Both the position numbers and the translations under genes were made by a program. DNA of 44,488 nt from a virus. Below, piece by piece: positions 1 through 44,488 of the stretch. The notes below the pieces were generated by a model. It was not told the DNA's origin. It saw nothing but the letters and a program-made list of their open reading frames with translations, and made no database searches. The stretch is taken from the IMG/VR virus record IMGVR_UViG_3300032297_000176, positions 1 to 44,488 of that record; one strand, given 5' to 3'. Each line of letters begins with the position of its first letter. The first letter of the stretch is position 1.

Positions 1-123
1 CCATTGCTGCAAGGCGGCTTGCTTGGCAGCTCTTCCCGCAGTTGTCTGCGTCCAGTCATATTGCATTGACTTGGTTTCTCCAGTAGCTGGATCTTTCCAA
101 GAAGTTGTTTCACCCTGTACTAG
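1..123. repeat. Left copy of the 123-bp terminal direct repeat
   Basis: These 123 bases are identical to the last 123 bases of the window. The repeat lies inside a protein gene whose reading frame passes through it unbroken on joining the two ends. That makes a circular or circularly permuted molecule more likely than a true short-repeat terminus, although a physical direct terminal repeat inside a gene cannot be excluded. Confidence 0.97.
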
Positions 124-759
124 CTCACGAACCTTGTTGTCTGGGCCACGTGTTAGACCCATGTCAAACAGCGCTTGTGGTGAAGTCTGATCAGTGTAAC
201 CTTTTTCAATTCCGGCACGCTGAGAGCTCTGCTGCTTCTGTTGCTGAGTTCCAAGACCGCGCTCTCCTCCAGCGTAAGCACCGCTACGAAGTGTGCCACG
301 TGACGCCATCTCAGCTGCTAGTCTTCTTTGATCCTGAACAGCCTGAGTGTCAAAGTTTTTAAGCTGACCTGTAGCGCCGTAGACGTCTGTGTAAAGGTTT
401 GAAAGACGCTCTAGCTCGCCAACGCTTTGACCCCTAAAGCCACCAAGCGCTTCGTTCATGTAGTACTGGTAAACCGGATCGTTTAGTGCAGTGTTTGGGT
501 CCAGGTTAGGGGCAGCGGGAGCAGCAGGAGCTGCAGTTGCTTCTGGAGTAATAGACTGTGGTGTAATTGCAGCCTGTGCTGGAACAGTTAGCGCTGATGC
601 GTTAAATGAGTTAAAGGCTGGTGCATTGTAGTTTGATGTGCCAGGTACTTTTCCAGCTGCACGATTTGTGCTTCTTATGGCGTTAGTCCTACCCCTGTTG
701 CTAGCGTCGCCCCTACCAAGTCTTTGTACGGAAGATCCTCCGTCGAAACGCATTACCAT
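1..759 (-). CDS. Virion-associated protein candidate, N-terminal part (gene continues across the junction)
   Basis: Function not recognised. The gene starts at ATG 759, whose A is shared with the TAA stop of the 72-residue gene upstream (TAATG coupling), and runs off the left edge after 253 codons. Joined to the right edge it continues for 12 more codons to a TAG at 44327-44329, giving 265 residues. The N-terminal third is rich in Gly, Arg, Asn, Ala and Pro, with an Ala/Pro linker around residues 65-85. The middle and C-terminal part is helical, with a Gln-rich stretch near residue 180. It lies between the tail nozzle gene and the large ejection protein genes in one tightly packed operon, so a minor virion or ejection role is likely by position only. 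Confidence 0.8.
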   Translation of the reverse strand, partial: MVMRFDGGSSVQRLGRGDASNRGRTNAIRSTNRAAGKVPGTSNYNAPAFNSFNASALTVPAQAAITPQSITPEATAAPAAPAAPNLDPNTALNDPVYQYYMNEALGGFRGQSVGELERLSNLYTDVYGATGQLKNFDTQAVQDQRRLAAEMASRGTLRSGAYAGGERGLGTQQQKQQSSQRAGIEKGYTDQTSPQALFDMGLTRGPDNKVRELVQGETTSWKDPATGETKSMQYDWTQTTAGRAAKQAALQQW

Positions 760-977
760 TAGTTGAACCTCATTGCGTCCGAGCTAGCGTAAGCACCCTT
801 AGCGGTTGCCTTAAGTTTTGCCTGTAATGCATTTCTGCGAACCTTTTTCTTACGATCGCGCTCTGCATAACCGGTTTTGTCAACTGGTCCCATTGTGGGA
901 TTGTAGCGTCCGCTACCGTAAACCTTAGCACCTGCTGCAAAAGCATTGAAATCGGGTGCACCAAATGCTTTTGCCAT
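759..977 (-). CDS. Small basic protein of the late operon, 72 aa
   Basis: Function not recognised. It begins MAKAFGAPDFNAF and has a strongly basic centre (Arg/Lys-rich around residues 40-55). The start at 977 touches the stop of the nozzle-like protein and the stop overlaps the next start (TAATG), so it is translated within the late operon. A basic small protein in this position could bind DNA or act as a minor head or ejection component, but nothing in the sequence proves it. A 64-residue ORF in another frame of the same stretch is a shadow. Confidence 0.75.
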   Translation of the reverse strand: MAKAFGAPDFNAFAAGAKVYGSGRYNPTMGPVDKTGYAERDRKKKVRRNALQAKLKATAKGAYASSDAMRFN

Positions 978-2557
978 TAGTTAACTCCCTTGGTCATCTT
1001 AGCCTTTTCCCCAATCATTGGAGTTATGCTAAATACCTGCGTAGGCGCGGTGGCCGATGTGCCATCACAACTAAAGTATACCTCAAAAAAGATGCGCCTA
1101 AAGCGCAATCCGCGCTCCAGTTTAAGTAGAGTTCTTTGAGGCCTACCTGAAGGGATTTGCCTAACGCTTTCTACTGGAGGAGCCTCGTTAACTGGAGTGT
1201 CCCATGTACCTGATTCTAGGTAATCCCATGTGTAGCCGTCCATTTGGCTCCACTCATTTTGATAGGTGGTTACACCTACCACGTGGGCTTGTGTTGTAAC
1301 CTGGCCAGCAGCAGCCATGTCAACAGCCCACCAATATAATCTCTTCCATTCTGCTGGAGTATTAAAGTCGTAAATCCTAGTTCTTACTTGGCATTCAAAT
1401 TCTTCAGAAGCGGTAGAGCTTACGTTAATGTTATCAATTTGGTATATCTTCCATTTTGAAGACTCTGGAGATCCGCTAATGCCGTAGCCAACTTCATACG
1501 GCAGGATTTCGTCGGCAAGCCTTGCGCGTTGTTTTACGATTGCAAGCTTTGAAAAAGCAGAATCCCAAATGCTCCATGTACCTGTAAGTAGGTTTAGTAT
1601 GTAAGAAACGCCATTAAACCAAACAATTGCACGATCTCCAAAAACAGAAACAGCGTAGTCTTTTTTCCACAAAGTAGGCTCTATGCCGGGGAAAATCTCT
1701 TCTCCTTTGAAGTTAACTTTTTGAGCGTTAAGTGGGGAAAAAGAGTCGTTTAGGTACTTGTAGAGAATCTGATCATGCAAAACTACGTAACCGTTTTGAT
1801 ACACAGCAACACAGTCAGGATTTTCTGCTCCAATCCCCTGCTGGATAAGAGAAATGACACCCTCTTCTACGAGGGCAGAGTAAGTCAGGGTGTAGGTAGA
1901 AGCGCTTTTAAATATAATAATCTTGCTGTAATCGGCAATAACAGAGCTTATACGCTGACCATCTCCACGGCCAATTTCAAAAACAGAGTCGGTGTTCCAA
2001 GTATAAACACCGGCTGGCTCAGTCAGTGTGATAATATCGCTGAAATAAAGCTTAGTTTGACTTGCGGTGTTGGCTACACCCCAGCCAAAGAACCTGTCTC
2101 TAAATACTGCTAGACCATCTAGGGCTGGCATGGTTGAAATTGCAGTTGCACCACCAGACAGCTTCCATCTCATACCTCCGGTAGTTTTTTTGCTAAATAC
2201 AGCCTCGTCATTGTATTGAATAAAAGAAGATGCTTTGTGAGCCCAAACTTCAATCCAAGCATTTTCTGCATCAATGTCTTTAACCCAGGTTTTTGCGTCA
2301 GTAGTTACAACAATGTATCGTGGGCCATTTGCAGGCGTGTAAAAACCTAGGATGTCTATGTATTGACCAGACACTGGCGACGGAATACCGCTATCAAAAA
2401 TTGGAGGCCTGGATATTAAAGCACCGTTAGGTGAGAAATCCATGTTTAATAAATATGGAACTTCGTTTTCTGCAATTGAGGATGGGTCCCAATAGTTATT
2501 TAAACCACCAGAAAAGTCCTTAAGAGATACCGAGCGTTCTCGAATTAGATCAGACAA
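977..2557 (-). CDS. Tail nozzle / tail stabilisation protein, podovirus type
   Basis: 526 residues. The N-terminus (residues 10-50) has the pattern seen in podovirus tail-tube and nozzle proteins of the P22 gp10 / T7 gp12 kind: an FSGGLN motif followed by N-x-D-F and a start-of-propeller strand. The rest is beta-rich with many aromatic residues and Gly turns, as expected for a propeller-like ring. It overlaps the adaptor gene upstream by 8 bases and abuts the small basic gene downstream. A role as the distal part of a short tail is inferred from fold pattern and from its position directly after the adaptor. Exact family is uncertain. Confidence 0.72.
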   Translation of the reverse strand: MSDLIRERSVSLKDFSGGLNNYWDPSSIAENEVPYLLNMDFSPNGALISRPPIFDSGIPSPVSGQYIDILGFYTPANGPRYIVVTTDAKTWVKDIDAENAWIEVWAHKASSFIQYNDEAVFSKKTTGGMRWKLSGGATAISTMPALDGLAVFRDRFFGWGVANTASQTKLYFSDIITLTEPAGVYTWNTDSVFEIGRGDGQRISSVIADYSKIIIFKSASTYTLTYSALVEEGVISLIQQGIGAENPDCVAVYQNGYVVLHDQILYKYLNDSFSPLNAQKVNFKGEEIFPGIEPTLWKKDYAVSVFGDRAIVWFNGVSYILNLLTGTWSIWDSAFSKLAIVKQRARLADEILPYEVGYGISGSPESSKWKIYQIDNINVSSTASEEFECQVRTRIYDFNTPAEWKRLYWWAVDMAAAGQVTTQAHVVGVTTYQNEWSQMDGYTWDYLESGTWDTPVNEAPPVESVRQIPSGRPQRTLLKLERGLRFRRIFFEVYFSCDGTSATAPTQVFSITPMIGEKAKMTKGVN

Positions 2558-3221
2558 GGTAATCGTCCGGATCTGCCATTACCTGAGGGTACTTCGAAAT
2601 TTGAGAAGTATTTTCCCTTAGGTACTGACGGTCGAGACCTTCCCTAAAATGTCCTCTCTTTAGCTCGGCTGCGTTAAAGTTCTCGTCCAACTCTAAGGCC
2701 TGGGCCATTACGTAAGAAACGAGCTCATTTAAATAGCGGTCAGGGATGTTAAGTATTGCTGATCCACTGATAGTTGTTACTGGCGTTGGTTGCTTAACAA
2801 ATTCCATTTTTAGGCCATTTGCAAAGTCTTTTTGTGGAACCGGGTAGAAGGTTATTATTCCAGCACGCTCTTGCCAAAGCAGTGGAACATCTGCCTTTGC
2901 AAGAAGGTTAGGGTCTTCTTTAAGGATAAACTCTCTAAACTCCTGAGGGGAAACGTTTCTCACTGGGCGTCCATCGACATACAAAGCCTCTATGTATTGG
3001 ACTTTATCTAATGGGAAGCTGTAATCAGCCTGACCGCTTACTATGCTTGCAAACTTAGTGTCTTTTAAAATTGCGTTGTTGTTTACAATTTCCTGTTGAC
3101 CATCATTGATCCATCTGACGAGCATTGCATCTGTGATCTGGGATCCGGAAGTGTCGCCAAAAGAGACCTTTACTCGGTCTGCTACATCCTGTGTAGTTCT
3201 AGTGAAAGTTTCGGTTGGCAT
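2550..3221 (-). CDS. Head-tail adaptor protein
   Basis: 223 residues. An N-terminal helical segment with D-A-M-L-V-R-W-I-N-D-G (about residues 27-37) is typical of adaptor proteins that dock under the portal. A central beta region contains a Y-x-F-P-L-D strand and a P-x-L-W-x-E-R-x-G-x-I-T-F-Y-P-V-P motif, common in podovirus adaptors. The C-terminal half is helical. The gene lies between a small head protein and the nozzle-like gene, with 1-base and 8-base overlaps, the usual order capsid, adaptor, nozzle. This is a family-level call from pattern and order. Confidence 0.75.
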   Translation of the reverse strand: MPTETFTRTTQDVADRVKVSFGDTSGSQITDAMLVRWINDGQQEIVNNNAILKDTKFASIVSGQADYSFPLDKVQYIEALYVDGRPVRNVSPQEFREFILKEDPNLLAKADVPLLWQERAGIITFYPVPQKDFANGLKMEFVKQPTPVTTISGSAILNIPDRYLNELVSYVMAQALELDENFNAAELKRGHFREGLDRQYLRENTSQISKYPQVMADPDDYLV

Positions 3222-3643
3222 TACTTCCTAAGCACCTTCCCATTGTGGCGGTATTCATTCTTGTTTGACTTCATGATCGAGGTCATAACTTCTTTCTTTT
3301 CCTCCATCCATTCTAGCTCACGCTTGGCCTTCATGGCGGCTTCTGCCATCTCTAAAATTCTTAAACGGTTAACCTTAGAATTTGGATCGTGCATGTTGTT
3401 CTCTACAAGCCAGGCAACAATTCTTTGATCAACTTCTGACTCCCTCATGTAGCGAATTACGTAAGGTGGAAGCATGTGTGGTTCGTCTATAAGTGCAAAC
3501 GGTGTCTCTGGATTGTAGGCTGGGTGCAAAGCGTCAACCCTGATAAGCCTTACTGTTGGGAAAAGATCCCGGACTACCTCAGCTACTCTACGGTGATCAC
3601 CGGAGTAAAGTCCATCAATTTTATCGAATTGTATATATGACAT
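3221..3643 (-). CDS. Small head-associated protein, 140 aa
   Basis: Function not recognised. The start ATG at 3643 has a clear ribosome site (AGGAGA five bases upstream). The N-terminal half is mixed alpha/beta; residues 95-125 form a charged helix, and the tail is basic. It directly follows the capsid gene and a 15-bp hairpin, and overlaps the adaptor start by one base. Position suggests a head decoration, head completion or connector-associated protein; this is inference from order only. Confidence 0.75.
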   Translation of the reverse strand: MSYIQFDKIDGLYSGDHRRVAEVVRDLFPTVRLIRVDALHPAYNPETPFALIDEPHMLPPYVIRYMRESEVDQRIVAWLVENNMHDPNSKVNRLRILEMAEAAMKAKRELEWMEEKKEVMTSIMKSNKNEYRHNGKVLRK

Positions 3644-3663
3644 TTTTGTCTCCTATGTTGAAA

Positions 3664-3703
3664 CCCGTAGGGATCAGGTGAGACGGGGCCTGATCCCTAC
3701 GGG
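3664..3703 (-). terminator. Strong hairpin between capsid gene and next gene
   Basis: A perfect 15-bp inverted repeat (arms 3664-3678 and 3689-3703, 10-base loop) lies between the capsid stop at 3718 and the ribosome site of the 140-residue gene. On the minus strand it is followed by only three T residues, so it is a poor intrinsic terminator. It is better read as a partial terminator, an RNA-processing site, or a 3'-end stabiliser of the capsid message. Confidence 0.75.
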
Positions 3704-3717
3704 CAGTTATTCGCTTC

Positions 3718-4935
3718 TTACTTCTCAGTGATGTTTGATAGTACCGCGTGTGCGTTTCTGCGGTAGGTACCAAGCTGTGAGTACTGGTAGATGCGAGCTT
3801 CGTAGGCGTCGGTGTCTGCGACACGGGACCACATTGATCCGTCGCGGTCCATCCAAGCCCAGTCCTTCTTGCGGTTTACTACAATCTCCTTGCTCGATAG
3901 AGCATAGAGTGTACCCTTCGGGGCTGCGTAGTCAGAGACGAACTTGATTGGCTTGCCAACCGCGTCGAATGTGAATGAACGCTGTCCACCTTCAAGAGTC
4001 GCGCCATTAGTGAACTGGCGTAGGCCCTGAAGTAGGTCCCAGTAGGCGTTGAAAACGCCTGGGCTAGCTAGCATTACGTCAACGTCGCCACCCTTCTTGT
4101 CAACCTTCTGAACTAGGTTGATAAGAGCAAGCTCGGTTAGTGTACCGGTTGAGGTTCCTGGGGTTCCAAGAGCCTGTACGGTTGCCTTCCAAACTGGGTA
4201 TTCTGCTGGGTCGATTTCGTGTAGCTCGGTGCTGTCGTTAACGATAGCTGAGAGACCAGTCCATTCCTTACCGAAGCTGTTTGTTCCGTTGGAAGCGCGA
4301 ACTAGGAAGTTTCCTGCGTCCAAGCCAGGTCCAACAGTACCAGTTACGGTAATGGTGTTGTTCTCTTCGTCGATTGAAACGATCTCTAGGTGACCCGCAC
4401 CGTTCTGCTTTGCGCCAGTAGTAGCGTCAACACAGTCGAAGGTGATTCCCTCTTCTAGGAAGTGGGTTGAGTCAACTTCGATAACTAGGCCTGAAGGCTG
4501 GTCAACTACAACTGCTAGTTTTCCAGAGCCATCTCCGTAAACCTGACGGTTTAGGTCGTTAGCTAGGTCCTTCTTTAGACCGCGGATTTCGTTGTCAACA
4601 ACGTTGATAAAGGACTGGTAGTCCTCTGAAGCCTGCTCGAATAGCTGACCGTCAACCTCGATGGATCCGTATAGGTTGGTTAGGTACAGGTGAGCCTGCT
4701 TGTACTTCTGAGCTCCGGCTAGAGGTAGCTTCTCGCGAACGCCACGTGCACCGATTCCCTGGTTACGTCCAATGTGGGTGTCGAAGATAACTTCTTTACC
4801 GTTCTTGGTGATGTTAGCGGATGAAGCCTCGATGAGCTGCAGTGCAGGGTTCTTGTCGCGCAGCTGCTCGTGGAGGTCTCCATACACTAGTTTGATTGCT
4901 TCTGACGCAAAAGTCAGAATTGATTGTCCTGCCAT
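3718..4935 (-). CDS. Major capsid protein, HK97-fold type
   Basis: 405 residues. The N-terminal region lacks a long delta domain, fitting a phage with a separate scaffold gene. Residues around 75-135 hold the strand-helix pattern of a capsid E-loop and spine helix (Y-x-x-A-x-L-Y-L-T-N-L-Y-G-S-I-E followed by a long helix ending D-L-N-R-Q-V-Y-G-D-G-S-G). The start has an AGGAGT ribosome site seven bases upstream. It is the only late gene flanked on both sides by strong hairpins and it has the longest 5' gap in the operon, which suggests separately tuned expression. Identity rests on order after portal and scaffold plus these patterns. Confidence 0.85.
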   Translation of the reverse strand: MAGQSILTFASEAIKLVYGDLHEQLRDKNPALQLIEASSANITKNGKEVIFDTHIGRNQGIGARGVREKLPLAGAQKYKQAHLYLTNLYGSIEVDGQLFEQASEDYQSFINVVDNEIRGLKKDLANDLNRQVYGDGSGKLAVVVDQPSGLVIEVDSTHFLEEGITFDCVDATTGAKQNGAGHLEIVSIDEENNTITVTGTVGPGLDAGNFLVRASNGTNSFGKEWTGLSAIVNDSTELHEIDPAEYPVWKATVQALGTPGTSTGTLTELALINLVQKVDKKGGDVDVMLASPGVFNAYWDLLQGLRQFTNGATLEGGQRSFTFDAVGKPIKFVSDYAAPKGTLYALSSKEIVVNRKKDWAWMDRDGSMWSRVADTDAYEARIYQYSQLGTYRRNAHAVLSNITEK

Positions 4936-5064
4936 GTAAATGACTCCTAGATTGTTTGTATGAATAAATGAAATAGCGATATACGCTCAAGTCCTTTTGC
5001 CCTGACCCCTTGGGGGCTGTACTTACAGACTCTTTTAGGATACCACAATTAGCTAAATAACAAG
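4936..5064 (-). promoter_or_regulatory. Capsid gene upstream region with possible promoter
   Basis: The 177-base gap before the capsid gene holds a hairpin (separate entry) and this 129-base AT-rich leader. On the minus strand TTGAGC at about 4985-4990 is followed 17-18 bases later by a weak -10 (TTATTC/TATTCA). A short CCCC-AA-GGGG inverted repeat lies further upstream. A dedicated capsid promoter is plausible but the boxes are weak. Confidence 0.35.
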
Positions 5065-5099
5065 AAAGCCGACCCCTTAATGTGACCGGGGTCGGCTTT
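5065..5099 (-). terminator. Rho-independent-like hairpin between scaffold and capsid genes
   Basis: A perfect 12-bp inverted repeat (AAAGCCGACCCC at 5065-5076, partner 5088-5099, 11-base loop). On the minus strand it is followed by a T-rich stretch (TTTCTTGTTATTT); on the plus strand by TTTTT. It could end or attenuate the scaffold transcript while a downstream promoter restarts at the capsid gene. Confidence 0.75.
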
Positions 5100-5112
5100 T
5101 TGTTGTCTCTAA

Positions 5113-5982
5113 TTAAAGGCTATTTGGTCCAGCTTTTAGCTGTTGCTCAAACATTTGAGCTAGCATTGCTTTTTTATCTTTGAAGTCTTTTGGAACTGAG
5201 ACTGACTCAAAAGGAACTCCGCCAGTAGACCCTACAACGATAGGGGCATCTCCGGCTGCTGAGTTGGCAGAACCAACCTTTTTAAAGCCAACCCCCGTAA
5301 TGCTTACTAGCTTCTTTGCTGCGTCAAGAACCGATAGATCTTGTCCTCTAGCTAGGGCGGAATCCATTAGCTCGATAATTGCTTGTTCTTGCTTTTCGCT
5401 GATCTGGTAGACGTCTCTTAGACCCTCCATTTCAGCCTCAATTACCTTAAGCTCTTCAGCGGTTTGGCGCTCAAGATCCTGCTTTGAGATTTGCTCTTCT
5501 AGGGTTTTTAGCTTCTCGTCCCTAGCAGCCAGCTCTTTCTGAAGTTTTGGAGATAGCTCTGATTCCTCGTAAAGGTCATTTTCTTCAATGATCTCATCGG
5601 CAACCTTTTCAGCATCTTTTTCTAGAAGACCTTGAGCCACAAGAGCCCTAGTTAGGTTTTCGTGAATAGTTACTGGATCTTCTGAGATCGCTTTAGCCAG
5701 CTGAATGCTCTGGTTAATGTAATCAGCGTCGATCTTGTTGTCAACAAAGTCCTTGTACGGAGAGAACTTTTCCATTTGCTGTTGGTAGTACTTGTCCTGC
5801 TCCTGTAGGTGCGGAAGTACTTTCTGGTGCCAAGCTTCTGGCAACTCAGCGAGAAGCTTTTCATGTGCAGGGTGAGCTTTAAAAGGCTCTGCTGCCGGAG
5901 CTTCAGGGGTTTCGAGGTCAGGTGTTTCTACCTCAGGCGTTTCTAGACCTAGATCTTCTAGGTTTGTTTCTTCGTTGGACAT
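5113..5982 (-). CDS. Capsid assembly scaffold protein
   Basis: 289 residues, acidic and almost all helical. Residues 1-35 are a Glu/Thr/Pro-rich disordered tail with repeated LETPE/VETPD units. Residues 55-230 are predicted coiled coil with many Glu, Lys and Gln residues. The C-terminus is a short charged helix (FKDKKAMLAQMFEQQL) of the kind that contacts the coat protein in podovirus scaffolds. It sits between portal and capsid, the usual place for a scaffold. No protease signature is visible. The short gap to the portal gene contains the ribosome site. Confidence 0.85.
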   Translation of the reverse strand: MSNEETNLEDLGLETPEVETPDLETPEAPAAEPFKAHPAHEKLLAELPEAWHQKVLPHLQEQDKYYQQQMEKFSPYKDFVDNKIDADYINQSIQLAKAISEDPVTIHENLTRALVAQGLLEKDAEKVADEIIEENDLYEESELSPKLQKELAARDEKLKTLEEQISKQDLERQTAEELKVIEAEMEGLRDVYQISEKQEQAIIELMDSALARGQDLSVLDAAKKLVSITGVGFKKVGSANSAAGDAPIVVGSTGGVPFESVSVPKDFKDKKAMLAQMFEQQLKAGPNSL

Positions 5983-5989
5983 GCGTCTC

Positions 5990-8179
5990 CTATCCTAGTT
6001 GTTCTTCAGTCATCCCTGACTGCTCTGGCGCTTCACCAGCCGATGCTGGATCCTCCGCCGGGGCTCCGAGTTGTTGTTCTGGACCCGTCATTCCCATTTG
6101 CGCAATCTGCATCTGACGCTGCATTAATGCAACCTCGTGAGCTTGAATGTGCTTCTGGAACTCTGCTTTAATTTCCTCAGGCAGCAAGTCGAAAGACTGG
6201 CTCTTGCGGAATCTGTTGTGAACCTCGATGTGAACTGCGTGGTTGTCGTAGTCGTGTGCACCAACAACAGCAGGAGGATCCATTGGAATTGGTGTACCGG
6301 TCTCTTCTGCTGAGCCAGGAATAAACTTGTCCTGATCTCCGCGTTCGATACCAGCTTGCCATTCGGAGTAGTACTGCTCGATTTCTTCTGGAGTAAGCTT
6401 CTTCATCATCAGGTTTTCACGCTGAGCTTGGTTCTCGTCGATCTTGATCAAGTTGTAGTACTGCTTCAGCATACCCATTTCTAGTACGCGCAAGCCATCT
6501 TGTGGAGAGATGAAGCCCATCTTCATCCATTCGGTGATTAATGCTTGGCGAGCAGACTTTGATGTAGGTAATGCTGATCCGGATTCAATTCGAATATCCG
6601 TACCAGATGCGATGTCCGCACCAGACAACATTAGCGCGTCAAATGATCCATCTGTACCGACAGTCTTGATCAAGCGATCAGTCTGTACGTACTGGACAAA
6701 TAGGCTAAGGGCCTGCCTTGCTAGTTTCTCTAGTGCAGCTTCAATGCTATTAAAAATAGTCGTTAGGTAAGCATCGTCTCTTTCGCCAAGGTAGGCAATA
6801 GCAGTAGCTGCAGTTACACCTGGAGCCGAGTCACCACGGCTGATCTGGTGCTGACCAGAAATGTCTTCAAAATCAGTCTGTAGCTGTTGGATTTCTTGAA
6901 TCACGTAGCTAGGGATTGGTTGAATTGGAATAGGAGTTGGGAACTGGAATCCTGGACGAACAGGAACCCATAGACCAGCTTTGGCTGTAATACGCTTAGG
7001 GTCTACTGAACCCTCGGCGTACATCATCTGAGGCTTTGACATCAGGTTCTTAGCGTGAATGATTTGAGAACGGGTTCTGTTGTATTCGCGCTGTAGCGGA
7101 ATTAGGTTCTTTACTACGGAGCGACGGTAGAACTTACCGTTCTGAATGCCGTGCAAGTGCGCAATTGGGTACTGGCCGTGAGCGTAAGGAATGCCTTCTT
7201 CTGAGTACTGAACGATCTCGTTGTCTACGATTGTAACTAGTCCACCCTTTGGTAGCCATGGGCAACCGTTTGGCTTTGCCCACATCTCGATAACCAAAAC
7301 CATGTCAGGGCGAGCGCTGTCAACTCCACGAAGATCCATAAGAGCTGCCTCTTGGATGTCGGTTGAGTTTACCTTTGTAGGGGTGAAGTCCTTAGGAAGA
7401 ACGTTCTTAAATGTTGACTTTACCCACAGCTCAGACTTTGTGTATACGTTGAAAATGAACGGCTGCTCTTCTATGTCTTCTTGAGCTAGGTCCGGAACAA
7501 AAACGTGGAACGGAGAAACTGCTTCAAACTTTACGTCACCAGTTGCTGTGACTTCTTGAGTAACTTTCTTTTCTCCAGTTAGCTGATCAACATCGGTTCT
7601 TGGAGTTTTGATTTGAACGGAAGAGTCCCACATTGCCTTAATAAAACCATTGCCTGTGATAGCTCTCCAGAACTCAGCTTTCTGAAGAATCTGAGTTTGA
7701 AAGTTGTTTTTGTCGTAAACAGACTGCCACACCTGCTCAGCTGCAGTTGCTGCTAGAAGATCATCGTCATCGTTAGAGGCTGGTACTACTGAAGCAGATG
7801 GCTGACCAGAAGTTGTCTTTGCAACCTCAGTACGGATAACAGGCTCAATGCGGTTAACAGTAATGCGAGGAAGACCTGATGGGTTTGGTTCTTCAGACAA
7901 TCCCTGACGGCCGTTGATCGTTGCCCATGAGTGGTACTGCTGACCGTTGTAAAAAGCTAGCTGAAGGTACCAATCGTTTTCTTCGGTTCTACGGTTTAGT
8001 CGACACTTGTCGTACTCAGCCTTCATCCAAGCAACAAGCTTTTTAGCTTCTTCTCTTTTTTTAAACTTGTTTAAAACGCTATCTTCTACGAGCTCAGAGT
8101 CTTTTACCGTAGGCACTTTCTCAACTACGGTAAGGTCAGGTCCCGCCTGGGCGATCTCGTCTAGTGGGTTAACTGCCAC
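5990..8179 (-). CDS. Portal protein, podovirus type
   Basis: 729 residues, the length of P22/SAR-type podovirus portals rather than the 450-550 of siphoviruses. Residues 45-115 contain the N-terminal wing pattern with Y-N-G-Q-Q-Y-x-S-W and G-L-P-R-I-T-V-N-R-I-E-P, a motif common in these portals. The central part holds the stem helices around residues 390-460 and the C-terminal 120 residues are a Gln/Met-rich helical barrel extension. It starts two bases downstream of the previous gene and is followed by the scaffold gene. It forms the dodecameric ring through which DNA is packed and released. Confidence 0.9.
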   Translation of the reverse strand: MAVNPLDEIAQAGPDLTVVEKVPTVKDSELVEDSVLNKFKKREEAKKLVAWMKAEYDKCRLNRRTEENDWYLQLAFYNGQQYHSWATINGRQGLSEEPNPSGLPRITVNRIEPVIRTEVAKTTSGQPSASVVPASNDDDDLLAATAAEQVWQSVYDKNNFQTQILQKAEFWRAITGNGFIKAMWDSSVQIKTPRTDVDQLTGEKKVTQEVTATGDVKFEAVSPFHVFVPDLAQEDIEEQPFIFNVYTKSELWVKSTFKNVLPKDFTPTKVNSTDIQEAALMDLRGVDSARPDMVLVIEMWAKPNGCPWLPKGGLVTIVDNEIVQYSEEGIPYAHGQYPIAHLHGIQNGKFYRRSVVKNLIPLQREYNRTRSQIIHAKNLMSKPQMMYAEGSVDPKRITAKAGLWVPVRPGFQFPTPIPIQPIPSYVIQEIQQLQTDFEDISGQHQISRGDSAPGVTAATAIAYLGERDDAYLTTIFNSIEAALEKLARQALSLFVQYVQTDRLIKTVGTDGSFDALMLSGADIASGTDIRIESGSALPTSKSARQALITEWMKMGFISPQDGLRVLEMGMLKQYYNLIKIDENQAQRENLMMKKLTPEEIEQYYSEWQAGIERGDQDKFIPGSAEETGTPIPMDPPAVVGAHDYDNHAVHIEVHNRFRKSQSFDLLPEEIKAEFQKHIQAHEVALMQRQMQIAQMGMTGPEQQLGAPAEDPASAGEAPEQSGMTEEQLG

Positions 8180-8180
8180 T

Positions 8181-8537
8181 TTAGTCCTCTATGTCCTCTT
8201 GCTGTATCTTCCAAAGCGCGTCCATACGTGCTTCAGTATTCAATAACTCCTGGTATTCTTCACCAGTCATATACGGTCCATTATACACGGAAGTGTCCAT
8301 AGGTTCTGGTGTTACGGCAGCAACCATTTGGTAGGCGATTGGGTCCTTAGAGCTCAGTAGGTTCAGCGCTTGGCTTAGAAGTTTTTGCTGATCCTTTAGT
8401 GCTTTTCTTTGTAGCTCTAGTGAGCTGTTCAGAGCTTCCAGTGTCGGCTTTAGGACTTTCAGGTTGAACAGGCTTACTAGGAGCAGAGACACTAGCAAGG
8501 CTAGTGACAAAGTTGCCGAGTAGAGAACTGATGTCAT
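8181..8537 (-). CDS. Small membrane protein with coiled coil, overlapping the upstream gene by 191 bases
   Basis: 118 residues. An N-terminal membrane segment (about residues 5-25, Leu/Val/Ser-rich) is followed by a helix likely to form a coiled coil (residues 27-62) and a soluble acidic tail. The start at 8537 has an excellent ribosome site (AAAGGAG, seven bases upstream), so this start is well supported even though it lies 191 bases inside the upstream gene in another frame. The topology recalls an inner-membrane spanin or an accessory holin. The supposed Gram-positive host lacks an outer membrane, so a spanin role would be unexpected. Function unknown. Confidence 0.72.
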   Translation of the reverse strand: MTSVLYSATLSLALLVSLLLVSLFNLKVLKPTLEALNSSLELQRKALKDQQKLLSQALNLLSSKDPIAYQMVAAVTPEPMDTSVYNGPYMTGEEYQELLNTEARMDALWKIQQEDIED

Positions 8538-8820
8538 GGGTTAGCTCCTTTATTAGCTTTGGTGCAGCTTGTATCTGGTTGTTTGCAATTTCAATCTTAG
8601 TGCGTAATTCGGAAGTTTCTTTTTCGTAAACACCCTTTAGTACAAATCCTGCAAACAAAGCAAGATCCTGTAGGCAGGTGTCGCATAGGTAGGCTCCGCG
8701 GTTTGTTCCGCTGATTATTCCTAGGTCCCAAAGTTTATCTACATTTGAGCAAGCAAGGCAAACGCCAGGGTAAGGTGCGCCCGACTCGTAGAAACGGTAG
8801 CTTTTGTTAAATACGTTCAT
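8347..8820 (-). CDS. Zinc-ribbon protein, 157 aa, between terminase and the overlapped membrane protein
   Basis: The N-terminal domain has two Cys pairs, CLAC (about residues 21-24) and CDTC (about 46-49), which look like a zinc ribbon. A middle helix (70-110) is followed by a low-complexity Ser/Lys/Pro/Thr-rich tail. The start ATG overlaps the TAA of the terminase gene (TAATG). The low-complexity tail coincides with the stretch that also encodes the membrane segment of the next gene in another frame, which may explain its composition. Function not recognised; small zinc-ribbon proteins next to terminase are common in actinophages. Confidence 0.75.
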   Translation of the reverse strand: MNVFNKSYRFYESGAPYPGVCLACSNVDKLWDLGIISGTNRGAYLCDTCLQDLALFAGFVLKGVYEKETSELRTKIEIANNQIQAAPKLIKELTHDISSLLGNFVTSLASVSAPSKPVQPESPKADTGSSEQLTRATKKSTKGSAKTSKPSAEPTEL

Positions 8821-10358
8821 TATTGTCCTTCCAGAGACCTAACATCCGACGCACCTTTCCAGCTGGAGCCCCAGTCGTCGCTGTCATCAACGTCTCCCAG
8901 TGGCACAACTGCTCCGAATGCATCAGAAAAAGCATTGTGAAATTGTGTTCTGTCCGTAGGCAACTCAGTGTTATTTGGCGCTAGATCTGCCATAAACGTC
9001 ATTGCATACTTAAGAGCATCATAGCAGTGATTGTCCTTATCTCGGATATCTTCTAGCTTATTATTTTGCTCCGCTACCTTAACACTAGCCCATTTCTTCC
9101 ATTTAAGCTTAGGCAACTCGGCAATTAAATGAGGGCAATCGTCCGTGATCATAAGGTGTGGGCGCTTGCTTTTCTTGTTAAATTTCATGTATTGCCTGAT
9201 CCGCTCAAGTCCAATACGCCTGTCAGTTGGGATCATATCTACGGCTATGAAAATGCCGTGCTTTTGGTATTCCTGCAAAATAGAGGTACCTGTATGCTCC
9301 TTGGTCTGCTTGATCGCCGGATCACCAGTGGTCAGCCAGGTCTTAGTGCCAGCCTCGGACTCGACTTCTCGGGTTATCTTATTTACTATGGCAGCGTGCT
9401 CGGCCACGTTTAGTTTAGCCTGGTAATGCTCCCTAAAGACCGTTACGTTGTTATGTTCATCTACTGCCATCCATAGCCAGACCGTGGGGTTAGTGTATCC
9501 GGAGTCCATTGTTCTAATAATCCTGTGCTCTGGTCCTGGCTTAAACTCACCCTTAGGTATGCAGTGAGTGTTTGGGTTAAAGTCAGGAAACACGGCACCA
9601 CCAAGGTGTACATATTGACCCTTGCTTCGAATGATGCGCTCTTCTTCAGGAAGCATGTCTAGGAATTTAGCGATAGCTTCTCTGGATAAAGTGGGGTTGT
9701 CAGCCATCTCTGCTTCGACAATACCGATCGCCTTCTTGCCTTCTTTTGCAGGTACGTAGATGTCGTCAAAGATCCACTCCATACCTTGCACAGGAGTCTG
9801 TGACATCCACCAAACACCGCCGGTGTCCACAAGACGAGCTAGACATTCTTGGAATACCGACTTAGGGCACTCTTCGTCAAAGTGAATAAAGTGCCTGGAT
9901 GATCCGGCAAACTTGTCTAGGTCCTGATCCTGGGACATGAACTCAACGAACGAGCCGTTGTTAAGAGTAAGCACGTGGCGCTCCCGGGAGTAGCTCTGCT
10001 CCCACGATCCGTTGATCAGATAAGTCTTTGGTAGCCATTGCTTGTAAAGCGGCAGGATGATCTTGTCCACACCGTTCAGGAAGTCAACGGCGACTACTCG
10101 TCCTCGTATGGGCTCCTCGGGAGTCTTGCGAAACGGATGTGAATGGGTAAGCCACCATATTGCTTCGATAGTAGAGCCAAGTGACTTGCCAGATCGGTTT
10201 CCTCCGATATAGAGTCGATCAGGATTTTCATCACTGTGGAAGAGCTGCTGTTTTTCACTAGGTATATAATCGTATAGATTTGGCTGGTGTGAAGCTTCTT
10301 GGAGTCCTTCACCCAGTCTCCTGAGCGCTTCTGAAAAATCAATGTCGTCTCTAGCCAT
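8820..10358 (-). CDS. terL: Terminase large subunit
   Basis: 512 residues. The ATPase domain has a Walker A motif GGNRSGKS (about residues 53-60) and a Walker B segment HFIHFDEE (about 158-165). The nuclease domain shows the acidic residues of the RNase H-like fold: TMDSGYTNP, then TTGDPA, then RDKDNHCYDALKYA near the C-terminus. It cuts and pumps concatemeric DNA into the prohead through the portal encoded just downstream. The gene overlaps the nuclease gene upstream by 8 bases and is coupled to the zinc-ribbon gene downstream. The small-subunit candidate is not adjacent but lies on the other strand at 33471. Confidence 0.95.
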   Translation of the reverse strand: MARDDIDFSEALRRLGEGLQEASHQPNLYDYIPSEKQQLFHSDENPDRLYIGGNRSGKSLGSTIEAIWWLTHSHPFRKTPEEPIRGRVVAVDFLNGVDKIILPLYKQWLPKTYLINGSWEQSYSRERHVLTLNNGSFVEFMSQDQDLDKFAGSSRHFIHFDEECPKSVFQECLARLVDTGGVWWMSQTPVQGMEWIFDDIYVPAKEGKKAIGIVEAEMADNPTLSREAIAKFLDMLPEEERIIRSKGQYVHLGGAVFPDFNPNTHCIPKGEFKPGPEHRIIRTMDSGYTNPTVWLWMAVDEHNNVTVFREHYQAKLNVAEHAAIVNKITREVESEAGTKTWLTTGDPAIKQTKEHTGTSILQEYQKHGIFIAVDMIPTDRRIGLERIRQYMKFNKKSKRPHLMITDDCPHLIAELPKLKWKKWASVKVAEQNNKLEDIRDKDNHCYDALKYAMTFMADLAPNNTELPTDRTQFHNAFSDAFGAVVPLGDVDDSDDWGSSWKGASDVRSLEGQ

Positions 10359-10782
10359 GAATTAATCTTACCAAATTGGCAAGTGTTAAGCGGACAATTG
10401 TTCGATCCGTAAGTTCTAAATTTGTTCTAAGGTTAATAAGATCTCCCAGCGTGGCGTAAGCCCACCACTCTCCGGCTCGGGGGTACCCGATCCCTGCTCG
10501 CTGAGTTACCAAGAAGCCAAAGCGCCCATCGGCGTTGATCTTTTCTGTTTCGGCCTCTTCATACCACTTTTCTATTTGGTTCAAGGAAGCCTCTTTTGCG
10601 GATTTCCCGCCTTTGATTTCAAATACAATAAGGCCGCTTGCTTCACGAAGCCAAACATCTCCTTCATCGTCCTGTCCTTTTAGCACGTTTCTGTGTGCTT
10701 CTAGCGGGCTATAGCCGACCGAAAGAAGGTAATTTCTAACGGCTGTCTCTGCCCTGGTTCCAATCTGTTTTGCCTTACTCAT
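10351..10782 (-). CDS. Holliday-junction-resolvase-like PD-(D/E)xK nuclease
   Basis: 143 residues. The N-terminus KQIGTRAETAVRNYLLS is the helix that opens this nuclease family, and it is followed by a G-D-V-W-L strand (catalytic Asp) and I-V-F-E-I-K-G-G (catalytic E-x-K), with a conserved Gln/Lys helix after it. Such proteins resolve branched DNA; before terminase they trim branches that would block packaging. It is the first gene of the late operon, with an AAAGGAAG ribosome site upstream, and overlaps terL. An RNase-like or restriction-type role cannot be excluded. Confidence 0.8.
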   Translation of the reverse strand: MSKAKQIGTRAETAVRNYLLSVGYSPLEAHRNVLKGQDDEGDVWLREASGLIVFEIKGGKSAKEASLNQIEKWYEEAETEKINADGRFGFLVTQRAGIGYPRAGEWWAYATLGDLINLRTNLELTDRTIVRLTLANLVRLIHG

Positions 10783-10810
10783 TTAGCTTCCTTTAGCCTA
10801 TACTTATAGT
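10783..10810. promoter_or_regulatory. 28-base divergent start region for late and fibre operons
   Basis: This short gap separates the first codon of the minus-strand late operon from the first codon of the plus-strand fibre operon. It contains a near-palindromic TATACTTATAGTAT, which reads as a -10-like box on both strands. On the minus strand a ribosome site (AAAGGAAG) follows. On the plus strand the ATG comes directly after the AT-rich box with no visible ribosome site. -35 boxes would lie inside the two coding regions. Confidence 0.5.
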
Positions 10811-11080
10811 ATGTCTTCTTTCTTTAATACTAGTGTGTCGAGCGCCGAAGAAGTCAACGCTTTTCATGCTAATTCAGATGTCGACAAAAGTGCAATATCG
10901 CAACACCACACTTTAGGAACATTGGCAACTCAGGCTAGCCCTGGTGATCACGTTCACGACGGCAAGAGCTCTAAGCGGATAAATTTTTCCGATATAGAGG
11001 GTGGCCTATGGAACATTGATGGCGGTCTTCCTAGTACAATTTATACACCTATCCCAGCTTGGGATGGGGGAGGAATTTAA
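10811..11080 (+). CDS. Small fibre-operon protein, 89 aa
   Basis: A short protein with a central H-H-T-L-G and QASPGDHVHDG segment followed by R-I-N-F-S-D-I. That pattern is common in short proteins upstream of phage fibre or receptor-binding genes and recalls His-rich collar segments. The ATG lies directly after an AT-rich -10-like sequence without a Shine-Dalgarno, so the message may be leaderless or the start may lie elsewhere. Its TAA stop shares bases with the next ATG. It is probably a minor component at the fibre attachment site; that is inference. Confidence 0.75.
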   Translation: MSSFFNTSVSSAEEVNAFHANSDVDKSAISQHHTLGTLATQASPGDHVHDGKSSKRINFSDIEGGLWNIDGGLPSTIYTPIPAWDGGGI

Positions 11081-13932
11081 TGGCAGTAATTTTACAACTT
11101 AGACGAGGTACCGCTGCAGAGTGGACCTCTGCTAACCCAACCCTTGCACAGGGAGAAATGGGTGTAGAGACTGACACGCTTAAAGTTAAAATTGGTAACG
11201 GTAGTTCTGTCTGGACTTCACTGCCTTACTTTACTCAAGGTGCTACTGGATTAACTGGCCCTACCGGTCCTACTGGACCTACCGGTGCCACAGGTGCCAC
11301 TGGTGCCACAGGTGCTACAGGTGCTACAGGTGCTGCAGGTGCAGACGGCACAGATGGTAATAGCGTATTAAACGGTGTAGGAGTACCTTCGTCCGGGCTG
11401 GGTGTTAATGGCGATTTCTATATAAACACCACGGCAAAAACTATTTACGGGCCAAAAACTGCTGGGTCTTGGGGTTCTGCAACTTCTATTATTGGCCCCA
11501 CTGGACCTACTGGTGCTACCGGACCTGCTGGACCTACTGGTGCTACCGGTGCAACAGGTGCTACCGGACTTCAAGGTGAGCAAGGTGAACAGGGTGAACA
11601 GGGTATTCAAGGTATTCAAGGCCCAGAACCCTGGACATTTGTTGGTGCTTACGACAACGGTGCAGACTACGGTTACGGCGATGCGGTAACTTTCAATGGT
11701 GGATTTTACTACAGGACTGGAAACCCCAACAATCCAGGTTATCCTCCGACACCAGGATCTATAAACCCTTCTTGGACCCCAGTAGCAGATAAGGGCGAGC
11801 AGGGTATCCAAGGTGAGCAGGGTATTCAAGGCGAGCAGGGTATCCAAGGTGAGACCGGGCTTCAAGGTATCCAGGGCGAGCAAGGTATTCAAGGCGAACA
11901 AGGTATCCAAGGTGAACAAGGTATCCAAGGTATTCAAGGTATCCAGGGCGAGCAAGGTATACAGGGTGAGCAGGGTATCCAAGGTGAGCAGGGTATTCAG
12001 GGCGAGATCGGTCCTCAGGGTATCCAAGGTGAGCAAGGTATCCAAGGTATCCAGGGTGAGACTGGCCCACAGGGTATTCAAGGTGAGCAAGGTATCCAAG
12101 GTGAGCAGGGTGTTCAGGGTGAGCCTGGAGACTTTGGTGGTGCCGTATTCCTTTACAACTATCTAACCAACACGGTCGATAGCGATCCAGGACCTGGAAA
12201 CCTAAAGTTCAATAACACCCTAACCACTGCTACTGAGCTTTACATCGACTTCTTTGACTTAGATGGCGTAGATGCCGAGCCGTACCTAGAAACCATTGAC
12301 GACTCTACCTCTACAATCAAAGGTCACTTTAAGGTGGTGCAAGTTGGTGCCCCCGCTAACTTTGTTTACTACGCAATAAACGGATTCCATTACACACACG
12401 CCTCTTACTATGAGGTTCCTGTTCTTTATCTAACTGGTTCAGTAACCTCATTTGCTGACGGCACAGACGTAACAATTACCTTCGTCCGTACTGGAGATAA
12501 GGGTGATCCTGGTCTTGGCGGTACGGTTGCCAATTACGGTGGATTCTACAGCAGTGCTGCACAGGCTTTAGCTACAGCAAATACTCCACAGGCAGTTAGC
12601 TTTAATGGAATTTTTGACGCACTGGGTGTTGCCGTTGTTAGCGGATCTAGAATCACCTTTGCCAATGCTGGCACATACCAATTTACTTTTACGGCACAGC
12701 TAAAAAACGTAAATAACTCAAACAAAGATGCTTTGTTCTGGCTTGAGTACATGGGTGAGGTATACCCTCACTCGACTACCAGGGTTACCGTTCCAGGAAA
12801 CTCAGGTGGTGCAGATGGTAAGGGTATCGTTACCGTTGCATTGGTTGGAACGGCTCAAAACGATAACGACTACATTGAGCTTTTCTGGACAGGAACTAGC
12901 ACTGATCTTTCCCTAAGCACTTTTCCAGCTAACTCAGAGCCTCAAACACCTTCAGCAATCGCTAACATTATTCAAGTTACCTACACTCAGGTGGGCCCAC
13001 AGGGTGAGCAGGGTCTTCAGGGTGAACAAGGTATTCAGGGCGAACAGGGTATTCAGGGTATCCAAGGTCCTCAGGGTGATCCTGGACCACAAGGAGATGA
13101 AGGCCTTCAGGGACCTCAAGGTATTGAAGGACCTCAGGGTATTCAAGGTATTCAAGGTGAAACTGGCCCTGAAGGACCTCAGGGTATTCAAGGTATTCAA
13201 GGCGAAACTGGTGAGTCCGGTGACACTGGCGTTCTTATTCAGACATCAGCACCGACAAACACGGACGTGCTATGGCTAGACACCGATGAAGATGGTGTTG
13301 GGATACCTGTTGGCGGATCTACTGGTCAAGTACTTTCAAAGATAAACAGCACTGATTTCAACACTGAGTGGGTTACCCCAGTTACAATTCCTACTGGTGG
13401 AACCGCTGGGCAATTCTTAAGAAAGCAAAGCTCAACTAACTATGACGATGCTTGGTCCAACATTGCTGCATCTGAAGTTACATCAGGTCAGTTTGATCAC
13501 GCTCGTATGCCAGCAGGCTCGGTTATCCAGGTTGCTCACGGTGATTCTATAACTACAACAACGGTCAACACTACCTCATTTGTTCAAGTAGGTGGATCAG
13601 CTTTATCTGTCACAATAACCCCTAAATCAACAAGTAGCAAAGTTTTGATCAACGTAGGAGTTGGTACTTACACGCCCACTGCATGTACTGGGTTTTTGGC
13701 AATTTACAGAAACAACACCACAAACATAGCAACCAATGGTTATTACGCTTACCAAGCTGGTGAGTTTAATAATGGATTTATGAGTTTTATGGACTCTCCT
13801 AATACCACTTCGCCAACGACTTACAGCGTATACATGAGAAACTATAACGCTGGTCAAAGCTTCACTGTCAATTACGTTGACGCTGGTGGACAGGTTCGTT
13901 CTACAATTACAGCAATGGAAATAGCTCAGTAG
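11080..13932 (+). CDS. Collagen-like tail fibre with Mtd-type N-terminal domain
   Basis: 950 residues from ATG 11080, chosen over an upstream in-frame ATG because it has a GGGGAGGA ribosome site and overlaps the previous stop. Residues 1-50 (LQLRRGTAAEW to NGSSVW) match the N-terminal domain of the major tropism determinant that anchors fibres. Gly-X-Y collagen tracts lie at about 54-92, 138-182, 238-352 and 638-716, with GIQGEQ units dominating. Beta-rich modules separate them, and a C-terminal trimer/knob domain occupies the last 170 residues. It would form a long trimeric receptor-binding fibre on the virion. The DNA of the tracts is itself a tandem repeat prone to length change. Confidence 0.9.
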   Translation: MAVILQLRRGTAAEWTSANPTLAQGEMGVETDTLKVKIGNGSSVWTSLPYFTQGATGLTGPTGPTGPTGATGATGATGATGATGAAGADGTDGNSVLNGVGVPSSGLGVNGDFYINTTAKTIYGPKTAGSWGSATSIIGPTGPTGATGPAGPTGATGATGATGLQGEQGEQGEQGIQGIQGPEPWTFVGAYDNGADYGYGDAVTFNGGFYYRTGNPNNPGYPPTPGSINPSWTPVADKGEQGIQGEQGIQGEQGIQGETGLQGIQGEQGIQGEQGIQGEQGIQGIQGIQGEQGIQGEQGIQGEQGIQGEIGPQGIQGEQGIQGIQGETGPQGIQGEQGIQGEQGVQGEPGDFGGAVFLYNYLTNTVDSDPGPGNLKFNNTLTTATELYIDFFDLDGVDAEPYLETIDDSTSTIKGHFKVVQVGAPANFVYYAINGFHYTHASYYEVPVLYLTGSVTSFADGTDVTITFVRTGDKGDPGLGGTVANYGGFYSSAAQALATANTPQAVSFNGIFDALGVAVVSGSRITFANAGTYQFTFTAQLKNVNNSNKDALFWLEYMGEVYPHSTTRVTVPGNSGGADGKGIVTVALVGTAQNDNDYIELFWTGTSTDLSLSTFPANSEPQTPSAIANIIQVTYTQVGPQGEQGLQGEQGIQGEQGIQGIQGPQGDPGPQGDEGLQGPQGIEGPQGIQGIQGETGPEGPQGIQGIQGETGESGDTGVLIQTSAPTNTDVLWLDTDEDGVGIPVGGSTGQVLSKINSTDFNTEWVTPVTIPTGGTAGQFLRKQSSTNYDDAWSNIAASEVTSGQFDHARMPAGSVIQVAHGDSITTTTVNTTSFVQVGGSALSVTITPKSTSSKVLINVGVGTYTPTACTGFLAIYRNNTTNIATNGYYAYQAGEFNNGFMSFMDSPNTTSPTTYSVYMRNYNAGQSFTVNYVDAGGQVRSTITAMEIAQ
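11570..12130 (+). repeat. Degenerate tandem repeats encoding Gly-X-Y tracts
   Basis: Units of 9 and 18 bases close to GGTATTCAAGGTGAGCAG are repeated dozens of times, broken by one beta module. They encode Gly-Ile-Gln-Gly-Glu-Gln-type collagen triplets. Codon changes (CAA/CAG, GGT/GGC, ATT/ATC) keep neighbours from being identical, which may limit slippage. A second, shorter set lies at 12992-13228. Confidence 0.9.
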
Positions 13933-13939
13933 GGAAATA

Positions 13940-14788
13940 ATGCCAAGATTAAAAGCTTATAACAACGCCACTTCTCAGTGGGAGTATGTTGCCGTAGGAG
14001 GCCAGGGAGCAACTGGCCCACAAGGTCCTCAAGGTCCTCAGGGTGATCCTGGACCGTCAGGGTTACCTACTGGTGCGATCTCTCAGTTTGCCGGATCAAC
14101 CGCGCCAACTGGCTACCTTCTTTGCGAGGGGCAGTCCGTAAGCACGACTACTTACTCCGCTTTGTTTGACGTAATCGGTTACACCTATGGTGGATCTGGG
14201 GCAAGCTTTAACATACCAAACCTACAAAATAAAATTCCTGTAGGTAAAGGCGCCGACACTGAATTTAATGCACTGGGTCTAAGCGGTGGTAGTAAGACAA
14301 ATACCCTTACAACCGCAAACATGGCAGCTCACACCCATTCGGGTACTACAGCTGCTGAGACTCAGGAGCACACCCACTCTGGTTCTACTGGTACCGTAAG
14401 CGCCGACCACTCCCACAGCGGTACAACTAACGATATTAACCAGAACCACACTCACTCTGGCCCATCTCACAACCACTCCGTTACTGCCGTTCTGGGAACG
14501 TTTAACGGTAACCGAGCTAGCGGTTCAACAGGTACTTCTCAGGCAACCGGTGCTGCTGCTACCGGTACCTCTTTTAACGGTACTGGGCAAACTGGTACAG
14601 TTAGCTCTGGTCACACCCACGGATTTGGTACTGGTGGAATTAGCGCAAACCACACACACAGCTTTACAACTGGTGGTAGGAGCGCTACACACAACCACAC
14701 CTTTACAACAGACAATGGAACTGGAACCGCTGCAGCTGTAAACAACTTGCAGCCATACATTGTTGTAAACTACATTATTAGAACATAG
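13940..14788 (+). CDS. Tail-collar-domain fibre protein with HxH metal-site repeats
   Basis: 282 residues. A short collagen stretch (about residues 23-41) is followed by a phage tail collar domain (about 45-105) with the signature SQFAGSTAPTGYLLCEGQ and FNIPNLQNKIPVGKG. The C-terminal 150 residues carry eight H-x-H motifs (HTH, HSH, HNH) spaced through Thr/Gly/Ser-rich sequence, like the iron-binding needle of T4 gp37. It probably forms the receptor-binding tip of a short fibre and cooperates with the collagen-like fibre encoded just upstream. Ribosome site AGGGAAATA precedes the ATG. Confidence 0.88.
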   Translation: MPRLKAYNNATSQWEYVAVGGQGATGPQGPQGPQGDPGPSGLPTGAISQFAGSTAPTGYLLCEGQSVSTTTYSALFDVIGYTYGGSGASFNIPNLQNKIPVGKGADTEFNALGLSGGSKTNTLTTANMAAHTHSGTTAAETQEHTHSGSTGTVSADHSHSGTTNDINQNHTHSGPSHNHSVTAVLGTFNGNRASGSTGTSQATGAAATGTSFNGTGQTGTVSSGHTHGFGTGGISANHTHSFTTGGRSATHNHTFTTDNGTGTAAAVNNLQPYIVVNYIIRT

Positions 14789-14795
14789 GAGAAAA

Positions 14796-15047
14796 ATGAT
14801 TAGGTATCTTTTAAAGGTAAAGTGCTCAACAACTGATTGCGCAAATAGCCAAAACTCGTCAGAGCTATGGTATGACAACCCAACCGTATCCCATCCTTGC
14901 GGTATTTGTGGCATGATGATCACTGAATGCGAGATTCTAAAGCAAGCAGAATTTGAACCACACCCACCACCACCTCCGCTTCCAGTAGTTGAAGCTCCAT
15001 CTATTGTTATAACTGAAGAGGTTATTGAGGAGAGCCAGAGTGAGTAA
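14796..15047 (+). CDS. Small Cys-containing protein of the fibre operon, 83 aa
   Basis: Function not recognised. Two Cys groups (C-S-T-T-D-C near residue 10 and C-G-I-C near 35) suggest a small zinc-binding fold at the N-terminus. A Pro-rich run of about ten residues follows, and the tail is Glu-rich. A ribosome site (AGGAGAAAA) precedes the ATG. Its last codons overlap the ribosome site and start of the next gene, so the two are coupled. Confidence 0.72.
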   Translation: MIRYLLKVKCSTTDCANSQNSSELWYDNPTVSHPCGICGMMITECEILKQAEFEPHPPPPPLPVVEAPSIVITEEVIEESQSE

Positions 15048-15333
15048 GAAAGTTACAGAAATCCCGTTTTGGGGAGTTTTTATAGATTGCTATCCGCACT
15101 TAATGCAGACAGCACTAGACGAAGATTTTGATGCCATTACAGACGAGCAATGGTGGACCATCGTCAGATGGTGGAGAAACGTCTTGCTAAACGAGTCTGA
15201 CTGGTCCCAAGTTGCCGACAACTCTTTAACTGAAGAGAAGAGGCAAATCTGGAGAGAATATAGACAAGATCTAAGGAACATTACTAGCACCTCTGAGGAT
15301 CCCAAGGAAATAGCTTTTCCAGACCTTCCATAA
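15040..15333 (+). CDS. Tail fibre assembly chaperone-like protein
   Basis: 97 residues with GTG start at 15040, chosen because GAGGAG lies seven bases upstream; an earlier in-frame TTG lacks such spacing. The segment R-N-V-L-L-N-E-S-D-W (about residues 47-56) and then W-R-E-Y-R-Q-D-L-R (about 74-82) followed by F-P-D-L-P at the end is the signature of the phage tail assembly chaperone family, often encoded next to fibres to help them fold and trimerise. It follows the collar fibre and small Cys protein and closes this first fibre transcription unit; a promoter for the next unit lies just behind it. Confidence 0.78.
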   Translation: MSKKVTEIPFWGVFIDCYPHLMQTALDEDFDAITDEQWWTIVRWWRNVLLNESDWSQVADNSLTEEKRQIWREYRQDLRNITSTSEDPKEIAFPDLP

Positions 15334-15334
15334 G

Positions 15335-15361
15335 CTGACTGTGGTAAAATTAGGCTATAAT
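15335..15361 (+). promoter_or_regulatory. Sigma70-like promoter within the fibre block
   Basis: A perfect TATAAT box at 15356-15361 is preceded by CTGACT at 15335-15340 (four of six matches to TTGACA, short 15-base spacing). It lies in the only sizeable gap of the fibre block and would drive the second fibre unit and the lysis genes behind it. The -10 box is strong, the -35 weak. Confidence 0.6.
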
Positions 15362-15396
15362 AAGCCTTAGATTAACGCCTAACACGGGAGCATTCA

Positions 15397-15705
15397 ATGC
15401 CTGTAGTAAATACAATTCAGATTCGTAGAGATACCGCTGCTAACTGGACTAGCGTTAACCCTACCCTAGCTGCTGGTGAAGTAGGCCTTGAAACTGACAC
15501 TCGCTTAATGAAAGCTGGAACCGGATCTACTGCCTGGAACAGCTTAAGCTACTTGGCTATTCCAGACGCTAGCGTTACCACTGCTAAGCTTGCACCTACC
15601 GCTTCAACTACTTTTATTGGCGGTAAGCGCGTCATCGTACAGACAACTCAGCCCTCAGCGCCTGTAGGTGGCTTTGGTGTGGGCGATGTCTGGATTTCCT
15701 ACTAG
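15397..15705 (+). CDS. Short fibre-anchor protein with Mtd-type N-terminal domain
   Basis: 102 residues. Its first 50 residues (IQIRRDTAANWTSVNPTLAAGE to GSTAWNSL) are clearly related to the start of the 950-residue collagen-like fibre, with the same RR-x-T-A-x-x-W and GE-x-G-x-E-T-D-T signatures. The rest is short and has no knob domain. It may be a stand-alone fibre anchor, or the anchor half of a fibre completed by the Ig-like protein encoded nine bases downstream. GGGAG ribosome site seven bases before ATG. Confidence 0.82.
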   Translation: MPVVNTIQIRRDTAANWTSVNPTLAAGEVGLETDTRLMKAGTGSTAWNSLSYLAIPDASVTTAKLAPTASTTFIGGKRVIVQTTQPSAPVGGFGVGDVWISY

Positions 15706-15714
15706 GGGACGTAA

Positions 15715-16749
15715 ATGGCAAACCCTCAAGCATGGGCGGGTAACTACACAGGTTATCAGCTTTACTTTAACGTAACTAGAACTTCAAACCCTGGAGCCAA
15801 CCAGTCTACGTTTACTTGGTCAGCTTACATATATTGTACTTCTACTCTTTACAAGCCTTGGAACCTAAACGTCACCTCAACGGCGGTAGCCTACATTGGT
15901 GGAACCCAGGTACTTAATACCACTTTTGCTTACGATTATCGAAGCGCTGTAGCAAACACCGTTGTTACTAATTTTGGATCTGGCACTCTTACTGTTAACC
16001 ATGACAGCGCTGGTAACCTTCCAACTCAGTACGCATATGCAACAGTAACCCTCCAGGGTAACCCTGGCACCGCCACTGCAGATAGTTACATAGCCGGAGC
16101 CGACTACGACAGGTCCCCTAGCTGGATTGATTCTGCTATAGCTGGCACGGCCACTAGAGGAACCTTTTACTCAGATGGTGTAAGCGCTAATGCGGCATCT
16201 AGCTACGGTATTGTAAGCGGTCAACTACCAGCAGGACTTAACCTCAACACGTCAAGTGGTGCTATTACTGGAACTCCTACAACAGTCGAGTCCCGTAGCT
16301 TTACGATCAGGGCTTATGGATCCTTTGAAGGGGCAATAGACACCGCGGTAAGCATCAATGTTCGCCCAGCACTACCAGTATTTTCGGACAGCTCCGTAGA
16401 TAGCTCAGCTAGGGTAGGCATTGCTTATTCGGATGGTGTTTCAGCCAGCGAAGCTGCGAGCTACTCAATTTTCTCAGGATCATTGCCAGCAGGATTAAAC
16501 TTAAACACTTCAACTGGTGCGATTACCGGAACTCCAACGACTCCTGGAACGTCGACATTTGTGGTTAGGGCAACCAACGTAACCGGATCCACAAACACCG
16601 GAACCTTGACGATTTCACCGATCAGCGCAGCTAAGGTTTGGAACGGCACTGCCTTTGTCCCGGGCTTGGCTAACGTCTGGAACGGATCTGCCTTTGTTAC
16701 TGGTATAATTAAAGTTTGGGACGGCACTACATGGGTAAATACAAACTAA
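15715..16749 (+). CDS. Ig-like virion surface protein with C-terminal WNG repeats
   Basis: 344 residues. The N-terminal 130 residues are a beta domain like those of DUF859-type phage tail proteins (Y-F-N-V-T-R-T-S, then G-T-L-T-V-N-H-D). Two putative Ig domains follow (about 140-215 and 220-295), both with the S-G-x-L-P-A-G-L-N-L-N-T-S and GAITGTPTT signature. Three short C-terminal repeats of the form VWNG-T-A-F-V-P end the protein. Likely an exposed adhesin that binds cell-surface sugars. It follows the short anchor gene closely and precedes the endolysin gene. Confidence 0.8.
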   Translation: MANPQAWAGNYTGYQLYFNVTRTSNPGANQSTFTWSAYIYCTSTLYKPWNLNVTSTAVAYIGGTQVLNTTFAYDYRSAVANTVVTNFGSGTLTVNHDSAGNLPTQYAYATVTLQGNPGTATADSYIAGADYDRSPSWIDSAIAGTATRGTFYSDGVSANAASSYGIVSGQLPAGLNLNTSSGAITGTPTTVESRSFTIRAYGSFEGAIDTAVSINVRPALPVFSDSSVDSSARVGIAYSDGVSASEAASYSIFSGSLPAGLNLNTSTGAITGTPTTPGTSTFVVRATNVTGSTNTGTLTISPISAAKVWNGTAFVPGLANVWNGSAFVTGIIKVWDGTTWVNTN

Positions 16750-16761
16750 CCAGGAGTCTCA

Positions 16762-17493
16762 ATGGCAAAAGCACAGCAAGCAATAGACGGCGTACAGGGT
16801 AAAGACTGGAAAATCACCAGCTTGATGGGTAACCGCATCCACCCTGTAACCAAAGCCCCTAAGCACCACAACGGCACAGACATCTGGAGTCCTAACGAGC
16901 CTTGCTGGATTGAAGCACCTTATGACGCTGTTGTTGTCGAAGCTCGCAAGTCAACTGCTCCTGGTGGTGGATTCGGTAACTTTGTCACCCTGTCGCACAA
17001 GATTGCTGGCGAAGACTATGTGACCATCTACGCCCACATGCTTGACGATTCAATCAAGGTCACACCTGGTCAGAAGATTACTGCTGGAACACCTTTGGGC
17101 AAGATGGGTTCAACTGGAATGTCAACTGGCAAGCACCTTCACTGGGAGCTTCAGAAGGCTAAGAAGTACGCATGGAACGACACTGGCCTAAACTTCATCG
17201 AGCCTGTTGCCTTCTTTGATGCGCTAATCAAGCTGGAAGCTGTAAAGGGAACTGCCTCAGTTGAAACTGCACCTGACGCACCTGCTGCACCTGCTCCAGT
17301 ACATGGTCCATCTGCGCCTGCTGCACCTAAGCCAGCAGCTGCAGCTCCTGCTGGAACCTACACCGTTGTCAAGGGAGACAATCTGACTAGAATTGCTGCT
17401 CGCTACGGCACTACTGTTGCCAAGCTTGTGGAAATAAACGGAATAAAAAACGCTAACTTGATTAACGTTGGTCAAGTTATTAAATTAGGTTAA
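16762..17493 (+). CDS. Endolysin: M23 metallopeptidase with C-terminal LysM
   Basis: 243 residues, no signal peptide. The catalytic domain (about residues 15-150) has the M23 zinc ligands: H-N-G-T-D (His and Asp, near residue 37) and H-L-H-W-E (near 128), plus Y-A-H-M. An Ala/Pro linker (about 170-200) leads to a LysM domain (Y-T-V-V-K-G-D-N-L to V-G-Q-V-I-K-L) that binds peptidoglycan. It cuts peptide cross-links in the wall for lysis and needs a holin to reach it; the candidate follows ten bases later. This architecture fits a Gram-positive, here actinobacterial, host. Confidence 0.93.
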   Translation: MAKAQQAIDGVQGKDWKITSLMGNRIHPVTKAPKHHNGTDIWSPNEPCWIEAPYDAVVVEARKSTAPGGGFGNFVTLSHKIAGEDYVTIYAHMLDDSIKVTPGQKITAGTPLGKMGSTGMSTGKHLHWELQKAKKYAWNDTGLNFIEPVAFFDALIKLEAVKGTASVETAPDAPAAPAPVHGPSAPAAPKPAAAAPAGTYTVVKGDNLTRIAARYGTTVAKLVEINGIKNANLINVGQVIKLG

Positions 17494-17503
17494 GGATAAA
17501 TAC

Positions 17504-17782
17504 ATGATTTGGTTAGACATCGCTAGAAGAACTATCGCTGTTATCATTTTGAAGGTTACTGGTATCTTCGTTGGTGGAGCTGTTATTGGTCTAGAGGTAG
17601 CGGATGCCGTTGCTATGGCAGCATTTGCTGGTCTTATGGACGTAGGACAGGAGCTTTCTCGCTCTTACCTATCAGACGGCAGACTAGACCCTGAAGAGAT
17701 CAACAAAAGCTTTGGTAAGATCGCTGACTCTTCTAACAAAGGCAAGCCTGCTGAGGCTCCTAAGGACCCTGAAGGCTTCTAG
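17504..17782 (+). CDS. Holin candidate
   Basis: 92 residues. One or two hydrophobic helices occupy residues 8-50 (Ile/Val/Gly/Ala-rich), and the C-terminus is soluble, charged and Lys/Pro-rich, a common holin layout. It sits directly after the endolysin gene with an AAGGAT ribosome site. A membrane-spanning, lysis-timing role is inferred from topology and place. A second candidate with a single C-terminal membrane helix is encoded at 34552. Confidence 0.72.
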   Translation: MIWLDIARRTIAVIILKVTGIFVGGAVIGLEVADAVAMAAFAGLMDVGQELSRSYLSDGRLDPEEINKSFGKIADSSNKGKPAEAPKDPEGF

Positions 17783-17800
17783 ACACGCCGAGAGGCGAAA

Positions 17801-17830
17801 GATGCTTGACAAGATGCTTGTCAGGCTAGG
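17801..17830 (+). promoter_or_regulatory. Promoter with overlapping operator-like repeats
   Basis: TTGACA at 17806-17811 is followed by a weak -10 (TAGGCT or GGCTAA). A 12-base tandem repeat (AAGATGCTTGAC, then AAGATGCTTGTC) covers 17799-17822. Within it TGACAAG-ATG-CTTGTCA (17807-17823) forms a 7-bp inverted repeat that overlaps the -35. This looks like an operator-controlled promoter for the two genes that follow. Confidence 0.5.
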
Positions 17831-17864
17831 CTAAACCCTGAAGTACTACATGAAGGAGACGACC

Positions 17865-18089
17865 ATGCTAAAAGGGCTTACCCCGCCTGAAAAAGAATAC
17901 ATCTGCGCATTCATTAGAACTGCCGTAGATAAGCTCGACAAGGATGATTACAAGATCCTTGAGCAGAACCTTGCTGACACTAGATGGAGGCACGCTAACT
18001 TAGCCCAAGCGCTAAACGAGCGTGGTTTCAAGTGCTATGCTGATCAAGTAAGACTACACAGAACGGGCAGGTGTATTTGTGCTAAGTGA
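17865..18089 (+). CDS. Small helical, possibly DNA-binding protein, 74 aa
   Basis: Start ATG at 17865 is chosen because GAAGGAG lies just upstream; an earlier in-frame ATG at 17850 overlaps that site. The C-terminal half (A-N-L-A-Q-A-L-N-E-R-G-F to V-R-L-H-R-T-G-R-C-I-C) resembles a short helix-turn-helix with a recognition helix ending in H-R-x-G-x-C-x-C, a pattern seen in small actinophage proteins. Its promoter carries an inverted repeat that it might bind. It overlaps the metallophosphoesterase gene by 11 bases, so the two form an operon. Confidence 0.7.
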   Translation: MLKGLTPPEKEYICAFIRTAVDKLDKDDYKILEQNLADTRWRHANLAQALNERGFKCYADQVRLHRTGRCICAK

Positions 18090-19044
18090 TTTAAGGCCAC
18101 AGCCTAAATGGGATCTGGTACAGCCAGCTAAGCCCGTCTATATTAACAACCCTAAAGAGCCTAAAAAAGCTAAGTCTAAGAACAAGGTCTGGGTAGTGTT
18201 ACCGGACCCTCAGATTGGATATCGTCATATCGACGACCAGTGGTTACCATTTCATGATGAAGGCGCTATAGATGTAGCCCTTCAAATTACTAACTACCTT
18301 TACCACAATGATCGTGTTGACGGTGTGATAAACCTAGGTGACTTCCTAGACCTACCAAGCCAAGGTCGCTTTGAACAAGAGGCTGCTTTTGCTGGTACAA
18401 CTCAGGCAGCGTTTGATAGAGGCCACAAGTTCTTGCAAGAGCAAAGAGCTGCAGCTGGTCCTAATGCTGAGATTGTCTTGATCGAGGGAAACCACGATCG
18501 TAGACTTGAGAAATTTATTATGATCAACGCTGCTAGTGCGTGGGGACTCAAGCGAGCCAACATGGATGAGCTACCAGTGATGAGTATCCCTTATCTACTA
18601 AGGCTTGATGAGATCGGAGTACAGTACATTGATGCCTACCCAGCGGGAGCCTATTGGCTTACTGATAGTCTCAGGGCCATCCACGGAAACAAAGCAAGGT
18701 CAAACGGATCAACAGCAGCCGCTTACACCAACTCAGACCCACACATTTCAACTATATTTGGACACTCCCACAGACTCGAAATTCAGTCCAAGACAGTCTT
18801 TAACCGTGACGGATCTATCAAGTCTGTCGCCGTCAGCCCGGGCTGCTTATGTCGAGTTGATGGAGCGGTTCCTAGTGTTAATGGATCCACACACATTGAC
18901 GGAACTTCGGCCAGATACTACGAGAACTGGCAAAACGGAATCTTGATTGTAACTATTGAAGACGAGAAGCCATACTTTGAGCTAGTGCAGATTAATGATG
19001 CGGTGGCTTACTTTAGAGGACAGAAGTTTACTTCTAAGAAGTAG
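18079..19044 (+). CDS. Calcineurin-like metallophosphoesterase
   Basis: 321 residues with GTG start. Metal-binding motifs in order: P-D-P-Q-I-G near residue 44 (Gln in place of the usual His of D-x-H), G-D-F-L-D near 90, E-G-N-H-D near 139, H-G-N near 201 and G-H-S-H near 227. The family hydrolyses phosphomonoesters or phosphodiesters; phage members are thought to act on DNA ends or nucleotides, but the substrate is not set by sequence. It ends 11 bases inside the convergent HNH gene. The first-motif substitution is odd but known in some phage relatives. Confidence 0.87.
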   Translation: MLSDLRPQPKWDLVQPAKPVYINNPKEPKKAKSKNKVWVVLPDPQIGYRHIDDQWLPFHDEGAIDVALQITNYLYHNDRVDGVINLGDFLDLPSQGRFEQEAAFAGTTQAAFDRGHKFLQEQRAAAGPNAEIVLIEGNHDRRLEKFIMINAASAWGLKRANMDELPVMSIPYLLRLDEIGVQYIDAYPAGAYWLTDSLRAIHGNKARSNGSTAAAYTNSDPHISTIFGHSHRLEIQSKTVFNRDGSIKSVAVSPGCLCRVDGAVPSVNGSTHIDGTSARYYENWQNGILIVTIEDEKPYFELVQINDAVAYFRGQKFTSKK

Positions 19045-19636
19045 CTTCGTCTACTCTACGCTTTTCTGCTTCTAGGATTTGCTCCAGAGTTGCCTTAGTA
19101 ACTGAATCATGAGCTTCGTAAGGACCTTTAGGTATAAACGGTAGCGTGTGATCAGGGCGATCTCCATAGTGCGGATCATTCACAGCGTGCCAAGTGTTGT
19201 GGCAGTAATCACAGATCCTGTGTACGTTACCCTCAGCATTGTTCATTGTATTCTTGTCTGGCCCGTGGTGTCGATCAGAAGCAGGGCGACCTAGGCAACC
19301 AACAATAGGAACAACTCCACCACCGGCTTTAGCTAGGTTGGCCCATTCGCAAACCATACCCACTTCAATAGGGTACATCTGGGCTGCACGTTTTCTACCC
19401 GTAGACAGGGGATCCTTGTACTTGTCTATGTCCTTGTAAGCCTCGTAGCCGTCATCAATGTAGCCACTGTCCTTATCGCCCTCTATGACGTCTCCTGCGG
19501 ACTTTACGTCACCGCTAGCGGTAAAGACTATCTCTCCCCCACAGCAGCACTCCTGCACGGTGTCTGACCACGCCTCGTGGCATTCATTGTGGAAGCCGGA
19601 TCTGCAACTAAAGCAGAAGTCACCGCCAGTACTCAT
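19034..19636 (-). CDS. HNH endonuclease-like zinc protein
   Basis: 200 residues. An N-terminal Cys/His cluster (C-F-S-C ... H-N-E-C-H ... C-C-C) looks like a zinc knuckle. The HNH core lies at about residues 93-155: V-C-E-W, V-G-C-L-G, D-R-H-H-G-P-D, then N-V-H-R-I-C-D-Y-C-H. Start ATG 19636 overlaps the end of the primase gene by 17 bases and has a GGGAGAG site seven bases upstream. HNH proteins nick DNA for packaging, homing or defence; because it closes the replication operon, a replication or recombination role is plausible. It is not an intron insertion by any visible sign. Confidence 0.78.
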   Translation of the reverse strand: MSTGGDFCFSCRSGFHNECHEAWSDTVQECCCGGEIVFTASGDVKSAGDVIEGDKDSGYIDDGYEAYKDIDKYKDPLSTGRKRAAQMYPIEVGMVCEWANLAKAGGGVVPIVGCLGRPASDRHHGPDKNTMNNAEGNVHRICDYCHNTWHAVNDPHYGDRPDHTLPFIPKGPYEAHDSVTKATLEQILEAEKRRVDEATS

Positions 19637-22106
19637 CTTTTTGCTCTCCCGCCATGTCCTTCGGCGTTGGGTTCAGGCTCAGTAGCTCAATGCCACTGAA
19701 CATTCTAATACCCATCAATTCTACCTCTGGAACGTTCATACGGGAGCGAACCTCACGGTTAAGGGCATTCTGGGTAATAGGACGCTCACCGTTGTCGTCA
19801 CACCAGTCACGGTAGGCATTAAAGACAGCCGTCTTGGTAGCGCTACCGTTGCTTGCAGCCACGACACGCTCATCAAGGAACTTAGCAATGTGATCTTCTT
19901 CATGACGGTACTCAAGGGTTGATAGGCGTACGCTGTTAGGCTCGTTGAAGCCCTGAGTGGTAACCCTTACAGCTCCCTTGATCATCCAGTCCAAGATGCC
20001 AGCACCTTCAGTCTCGATCATTAGCTGAGCAAAGTTTTCTTTCTGGCGATCCTTAGGGATCGTTACCCTGAAGTCCATCTTGCGAAGTCTTCTCCAGAAT
20101 CCATCACCACCGGACTTAACAGCAGGCAAGTGGTTCACCGCCAAGAACAATGTGTGAGTTGGCTTGAAGTCAAAGAAGTTTTTATTCATGAAGCGTGCTG
20201 ATAGCATGTCGCCACCAGTAAGCATCTTTACACGTGACTCATTGAACTTACCGTCAGGCCTTGTCTCAGATGCCATTGCAAAGCGGATACCACGCAAACG
20301 AGCGATCTCAGTTGGGTGGGTGCTTGCGTTAGTGTCGAGCAAGAAGTTTTCAGGCATCGATGCTGAGTAGTCACCAAGGATGCCGGCAACTACATCTAGA
20401 AGCGTGGATTTTCCGTTAGCTCCGGATCCAGCGAGCACAGGAAGCACATGGTACCGTGCGTCTCCAAACAAAGACGCTCCGAGCAACTCCTGCAGATAGT
20501 TAATTCTGTCTTCTTCTTGGATGACCTCTCTAAGGAATGCCTCCCAGATTGGAGTGGGGATTGCCTTAGGTGTAACTGTAGTCTGGCGTGTATTGAGATC
20601 AAGGCCCTTGAGAGCAGGTCGAATCTCACCTGTCTGGAGATTAACAATGCCGTTTGGAGTGCATAGGTCGTTGGCTTGCGAATCGAGCTCAATAGCCTGT
20701 ACGAGAACCTCTGGGTCCGTTCCTGCGAGCGTAATAGCATTTACTATCCTTTCTTTGTTTGATGATCCCTGGGCCCACTTGAGCTGATCTCCAGAGATCT
20801 GAGTCTGCTCAACAAACTGAGCAGCATCGATTGCCATTTGCATAATTGATTTGTCTTTGTCGAATACGTAACGTCCACCATCCCAGAAGTACCATCCAAC
20901 ATCAGGCACGTACTTAAATCTGCCTTCGGAGAAGTACACCAGTCTTCTGGCGTTAGCTGCATCAGTGCGTCCATAAGTGCCGTAAGTGCTCTCGTAAAGA
21001 AGAGCTAACTCTTCCTGAGAACGCTCGACGTTAGCTGATGGCTCCCCAAGGACGCTGGTTGGGTCGCCTACTAAAAAATCCGAGTGCTGGTGTTGTCTTA
21101 GCTCGTTGCGAAGCTTTTCCTCGGTAAAGGTCTCAACCTTAGCTACAGCCCACTGTGAAGCTGATCCGATCTCGCCTTGGTTCATTGGCCTTGATAACCC
21201 CTGAGTCAAGAAGTACTCAAACCTCTCGCCTGCACGCTTGATCAGATCTTCTTTAGTGTCCGGGGTGATGCAACCATTGCGGTGTGCTGAATGGATCAGC
21301 ACTAACTGCTGTAGTAGCCAGCCGTGCCTGCTCTTAGGTACACCGTTGGTAGGTCTAATGCCAGCGTAAAGAGTTGGGGTGAACTGGCAGTCATTAGCAG
21401 CGAACTGCCACTTGTCTGAGGTGCTTACAGGATCGTAGCTGTCAGGAAGACTGTGCTCGTTAGTGATGCCGTGCGCAATAAGGATCTCATTGATCTCGTC
21501 GATCGAGACCGGACGCCAGTCCTTCGGGAAGATCGCGCTAACCCTCTTAGGGTTCTCTGCATCCTTCATGTTCTGAGAGCCGGGGACTCTAAAGATCCTT
21601 GGTAGGTCAAACACGGAGTCTAAATTCGTTTCCATCGTTCCACCCAGGAACTTGCAGAAGACTCCCCATCGGTTCAGTACACCTTGCGCTAGACCAAAGT
21701 CATACTCTTCTTCTAGATCGATAGACCAGTATGGCTGAATGCCGTGTCCGGAGAATACGATTGCACTAGGACCAACACCGATCAGTGAGGTAAGTGTGTC
21801 CATAAACAACTTCGCGTTGCGTGCTGATCCTGCACCACCATCCTTGTAATCGATGTCAATGTAGAATGCTGCAAGTCTTGTGATGTCTTGTGCGGTAGCT
21901 CTACCGTTAACCGATGAGGGGTTGATCTCAAACCAGATGTTGTTACCAAGATCATCGAGTGCGTCAACAACCGAGTCAACTAAGTCAACCTTGATTGTCT
22001 TTGCAGTAAATCTTTGCGCCGGCGACTGATAGCAGATCGTTACAGCGTCTTCGTCCGTGCGACCTAAGCGGTGCAGGAGCTCCTTGAATTGGGATGGTGA
22101 GTCCAT
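19620..22106 (-). CDS. PrimPol-SF3 primase-helicase
   Basis: 828 residues from ATG 22106 (GAAAGGAT ribosome site); the open frame extends further upstream through a hairpin and is not likely translated. N-terminal primase-polymerase domain (about 1-270): Y-I-D-I-D carries the catalytic Asp pair near residue 83 and S-G-H-G lies near 116. A D5-type linker region precedes a superfamily 3 helicase (about 560-720) with Walker A GSGANGKST and a following M-A-S-E-T-R segment. It would prime and unwind the origin and recruit host polymerase, since no phage DNA polymerase is visible. It is the core of the replication operon, downstream of the OB-fold gene. Confidence 0.92.
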   Translation of the reverse strand: MDSPSQFKELLHRLGRTDEDAVTICYQSPAQRFTAKTIKVDLVDSVVDALDDLGNNIWFEINPSSVNGRATAQDITRLAAFYIDIDYKDGGAGSARNAKLFMDTLTSLIGVGPSAIVFSGHGIQPYWSIDLEEEYDFGLAQGVLNRWGVFCKFLGGTMETNLDSVFDLPRIFRVPGSQNMKDAENPKRVSAIFPKDWRPVSIDEINEILIAHGITNEHSLPDSYDPVSTSDKWQFAANDCQFTPTLYAGIRPTNGVPKSRHGWLLQQLVLIHSAHRNGCITPDTKEDLIKRAGERFEYFLTQGLSRPMNQGEIGSASQWAVAKVETFTEEKLRNELRQHQHSDFLVGDPTSVLGEPSANVERSQEELALLYESTYGTYGRTDAANARRLVYFSEGRFKYVPDVGWYFWDGGRYVFDKDKSIMQMAIDAAQFVEQTQISGDQLKWAQGSSNKERIVNAITLAGTDPEVLVQAIELDSQANDLCTPNGIVNLQTGEIRPALKGLDLNTRQTTVTPKAIPTPIWEAFLREVIQEEDRINYLQELLGASLFGDARYHVLPVLAGSGANGKSTLLDVVAGILGDYSASMPENFLLDTNASTHPTEIARLRGIRFAMASETRPDGKFNESRVKMLTGGDMLSARFMNKNFFDFKPTHTLFLAVNHLPAVKSGGDGFWRRLRKMDFRVTIPKDRQKENFAQLMIETEGAGILDWMIKGAVRVTTQGFNEPNSVRLSTLEYRHEEDHIAKFLDERVVAASNGSATKTAVFNAYRDWCDDNGERPITQNALNREVRSRMNVPEVELMGIRMFSGIELLSLNPTPKDMAGEQKDEYWR

Positions 22107-22126
22107 AATAATCCTTTCGGTGTAGA

Positions 22127-22174
22127 GTGTGACGGGCCTCGTTGAAAGGAGGGAAAGGACGAGGCCCGTCACAC
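22127..22174 (-). terminator. 16-bp hairpin between OB-fold and primase genes
   Basis: Arms 22127-22142 and 22159-22174 are perfectly complementary (GTGTGACGGGCCTCGT), with a 16-base loop that is all pyrimidines except one base on the minus strand. No T-tract follows on the minus strand, so complete termination is unlikely. It sits between a stop codon and the next ribosome site, as do the hairpins at 3664 and 27771. It could attenuate, stabilise or process the message, or be a DNA-level site such as an origin element. Confidence 0.7.
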
Positions 22175-22180
22175 GTTTTG

Positions 22181-22807
22181 TTAGAAGGTTAGGGAGGCGT
22201 TTACTGCCTCAACACTAACTCCTAAGTTTTCTGCGATCTCAGCTGCATCAAAGCCGTTGCTCTGCAATGTGTTTGCAATGCCTGCCTGCTTTGGTGTCAG
22301 CCCCTCTATTTTAGCACCCTTTACCTCAGTGGCACCAGACGATAGTAGTGCGTCCACTGCTGGGTTAGAGGTTGCTGGTGATAGCTCAATGCCGTAAAGC
22401 TTTACGTCATTGTAACGAGGGTTCTTGGCTGGCTTGGTGCCGGTCAAGGTGATCTTGAAGCGTGAGCCAATCTCTAGCTTAGAGAGTCCCTTACGCTTCA
22501 GTTCTTCTTTTGCAGCGGTTAGCTTCTGGCCGAATAGGAACACGCGGCGCTCGCCATTGTCCTCGTCGTCAGATGGATCGCTGTAGTCGGTGTCTAGAGT
22601 AACTTCGATCTGGAGCTTAGGCTTACCGTCATCCCAGTACTCTAGCTTTGTAGGGTCGTCGTAGTTACGCACTTGCACAGTTCGTAGTCCGGCGATGGTT
22701 CCTTCATAAGAGTCTCCGACCTTGAAGTCCTTGAAGGATAGTGACTTGGAGCCACCACCTGCAAGTAGGTCATCGACGCTTGGTAGGTTCTCGTTCAGTT
22801 CTGTCAT
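22181..22807 (-). CDS. Putative single-stranded DNA-binding (OB-fold-like) protein
   Basis: 208 residues. The central part (about 25-145) is beta-rich with a G-D-S-Y-E-G-T-I strand, L-Q-I-E-V-T-L-D, R-R-V-F-L-F-G and F-K-I-T-L-T-G-T-K, a strand order compatible with an OB fold. An acidic loop (DYSDPSDDEDNG) sits in the middle. The C-terminal 45 residues form a UBA-like three-helix segment (G-L-T-P-K-Q-A-G to A-E-I-A-E-N-L-G). It lies between the Cas4-like nuclease and primase genes, the usual place of an ssDNA-binding protein. Identity is inferred, not proven. Confidence 0.55.
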   Translation of the reverse strand: MTELNENLPSVDDLLAGGGSKSLSFKDFKVGDSYEGTIAGLRTVQVRNYDDPTKLEYWDDGKPKLQIEVTLDTDYSDPSDDEDNGERRVFLFGQKLTAAKEELKRKGLSKLEIGSRFKITLTGTKPAKNPRYNDVKLYGIELSPATSNPAVDALLSSGATEVKGAKIEGLTPKQAGIANTLQSNGFDAAEIAENLGVSVEAVNASLTF

Positions 22808-22833
22808 TTTATAGTTTCCTTAGTTTGTATAGT

Positions 22834-23595
22834 TTAGATCATCGACTCGACGTCAGAATGATTTGTTTGTTCATATCGACGGCAACTAAAGCAGAAGCTT
22901 GCCTTCGGTTGTTTGTCTATCACCTTGTCCCAACCAACTAACTCAGCTGCATCGATCAACGATTCAAGCTGTGCTAGTGCTTCGGTGGCGATCTCTTTTT
23001 CGTAGCGGAGCATTACTACTACCGCATCCTCGAGCTTCGCATCCCTAGGTAGGAATGTAAGTGATACATGGCTAACCTTGTAGCCTTTTTGTTCCCAGCC
23101 ATAGCCGTAAAGCATTGCCTGGATTCTGTACTGCTCCTTGATCTTCCCTCTACGGGCTTCAGCAAGTGCAGAATCACCAACGACCTTCCAATCGTTGACA
23201 ATCCCGGACCATCCTGCATCGCCTGTGAAGGCCATCATGTCGCATGATCCGGTAAGTTTTAGATCCTTGTACTCGTGAACAAATAAACGTTCTTCGAGTT
23301 TGTAGTCAAGTGGGTAACGTTCGTTGAACCCACGCTCAAGTGCATCGTGTACTGCAGTTCCGATGAATGGGAACCATGCACCATCAATATCTCTTGGTGT
23401 CTTAGCTAGCTTGCGAGCGACACACTTACGGCAGTCCATCCCGACTTCGCTGATGCCGATCTCGATCTGCTTCGATCTCTCTGTAATGAATAGCTCTGGT
23501 ATACGAGCAATCCAAGTCTGAGCTGAAGCTAGGGCAACTTGATCCTTGCCATCGTAGTCTTTTTCCTCGACTCCGAGGATGGTGATTTTAGCCAT
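22834..23595 (-). CDS. Cas4-like PD-(D/E)xK exonuclease with Fe-S cysteines
   Basis: 253 residues. Motifs in order: D-C-R-K-C (about residues 54-58), G-T-A-V-H (near 78), G-S-C-D-M-M with the catalytic Asp (near 117), V-N-D-W-K-V with the D-x-K pair (near 134), the Q-Y-R-I-Q-A-M-L-Y-G-Y helix (near 154), and a C-terminal C-F-S-C (near 236). Two CxxC pairs at the ends are the hallmark of the 4Fe-4S Cas4/AddB-type nucleases. It likely trims DNA ends in recombination and acts with the helicase, whose stop overlaps its start by 8 bases. No CRISPR array is near, so an adaptation role is not supported. Confidence 0.85.
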   Translation of the reverse strand: MAKITILGVEEKDYDGKDQVALASAQTWIARIPELFITERSKQIEIGISEVGMDCRKCVARKLAKTPRDIDGAWFPFIGTAVHDALERGFNERYPLDYKLEERLFVHEYKDLKLTGSCDMMAFTGDAGWSGIVNDWKVVGDSALAEARRGKIKEQYRIQAMLYGYGWEQKGYKVSHVSLTFLPRDAKLEDAVVVMLRYEKEIATEALAQLESLIDAAELVGWDKVIDKQPKASFCFSCRRYEQTNHSDVESMI

Positions 23596-25153
23596 TTTTC
23601 TCTCCTTCTGAGATGTTTACACTATCATGACCGTCCGACATTTTTGACAACACGCGGATCTTCTCAAGAATTTTTTTCTCGAAGTCGATGCCACGCCGGC
23701 CATCCATGGACTGACGTGTGATCTGGTACCGCTTTGATACCTTCTGGGCCACTGCCTGATCTATGGTACCGATGGCTAGTAGGTTCCAGATAACTACTTG
23801 GTGGTTCCTTGAGGCACGGTGCACCCGGTCCTCGATCTGCTCAATCATGTCAGGGTCATAAGGTAGGTCAAACATGATCAGGTCATCAGCTGCATCCAAT
23901 GTGATACCAACACCCATGCGACCTGATAGAAGCATTATGTTTAGATCACCGTCTTGAAAGTCATGCTGTAATTGGGTACGCATCAATTGAGGGGTGCTAC
24001 CGTCGATCACAGCCGAGTTGTAGCCGAGTGCCGAGAGTTCTGTTTGTAACCAGCCGAGAACCATTGAGAATTGGCTAGCGATCACAACCTTGCCTCGACC
24101 TTCATCAAAGCCACGCTCATTCAGCCATTCGATTAGCCACTCAAGCTTGGATGACTTGCCACCAACTAGTGGCACAGGGTTCTGAGGATCCTTGGTCCAT
24201 TGGCAGGATGAGATCTGCCTTGCTCGTAATGCAAACACCATAGCCGATGCAGTCACGCGATCATCCTCTAGGGCCTTCTGCTTATCTTCGTATGCGTTCT
24301 TTATAGCTTGGCCATAGTCAAGCTTCTGCTCCTTGCTGAGCTCGATCTCAACATAGTTGTACTGCTTGTCCGGAAGATCCTTGAGTACTTCTTTCTTGGT
24401 ACGCCGGATGATCACATCATCCTCGTTATCAGCCCAGCGACGTTCGTTCTTGAGAGTACCGATAGCTTTGATCGTTCTATTGCGAGCGACTTGCTTTTCA
24501 TATACCCAGAAGTTTTCTTCAAGCCATGCCCAGCGTGAGTACTTGGCAAAGGTTGCAGGTTTTAGAAACTTGTATGTGCCGTATCTATTCTCGAGCTTGC
24601 CTCGATCCGGTGTACCGGATACCGCGATGCGATGTTGCACGTAACTAAACTTAGATAGTCCTAACCAGAATGTAGTTAGCTTACGATCGTTCAAGATCGG
24701 TAGTACTAGGTGCGACTCGTCTATGACGATCGCTGTGAAGTGTGTTTCAAATAGTTGTGGCACTCGAGGGCCTTTACCCTTTTTCCATTCGAGCAACGCG
24801 TGGTTAGCGATCACGATTGCAGGCAGGCCCGAGTCCGATTGCATGGCATCTTGGTAACGCTTCACACGCTGAGGTGTGGTGCCATAAGAAAGATCGATGA
24901 TCTCTACCGGTGACGATGGTATGAGGTAGCGTTCAATAGTGTCACGCCATGCTGTCTGGGCGGCAACGATCGGTGTAAGGATCAGTGTCATCTGGCCCGG
25001 CCTAGTAAATAGCTTGAGCTCTTCGAGTGAGGAGAGTACTTCAAGCGTCTTACCCAGCCCGGGTTGATCAGCTAGCAGGGCGATCTCTCGCTCTACTATC
25101 CGATCAACCGCGAGCTTTTGGTAATCGAATAGAACGTCGTTATAGATTGTCAA
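23588..25153 (-). CDS. SNF2-type superfamily 2 DNA helicase/translocase
   Basis: 521 residues. A Q-motif-like F-D-Y-Q lies near residue 10, Walker A D-Q-P-G-L-G-K-T near 36, a DESH box (I-D-E-S-H) near 148, S-G-T-P near 180, and a C-terminal RecA domain with V-I-A-S-Q-F-S, a G-V-G-I-T-L-D-A-A-D motif and Q-I-E-D-R-V-H-R-A-S-R motif VI. The start is TTG, overlapping the WhiB stop; motifs begin so close to the N-terminus that no later start is possible. It remodels branched DNA in replication or recombination, paired with the Cas4-like nuclease. Confidence 0.92.
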   Translation of the reverse strand: MTIYNDVLFDYQKLAVDRIVEREIALLADQPGLGKTLEVLSSLEELKLFTRPGQMTLILTPIVAAQTAWRDTIERYLIPSSPVEIIDLSYGTTPQRVKRYQDAMQSDSGLPAIVIANHALLEWKKGKGPRVPQLFETHFTAIVIDESHLVLPILNDRKLTTFWLGLSKFSYVQHRIAVSGTPDRGKLENRYGTYKFLKPATFAKYSRWAWLEENFWVYEKQVARNRTIKAIGTLKNERRWADNEDDVIIRRTKKEVLKDLPDKQYNYVEIELSKEQKLDYGQAIKNAYEDKQKALEDDRVTASAMVFALRARQISSCQWTKDPQNPVPLVGGKSSKLEWLIEWLNERGFDEGRGKVVIASQFSMVLGWLQTELSALGYNSAVIDGSTPQLMRTQLQHDFQDGDLNIMLLSGRMGVGITLDAADDLIMFDLPYDPDMIEQIEDRVHRASRNHQVVIWNLLAIGTIDQAVAQKVSKRYQITRQSMDGRRGIDFEKKILEKIRVLSKMSDGHDSVNISEGEKNG

Positions 25154-25441
25154 TTATTTCCATAACGCTCTACGTTGGGTGGCTGTCATAGCTCCCCAGA
25201 TCCCTGACACTTCTTTGTGCTTTATGGCATAGTCGCCACACTTTTTCATTACAGGGCAGGACTGGCAAGCTTTGACTGCCATCTTGAGGTGACTGCCATC
25301 AAAGCCTGATCCGGTGCCGATCTTCTCTGGGAAGAATAGATCCGGGGCTTGTCGGCAGGGTATCTGTCCAGCTTCGGACTCGATCGCATTGTTCAGCGAT
25401 AGCCAGTCTCTTAGCTGTTGGTGATCACTAAAGGCTTCCAT
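25154..25441 (-). CDS. WhiB-family iron-sulfur transcription regulator
   Basis: 95 residues. Four Cys ligands: one in I-P-C-R-Q (near residue 29) and three in C-Q-S-C-P-V-M-K-K-C (near 60-69), the C-x2-C-x5-C spacing of WhiB. The G-I-W-G-A-M-T turn (near 81) and the basic Q-R-R tail complete the family pattern. WhiB proteins occur almost only in actinobacteria and their phages, where they bind the housekeeping sigma factor and shift transcription; phage copies can act against host WhiB. It is coupled to the Cys-rich gene upstream (TAATG) and to the helicase downstream. This is the best single host marker in the window. Confidence 0.93.
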   Translation of the reverse strand: MEAFSDHQQLRDWLSLNNAIESEAGQIPCRQAPDLFFPEKIGTGSGFDGSHLKMAVKACQSCPVMKKCGDYAIKHKEVSGIWGAMTATQRRALWK

Positions 25442-25644
25442 TAGTGCCAGCTATCTAGTTGATCAAAGAACTCATCTGCTTCGCGTTCTCTCTGCTGTTC
25501 GTAGGTTTCATCGCAACGGCATGTGCTACTGCACAGACCACACGCGATGTCCTTACCGTAGTTGCATTCGCCGGCATCTGCACAGTCCTCTGGCGTGTCG
25601 CCACAGTACTCGCATAGCTCTACTTCGTCTTCATACTTAGTCAT
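25441..25644 (-). CDS. Cys-rich small protein, 67 aa
   Basis: Eight Cys residues in 34 positions (C-E-Y-C, then single Cys residues, then C-G-L-C and C-R-C), enough for two zinc sites or one Fe-S cluster, followed by an acidic helix. No family recognised. It overlaps the gene upstream by 8 bases and is translationally coupled to WhiB downstream. It is one of five tiny Cys-containing proteins in the same operon or nearby cassettes. Confidence 0.72.
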   Translation of the reverse strand: MTKYEDEVELCEYCGDTPEDCADAGECNYGKDIACGLCSSTCRCDETYEQQREREADEFFDQLDSWH

Positions 25645-25912
25645 TTATTCTCACCTCGATCTCCTGTCCATGCCCCCATCGCTTCTCAGTAATGTGGTAG
25701 CCGATCTTGTTTACCACTCTGAATCCGTTGAGGATGTATAGCTTGTCATCCATCTCAACTAGGGTCCAGACGTTTCGCTCCGGTACAAAGCTATCTACCT
25801 TGTCGACCGGGCTATCAGTAATCGGTAGGTAGGCGTTGATCCACAGATCCTCGTCTATCGATACTGTTGTGGGGTGAGTTACTTCTTCATGCAGTGAGGC
25901 CATCTTCGCCAT
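25637..25912 (-). CDS. Small hypothetical protein, 91 aa
   Basis: Function not recognised. The start at 25912 fits an AAGGAG site seven bases upstream; a second in-frame Met three codons later is less well placed. A beta-rich core (V-W-T-L-V-E-M-D-D-K-L-Y-I-L-N-G-F-R-V-V) is flanked by acidic segments. It overlaps neighbours on both sides in the replication operon, so it is translated with them. Confidence 0.72.
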   Translation of the reverse strand: MAKMASLHEEVTHPTTVSIDEDLWINAYLPITDSPVDKVDSFVPERNVWTLVEMDDKLYILNGFRVVNKIGYHITEKRWGHGQEIEVRIND

Positions 25913-26033
25913 CTTCGTTCTCCTTTATGGTTATGATCTTTATTTCTTTAGTGTGTGTATCCCGTGCACAGTTGGGGCATGAGTCATGATCAGTTTCGTC
26001 AAAGACTTCACTGCACCAAAAGCATTCAGTCAT
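25887..26033 (-). CDS. Tiny zinc-ribbon protein, 48 aa
   Basis: Starts M-T-E-C-F-W-C and has a second pair C-P-N-C near residue 20, giving a short rubredoxin-like or zinc-ribbon finger, then a Lys/Ile helix and an acidic Gly/Asp tail. The ATG overlaps the stop of the gene upstream (ATGA) and its 3' end overlaps the 91-residue gene, which supports translation. Function not recognised. Confidence 0.65.
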   Translation of the reverse strand: MTECFWCSEVFDETDHDSCPNCARDTHTKEIKIITIKENEDGEDGLTA

Positions 26034-26197
26034 TTGTGATCGACCAGCTCTGTTGCTTGTGAGATTGGAAAGTGTGGTCCCTGATTATCTTCTTGGGAAC
26101 ATTCAACTCGACTGCTACCGTCATACCATTTACCGTTCGACCATAGCAATATGTGTTTACCGCAATATGAGCAGTCATCCCATTTCTCAACTGGCAT
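26030..26197 (-). CDS. Tiny zinc-finger-like protein, 55 aa
   Basis: ATG at 26197 is selected because GGAAGAGG lies directly upstream; a longer frame to 26278 has a low-quality N-terminus that overlaps the preceding small gene. The protein begins M-P-V-E-K-W-D-D-C-S-Y-C-G-K and has a third Cys and a His (V-E-C-S ... G-P-H-F), compatible with one zinc site. It overlaps the small gene upstream by 11 bases. Function not recognised. Confidence 0.6.
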   Translation of the reverse strand: MPVEKWDDCSYCGKHILLWSNGKWYDGSSRVECSQEDNQGPHFPISQATELVDHK

Positions 26198-26327
26198 CTT
26201 CCTCTTCCTTTTCTTTCTTGCATTCACATGCACTAACACGCTTGCCACACTTATCGCATGGTGGGATGTAGATGTCATCTACATATCTGAGTGATCCGGC
26301 ACTCTCTTGGATCCAGACGTATACCAT
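26187..26327 (-). CDS. Tiny Cys-containing protein, 46 aa
   Basis: A short gene below usual ORF cut-offs. The ATG shares its A with the TAA stop of the gene upstream (TAATG). It has C-D-K-C-G-K (residues 24-29) and C-E-C (34-36), giving four possible zinc ligands, then a Lys/Glu-rich tail. The coupled start and the paired Cys residues argue that it is real. Function not recognised. Confidence 0.6.
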   Translation of the reverse strand: MVYVWIQESAGSLRYVDDIYIPPCDKCGKRVSACECKKEKEEEDAS

Positions 26328-26701
26328 TAGTGCACCGTCAATCTTGACTTAGCAATACGCTTGTAGATCTCTGGGTACTCAGTGAGTGGGAATAGCTCTT
26401 TCACGTTGTCGGTGATCAGCGATGTTTCTTTCCATCTGGCGATCGATGCAACCTTGGCACCGTGGATGTGGAGCTCGTCGTTATTACCGATCATGTCCTT
26501 GATGATCGCGTCGATCTCAGCTAGCTCTGCCTCGAGTTTCTTCTTGGCGTCGTAGATCTCTGATCGCTGTGCTAGTAGTGCGTTCGCGGTGTTAGCATCC
26601 GAGGCCTCAACTGCCTTAGCGTTGGTCTTAGATGCCTTAGGCTTGCTGACTAACTTAGCTTTAGCCTCGTCGATCAGTGTGCGTGTTTCGGTGGTGGTCA
26701 T
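26327..26701 (-). CDS. Coiled-coil protein, 124 aa
   Basis: Residues 40-70 form a heptad-like helix (L-L-A-Q-R-S-E-I-Y-D-A-K-K-K-L-E-A-E-L). The N-terminal 40 residues are Lys/Ala/Thr-rich; the C-terminal third holds a small beta element (D-E-L-H-I-H-G-A-K-V-A-S-I). Such proteins occur in phage recombination operons, but no function is shown. The start overlaps the upstream stop by ATGA. Confidence 0.75.
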   Translation of the reverse strand: MTTTETRTLIDEAKAKLVSKPKASKTNAKAVEASDANTANALLAQRSEIYDAKKKLEAELAEIDAIIKDMIGNNDELHIHGAKVASIARWKETSLITDNVKELFPLTEYPEIYKRIAKSRLTVH

Positions 26702-27084
26702 GCTATTTCCTTTCTGTGATCTTCGATCACTGGTTCATATTCTGGTAGTGCTTGTAAGAACTCAAGTACCTCTACAGGAGCTCCGCTTCTGGTTAGAAAG
26801 CTGATGTCAACCCAGTCGTCATAGTCGACTAAGCCGTGCTCAGCTAGGTGTTTCTCCGGATCCTTTTGGTCGATCAGGAATAGTACTTGCTTGTGCTGAT
26901 CCGGTAGGTGAAACGACACTGACTCATACTGCTCAGTGTCAGCATTGATGTCTGTTTCCATTGCACTCAGGTGCACAACCTTCAGGCGATAAGCCGTTAG
27001 TGTGATCTGATTGTCCTTGTCTGACCAAACGTTGTAGTCATAGTCTGTGTATAGATTGTGCTCTTTCATCCACTCTGTGGTCAT
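26698..27084 (-). CDS. Hypothetical protein, 128 aa
   Basis: Function not recognised. An acidic mixed alpha/beta protein with aromatic residues near the start (Y-T-D-Y-D-Y-N-V-W) and V-S-F-H-L-P-D in the middle. It overlaps both neighbours by four bases, so it belongs to the replication operon. No Cys cluster, membrane helix or nuclease motif is seen. Confidence 0.72.
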   Translation of the reverse strand: MTTEWMKEHNLYTDYDYNVWSDKDNQITLTAYRLKVVHLSAMETDINADTEQYESVSFHLPDQHKQVLFLIDQKDPEKHLAEHGLVDYDDWVDISFLTRSGAPVEVLEFLQALPEYEPVIEDHRKEIA

Positions 27085-27380
27085 AAGATCACGACCGCTC
27101 GAGGATCTTTTTCTTCCCGGATCGCTAGCTCGAAGATGGTGCTGTGCTCGACTGCTATGTCTGCAAACTCTGATCCGTCTTCGATAACGAATACAAAGCG
27201 ATCAGTGGTTGCGAATGAGTAGCCGTAGTACTCACCGATGCGTGCTACTTGCTCAAGGTCGTTATCGACGTTGAAGTAGCGTGCGAGTTTCTTGATTGCA
27301 CTGTCTAGGTTACGCCTAGTTAGCTTGCTTACCGGTACTGCCACAACTTGTGGCGAGTAGCCGGGGTTGAACTTTTTCAT
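27081..27380 (-). CDS. Hypothetical protein, 99 aa
   Basis: Function not recognised. Starts MKKFNPGYSPQ with a clear AAGGAGAT ribosome site. Contains a basic helix (K-L-T-R-R-N-L-D-S-A-I-K-K-L) and an alternating beta region with an E-D-G-S-E-F-A-D turn. It overlaps the next gene by four bases. A 72-base gap before it holds a short inverted repeat (AGGTG/CACCT) and no obvious promoter. Confidence 0.72.
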   Translation of the reverse strand: MKKFNPGYSPQVVAVPVSKLTRRNLDSAIKKLARYFNVDNDLEQVARIGEYYGYSFATTDRFVFVIEDGSEFADIAVEHSTIFELAIREEKDPRAVVIL

Positions 27381-27452
27381 ATCTCCTTCTTTCAGTAGGT
27401 GTAAGGTAAATCACCTCACATAGATGACGGTACAGGTACCCTCCGACATAAG

Positions 27453-27692
27453 TCAAATATTTTCTAGCGTGTCAAGTAACGATTCGGTAACGCCTGCACC
27501 GGTGCTTGATCTGGCATCCGAGTCATACTCGATAACCCATGCAAAGAAGTTTCGATCTACCTTGCTAGGCTGAATGTAGATCAGCGTCTTTTCCTTGCTG
27601 TAGACCTCGACAGGGGCCGTTCTTGAGTAGAGTACCCATTTATGCCTATTTAGGTGGTCTTGGATTCTCTGGGGCAAAATACTGCGTGCCAT
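27453..27692 (-). CDS. Hypothetical protein, 79 aa
   Basis: Function not recognised. Begins MARSILPQRIQDHLNRHKW, with a K-T-L-I-Y-I-Q-P-S strand and an aromatic N-F-F-A-W-V-I-E-Y strand. An AAAGGAAT ribosome site precedes the ATG. It overlaps a possible 33-residue peptide gene upstream. It is the second confident gene of the replication operon after the HTH gene. Confidence 0.7.
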   Translation of the reverse strand: MARSILPQRIQDHLNRHKWVLYSRTAPVEVYSKEKTLIYIQPSKVDRNFFAWVIEYDSDARSSTGAGVTESLLDTLENI

Positions 27693-27751
27693 GTGGACAT
27701 TCCTTTCTGTGCTGTTATTATGGTTGCATGATCGGGGTGGTTCTTGATCAT
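27650..27751 (-). CDS. Possible 33-residue peptide
   Basis: A very short frame (M-I-K-N-H-P-D-H-A-T-I-I-T-A) with a textbook ribosome site (GAAAGGAG, five bases before ATG) placed right after a hairpin. It overlaps the next gene by 43 bases. The strong ribosome site is the only support; it could be a leader peptide that sets translation of the 79-residue gene. Confidence 0.35.
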   Translation of the reverse strand: MIKNHPDHATIITAQKGMSTWHAVFCPRESKTT

Positions 27752-27770
27752 GGTATCTCCTTTCGGAATA

Positions 27771-27802
27771 GGCCCCTAGCTTACCTCTCTCAGCTAGGGG
27801 CC
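27771..27802 (-). terminator. 11-bp hairpin after the HTH gene
   Basis: A perfect inverted repeat GGCCCCTAGCT (27771-27781 with 27792-27802, 10-base loop) lies nine bases after the stop of the HTH gene and directly before the next ribosome site. No T-tract on the minus strand; on the plus strand GTTTCCTTTT follows. Probably an attenuating or processing hairpin. Confidence 0.65.
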
Positions 27803-27810
27803 GTTTCCTT

Positions 27811-28425
27811 TTAGGACTCTAGCTTGCTTGGTGGGACTTCGCCTACCGGTGCCTGCAGGATCTCTTCGTCTGTAGCTCCCCAGCCGTTTACCTCGCTCAT
27901 AGCCTTTCTCATGGCATAAGTCATGGCAGGCCAGTAGCGATGCGGATCATTCTGCCTCATTTTATTGAAGTCAACTACTGACGGGTAGATCTCAGTTAGA
28001 TCCTCGTTTTCCTTGAGCTTCCAATAATAGGTCATCCATGATCTTGAGTCATCATAAGGGTTGCCTTTCCATCCAGCCTGATCCACAAAGAATCCATACC
28101 ACTTGGACCATGCGTTCTTCGATGTGATCCGAGTTAGCTTGTCCAGATAGTCGCGATGCTTCGAGTCGGTTGCTTGGTGGCGTAGCGGTGCAGATGTAGC
28201 ATTCGGTGCCTTTATGTACTCGTACTCGATCCCTCCATTTTGTTCAAGCCAAAGATCGATATCATCCTTGCGGTACCAAGATGTACCTCCTTGCCTAACA
28301 AAGGAGAAGGGCGATGTCTCTGGTCGCTGGCGGTGATTACGGAGTTGGTTGAGTGTGAATCCGGTGAGAGATGCGACCTCTTTAGAGGTCAAAAGTTCAC
28401 CATAAATTGGATCGTAATGTGTCAT
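27811..28425 (-). CDS. Excisionase/MerR-like helix-turn-helix protein
   Basis: 204 residues from ATG 28425, preferred over 28467 because AGAAAGG lies seven bases upstream. Residues 8-60 are a winged-helix pattern of the excisionase/MerR type: L-L-T-S-K-E-V-A-S-L-T-G-F-T-L-N-Q-L-R-N-H-R, then a wing and S-W-Y-R-K-D-D-I-D-L-W-L. The C-terminal 130 residues are aromatic-rich and not recognised. No integrase is present, so a transcription-regulator or replication-initiator role is more likely than excision. Two clusters of TGAGT/ACTCA repeats lie upstream and may be its operators. It heads the replication operon. Confidence 0.75.
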   Translation of the reverse strand: MTHYDPIYGELLTSKEVASLTGFTLNQLRNHRQRPETSPFSFVRQGGTSWYRKDDIDLWLEQNGGIEYEYIKAPNATSAPLRHQATDSKHRDYLDKLTRITSKNAWSKWYGFFVDQAGWKGNPYDDSRSWMTYYWKLKENEDLTEIYPSVVDFNKMRQNDPHRYWPAMTYAMRKAMSEVNGWGATDEEILQAPVGEVPPSKLES

Positions 28426-28453
28426 GTGTAGCCTTTCTGAGTCGATGAGCCAT

Positions 28454-28626
28454 TGAGTACGACTCATCTACTAGATTACTCAGGTTTAGGTAATTTTGGT
28501 TAGTAAGGGAATTTTGGCGTGTCGGGATCCCAGTAAACAGGTATCGAAATGCCATTTCATATTGAAGTCCTATATTCATACCTACTCATTACTAATCTAC
28601 TCATGAGTCATTTAGCAGTGAGTAGG
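28454..28626 (-). promoter_or_regulatory. Operator-like TGAGT/ACTCA clusters upstream of the HTH gene
   Basis: The 275-base gap before the HTH gene holds two clusters. One has TGAGT-ACG-ACTCA (28454-28466) and TACTCA (28477). The other has CTACTCAT at 28582 and 28597 (15-base spacing), the perfect palindrome ACTCATGAGT (28599-28608), and TGAGTAGG at 28619 pairing with CCTACTCA at 28581. No strong sigma70 boxes were found between them; TATGAAT near 28572-28578 on the minus strand could be a -10. Autoregulation by the HTH protein is inferred. Confidence 0.5.
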
Positions 28627-28653
28627 TTCCGTATTGTCGATGCTATTTAGGTC

Positions 28654-28692
28654 ATAAAAAAAGGCCCTACCAGATCTCTCCGGTAGGGCCTT
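28654..28692 (-). terminator. Rho-independent terminator after the YubB-like gene
   Basis: A perfect 11-bp stem (AAGGCCCTACC at 28661-28671 with 28682-28692, 10-base loop) is followed on the minus strand by seven T residues. It ends the accessory transcript nine bases after the YubB-like gene and shields the replication operon start. Confidence 0.9.
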
Positions 28693-28700
28693 ACGTATTG

Positions 28701-29279
28701 CTATAACGGGAATGCATCAAACAGATCTAATTCCTCTGTGCTGTCCCATAAGATCTCGTCGTCTACGGTGATCGCTCCGGCTCGTTGCCAGTGCTCGATT
28801 GTTAGATCTTGCTGTTTGTTTGTTACGTTTACTTGATCGATGAATGACTCTCCGATGAATCCGATGCCATCCTCGTAATACTGGTGCTTGATCTCAAAGT
28901 CCAAGAATCTTGGCACTGATCTGACTACGTTGATCCAGAAGGCTTCGTTAGGTGCCCATGGAGTTTCGTACTCGAGGATCAGTAACTCATCATTCATGCG
29001 ATCAAGCGATCCTCCTTCGTAGACACCCTTGGTGCCATAGTTGGCTAGACGCCAGTTATATTCGGTGGTGTAGGCACGCTCAGTGTTTCCACTCAGTGCA
29101 TCTGCAAACTCAGCGTGAGATTCCTCACGTGAGTCATAAGGCAGGCCCTTGGGGGGTGGGAGGATGGCCTCAAAGGCTCCTCCTATGTCACCCCCCTTGT
29201 CTGCAACCTGTTTCTCGAATGCATCAAGCGATGCCTTCGATGCTGTTATGTGTACTCGGTTATAACAGATGTTAGCCAT
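28701..29279 (-). CDS. YubB/DUF1281-like ferredoxin-fold protein
   Basis: 192 residues from ATG 29279, chosen because GGAGAG lies seven bases upstream inside the end of the previous gene. The N-terminus MANICYNRVHITAS, the I-L-P-P-P segment (near 43), the N-W-R-L-A-N-Y-G-T-K-G-V-Y motif (near 75) and the T-P-W-A-P-N-E strand (near 106) are the landmarks of the YubB family, found on plasmids and phages often near antirestriction genes. The biochemical role is not known. It is the last gene of a four-gene unit starting with the ArdA-like gene and is followed by a strong terminator. Confidence 0.8.
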   Translation of the reverse strand: MANICYNRVHITASKASLDAFEKQVADKGGDIGGAFEAILPPPKGLPYDSREESHAEFADALSGNTERAYTTEYNWRLANYGTKGVYEGGSLDRMNDELLILEYETPWAPNEAFWINVVRSVPRFLDFEIKHQYYEDGIGFIGESFIDQVNVTNKQQDLTIEHWQRAGAITVDDEILWDSTEELDLFDAFPL

Positions 29280-29679
29280 AGACGATCTCTCCAAACAGTC
29301 CAACTTGGATGATCACGTCGAGAGCTTCGCCATCGATGTAGCCTCCTGCAAGGCCTTGACCAATATCGCTAAGGATGTACCCAACAATACTTGGGTTTAC
29401 CTCGACGTTACCGGCCACGATCTTTTGGATGCCTTCGATAATCGTGTTTACGCTGATCAGGTGCTCGAGCTCTGTCTCCTCATCAAGGATGTTCAGCTTG
29501 TAGATTCGACGAGGCTTCTCATCGGTGTAGCTAACCTCCTTGTATGTGCCAACCCAGTACCCAATAGCTTGCGGTGCTGAGTCGATCAGATCGATGATCG
29601 CTGAGATGCTGACCTTCGGTGCTATGTGCAGACCGATCTCATCGGTCGGCAGTAGTGTTCTGGTTGATATTGCTTGCAC
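29272..29679 (-). CDS. Conserved actinophage-type hypothetical, 135 aa
   Basis: GTG start with GAAGGAG upstream. Features I-G-Y-W-V-G-T near residue 39 and a C-terminal G-G-Y-I-D-G-E-A-L-D-V-I-I-Q-V-G-L-F-G-E-I-V-Y-G. That ending resembles small proteins I recall from actinophages and conjugative plasmids, whose function is unknown. Overlaps the YubB-like gene by 8 bases and follows the 98-residue gene by two bases. Probably part of a counter-defence or host-takeover set by context only. Confidence 0.75.
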   Translation of the reverse strand: MQAISTRTLLPTDEIGLHIAPKVSISAIIDLIDSAPQAIGYWVGTYKEVSYTDEKPRRIYKLNILDEETELEHLISVNTIIEGIQKIVAGNVEVNPSIVGYILSDIGQGLAGGYIDGEALDVIIQVGLFGEIVYG

Positions 29680-29681
29680 GG

Positions 29682-29978
29682 TTATTCTCCTTCTTCTTCG
29701 TTATCCCAGTCATTCACCCAAGGCTCCAAGTGGTGCCCTTCGATGATTGACCAAGCTGGTGCTCGGTTGGTGTTTCTCCATGATACGCCTTCTGGCAACT
29801 CGATCATGGTGTTGCTGTTGCCTTCCCAATAAGCGTCGATCGCTTCGATGCATGGCTTCACCATGCTCAAAGGGACCGGCGGATAGTGGTTTCCAGTCAG
29901 GTGCATTTGAATCTGTGCCTCTAGCGTCAAGTCGGGAAAGACTCCATTAGCTAGCTCTGTTGCGAAATTGCTTCCCAT
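29682..29978 (-). CDS. Conserved actinophage-type hypothetical, 98 aa
   Basis: Contains H-Y-P-P-V-P-L-S-M-V-K-P-C-I-E-A-I-D-A-Y (about residues 31-50), then I-E-L-P-E-G-V-S-W-R and A-P-A-W-S-I-I-E-G-H-H-L. I recall this pattern from actinophage small proteins of unknown role. An AAAGGAGCACCACC leader precedes the ATG, nearly the same as that of the ArdA-like gene, which hints that the two leaders share an origin. Confidence 0.75.
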   Translation of the reverse strand: MGSNFATELANGVFPDLTLEAQIQMHLTGNHYPPVPLSMVKPCIEAIDAYWEGNSNTMIELPEGVSWRNTNRAPAWSIIEGHHLEPWVNDWDNEEEGE

Positions 29979-30018
29979 GGTGGTGCTCCTTTCATATTGG
30001 CTAGCTTGTGCTAGCTCG

Positions 30019-30066
30019 TGCCTGTCGAGGGCTCGAACCTCGATGCCTGCCGGTCAGGCTGTCTGG
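30019..30066 (-). other. tRNA-like T-arm and hairpin remnant
   Basis: On the minus strand TCGAGG-TTCGAGC-CCTCGA has the exact shape and loop of a tRNA T-arm. It is preceded by GCCTG-ACCGG-CAGGC, a five-base-pair hairpin in the place of an anticodon arm, but with a five-base loop. No 5' acceptor strand or D-arm is found upstream, where the ArdA-like gene ends. This may be a decayed tRNA or a chance structure in the 88-base gap. Confidence 0.3.
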
Positions 30067-30405
30067 CTAGATACTAGTCCAGAAGTAATGCGTTCTTTTT
30101 ATGGTGTGGCCAGCTGTGCCAATAGGTAGCTGTAGCTCAACGGTGTAAATCTCACCATTGAGATCGAGGTCCCTGCCAAACATTGCGTAATCAAACGTAA
30201 TGTATGGGGCCAAGCTCTGGTCAATTTGATTCTCAAGGCTAAACAGGTAGTCGTTATCCTCAAGGACATGCTGAGCCAGCTCCTCAAGGCTATAGAACTC
30301 ACCGATATACGCCTCGTCAAAGCGTTCACGGCTCTGGTCGCCTTCTTCGTCTATCTCATCTCGCCATGCTTCGTACACGGCATCTAGGGTCGTTTTCGTG
30401 GTCAT
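30067..30405 (-). CDS. ArdA-like antirestriction protein
   Basis: 112 residues from ATG 30405 with AAAGGAG eight bases upstream; longer upstream frames are not supported. Acidic, as DNA mimics are. The core F-D-E-A-Y-I-G-E-F-Y-S-L-E-E-L-A (about residues 29-44), Y-I-T-F-D-Y-A-M-F-G-R-D-L near 72-84 and a final Y-F-W match the C-terminal ArdA domain, which mimics B-form DNA and blocks type I restriction enzymes. It is shorter than full ArdA (about 165 aa), so it corresponds to domains 2-3. It has its own cassette upstream and probably acts early after injection. Confidence 0.75.
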   Translation of the reverse strand: MTTKTTLDAVYEAWRDEIDEEGDQSRERFDEAYIGEFYSLEELAQHVLEDNDYLFSLENQIDQSLAPYITFDYAMFGRDLDLNGEIYTVELQLPIGTAGHTIKRTHYFWTSI

Positions 30406-30526
30406 TGTGGTGCTCCTTTTCTGTGCTAGCCAAACGGCCTCACACGTGTTGATATTTTTATGTGGGCATGACATGCAGTGTCTACTATGCAAGTCATGAA
30501 TAGATGCTATCACTGCCAAACATGCA

Positions 30527-30602
30527 GATGAAAATCCATTGCAGGCTCTGTACGCCCTGTAGGCGGGGCATCATCGGCATCATCATCAATCCATCCGTCC
30601 CC
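30527..30602 (-). promoter_or_regulatory. Leader cassette A, upstream of the ArdA-like gene
   Basis: The 298-base gap 30406-30703 contains this cassette and a terminator. On the minus strand box 1 GGGGACGGATGGA (ending at 30602) is followed by TTGATGATGATGCCGATGATG, a spacer, and box 2 GCAATGGATTTTCAT (30527-30542). The same boxes occur in cassettes B and C, and in changed form in D. Box order is fixed but spacing varies, so they are not a simple -35/-10 pair. Downstream, TTGGCA and GCATAGTAG could be promoter boxes. Confidence 0.6.
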
Positions 30603-30645
30603 GTTTTGATAGGGCTCGTAGAGCCATTCTGTGCCTTCTCAGGGC

Positions 30646-30690
30646 ATAAAAAAACCCTGCAGGCACTGGGGGGATCAGTGCCTGCAGGGT
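30646..30690 (-). terminator. Terminator A (after the 139-residue gene)
   Basis: A perfect 15-bp stem (30654-30668 with 30676-30690) with loop GGGGGAT on the plus strand and seven T residues after it on the minus strand. Stem ends ACCCTGC/GCAGGGT and the T-run plus ATGCCC are shared with terminators B and C. Confidence 0.92.
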
Positions 30691-30703
30691 AACTAGGAGC
30701 AAC

Positions 30704-31123
30704 CTAGCTTGTTACTGGGATTTCCTTGTCTGCAAGGCAGTCCCAAATCGCTTGCTGGTCGTGGTAGCTAGCCACGGCTAAGGCCTCCTTGAGGTCCTCG
30801 ATGTGCCTTGTACGGTCGTAAAAGCGTGTACCGGCTGAGTCGGTCCAGATGCCTAGGTAATCGCCTTCAGCTTCGCTGAGTGACTGCACAGGCTCAATAC
30901 CAACCCAATAGCCTGACTGGCGTGGTGCAAGGTATGGTATGCCGTCTATGACGCTGTAGGTGCCATCAGCCAACTGCTCAAGTGGTGACGCGTACGGGTC
31001 TCGTACGGCCTCCCAGTGGCCATCTGGGTTCTGCTCGTGGAAGAAAATACCTAGCTTGACTGCATCAGCCACGTTATCAGCGGTGACGTAGTAGGTTGCT
31101 TCGTATTTGACTATGTATTGCAT
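30704..31123 (-). CDS. Conserved actinophage-type hypothetical, 139 aa
   Basis: A central Y-L-G-I-W-T-D-S-A-G-T-R-F-Y-D (about residues 89-103) followed by H-I-E-D-L-K-E-A-L and Q-Q-A-I-W-D resembles small actinophage and actinobacterial proteins of unknown function I recall. The N-terminal part is a beta-rich V-K-Y-E-A-T-Y-Y-V-T-A-D segment. It is a single-gene unit: cassette B and a leader hairpin before it, terminator A after it. ACGGAGC ribosome site. Confidence 0.78.
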   Translation of the reverse strand: MQYIVKYEATYYVTADNVADAVKLGIFFHEQNPDGHWEAVRDPYASPLEQLADGTYSVIDGIPYLAPRQSGYWVGIEPVQSLSEAEGDYLGIWTDSAGTRFYDRTRHIEDLKEALAVASYHDQQAIWDCLADKEIPVTS

Positions 31124-31140
31124 GGTTTGCTCCGTTTCGT

Positions 31141-31162
31141 TTGAGTAGCCAGGTGGCTACAA
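31141..31162 (-). promoter_or_regulatory. Leader palindrome B
   Basis: TTGTAGCCACCTGGCTACTCAA on the minus strand holds a 7-bp palindrome (GTAGCCA/TGGCTAC) just before the ribosome site of the 139-residue gene. A copy with one base changed precedes the next gene upstream (31753-31774). It could be a 5' stabiliser or an operator. Confidence 0.65.
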
Positions 31163-31190
31163 GGTCAATACTACTATGCCGGCACATCAT

Positions 31191-31249
31191 CATGAAAATC
31201 CATTGCACGCATCATCATCATCGGCATCATCATCATTCCATTCGTCCCC
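31191..31249 (-). promoter_or_regulatory. Leader cassette B, upstream of the 139-residue gene
   Basis: Box 1 GGGGACGAATGGA, then ATGATGATGATGCCGATGATGATGATG, then box 2 GCAATGGATTTTCATG (31191-31206) on the minus strand. It is followed by CATAGTAGTATTG, whose TAGTAT could be a -10. The ATG/GAT microsatellite is longest in this copy. It lies between terminator B and the gene it serves. Confidence 0.6.
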
Positions 31250-31285
31250 GTTATAAATGGGTTTAGCCTTTAGAAAAATCTGGGC

Positions 31286-31330
31286 ATAAAAAAAACCCTG
31301 CCAGCGAGGGGGGGGGCTCGCTGGCAGGGT
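31286..31330 (-). terminator. Terminator B (after the 132-residue gene)
   Basis: A perfect 14-bp stem (31295-31308 with 31317-31330) with a loop of eight G on the plus strand, then eight T residues on the minus strand. Shares ACCCTGC/GCAGGGT stem ends and trailing ATGCCC with terminators A and C. Confidence 0.92.
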
Positions 31331-31336
31331 GGCTTT

Positions 31337-31735
31337 TTATACTAGATACTGAGCTAGGTTCTTGAGCAAGGACTGATTGACTGTCTGCTCCTCGGATAGC
31401 TTCAGTATTGCTAGGGATTGAGATAGGTTCTTCACATCTGACTCAATACTCCAACTAGGGTGAACTATGTTGGGGTTCTTAGGGTCAAACGGCTTCTCCT
31501 TGGGTAGTTTAGCCAAGTAAGCGTCTGACACTCTGAACTCAAATGTATTGCCGTAGCGGTGGCTAGAAACCTCAATAATGTGCTTTACAGCTCCATCTCT
31601 CCATTTCTTGAGCTCAAGCTCATACTGGTCTTTTATCTCTCTTTTCCTAGCTAACTGCTTTTCTAGGTCTGCCTTGACTGACTCTAGCTTGTTGATTAGT
31701 GCGGTGCGGTTTACCTTGATACTGGCTGTTGCCAT
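31337..31735 (-). CDS. Coiled-coil hypothetical protein, 132 aa
   Basis: Function not recognised. Residues 8-50 are a long basic helix with heptads (L-I-N-K-L-E-S-V-K-A-D-L-E-K-Q-L), then a short beta part (H-R-Y-G-N-T-F-E-F-R-V-S-D-A-Y-L) and a C-terminal helix. It is a single-gene unit with cassette C before it and terminator B after it. AAGGAGC ribosome site. Location among antirestriction and host-takeover genes is its only functional hint. Confidence 0.75.
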   Translation of the reverse strand: MATASIKVNRTALINKLESVKADLEKQLARKREIKDQYELELKKWRDGAVKHIIEVSSHRYGNTFEFRVSDAYLAKLPKEKPFDPKNPNIVHPSWSIESDVKNLSQSLAILKLSEEQTVNQSLLKNLAQYLV

Positions 31736-31752
31736 AATGATTGCTCCTTTGG

Positions 31753-31774
31753 TTGAGTAGCCAAGTGGCTACAA
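31753..31774 (-). promoter_or_regulatory. Leader palindrome C
   Basis: TTGTAGCCACTTGGCTACTCAA on the minus strand: the same element as 31141-31162 with one base changed in the hairpin loop. It precedes the ribosome site of the 132-residue gene. Loop-only change is what one expects of a kept hairpin. Confidence 0.65.
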
Positions 31775-31802
31775 GAACAATAATACTAGACAGGCAGGGC
31801 TC

Positions 31803-31851
31803 GCTATAAATCCATTGCTGGCATCATCACATCATCTTTCCATTCGTCCCC
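31803..31851 (-). promoter_or_regulatory. Leader cassette C, upstream of the 132-residue gene
   Basis: Box 1 GGGGACGAATGGA, then AAGATGATGTGATGATGCC, then box 2 GCAATGGATTTATAGC on the minus strand. Box 2 here carries TATAGC, a fair -10, and TAGTAT follows 16 bases after TTTATA. The GAT repeat is short in this copy. Confidence 0.6.
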
Positions 31852-31869
31852 TGGTTCTGAGCCGGGCAT

Positions 31870-31908
31870 AAAAAAACCCTGCAAGCCCGGGGGATGGGCT
31901 TGCAGGGT
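31870..31908 (-). terminator. Terminator C (after the two tiny zinc-ribbon genes)
   Basis: A perfect 13-bp stem (31876-31888 with 31896-31908) with loop GGGGGAT, the same loop as terminator A, and seven T residues after it on the minus strand, then ATGCCC. Confidence 0.9.
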
Positions 31909-31916
31909 TAGTCTCT

Positions 31917-32042
31917 TTATTCCTCCTCTTCAACCTCCGGGCATTTATGGAAGTCTGCGATCGCTGGCAGGAATCTTGCTTTACAGTCTAGGCATTCATA
32001 CATCCAACCCATGCGAGTTGGGACTAGGCCTAGGGTCATCAT
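31917..32042 (-). CDS. Tiny Cys-containing protein, 41 aa
   Basis: Starts at ATG 32042, overlapping the TGA of the gene upstream (ATGA), with a GAGG site nearby. Contains Y-E-C-L-D-C-K-A (residues 15-22) and a later H-K-C (32-34), enough for one zinc site, and ends in a run of Glu. Translational coupling and the Cys pattern support it; function not recognised. A strong terminator follows nine bases after its stop. Confidence 0.62.
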   Translation of the reverse strand: MMTLGLVPTRMGWMYECLDCKARFLPAIADFHKCPEVEEEE

Positions 32043-32170
32043 TCGTCAACCTCGCAGTCATGGCCGAAGTAATATTCCCCGGCGTCCTCTTCGTTGAGTA
32101 GGTTGAATACACGGTCACACTCATTGCATGTGGCCTTAGTACCTATGATGGGTCCTGTTGTTATGTGCAT
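32039..32170 (-). CDS. Tiny zinc-finger-like protein, 43 aa
   Basis: ATG 32170 with AAAGGAGC seven bases upstream. Contains A-T-C-N-E-C-D-R-V-F (residues 13-22) and F-G-H-D-C (35-39), a compact C-x2-C ... H-x-C zinc finger. It is the first gene behind the sigma70-like promoter of cassette D and divergent from the HTH regulator. Its end overlaps the next tiny gene by four bases. Confidence 0.65.
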   Translation of the reverse strand: MHITTGPIIGTKATCNECDRVFNLLNEEDAGEYYFGHDCEVDE

Positions 32171-32228
32171 GTCAAGCTCCTTTCGTTTTGTTTACTTGAC
32201 ACGTATAGCTTACTACGCCGGGATGGCT

Positions 32229-32275
32229 AGCTATAAATTCATGCAATCGATGTTGTCAAGGTTCCATTCGTCCCC
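32229..32275 (-). promoter_or_regulatory. Cassette D with sigma70-like promoter
   Basis: On the minus strand TTGACA (32254-32259) and TATAGC (32230-32235) are 18 bases apart, a good sigma70 promoter for the two tiny zinc genes. Upstream of it box 1 GGGGACGAATGGA (32263-32275) matches cassettes A-C, and the TTTATAGC part equals box 2 of cassette C. The GAT repeat is absent here. No terminator precedes it, because the region upstream is the divergent promoter. Confidence 0.7.
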
Positions 32276-32304
32276 TTATATAGATAGCACTACTCCCCCA
32301 GATG

Positions 32305-32333
32305 TTAAAATATGATAAGCTGTCTACTATACA
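32305..32333 (+). promoter_or_regulatory. Promoter of the plus-strand regulator operon
   Basis: TTAAAA (32305-32310), 17 bases, TATACA (32328-32333), then an AAGGAG ribosome site 13 bases before ATG 32353. It diverges from the cassette D promoter, with 29 bases between the two -35 sides, so one regulator could control both. Confidence 0.6.
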
Positions 32334-32352
32334 TATCAACAAGGAGACGAAT

Positions 32353-32862
32353 ATGGCAAGGATCATTGATCACCCTGTTCGCTTAGCAAGATTGCAGCTG
32401 GGACTCTCTCAGAAGGAACTAGCTAGCCGAGCAGGCGTTAATCGTGCAGCGATCACAGCGATCGAAGATGGCAGAACTAAAAAGCCTGCAGAGAAGATCG
32501 TAGCCGTGCTAGCTAATGGCACAGGCACGTCAATAGCGGATCTATACGAACAGATCGACATTTACATAAACAGGCCACTAGCCGTGGATGCAAAGCCGTC
32601 TGTACAGAATCTGATGCTGATCCCACCGTACACACTTAACCAGTACTACAAGTCCTTCAAGCAGTGGAGACTAGAACTAGCTAAGACCCCGACAGCACTT
32701 GCATCTACATTGCACATAAATCCTGCAGTAATTTCTCGCTATGAGGATGGTCTACTACAAGGGTTCCCGGAACTTCTGTCTCGTAAGTTGGTAGAGGCTT
32801 ACGCCCCTTATGGGATGACTCCGGAATATGTAGTTGAGCTAGAGAAGTTGCCAGCAGCATGA
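32353..32862 (+). CDS. Double helix-turn-helix (XRE-type) transcription regulator
   Basis: 169 residues from ATG 32353 (AAGGAG upstream; the longer frame lacks a site). Residues 6-65 form a canonical XRE/HTH_3 domain (L-G-L-S-Q-K-E-L-A-S-R-A-G-V-N-R-A-A-I then I-E-D-G-R). A second HTH of the same type seems to lie at about 105-150 (A-L-A-S-T-L-H-I-N-P-A-V-I-S-R-Y-E-D-G). It is placed at the divergent promoter with the accessory cassettes, as a Cro/CI-like switch would be. It overlaps the metallopeptidase gene by four bases. With no integrase, it is more likely an early/late switch than a prophage repressor. Confidence 0.85.
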   Translation: MARIIDHPVRLARLQLGLSQKELASRAGVNRAAITAIEDGRTKKPAEKIVAVLANGTGTSIADLYEQIDIYINRPLAVDAKPSVQNLMLIPPYTLNQYYKSFKQWRLELAKTPTALASTLHINPAVISRYEDGLLQGFPELLSRKLVEAYAPYGMTPEYVVELEKLPAA

Positions 32863-33197
32863 TCCCGAAGACAATAAGAATTGGTACGCAAGTATTCAAA
32901 GTTGTATCGCGCGATCCTGCAAGCGATGGAATGCTGCATGAAGCTGTTGGCTATTCGCTAGACGATGAGAACCTGATCGTATTGTCGAATAGACTAAATG
33001 AGACTAAGAGGAAGCAGACACTCCTGCATGAGATCCTTCATTGCTTGAAGTTTGTCTTCTATGCTGGTCATCATCCGGTTAATAAGGATCTGGACACCTG
33101 GGAGCATTTCTTTATTAACCTGTACGAAGAGCCATTACTTATGGTGCTGCAAGACAACCCACAACTAGTTAAATACCTATTAGGAGATAAAAAATGA
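32859..33197 (+). CDS. HExxH zinc metallopeptidase-like protein (ImmA/IrrE-like context)
   Basis: 112 residues. L-L-H-E-I-L-H-C-L (about residues 51-59) is an HExxH zinc-protease motif; a third ligand may be the E of W-E-H-F near residue 81. The gene overlaps the HTH regulator by ATGA. Regulator-protease pairs of this type (ImmR/ImmA) use the protease to cut the repressor, so a switch role is attractive. The protein is short and its N-terminus differs from ImmA, so a SprT-like or stand-alone protease is possible. Confidence 0.72.
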   Translation: MIPKTIRIGTQVFKVVSRDPASDGMLHEAVGYSLDDENLIVLSNRLNETKRKQTLLHEILHCLKFVFYAGHHPVNKDLDTWEHFFINLYEEPLLMVLQDNPQLVKYLLGDKK

Positions 33198-33478
33198 CCG
33201 ACAAGTTCGAACAAGACGTACACACCACCTTCATTGAGGCAGAGCAGCTGCTGATCAAGAAGCACAGGGACTATGGGCCAAAGAACATCTCCCAGAGCCC
33301 TGGAGGCCCTATTAACGGCCTTAGGGTGCGTATGCATGACAAACTAGCTAGAATAAACAACCTATACGATAAGGGAGTGACGCCTGAAAATGAAAGTCTT
33401 CGCGATAGTTTTATTGACCTTGCTAATTACAGCATTATTGCTCTAATGGTCCTCGATGGAGAATGGCCAAATGAGTGA
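33194..33478 (+). CDS. MazG-like / DUF1599 nucleotide-metabolism protein
   Basis: 94 residues, all helical. The landmarks K-K-H-R-D-Y-G-P-K-N-I (near residue 23), G-L-R-V-R-M-H-D-K-L-A-R-I-N-N-L (near 41) and S-F-I-D-L-A-N-Y-S-I-I-A-L (near 74) fit the DUF1599 group with a MazG-like fold. Relatives are linked with modified-nucleotide metabolism or dNTP clean-up. No base-modification gene is visible here, so its substrate is open. It overlaps the protease gene by four bases and the next gene by eight. Confidence 0.8.
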   Translation: MTDKFEQDVHTTFIEAEQLLIKKHRDYGPKNISQSPGGPINGLRVRMHDKLARINNLYDKGVTPENESLRDSFIDLANYSIIALMVLDGEWPNE

Positions 33479-34247
33479 CAATTCAGAAGACGTTCTGAAG
33501 TCTCCGGACTTGGACTTGTCAAAGTTTGAGACGAAACTTTACAAGTCCAAGCCCGGTAAAGAACAAGCTCTATTTGAGAAAGTGCTCGCGGCCGCTATCG
33601 CGGCAGATAGGCGAGGCTTCTTTGTGGAGATGCAAACTGTACTAGACCAGGATCAGAGCCTTTCTAAGGAAGAGGTCGAGCTAGTATTTGAAACCTCCAA
33701 GTTTCAACGCGCTATGGAAGATCGTGGTGTAAAGACCACTAAGAACCCTAACCTGACATTGCGCCAGGAGACATTCTTGCAGGCTTATCTAAACCCGCTG
33801 AACCTTAAACCACCTCAGGTGCTAGCAAAGCAGATGAAGATCAGCATTGCAGAGCTCGATGGCTGGATGCGCGATAAGCACTTTGCTGGCGCATTCTCGG
33901 CAAAAGCTGAGGACAACCTAAAGAAGTACTTGCCGATCGCTGATCAGGCTTTAGGTCAAATGGTGCAGTCCGGCGATATGAAGGCTATTACATTCCTAAA
34001 CCAGCTAACTGGTCGCTTTGATCCGAACTCTAAAAACAGCATTGACGTGGCTTCTTTGCTACTACAAGTGCAGGATATCGTGTTGCGCCATGTTAGAGAT
34101 CCGATCACAAAGCGCAATATTGGTAGAGAACTCATGGCACTAGCACAGGGAAATTCACCTGTCACAGTGATCCCTGAGCCTGTCTCAGATGATATACTTG
34201 TGAGCGAGACGATCATTGAAGTATTGCCTGTAACTAAGGAAGAATAA
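33471..34247 (+). CDS. Terminase small subunit candidate
   Basis: 258 residues from ATG 33471 (GGAG nine bases upstream, overlapping the previous stop); an earlier in-frame ATG at 33456 is possible. Residues 90-190 show the pattern of TerS DNA-binding proteins: L-T-L-R-Q-E-T-F-L-Q-A-Y-L, an HTH-like P-Q-V-L-A-K-Q-M-K-I-S-I-A-E-L-D-G-W-M, then F-A-G-A-F and G-D-M-K-A-I-T-F-L-N-Q-L-T-G-R-F-D. No other TerS candidate is seen. It is far from terL and on the opposite strand, which is unusual but happens in circular permuted maps. Confidence is moderate. Confidence 0.6.
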   Translation: MSDNSEDVLKSPDLDLSKFETKLYKSKPGKEQALFEKVLAAAIAADRRGFFVEMQTVLDQDQSLSKEEVELVFETSKFQRAMEDRGVKTTKNPNLTLRQETFLQAYLNPLNLKPPQVLAKQMKISIAELDGWMRDKHFAGAFSAKAEDNLKKYLPIADQALGQMVQSGDMKAITFLNQLTGRFDPNSKNSIDVASLLLQVQDIVLRHVRDPITKRNIGRELMALAQGNSPVTVIPEPVSDDILVSETIIEVLPVTKEE

Positions 34248-34552
34248 TGGCGTCTACAACTACTACCGAACTCGGTCTATTTAAAGCTGTACCTGGCACA
34301 GCTGAGCCTTTCAGAACTACAGATGTAAACGGAAACTGGGACATCCTAGATACTGTTGTAGCTGGCTACGAAGAGCGCATCGTTGACGCTGAGAACTCCA
34401 TTGCTGGAGTTATCGAGCAATTCCAAGAAGACGGCGCTGCTGCTATTGCAGCGTTTGAGGTAGACGCTGCAGAGGCTCTTGCTACCGTAGACACCGTACA
34501 GATCCTTGAGGCGATTGATGCAGGCTTCTCGATTAACGGTGGAACTGCATAA
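34247..34552 (+). CDS. Small virion-associated protein candidate, 101 aa
   Basis: Begins with Thr-rich sequence and L-G-L-F-K-A-V-P-G-T-A-E-P-F, then N-G-N-W-D-I-L-D-T-V, a start seen in many short phage fibre or head-fibre base proteins. The rest is an acidic helix rich in Ala/Glu (A-A-A-I-A-A-F-E-V-D-A-A-E-A-L-A) that could form a trimeric coiled coil. It shares a base with the stop of the upstream gene. Function by analogy only. Confidence 0.65.
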   Translation: MASTTTTELGLFKAVPGTAEPFRTTDVNGNWDILDTVVAGYEERIVDAENSIAGVIEQFQEDGAAAIAAFEVDAAEALATVDTVQILEAIDAGFSINGGTA

Positions 34553-34803
34553 TGTCCTCTGACTCAACTCAGGGACCTCACGTAAAGATCACAATTAACG
34601 ATCTTTACAAAGAACAGCAGGAAACCAACAAACTTCTAATTCAGCTAGCTAGCGAGCTGAAGGGCCTGTCTGACATCCCTGATAGAGTCCGCAATGTAGA
34701 GCTAGAGATCGCTAAAATGCAGTGGATCGACATTACCGCCAAGACGGCCCTAGGTGGCGCTGTAGTGTCATTTATAGCCACTATTTTCGCTCTTATACGC
34801 TAG
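34552..34803 (+). CDS. Small membrane-anchored protein, second holin candidate
   Basis: 83 residues. A coiled-coil helix (about 14-55, Gln/Leu/Glu-rich) leads to one C-terminal membrane segment (L-G-G-A-V-V-S-F-I-A-T-I-F-A-L-I) that ends in Arg. This layout is shared by class III-like holins and by small phage membrane proteins of unknown use. It overlaps the previous gene by one base. The genome has another holin candidate next to the endolysin. Confidence 0.65.
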   Translation: MSSDSTQGPHVKITINDLYKEQQETNKLLIQLASELKGLSDIPDRVRNVELEIAKMQWIDITAKTALGGAVVSFIATIFALIR

Positions 34804-34834
34804 AATATAACCAAGACTTACAGAAGGACAGTAA

Positions 34835-35035
34835 ATGCCAAACGTTAACGGAATGAAATTTCCTTACACACCAGCTGGTAAAGCAGCAGCAAAGAAAGCT
34901 GAAGAAAAAGATCCTAAAGGACCAAGACCAGCTAAGCGTATGACTGCAGAAGATGCTAAAAAACGAGCTTTAAAGATCAAGCAAGAAGGTTACGCTAACG
35001 CACTAAAGCGACTAGGTAAGGGTCGCAACGTATAG
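34835..35035 (+). CDS. Small Lys/Arg-rich protein, 66 aa
   Basis: Begins M-P-N-V-N-G-M-K-F-P-Y-T-P-A-G-K-A-A, a start that is frequent in tiny phage virion proteins, and is rich in Lys, Arg and Ala throughout. AGAAGGACA ribosome site. Probably a DNA-binding or internal head protein; not proven. Confidence 0.7.
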   Translation: MPNVNGMKFPYTPAGKAAAKKAEEKDPKGPRPAKRMTAEDAKKRALKIKQEGYANALKRLGKGRNV

Positions 35036-35212
35036 ATGGCTACCGAGGTAGAAGTATCTATCGAATCTCCTGCTGACAAAAAAGCAGAGATGAAAGAAGA
35101 CGAGAAAAAGAAAGCAGCTAAGAAGGCTGCTCTAAAAGCTTTGTTTGGTTCAAAAGATCTAAAGAGCGAGACAGCATTGACTGCCTTGCTTGATCTAATC
35201 GAAAAAGACTAA
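35036..35212 (+). CDS. Tiny Lys/Glu/Ala-rich protein, 58 aa
   Basis: Starts one base after the previous TAG. A charged, Lys/Ala/Glu-rich helix (residues 15-40) is followed by a short hydrophobic helix (A-L-T-A-L-L-D-L-I-E-K-D). Stop and next start overlap (TAATG), which supports coupled translation. No family recognised. Confidence 0.6.
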   Translation: MATEVEVSIESPADKKAEMKEDEKKKAAKKAALKALFGSKDLKSETALTALLDLIEKD

Positions 35213-35322
35213 TGCCTTACGACTTCAAGGGTAAATGGGCTTACAAAAAAGGCAGCAATAAGCGCATACCTAAAAAGCAAGCTATCGCTATTTTACTATC
35301 TGAAAAACGCTCTAAGAAATAA
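35212..35322 (+). CDS. Tiny basic protein, 36 aa
   Basis: M-P-Y-D-F-K-G-K-W-A-Y-K-K-G-S-N-K-R followed by a short helix and R-S-K-K. Coupled to the previous gene by TAATG, and its last 11 bases overlap the convergent 72-residue gene on the minus strand. Very basic, so perhaps nucleic-acid-binding. Function not recognised. Confidence 0.5.
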   Translation: MPYDFKGKWAYKKGSNKRIPKKQAIAILLSEKRSKK

Positions 35323-35530
35323 CTGCAAGCGCTTCGAGAATGATCTTCTCGGTAGGGCAAGGCCACTCAACGTCGCCATCGCAGTTACTGCAGTGCTGAC
35401 AGATCCATGGATCAGATTCCTGGTCCGGTGCGTGAAGCTTGTAGATCTCATCTAGCGCAATAAACATGCTCTTGATGCGCTCCTGCGCTTCTTCATCAGT
35501 TAACTCTACGTTATTCGTCTCTTCTGACAT
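35312..35530 (-). CDS. Small zinc-binding protein, 72 aa, end of late operon
   Basis: The second half holds P-W-I-C-Q-H-C-S-N-C-D-G and P-C-P-T-E-K, four Cys and one His that can bind zinc. The N-terminus is acidic and helical. The start overlaps the stop of the large ejection gene by one base. Similar W-x-C-x-H-C ... C-P-T proteins are widespread in actinophages, without known role. Confidence 0.72.
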   Translation of the reverse strand: MSEETNNVELTDEEAQERIKSMFIALDEIYKLHAPDQESDPWICQHCSNCDGDVEWPCPTEKIILEALAVIS

Positions 35531-38500
35531 TATTTATCCTCTGCGTATTTTCCGGTTTTATATACCCTTGCCCAGTAGTCTACCTGCTCTTGGCGAGCAA
35601 TTTCAAGCGACGCGGGTGATTGGTAATAAGTTGTTTTAGCGCCAAATAGCCAGTTCCAGGACTGTCTTTCCCTGTCCTTCTCGCCATACTCGCCATCCTT
35701 GAAATCGCTACGCTGTTCACCCCATGGAGTAAACCCAGTCATTCTGGATAGCGATCCAAGACCAGTCTGGTCAACTAGGTACTCAGCAACGTTGTCAATC
35801 TTACCCATGTTGTCAACTTTGTTACCGGTTGCAAGCTCCATTGGAATACGTGCAAGTGGAGAAACGTTCTTAGCAAAAATGTTTGCACCGGCACCGGCCA
35901 TCATTTCTCCTAGGCCCTCCCAGAAGCCTCTACCTGGCTGAACGTTGAATTGGCTAAAGTAAGCATCCATGATGTCAAGCTGTGGGGAAGCTGGTCTAAC
36001 ACCGATAGCGCCAAGATCCTCGTCTTTAAACTGTGGAGCAAATACAGAGTTAGTGAAATATGAGGCGTACAGCCCGTTAGGGTCCCAACCATCACCAAAG
36101 CTCTCTGGGTTCATTCCGTTTCCTGTAGCGAGCGCGTACTGCATCTTGCTAGGCATTGTGATCCATTGCGGCTGGTTTGCTGCTAGCTCTGCAACCTTAA
36201 ACAAAGCCTGCTTCTGCCAGGTGTAGAAGAAGAACAAACGACGAGCAATCTTACGCTCTCCTGCAGAAAGGGTTCCAACTGTAGGGTGGAACTCGTGCAC
36301 GATCTGTCCAGCCTGTAGTGCAGCATCTTCTAGATCCTTAAAGGTACCGCGCTTGAGCTCTCTGACAAACAAGGCATAGCGAGCTAGGTTATCTCGAGCT
36401 GCAGCAATTTTTGCAATATTATGGTCCGTAGTGGAGATACCTCTAAGCAGAGCGTTTCTCTGAACTATGCCATCTGTTCCAAACTGGTTCATGTTGTTGT
36501 CGTCCGGGACATCCTTAGCCCTACGAGGTGAGATAGGAACACCAGCAATTTCGTCAGCCATGCGAAGAATTACCTCAAGTGGAACTTCCTGCTTCTTACC
36601 GTTAAGTAGAACTGTAATTGTTTCTGAGCTTTCCTTAACCTTGTAGCCCTCTGGAGCTCCAGCGCGAATAGCGTTAGTCAAAACAGTTTCATCAATGTCT
36701 AGCACATCGCCACGCTTTGCAATCATCTTCATAGCCATAACGTAGTCAGATGGCATTACACCTGCAGCAGTGTTAAATAGCGTGTTACCAATAAAGCTAA
36801 CCATGTGGTGGCCTGGACGCCAGATTGTAATAGAGGACTTTATAACACCAATAGATGTGTCAGCCACGTTCCAGAACTTCTGCCACTTACCGTTGAAAGC
36901 ACGTTCGTACTCTAAGTGTGCGTTAACTGCAGACATTTTGTTAATGATGTCTGGGTGAAATAGTGGTGGCTTTTCACCAGTCTTGAGGTACTCACCTAGT
37001 GGTGTGTTATCTGCAATCGGCTTGTAGCCAGCCTTAATAGCCTGTTCGCGAGTCAATCCGTCAGCGGTGTGGCTAAAGTGCTGTCTCAAAGAAGCTGCCA
37101 TTGTTGGCTTGATCTTTGACAACTGCATAGCAGCGTAAGTCTTACCCATAACGTTAATGATGTTGTCTTCTGGTTCTAGAGTAAGATCCTTCCACCATGC
37201 ACCCCAAGCATCGTTAGAGAATCCAGAGTTAGCACTGATCTGGTCTACGTACTTACCTAGACCAATCGCTTTCATGCTCTTCTCCATTTCACGGCCGAAG
37301 ATACCATTCATGTCTAAGTTGTTTCTAGATCCTGCACCGAAGATCTGCTGAATAAACTCAGCCATAGGAGCTGCAATTGCTTTCTGGTTTTCAGGCATAC
37401 CCTTGAGTGCTTCATCTAAGCCCTTAGTAATGTCAACCTTCTTCAAAGCTTCGAAAGTCGCGTTAAATAGATCCTTGTCTCTGCCGTACTGGTTAAAGAA
37501 CTTACCCAGCTGACCTGACATGGTAGCTGCATTTTCTAGTCGGAAGTGCTCTGTACCGATCAAGCTGGTCTTCATACGACCACCCATTGTAGCTTTGTCG
37601 CTTAGCCAGTTAAATGATCTTACAACACCACCAAGTAGCGGTCCGACTTCAAACTCAAGCTGGAACTTTCTAGCAAGCTCTGCAGCTTCCTCGCTTGGCT
37701 CCTGGACTCTAACGTTAGGATCATCCATCTCAGAAGCTGCCTTAGCACCAGCGTCTGAAGAGATCTGCTTAAAGTCAGCCTCTTCTGATTTGTTAACTTC
37801 AACTCTGGTTGCCTTACCAGTTGCCTGGCTCTTCTTAACGTCAGCGTTTTTTGCTGTTGCTTTACGAGTCTGAGACGTAGCAATAACAATGGATTCGTCT
37901 TTGATTCCGCTAAAGAACTGAGCAATAAAGTTTTGACCAAACGCTAGGTTAACCTCTTCTGGTGTCATGTTGACCATGGCGTCTTCGTCAAACATCTTTC
38001 TAAAACGATCGTTTAGCAAGAAGTCACCGTAAGCGTAGATTCTGTCGTTAGGGTTAGGCAGGGCTGTAATGACACGCAATACTGAGTCTGCCATGCGTAA
38101 GCCATCACCCTTAGAAAGAGTTAGGTTAATGATCCTCATTTGCTCGTTAGCTTTTACAAGAGCTGTCAGCGTGTCCTCGGATAGTAGCTCGTCAGCAAGC
38201 TCATCTACAAGTTTTGATCCTTCGGCAGAGTTAGCCCAGCTAATAGCAGCATCGTATTCATCGCCGGCCTTAGAGCCCTTCTTTGGTCTTCCTAGTCCAG
38301 ATGGGTTCTTCAACGCGTCAACAATCTGAGGTCGTAGAAGCTCTAGGTCTGTCTCAAGATTAATCTTGCCGTAGATGTCACCGTGCTCGACAATTCTACG
38401 AACAGCTTCAGCAATGTTTTGGCTCTGAATGTTTTCAGCAGCTTTAGGGCTTCTAAGAACAAAAGATCCGAATTTATTTGCTTTCGAGAGGCCCAGGAAA

Positions 38501-39033
38501 GTTTTTGCAATGTCACCAAAGGTTAGGTGGGAGTAGTGCAATGCGCCTTGAATTGCGTTTGGTTTAACTGTAGTTAAAGGCACACCTGCTGCTCTGAGGA
38601 ATGCGTCATGCAAGTCAACTTGTTTAATAAATAGGTTTATACCCTTACCGTTAACAAGCGGCTGGCCATCTTTAAAGTAATTTCTAGGAATAGCTGAAAT
38701 ACGAGCATATCCTGCAGCAAGACCGAACTGGTTCATAATGTCAGCCTGCTGTGCTTCGCGCTTGTTTATCTTTCCTTTAGCAGCCTTGATCTCAATGTTC
38801 CCAGCACGTGTGAACTTCTCTGGAAGCTCTTCCTGTCTTACAAGTCGTTTAACGCTTTCTTCAACCGCAATGTCAACTCCGGTGACAATTCGCTCAGCTG
38901 CCTTTACTTCACCCTGAGTGAAAAGACGCTGTACGTTTGTTGAGAAGTAATCAGAGATAAACTTACCCATTGCTGGTGTTGTTTTTGCAACGTCTGCAAC
39001 GATTCCAGCAACGTCAACTGTACATTTTGACAA
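35530..39033 (-). CDS. Large internal virion / ejection protein, 1167 aa
   Basis: Mostly helical, with an amphipathic Lys/Ala-rich N-terminal third, an acidic Ser/Glu middle near residue 420-450 and aromatic-rich segments toward the C-terminus. Proteins of this size directly after another giant protein in a podovirus late operon are usually ejected into the host to form a channel (T7 gp15/gp16 analogues). No clear lytic transglycosylase, MuF or peptidase motif was found. It follows the 1330-residue gene by one base. The exact family is unknown. Confidence 0.7.
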   Translation of the reverse strand: MSKCTVDVAGIVADVAKTTPAMGKFISDYFSTNVQRLFTQGEVKAAERIVTGVDIAVEESVKRLVRQEELPEKFTRAGNIEIKAAKGKINKREAQQADIMNQFGLAAGYARISAIPRNYFKDGQPLVNGKGINLFIKQVDLHDAFLRAAGVPLTTVKPNAIQGALHYSHLTFGDIAKTFLGLSKANKFGSFVLRSPKAAENIQSQNIAEAVRRIVEHGDIYGKINLETDLELLRPQIVDALKNPSGLGRPKKGSKAGDEYDAAISWANSAEGSKLVDELADELLSEDTLTALVKANEQMRIINLTLSKGDGLRMADSVLRVITALPNPNDRIYAYGDFLLNDRFRKMFDEDAMVNMTPEEVNLAFGQNFIAQFFSGIKDESIVIATSQTRKATAKNADVKKSQATGKATRVEVNKSEEADFKQISSDAGAKAASEMDDPNVRVQEPSEEAAELARKFQLEFEVGPLLGGVVRSFNWLSDKATMGGRMKTSLIGTEHFRLENAATMSGQLGKFFNQYGRDKDLFNATFEALKKVDITKGLDEALKGMPENQKAIAAPMAEFIQQIFGAGSRNNLDMNGIFGREMEKSMKAIGLGKYVDQISANSGFSNDAWGAWWKDLTLEPEDNIINVMGKTYAAMQLSKIKPTMAASLRQHFSHTADGLTREQAIKAGYKPIADNTPLGEYLKTGEKPPLFHPDIINKMSAVNAHLEYERAFNGKWQKFWNVADTSIGVIKSSITIWRPGHHMVSFIGNTLFNTAAGVMPSDYVMAMKMIAKRGDVLDIDETVLTNAIRAGAPEGYKVKESSETITVLLNGKKQEVPLEVILRMADEIAGVPISPRRAKDVPDDNNMNQFGTDGIVQRNALLRGISTTDHNIAKIAAARDNLARYALFVRELKRGTFKDLEDAALQAGQIVHEFHPTVGTLSAGERKIARRLFFFYTWQKQALFKVAELAANQPQWITMPSKMQYALATGNGMNPESFGDGWDPNGLYASYFTNSVFAPQFKDEDLGAIGVRPASPQLDIMDAYFSQFNVQPGRGFWEGLGEMMAGAGANIFAKNVSPLARIPMELATGNKVDNMGKIDNVAEYLVDQTGLGSLSRMTGFTPWGEQRSDFKDGEYGEKDRERQSWNWLFGAKTTYYQSPASLEIARQEQVDYWARVYKTGKYAEDK

Positions 39034-39034
39034 A

Positions 39035-42000
39035 CTATTCTCCTCTAATTACTCGGTCTAGAAACTGTGTTGGTTCTGGAGCTAGTTGGCCAAATCGAGC
39101 CCTACAAGCGTCATCTACGTTACTTACTGCATCTTCTGTGAACTGTATAACCTTGCGCTGTAGCTCGCCTGGATCCGTCTTCTGCACAGCTTCAAGGATA
39201 GCAATGTTTTCATCAATAGACAGAGTAAATACCTTTTGAGCCTGGTGCATAACTGCTTCGCTCTTTGCAGCAGACTCAACACCCTGGATGAGGTCCTTGT
39301 ATGCAATAGCTGCGTTTTTCTGGAACTCCTGGAAGATCTGCTTTGGAGTTGCCTCTGGAGCCATCTTTACGCCTAGCTCTTTTAGGACTCTACCTAGCAG
39401 GGCAGCCTGCTCTGGTGATGCGGTTAATTCCTTTGAAGTAATAGCGCCAGCAACAGTGTCAATTGCTTTCATTACGTTGGAGACAGCTGCAAGCTGGTTT
39501 GGCCCCGCGTTAGTCTGAGTCTGGTACTTCCTGTTTAGCTTTTCACGGCCTGGAGCTCTACCAGTAAATTGGCTACCGGACTGAGTTAGTAATGTTGCGT
39601 CAGCATCGTCAACTTCAACTGGAAAAGACTTGCCTTCAGCAGTAAAACTACGAGAGATCTTCTCGGTCTTTAGTGGATCCGGTGCTCCGCTTTCAGTGTC
39701 TCTTGCAATCTTTTGCTTACGCTCACCGCGAGTTGGCGCTAGGTCATCTCGTTTAATGAATAGTTTCTTAGCTGGCTTAGCTGCAAGCATCTTTGTAGCA
39801 TCTTCAAATCCAGCCACAAGCATTTCAGCATCAGCGAAGCTCTTAACCTTAGGGTTTTCATCCATTAGCTTACGAGCCATCATTGCAATCGATGCTTCGT
39901 CTAGAGAGCTTGCTGGCTTGCTGATTCTAATAGAGTGACCAGTTACAGCGTTAGATGCTGCGTCAAGTTTCTTTAGTACCCAATCTTTTACGACTGGCTG
40001 TATTCTGTCAATTTCAATTTCAGATTTTAGCTGGTTTAGTTTAGCCACAAGAAGACGAGCAGCTTCGTTACCTGCAACAAGCTGAGACCCAGGAGGCAAG
40101 CCTGCTCCGGATCTAACAATTGTCATAAAGTCAGGAATAGAGTTGCCTTCAGCGTCCACTACATCAAACTTTGCTCCACGACTCTTGGTGGTTGCGTAGG
40201 TTAGAATCTCGTCTTCTGGGAATAGAGCGTTGCTTAAAACAGTGCGATCGCCATTTTCGTCAACTAGCTTTTGAGTAACTCTCTTTACTTTTCCTAATGC
40301 TGAGCTAATTGTTGGCTCAAGCCCACCAGTGCCCCGTACCATTCTGTTAGGCTCACGAATGATCATTGCCGGTAGGTTCTCTATAACCTGAGCAAGCGTG
40401 GTAGTCACTTTACCGTTATGTGATGTCAGGATCTGTACAGGGATACCTAGTGGGATAGCACCGAGCCCGACAAGACCAGATTTACCTTGAGTAAATATCT
40501 GCGATCCTGGTACGTTGTTAGTTTGCTTCCAAAGCTCTTTTTCAGCAAGCTCGACGTTTGCTAGCTGCCCAGCATTGCGGGAGCGGAAGTCCTCCCAAAG
40601 CCTGGACTGCTTGCGAGCAATTGCCTGCTCTTTGGTCTCTCCATTTATCGCCCTAACCCCAGCCTTAGAGATAGGTGTTTTACCAAGAGCTATCTCAAGA
40701 TCCTTAGGGTTATTAAGTAGAGGATCTGCCGGGAAGAATCTCTCTAGGTACTCTACGGTGAATAGAGGCTTGGAATAGGTTCCTTCTTTAGCGGACCATG
40801 TTGTTGGAGCAAATGGTTTCGGCAGGTCTAATGATCTACCCTCAGCAGCTGCTGCAGCTGTAAGAAGATCGGTTGCGTCTGTAGGTGTGTTAATTACCTT
40901 AGATAGAGCGTTTGCGGTGTTACCTGGAAGCTTTGTAGTTAGCTCAATTAGGTCTTCAGCAATGTTAGATAGTCTTGCACCGCCGTCAATTCTGTTTTTT
41001 AGCAAGCCAAGAGTCTTTAGCACAGTTGCGTGCTCTGTGCTTCCTGGCTTAACAAACTCGCTGTCGGTGATCTTTTCAAGAGAGCTCTTGATTGACGCAA
41101 AGTCCTCAGGCTTGTATTCACTTCCGCGAAGTGGCTGCGCAACCATTCCTAGATCGTCAAGGATAACATCAGCCTTAGTTAGCAACACCGCTGTTGATCT
41201 ACCGATCAAGCTGTTTGTTGCAGCAACTACGTTTTCAAGTGCAGCATACTCAGAAGGTAACGCAACGTATGAATCAGGAAGTAGTCCAGCTTTTTGCTCA
41301 GCAAACTTGAATGGTCTGCCATTCTCGTCAAGTCCAAACTTGTTAACCCATGAGTTTTGTCCACGAGTTTCGGTTGTCATAGCGCGACGAGCAAGGGGAG
41401 AAAACATCATTGAGTGAGAGATCCAAGCAGCTTCTTCTCCATCACCCTGGAAGCTTCTACCAGATGCTGCGTGACCAAAGAAGTCGTGCACTGCACGGAA
41501 CTTGTCGTTAATGTCCTTGGTTAGAATCGGGTGAACTTGGTCATCTGCTGTCTTGTAAACCTTTAGGGTGTTGTTCTCCATGACATCTTTCATCATGGCC
41601 TGAGCGTCAGGAACGTCTACACCGTCAATTGTCTTTACGTAAGGGTCGCTGTCAACGAAGTCAATCTTGACACCCTTTTCCTCAGTTAGGAATTTGTACT
41701 GATCTTCAACTTCTTCTGAAAGCTTCTTGTATGCAGCAATAACCTGAGGGTCATTAGGATTGCTAATTAAGCGATCGTATTCATCAGCAATCTCACCGGC
41801 GATCTTTGCTGTCTTAACGTTAGCTAGGGTTGCAGCGTCTATAGCAGGTGCAGGTAAGCCTCTAGAGGCTAGGTACTCAGCACGAACCGGACCAACCTTC
41901 TCCCTAGCTGTGCCGAATACGCTCTTGTTTGGCACGCCAGCCTGGTCTAGAACGTTGTCTACGGCCTCCTGTACAGCGCTAGCGTCCTTTTGAATAGGTG

Positions 42001-43027
42001 CTTTAGCGTTTGCCTGGGTCTGTTCTTTCACTGCCTTTTCAGTAGCTTCAGCAACCTCTGCAGCAGTGTCAGGGATCTCTCTTTGAAGTGCAGGTTTATC
42101 TGTAACCTTTGTAGTACCCTCAATAACATCATCCACTGCTTTTGCAGCCGTAGGAAGAAGTTTGAATGGGTCGATTCCATACTTCTCGGTAAATTTAGCA
42201 ACTTTTGCTGGATCAGCATCCTCGCCCTTACGGACGATCTTGCCGGCCTTCTGGATCTTCCTTAGGGCTGCCCACTCTGCATAGTTCTCAGCGTTACCCT
42301 GCATGATTCCACGGTAAAGGTTTCCAAGACCTTCTGTACCGAGCACTGCAGTTCTTGGCCCAGGGGTTGGGTAAAGATCTGCAGTAGGTCCCTTTACGGT
42401 ACCATCTTGGATCTTTATGTCGCGAAGAGGTGAAAGTCTTTGAATCTGCTCTTTTGTATTTGGTGTTACATAAGTGTTAGCAAGTCGCTTGCCAGCTTGA
42501 TCAAAGGCTTCCTTAGTTAAGCGAACACCGGCTCTGCTTGCTGCAGCACCTGCTACGATACCGCGTGAAGTTCCTTTTACACCTGCAGCAATTGCGCCAC
42601 CAGGAACAAGCCACAGTGGGTCTAATGCGATGTCTAGCGCTAATCCCCAACCGGCAGAGTCTGCTTCGCCTACTCCAAGGTCTTGTAGGTTCTGTGACCA
42701 GGTTCTACGCTCTGCAATACCTTGACCAGCGCCACCAAGAATAGATCCAATACCACCAAAAAGATCACCACTCTGGGTCTTTTGAACAGCTTCGCCAATT
42801 CCCTTACCGAGACCGGCGGCAGCGTAGGATCCAGTTGAAAGAAAGTCAATGATACCTTGACCTAGGCTCCAAGCGCTTTCAGGAGCAGTACCGCCTGTTG
42901 GTTCAGTTGTTTCTAACTTTCCGTATTGGGAAAGTTCAGCTGCTGTATCAGAAACTTTTTTTTGCCCAGAAGCGACGTTCTTAGCGACTTGGTTAAAGTA
43001 CGCCTCAAAAGCCTTGTTAGTCGCCAT
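39035..43027 (-). CDS. Large internal virion / ejection protein, 1330 aa, with HDxxGH motif
   Basis: Residues 50-165 hold Gly/Ala/Leu-rich stretches able to insert in membranes (G-S-Y-A-A-A-G-L-G-K-G-I-G and W-L-V-P-G-G-A-I-A-A-G-V). At about 512-540 lies R-A-V-H-D-F-F-G-H-A-A-S-G followed by G-E-E-A-A-W-I-S-H-S-M-M-F and then T-E-T-R-G-Q-N-S-W. The His/Asp/Glu layout (H514, D515, H519, H538) looks like a metal-dependent active site; I recall similar sequence in big phage virion proteins without assigned activity. The remainder is helical. A polyvalent ejection protein carrying an enzyme domain is the best reading. Confidence 0.72.
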   Translation of the reverse strand: MATNKAFEAYFNQVAKNVASGQKKVSDTAAELSQYGKLETTEPTGGTAPESAWSLGQGIIDFLSTGSYAAAGLGKGIGEAVQKTQSGDLFGGIGSILGGAGQGIAERRTWSQNLQDLGVGEADSAGWGLALDIALDPLWLVPGGAIAAGVKGTSRGIVAGAAASRAGVRLTKEAFDQAGKRLANTYVTPNTKEQIQRLSPLRDIKIQDGTVKGPTADLYPTPGPRTAVLGTEGLGNLYRGIMQGNAENYAEWAALRKIQKAGKIVRKGEDADPAKVAKFTEKYGIDPFKLLPTAAKAVDDVIEGTTKVTDKPALQREIPDTAAEVAEATEKAVKEQTQANAKAPIQKDASAVQEAVDNVLDQAGVPNKSVFGTAREKVGPVRAEYLASRGLPAPAIDAATLANVKTAKIAGEIADEYDRLISNPNDPQVIAAYKKLSEEVEDQYKFLTEEKGVKIDFVDSDPYVKTIDGVDVPDAQAMMKDVMENNTLKVYKTADDQVHPILTKDINDKFRAVHDFFGHAASGRSFQGDGEEAAWISHSMMFSPLARRAMTTETRGQNSWVNKFGLDENGRPFKFAEQKAGLLPDSYVALPSEYAALENVVAATNSLIGRSTAVLLTKADVILDDLGMVAQPLRGSEYKPEDFASIKSSLEKITDSEFVKPGSTEHATVLKTLGLLKNRIDGGARLSNIAEDLIELTTKLPGNTANALSKVINTPTDATDLLTAAAAAEGRSLDLPKPFAPTTWSAKEGTYSKPLFTVEYLERFFPADPLLNNPKDLEIALGKTPISKAGVRAINGETKEQAIARKQSRLWEDFRSRNAGQLANVELAEKELWKQTNNVPGSQIFTQGKSGLVGLGAIPLGIPVQILTSHNGKVTTTLAQVIENLPAMIIREPNRMVRGTGGLEPTISSALGKVKRVTQKLVDENGDRTVLSNALFPEDEILTYATTKSRGAKFDVVDAEGNSIPDFMTIVRSGAGLPPGSQLVAGNEAARLLVAKLNQLKSEIEIDRIQPVVKDWVLKKLDAASNAVTGHSIRISKPASSLDEASIAMMARKLMDENPKVKSFADAEMLVAGFEDATKMLAAKPAKKLFIKRDDLAPTRGERKQKIARDTESGAPDPLKTEKISRSFTAEGKSFPVEVDDADATLLTQSGSQFTGRAPGREKLNRKYQTQTNAGPNQLAAVSNVMKAIDTVAGAITSKELTASPEQAALLGRVLKELGVKMAPEATPKQIFQEFQKNAAIAYKDLIQGVESAAKSEAVMHQAQKVFTLSIDENIAILEAVQKTDPGELQRKVIQFTEDAVSNVDDACRARFGQLAPEPTQFLDRVIRGE

Positions 43028-43065
43028 ATTTATAGTCTACCAATGATTGATAGGCATTTGCCTAA

Positions 43066-44325
43066 TTACTCGGATGTAGTTGGGTTTGCTATTGAATTAT
43101 AGTACTGGCTAAGCAATGGAGCTAGCAACGGGCTTTGACTCAAGGAGGCTCTTGCCTGTGGAGAGCTTGCCTTGAATCTTTCGATAGCGATCAGCGGGTC
43201 AGCCTTCTTTTGGCCTGACTTGTTAAATAGATCTGTGTAGTTGTCTGTTACCCAGTCAGCAAAGGTGTTTACTAGCGGTCCAGCAGCCGGCGCTAGGCTA
43301 GGGTTGTTTTGTAGGAATATTCCTACTGGATCCGTAGCCGGTTGACCGTTTTCAATTGCCTGAATCTGCTCAAGGATCTGTAGCTGAGCACCTAGATTTG
43401 GTCCACTTCCGCCACCAGCTTGGCTAGCAGCCTGTGAACGCTGAGTCTGTACATTTGCACGCTCAGCCCTGATTGCAGCCAATGCGTCCTCTAGAGAACG
43501 CTGAAGAGTGTTTGTTGCGGACTCCTGCTGTAATCCGTAACCAATTTGCTGATTAGCTCCCTGCTGTTGTGCGATTGCCTCATTTGCAAGCAATGTGTTT
43601 TCAGCAGCGCTTCTTTGTGCTTCAGCGTCCGTGATCATACCCTCAGACTGCTCGGTAACAATGTCGCCACCAGCGTATTGGCCAGCTAGATCTTCTAGAC
43701 CCAAAGCCTCACGTGCCTGTGTTGCTGTAGCCAATCTTGCGTCTTCTGCTGATCTGGCAGCTCCAGCTCTTTCGGCTTCTTGTGCTGAAAGGCTTGCACG
43801 AATTGCCTCACCGCGAGGTGCAATTTTGTCGATCATACTTTGGTTGATGCCGCTGAGCTTTCCGTAGATGTCAGCAATCTGACCACTGTACTTCTTGTAG
43901 CGCTCGCTTACTCGCTCAGTCTCCTGGTCCAACATGCCTAGAGTAGCGTCATAGCCAGACAGGTCTACGCTACGTCCACCAGAGCCTTGTCCAGCTTGGT
44001 TAAACATTTGGTATAGCAAGTCAAGCATTGGGTTGCTTGGCTGAGGCGCTGCAGGAGCACCATTCATTCGTCTTTCAGCAGCATCAGCGGACTGTGCGCC
44101 GGAAACAAGGCCACGAAGGTCAGTAGGGCTAGGTGTACCTGCTGAGGTTTGAGATCTACCAGTACCTGTTATGTTGCCAAATCTAGGATTTGAAATGTTA
44201 CTAAGGGAGTTTGTGCCAGGCACTCTAAAGACCTGAGAACCTTGCGGGCTAGGAACGTTGCTGTAGCCACCGGCAACTCTATAAACAGGCTTTGGCTTGT
44301 ATTCGCCAGTACTAAAATCACTCAT
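43066..44325 (-). CDS. Helical virion protein, 419 aa
   Basis: The N-terminal 110 residues are disordered and Ser/Gly/Pro/Asn-rich. Residues 125-310 are a long helical, Ala/Gln/Glu-rich region likely to form coiled coil (E-R-V-S-E-R-Y-K-K-Y, then many A-E-A-E/Q-R-S repeats). The C-terminus is mixed. It starts one base after the TAG of the 265-residue gene and is followed by a 38-base gap to the first giant protein. By order and composition it resembles the smallest of the three podovirus ejection proteins. Function inferred. Confidence 0.68.
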   Translation of the reverse strand: MSDFSTGEYKPKPVYRVAGGYSNVPSPQGSQVFRVPGTNSLSNISNPRFGNITGTGRSQTSAGTPSPTDLRGLVSGAQSADAAERRMNGAPAAPQPSNPMLDLLYQMFNQAGQGSGGRSVDLSGYDATLGMLDQETERVSERYKKYSGQIADIYGKLSGINQSMIDKIAPRGEAIRASLSAQEAERAGAARSAEDARLATATQAREALGLEDLAGQYAGGDIVTEQSEGMITDAEAQRSAAENTLLANEAIAQQQGANQQIGYGLQQESATNTLQRSLEDALAAIRAERANVQTQRSQAASQAGGGSGPNLGAQLQILEQIQAIENGQPATDPVGIFLQNNPSLAPAAGPLVNTFADWVTDNYTDLFNKSGQKKADPLIAIERFKASSPQARASLSQSPLLAPLLSQYYNSIANPTTSE

Positions 44326-44326
44326 A

Positions 44327-44488
44327 CTAAATCACACTCGTTACGCCAGCTAGTTGTTTTTGAACCCATTGCTGCAAGGCGGCTTGCTTGGCAGCTCTTC
44401 CCGCAGTTGTCTGCGTCCAGTCATATTGCATTGACTTGGTTTCTCCAGTAGCTGGATCTTTCCAAGAAGTTGTTTCACCCTGTACTAG
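44327..44488 (-). CDS. C-terminal part of the junction-spanning virion gene
   Basis: This is the end of the gene that starts at 759 and leaves the left edge. The first 123 bases are the terminal repeat; the remaining 39 bases add L-Q-Q-W-V-Q-K-Q-L-A-G-V-T-S-V-I (the first four codons shared with the repeat) and the TAG stop at 44327-44329. The frame is the same on both sides of the junction, so the gene is intact in the circular map. Confidence 0.85.
   Translation of the reverse strand, partial: LVQGETTSWKDPATGETKSMQYDWTQTTAGRAAKQAALQQWVQKQLAGVTSVI
44366..44488. repeat. Right copy of the 123-bp terminal direct repeat
   Basis: Identical to bases 1-123. Removing one copy gives a circle of 44,365 bp. 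The length is in the range of k-mer overlaps left by short-read assemblers, which favours an assembly join over a physical terminal repeat. Confidence 0.97.

Follow-up and report, generated by a model that had tools for sequence, protein, structure and literature searches.

A conserved upstream box heads exchangeable accessory-gene units in a group of uncultured phages

The closest described counterparts of the locus reported here are repeated control sequences and accessory loci of other viruses. The repressors of cluster A mycobacteriophages bind asymmetric stoperator sites with two domains (PMC9283540). In cluster K mycobacteriophages, the SAS element (GGGATAGGAGCCC) lies 3-7 bp from start codons (PMC3203893). 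Repeated intergenic elements have been described in Gordonia phage CaiB (PMC9302106) and in halovirus HF2 (PMC8707807), and moron or accessory loci with their own promoter are also known in phages (PMC7067206). We compare with these systems a region in which a single short sequence stands upstream of several small accessory units.

The window, by which we mean the whole stretch of DNA analyzed (44,488 nucleotides), is a 44.5 kb virus record (IMGVR_UViG_3300032297_000176) that carries terminase, portal, capsid and primase-helicase genes and a WhiB gene:

25154-25441, minus strand: WhiB-family protein (PF02467, E=1.1e-14)

A search with the two-box pattern described below recovered three further contigs. 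Further relatives were found by searches with the XRE protein of the region and the downstream HTH_17 protein, the HTH_17 orthologs serving as the bait for most of them. The comparison set comprises the window and 15 related IMG/VR loci, each covering the region wholly or partly; none of the 15 is a cultured phage. The closest cultured terminase, at 46% identity, belongs to Arthrobacter Jasminevirus (phages Casserole and Jasmine). Searches of cultured phages gave no match to the whole-cassette DNA, none to the HTH_17 protein and only short helix-turn-helix matches to XRE. The WhiB gene, together with distant relatives of the gene B product in Microbacterium and Curtobacterium phages, points to actinobacterial hosts, perhaps Microbacteriaceae. 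No integrase-sized unexplained ORF appeared in the window among the listed ORFs of at least 100 aa and the family scans. A tRNA search found none, Rfam reported nothing in the window and five relatives, and PADLOC returned generic HTH matches only.

The sequence GGGGACGRATGGA (box 1) occurs exactly four times in the window, always on the minus strand, and in none of 100 dinucleotide shuffles of it. Each copy stands at the start of one of four predicted leftward transcription units located at 30.5-32.3 kb, as the initial annotation of this DNA had proposed. We refer to the non-coding sequences containing them as cassettes A to D:

30590-30602, minus strand: box 1 of cassette A, exact GGGGACGRATGGA
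31237-31249, minus strand: box 1 of cassette B, exact GGGGACGRATGGA
31839-31851, minus strand: box 1 of cassette C, exact GGGGACGRATGGA
32263-32275, minus strand: box 1 of cassette D, exact GGGGACGRATGGA

That proposal depended on the boxes recurring in relatives, and they do. With a weight matrix applied to the window and the 15 loci, the accessory region holds all 44 strong matches (44/44), each on its transcribed strand, and none was found outside it in 541,358 strand-bases; since the matrix was trained on the box types of these loci, the counts demonstrate confinement and not independent discovery. Three forms of box 1 match three clades of the XRE regulator: GGRACGRATGGA in clade I, where XRE is 85-95% identical to that of the window, GCAACGANTGGA in clade II (67-69%) and GGAATGARTGGAATG in clade III (61-63%). 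The box is retained where the adjoining XRE is only ~61% identical. Position 5 is C at 24 of 24 sites in clades I and II and T at 24 of 24 in clade III, position 2 is C at all six sites of clade II, and one locus (L015) has G at position 7 in all four of its copies. In clade I, box 1 shows an identity of 0.94 between paralogs of the same genome versus 0.91 between orthologs of the same slot; the corresponding values for the -10 region, which is slot-specific, are 0.51 between paralogs and 0.92 between orthologs. Given that box-1 letters change in concert and -10 regions do not, the probable reader of all copies is a single trans-acting protein. About 13 bp are retained across the clades, one per unit and in a fixed place relative to the promoters. 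The wide conservation and the position upstream of the promoter suggest that box 1 is probably a protein-binding site.

Relative to the predicted transcription start, box-1 centers lie at about -44/-47, -56, -67/-72, -80/-82, -89/-90, -98 and -103. This spacing, taken from related sequences, is weakly periodic, with the best period at 11.4 bp (p about 0.005). Strict helical phasing was considered and set aside, the p value at 10.5 bp being about 0.05. At least 92 nt separate the start of box 1 from the ribosome-binding site in the window.

Box 2 (GCAATGGATTT) is exact at 30532, 31196 and 31808, against 0.07 copies expected. It had been reported for all four cassettes, which is correct for A, B and C, but cassette D has only the degenerate form GCATGAATTT. 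The distance between the two boxes, rightly given as 18-47 nt, varies between cassettes, unlike that between box 2 and the next element downstream: in 18/18 clade I cassettes the GGATTT hexamer of box 2, or a variant of it, is followed after exactly 22 nt by TANNNT, which reads TAGCAT or TAGAAT in A, TAGTAT in B, TATTAT in C and TAAGCT in D. The independent count is about four, because the 18 cassettes are four slots in several genomes; the spacer sequences differ. The predicted promoter cores of the window are:

30504-30542, minus strand: cassette A, box 2 GCAATGGATTT-N22-TAGCAT
31168-31206, minus strand: cassette B, box 2 GCAATGGATTT-N22-TAGTAT
31780-31818, minus strand: cassette C, box 2 GCAATGGATTT-N22-TATTAT
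32207-32240, minus strand: cassette D, GAATTT-N22-TAAGCT

The fixed 22-nt distance to a -10-like hexamer identifies box 2 as the -35 part of a predicted promoter and not as an independent signal. It is restricted to clade I, the closest clade, and is missing elsewhere; box 1 and box 2 are thus not the two equal modules they had been taken for. Outside clade I there are two arrangements: box 1 immediately precedes the core promoter, or the promoter has a -35 resembling TTGACA or TTGACC, which in those relatives suggests ordinary host promoters. The housekeeping actinobacterial -10 element, TANNNT, is found in all 18 cassettes of the window clade, the predicted -10 boxes being short motifs. The corresponding -35 element, near TTGACA at 16-18 nt, is not found there, the -35 boxes of the window being poor. 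Promoters of a single-subunit RNA polymerase were rejected, no polymerase being recognized among the larger ORFs. When box 2 is compared with the variation of box 1, its first nine bases fit well (rank fraction 0.0002) and the full 13-mer less well (0.014 for one window form and 0.0014 for the other), so that box 2 may also be a degenerate second box-1 site.

Cassettes A, B and C are preceded by terminators with stems of 14-15 bp starting with ACCCTGC, then T7-8 and ATGCCC. These had been described correctly, except that the loop GGGGGAT is that of the plus strand and the transcript reads ATCCCCC:

30654-30690, minus strand: terminator before cassette A, stem-loop with covariation
31295-31330, minus strand: terminator before cassette B, stem-loop with covariation
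31875-31909, minus strand: terminator before cassette C, stem-loop with covariation
28661-28692, minus strand: terminator closing unit A, predicted stem

A covariance test of the stems, which the initial annotation had suggested, was made on 15 aligned terminators from the window and its relatives. All 195 cells are paired (195/195, 100%), and two-sided changes are seen in 8 of 13 pairs; there are 32 such cells versus 8.0 in shuffles, and no shuffle reached the covariation score. This compensation indicates that the terminator stems are under selection as RNA. The covarying terminators and the promoter-like core in each cassette agree with the proposal of separate transcription units. The complete cassette exists in A-C; cassette D has neither microsatellite nor exact box 2, no terminator precedes it, and it faces the divergent XRE gene. 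The microsatellite itself was correctly placed: the window holds six ATGATGATG runs versus 0.3 expected. These trinucleotide runs follow box 1 and vary in length. A role as start codons or leader peptide was rejected, since phase is not kept.

Two cassettes have a short leader stem-loop:

31757-31772, minus strand: leader stem-loop GTAGCCACTTGGCTAC of cassette C, at the predicted mRNA 5' end
31145-31160, minus strand: leader stem-loop GTAGCCACCTGGCTAC of cassette B, seen in the sequence

A universal 5' leader hairpin was rejected, one being seen in only 27 of 48 units versus 21% of shuffles. In the leader of unit D (window about 32203-32171, minus strand), TGTCAAG can pair with CTTGACA and enclose the ribosome-binding site, and the pairs co-change in relatives (AAG/CTT, AAA/TTT); translation control by this pairing is possible.

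The region contains further elements with potential structure. A 44-nt tRNA-like mini-element, unreported by ARAGORN and Rfam, combines a T-arm of the GGTTCRAGYCCC type with a 5-bp acceptor-like helix stacked on it and lacks an anticodon arm. It is located at about 30060-30016 of the window (minus strand), and in the relatives at about 1085-1130 of L012, 13025-13070 of L002, 2865-2910 and 4803-4846 of L013, and 6370-6415 and 8364-8407 of L015. Compensatory changes occur in 5 of its 11 pairs; the element may be what is left of an attachment site, or a signal for RNA processing. In L013, L015 and L002 the mini-element begins a conserved structured RNA of ~120 nt (for example L002 13020-13150) between the unit D genes and terminator C, a place where the window has none. 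This RNA has further compensated helices (6/35 pairs, in three sequences only). The sequence TAGTAGACA is found at 32321-32329 of the window, in the XRE-divergent region, and at 30479-30487 (minus strand), in the unit A leader. Similar copies occupy the same places in relatives; their number alone is not unusual. An inverted repeat, its arms co-changing in relatives, encloses the loop that holds the unit A copy.

The XRE gene runs divergently from unit D:

32353-32862, plus strand: XRE regulator, 169 aa; HTH_3 (PF01381), E=1.7e-14, above cut-off
32305-32333, plus strand: XRE promoter TTAAAA-N17-TATACA, predicted from the sequence

Orthologs 60-95% identical are present in every relative with the region covered. 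A second HTH region is probable from a match to 2mez (E=0.0033). The AF2 model of XRE is of medium confidence (mean pLDDT 71.8), its second domain is modeled poorly, and the fold matches mainly cover the N-terminal helix-turn-helix. Clade III proteins carry two differences in the recognition helix, N30Q and A32S, which represent a single change in the tree; we take these positions to align with base-contacting residues of the 434 repressor. XRE is the best candidate for the reader of box 1: its gene adjoins the first box and accompanies the region in every locus that covers it, and the protein has an HTH and a probable second one, with an altered recognition helix in clade III. The link consists of co-occurrence and one correlated change in the tree. 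Directly after XRE, some of the relatives and the window (32859-33197, plus strand) encode a peptidase M78/IrrE-like protein with weak matches, an arrangement that recalls repressor-protease pairs.

We propose that each cassette is a complete promoter module, insulated from the preceding unit by a terminator, that box 1 would bind one phage-encoded protein, and that box 2 and the TANNNT hexamer 22 nt later would form a core promoter for the host RNA polymerase, often with a short stem-loop before the ribosome-binding site. Three to five such units would make up one accessory-gene regulon. The reader of box 1 would most likely be the divergently transcribed XRE, and it probably acts as an activator; we infer this step from box 1 being placed ahead of the core promoter in every case, with weakly periodic spacing. 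Against activation counts that this spacing is more variable than for many activators. Taken as a whole, this explanation has in our judgment about an even chance of being correct. A more doubtful, tentative proposal is that a regulator with two DNA-binding domains activates insulated units of one to four genes via one shared upstream site, regulator and site changing together.

The same protein and site could act in the opposite sense: bound to box 1 as a repressor operator or stoperator-like roadblock, XRE would silence the units or stop readthrough. An asymmetric 13-bp site in a single orientation to transcription would suit such a role, as would the adjacent phage HTH regulator, which probably has a second DNA-binding domain, and the M78-like peptidase gene after XRE, as in some repressor-protease pairs. 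However, box 1 is upstream of the promoter, neither over nor downstream of it, the terminators already stop readthrough, and the sites are restricted to one region. The window contains no integrase-sized unexplained ORF, and none of the 50 PDB matches listed for XRE has the stoperator-domain fold. We consider repression by XRE unlikely.

Box 1 might instead be read by another trans factor, such as the phage WhiB, the HTH_17 protein, a host regulator or an alternative sigma factor. The phage does encode WhiB (25154-25441), HTH_17 orthologs are present in most relatives (for which they were the bait), and concerted change of box 1 is compatible with any trans factor. The position of box 1 between XRE and the XRE-divergent unit, and its change with the XRE clades, speak for XRE. 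The clade III cassette pattern had no match among 84,980 prokaryote species, each represented by one genome, so that a host regulon with exactly this sequence was not seen; a genome scan for XRE found none either. A reader other than XRE also seems improbable.

It is very unlikely that the boxes work at the RNA level, serving a readthrough transcript as signals of the leader, antitermination or processing type. They do lie directly after terminators and box 1 is followed by trinucleotide runs of variable length, but the rigid spacing is that from box 2 to the -10-like hexamer, a property of promoters, box 1 precedes the best predicted starts, cassette D has box 1 without a preceding terminator, and Rfam finds nothing.

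The genes behind the cassettes, which the insulated-promoter explanation would place under common control, are as follows:

31917-32170, minus strand: unit D, two small proteins of 43 aa (32039-32170) and 41 aa (31917-32042)
31337-31735, minus strand: gene C, 132 aa, no assigned function, 37-94% identical in relatives
30704-31123, minus strand: gene B, 139 aa, no assigned function, 36-51% identical in relatives
30067-30405, minus strand: ArdA-like gene, 112 aa (PF07275, E=5.2e-10, C-terminal part only)
28701-29978, minus strand: rest of unit A, three more genes

One gene or gene pair per cassette, as first described, fits units B to D; cassette A heads about four genes, from the ArdA-like gene to 28701. 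The suggested antirestriction cargo comes down to one C-terminal ArdA-like match, which covers positions 82-150 of the 155 in the profile and not the full domain.

That the genes are interchangeable is borne out by the relatives, in which some families are missing, have given way to others or stand in a different slot. The ArdA-like gene is the first of unit A in the window, L012, L013 and L015. In L011 this gene is absent and the cassette is directly followed by the next gene; family F04 comes first in L017, L018, L019, L020, L021 and L028, and an unrelated gene in L022. Families F08 and F15 are in the first unit in some genomes and in the third in others, and family F00 also changes slot. 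Both unit D proteins have homologs in relatives, the second gene being replaced in L013. Between close relatives whose XRE is still 85-95% identical, identity drops to 50% for gene B and 37% for gene C. Gene calls for the slot comparison were simple, and small genes may be missed or misplaced. From these comparisons, the relatives appear to keep the control sequence while the genes behind it are swapped or change rapidly, an arrangement resembling a plug-in system in which one regulator would control the accessory genes.

The cassettes had been regarded as repeatedly duplicated. As they occupy orthologous slots, only the B-C pair shows duplication directly, with 82% identity across a 49-nt stretch of promoter and leader. 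At about 1255-1300 of L011, a degenerate extra cassette (GGTGGATGATGATGATGCGCAGATTT) just before cassette A suggests cassette duplication or decay. Least probable of all, and given hardly any weight here, is that the boxes are linkers, conserved because units recombine with one another, and have no regulatory function themselves: the slot changes of F08, F15 and F00, the common promoter and leader of B and C and the help that conserved junctions would give to swapping agree with it, but linkers need neither ~13 bp kept at a constant location with respect to promoters and once per unit, nor letters changing in concert across a clade.

The region marks where a group of uncultured actinobacterial phages keeps exchangeable genes, and the combination of terminator, box 1 and promoter core provides a searchable signature for new accessory genes in metagenomic phages. 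If box 1 is an activator site with one phage-encoded reader, the locus shows how genes can be added without disturbing existing operons. A gene landing behind a box would join the regulon at once, allowing fast exchange of accessory genes, for example for counter-defence. The three natural variants of box and regulator make specificity directly testable.

The system overlaps in part with each of its counterparts. Cluster A stoperators (L5, TipsytheTRex; PMC9283540) are likewise asymmetric 13-bp sites in one orientation to transcription (44/44 here), and their immunity repressor is a phage HTH regulator that also binds DNA through a second region, as XRE probably does. Box-1 sites differ in sequence, are few and lie upstream of promoters; there is no sign of lysogeny, and the stoperator domain is unmatched among the 50 PDB matches listed for the XRE model, whose second domain is poorly predicted. 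The genome-wide dispersal that defines stoperators is absent, the strong sites being all in one accessory region. The SAS/ESAS elements of cluster K (PMC3203893) share with box 1 a repeated 13-bp asymmetric sequence that stands before a subset of small non-structural genes and is conserved among relatives; box 1 has another sequence and lies far upstream of the promoter, without the proximity to start codons that defines SAS. Repeats also head several units in CaiB, where they are proposed to be regulatory (PMC9302106), and in HF2, where they were shown to be promoters (PMC8707807); the available parts of these two reports describe no coupled covarying terminators, separate upstream operator box or concerted regulator change. 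Moron loci (PMC7067206) are accessory genes that differ among relatives and are transcribed independently; the present units share the first feature and probably the second, each unit here having its own terminator with covarying stem and T-run and, to judge from its sequence, a promoter-like core at fixed spacing. Here, several units are under one common control box, and a prophage state is not known. Jasminevirus has a similar genome size (45-47 kb), a WhiB gene and the closest cultured terminase; it has no XRE ortholog, and Casserole has no strong box 1 (best score 12.5). Repeated promoters and operators are thus already known in phages, and what is unusual in this locus is the combination of insulated units, one common upstream site and concerted change.
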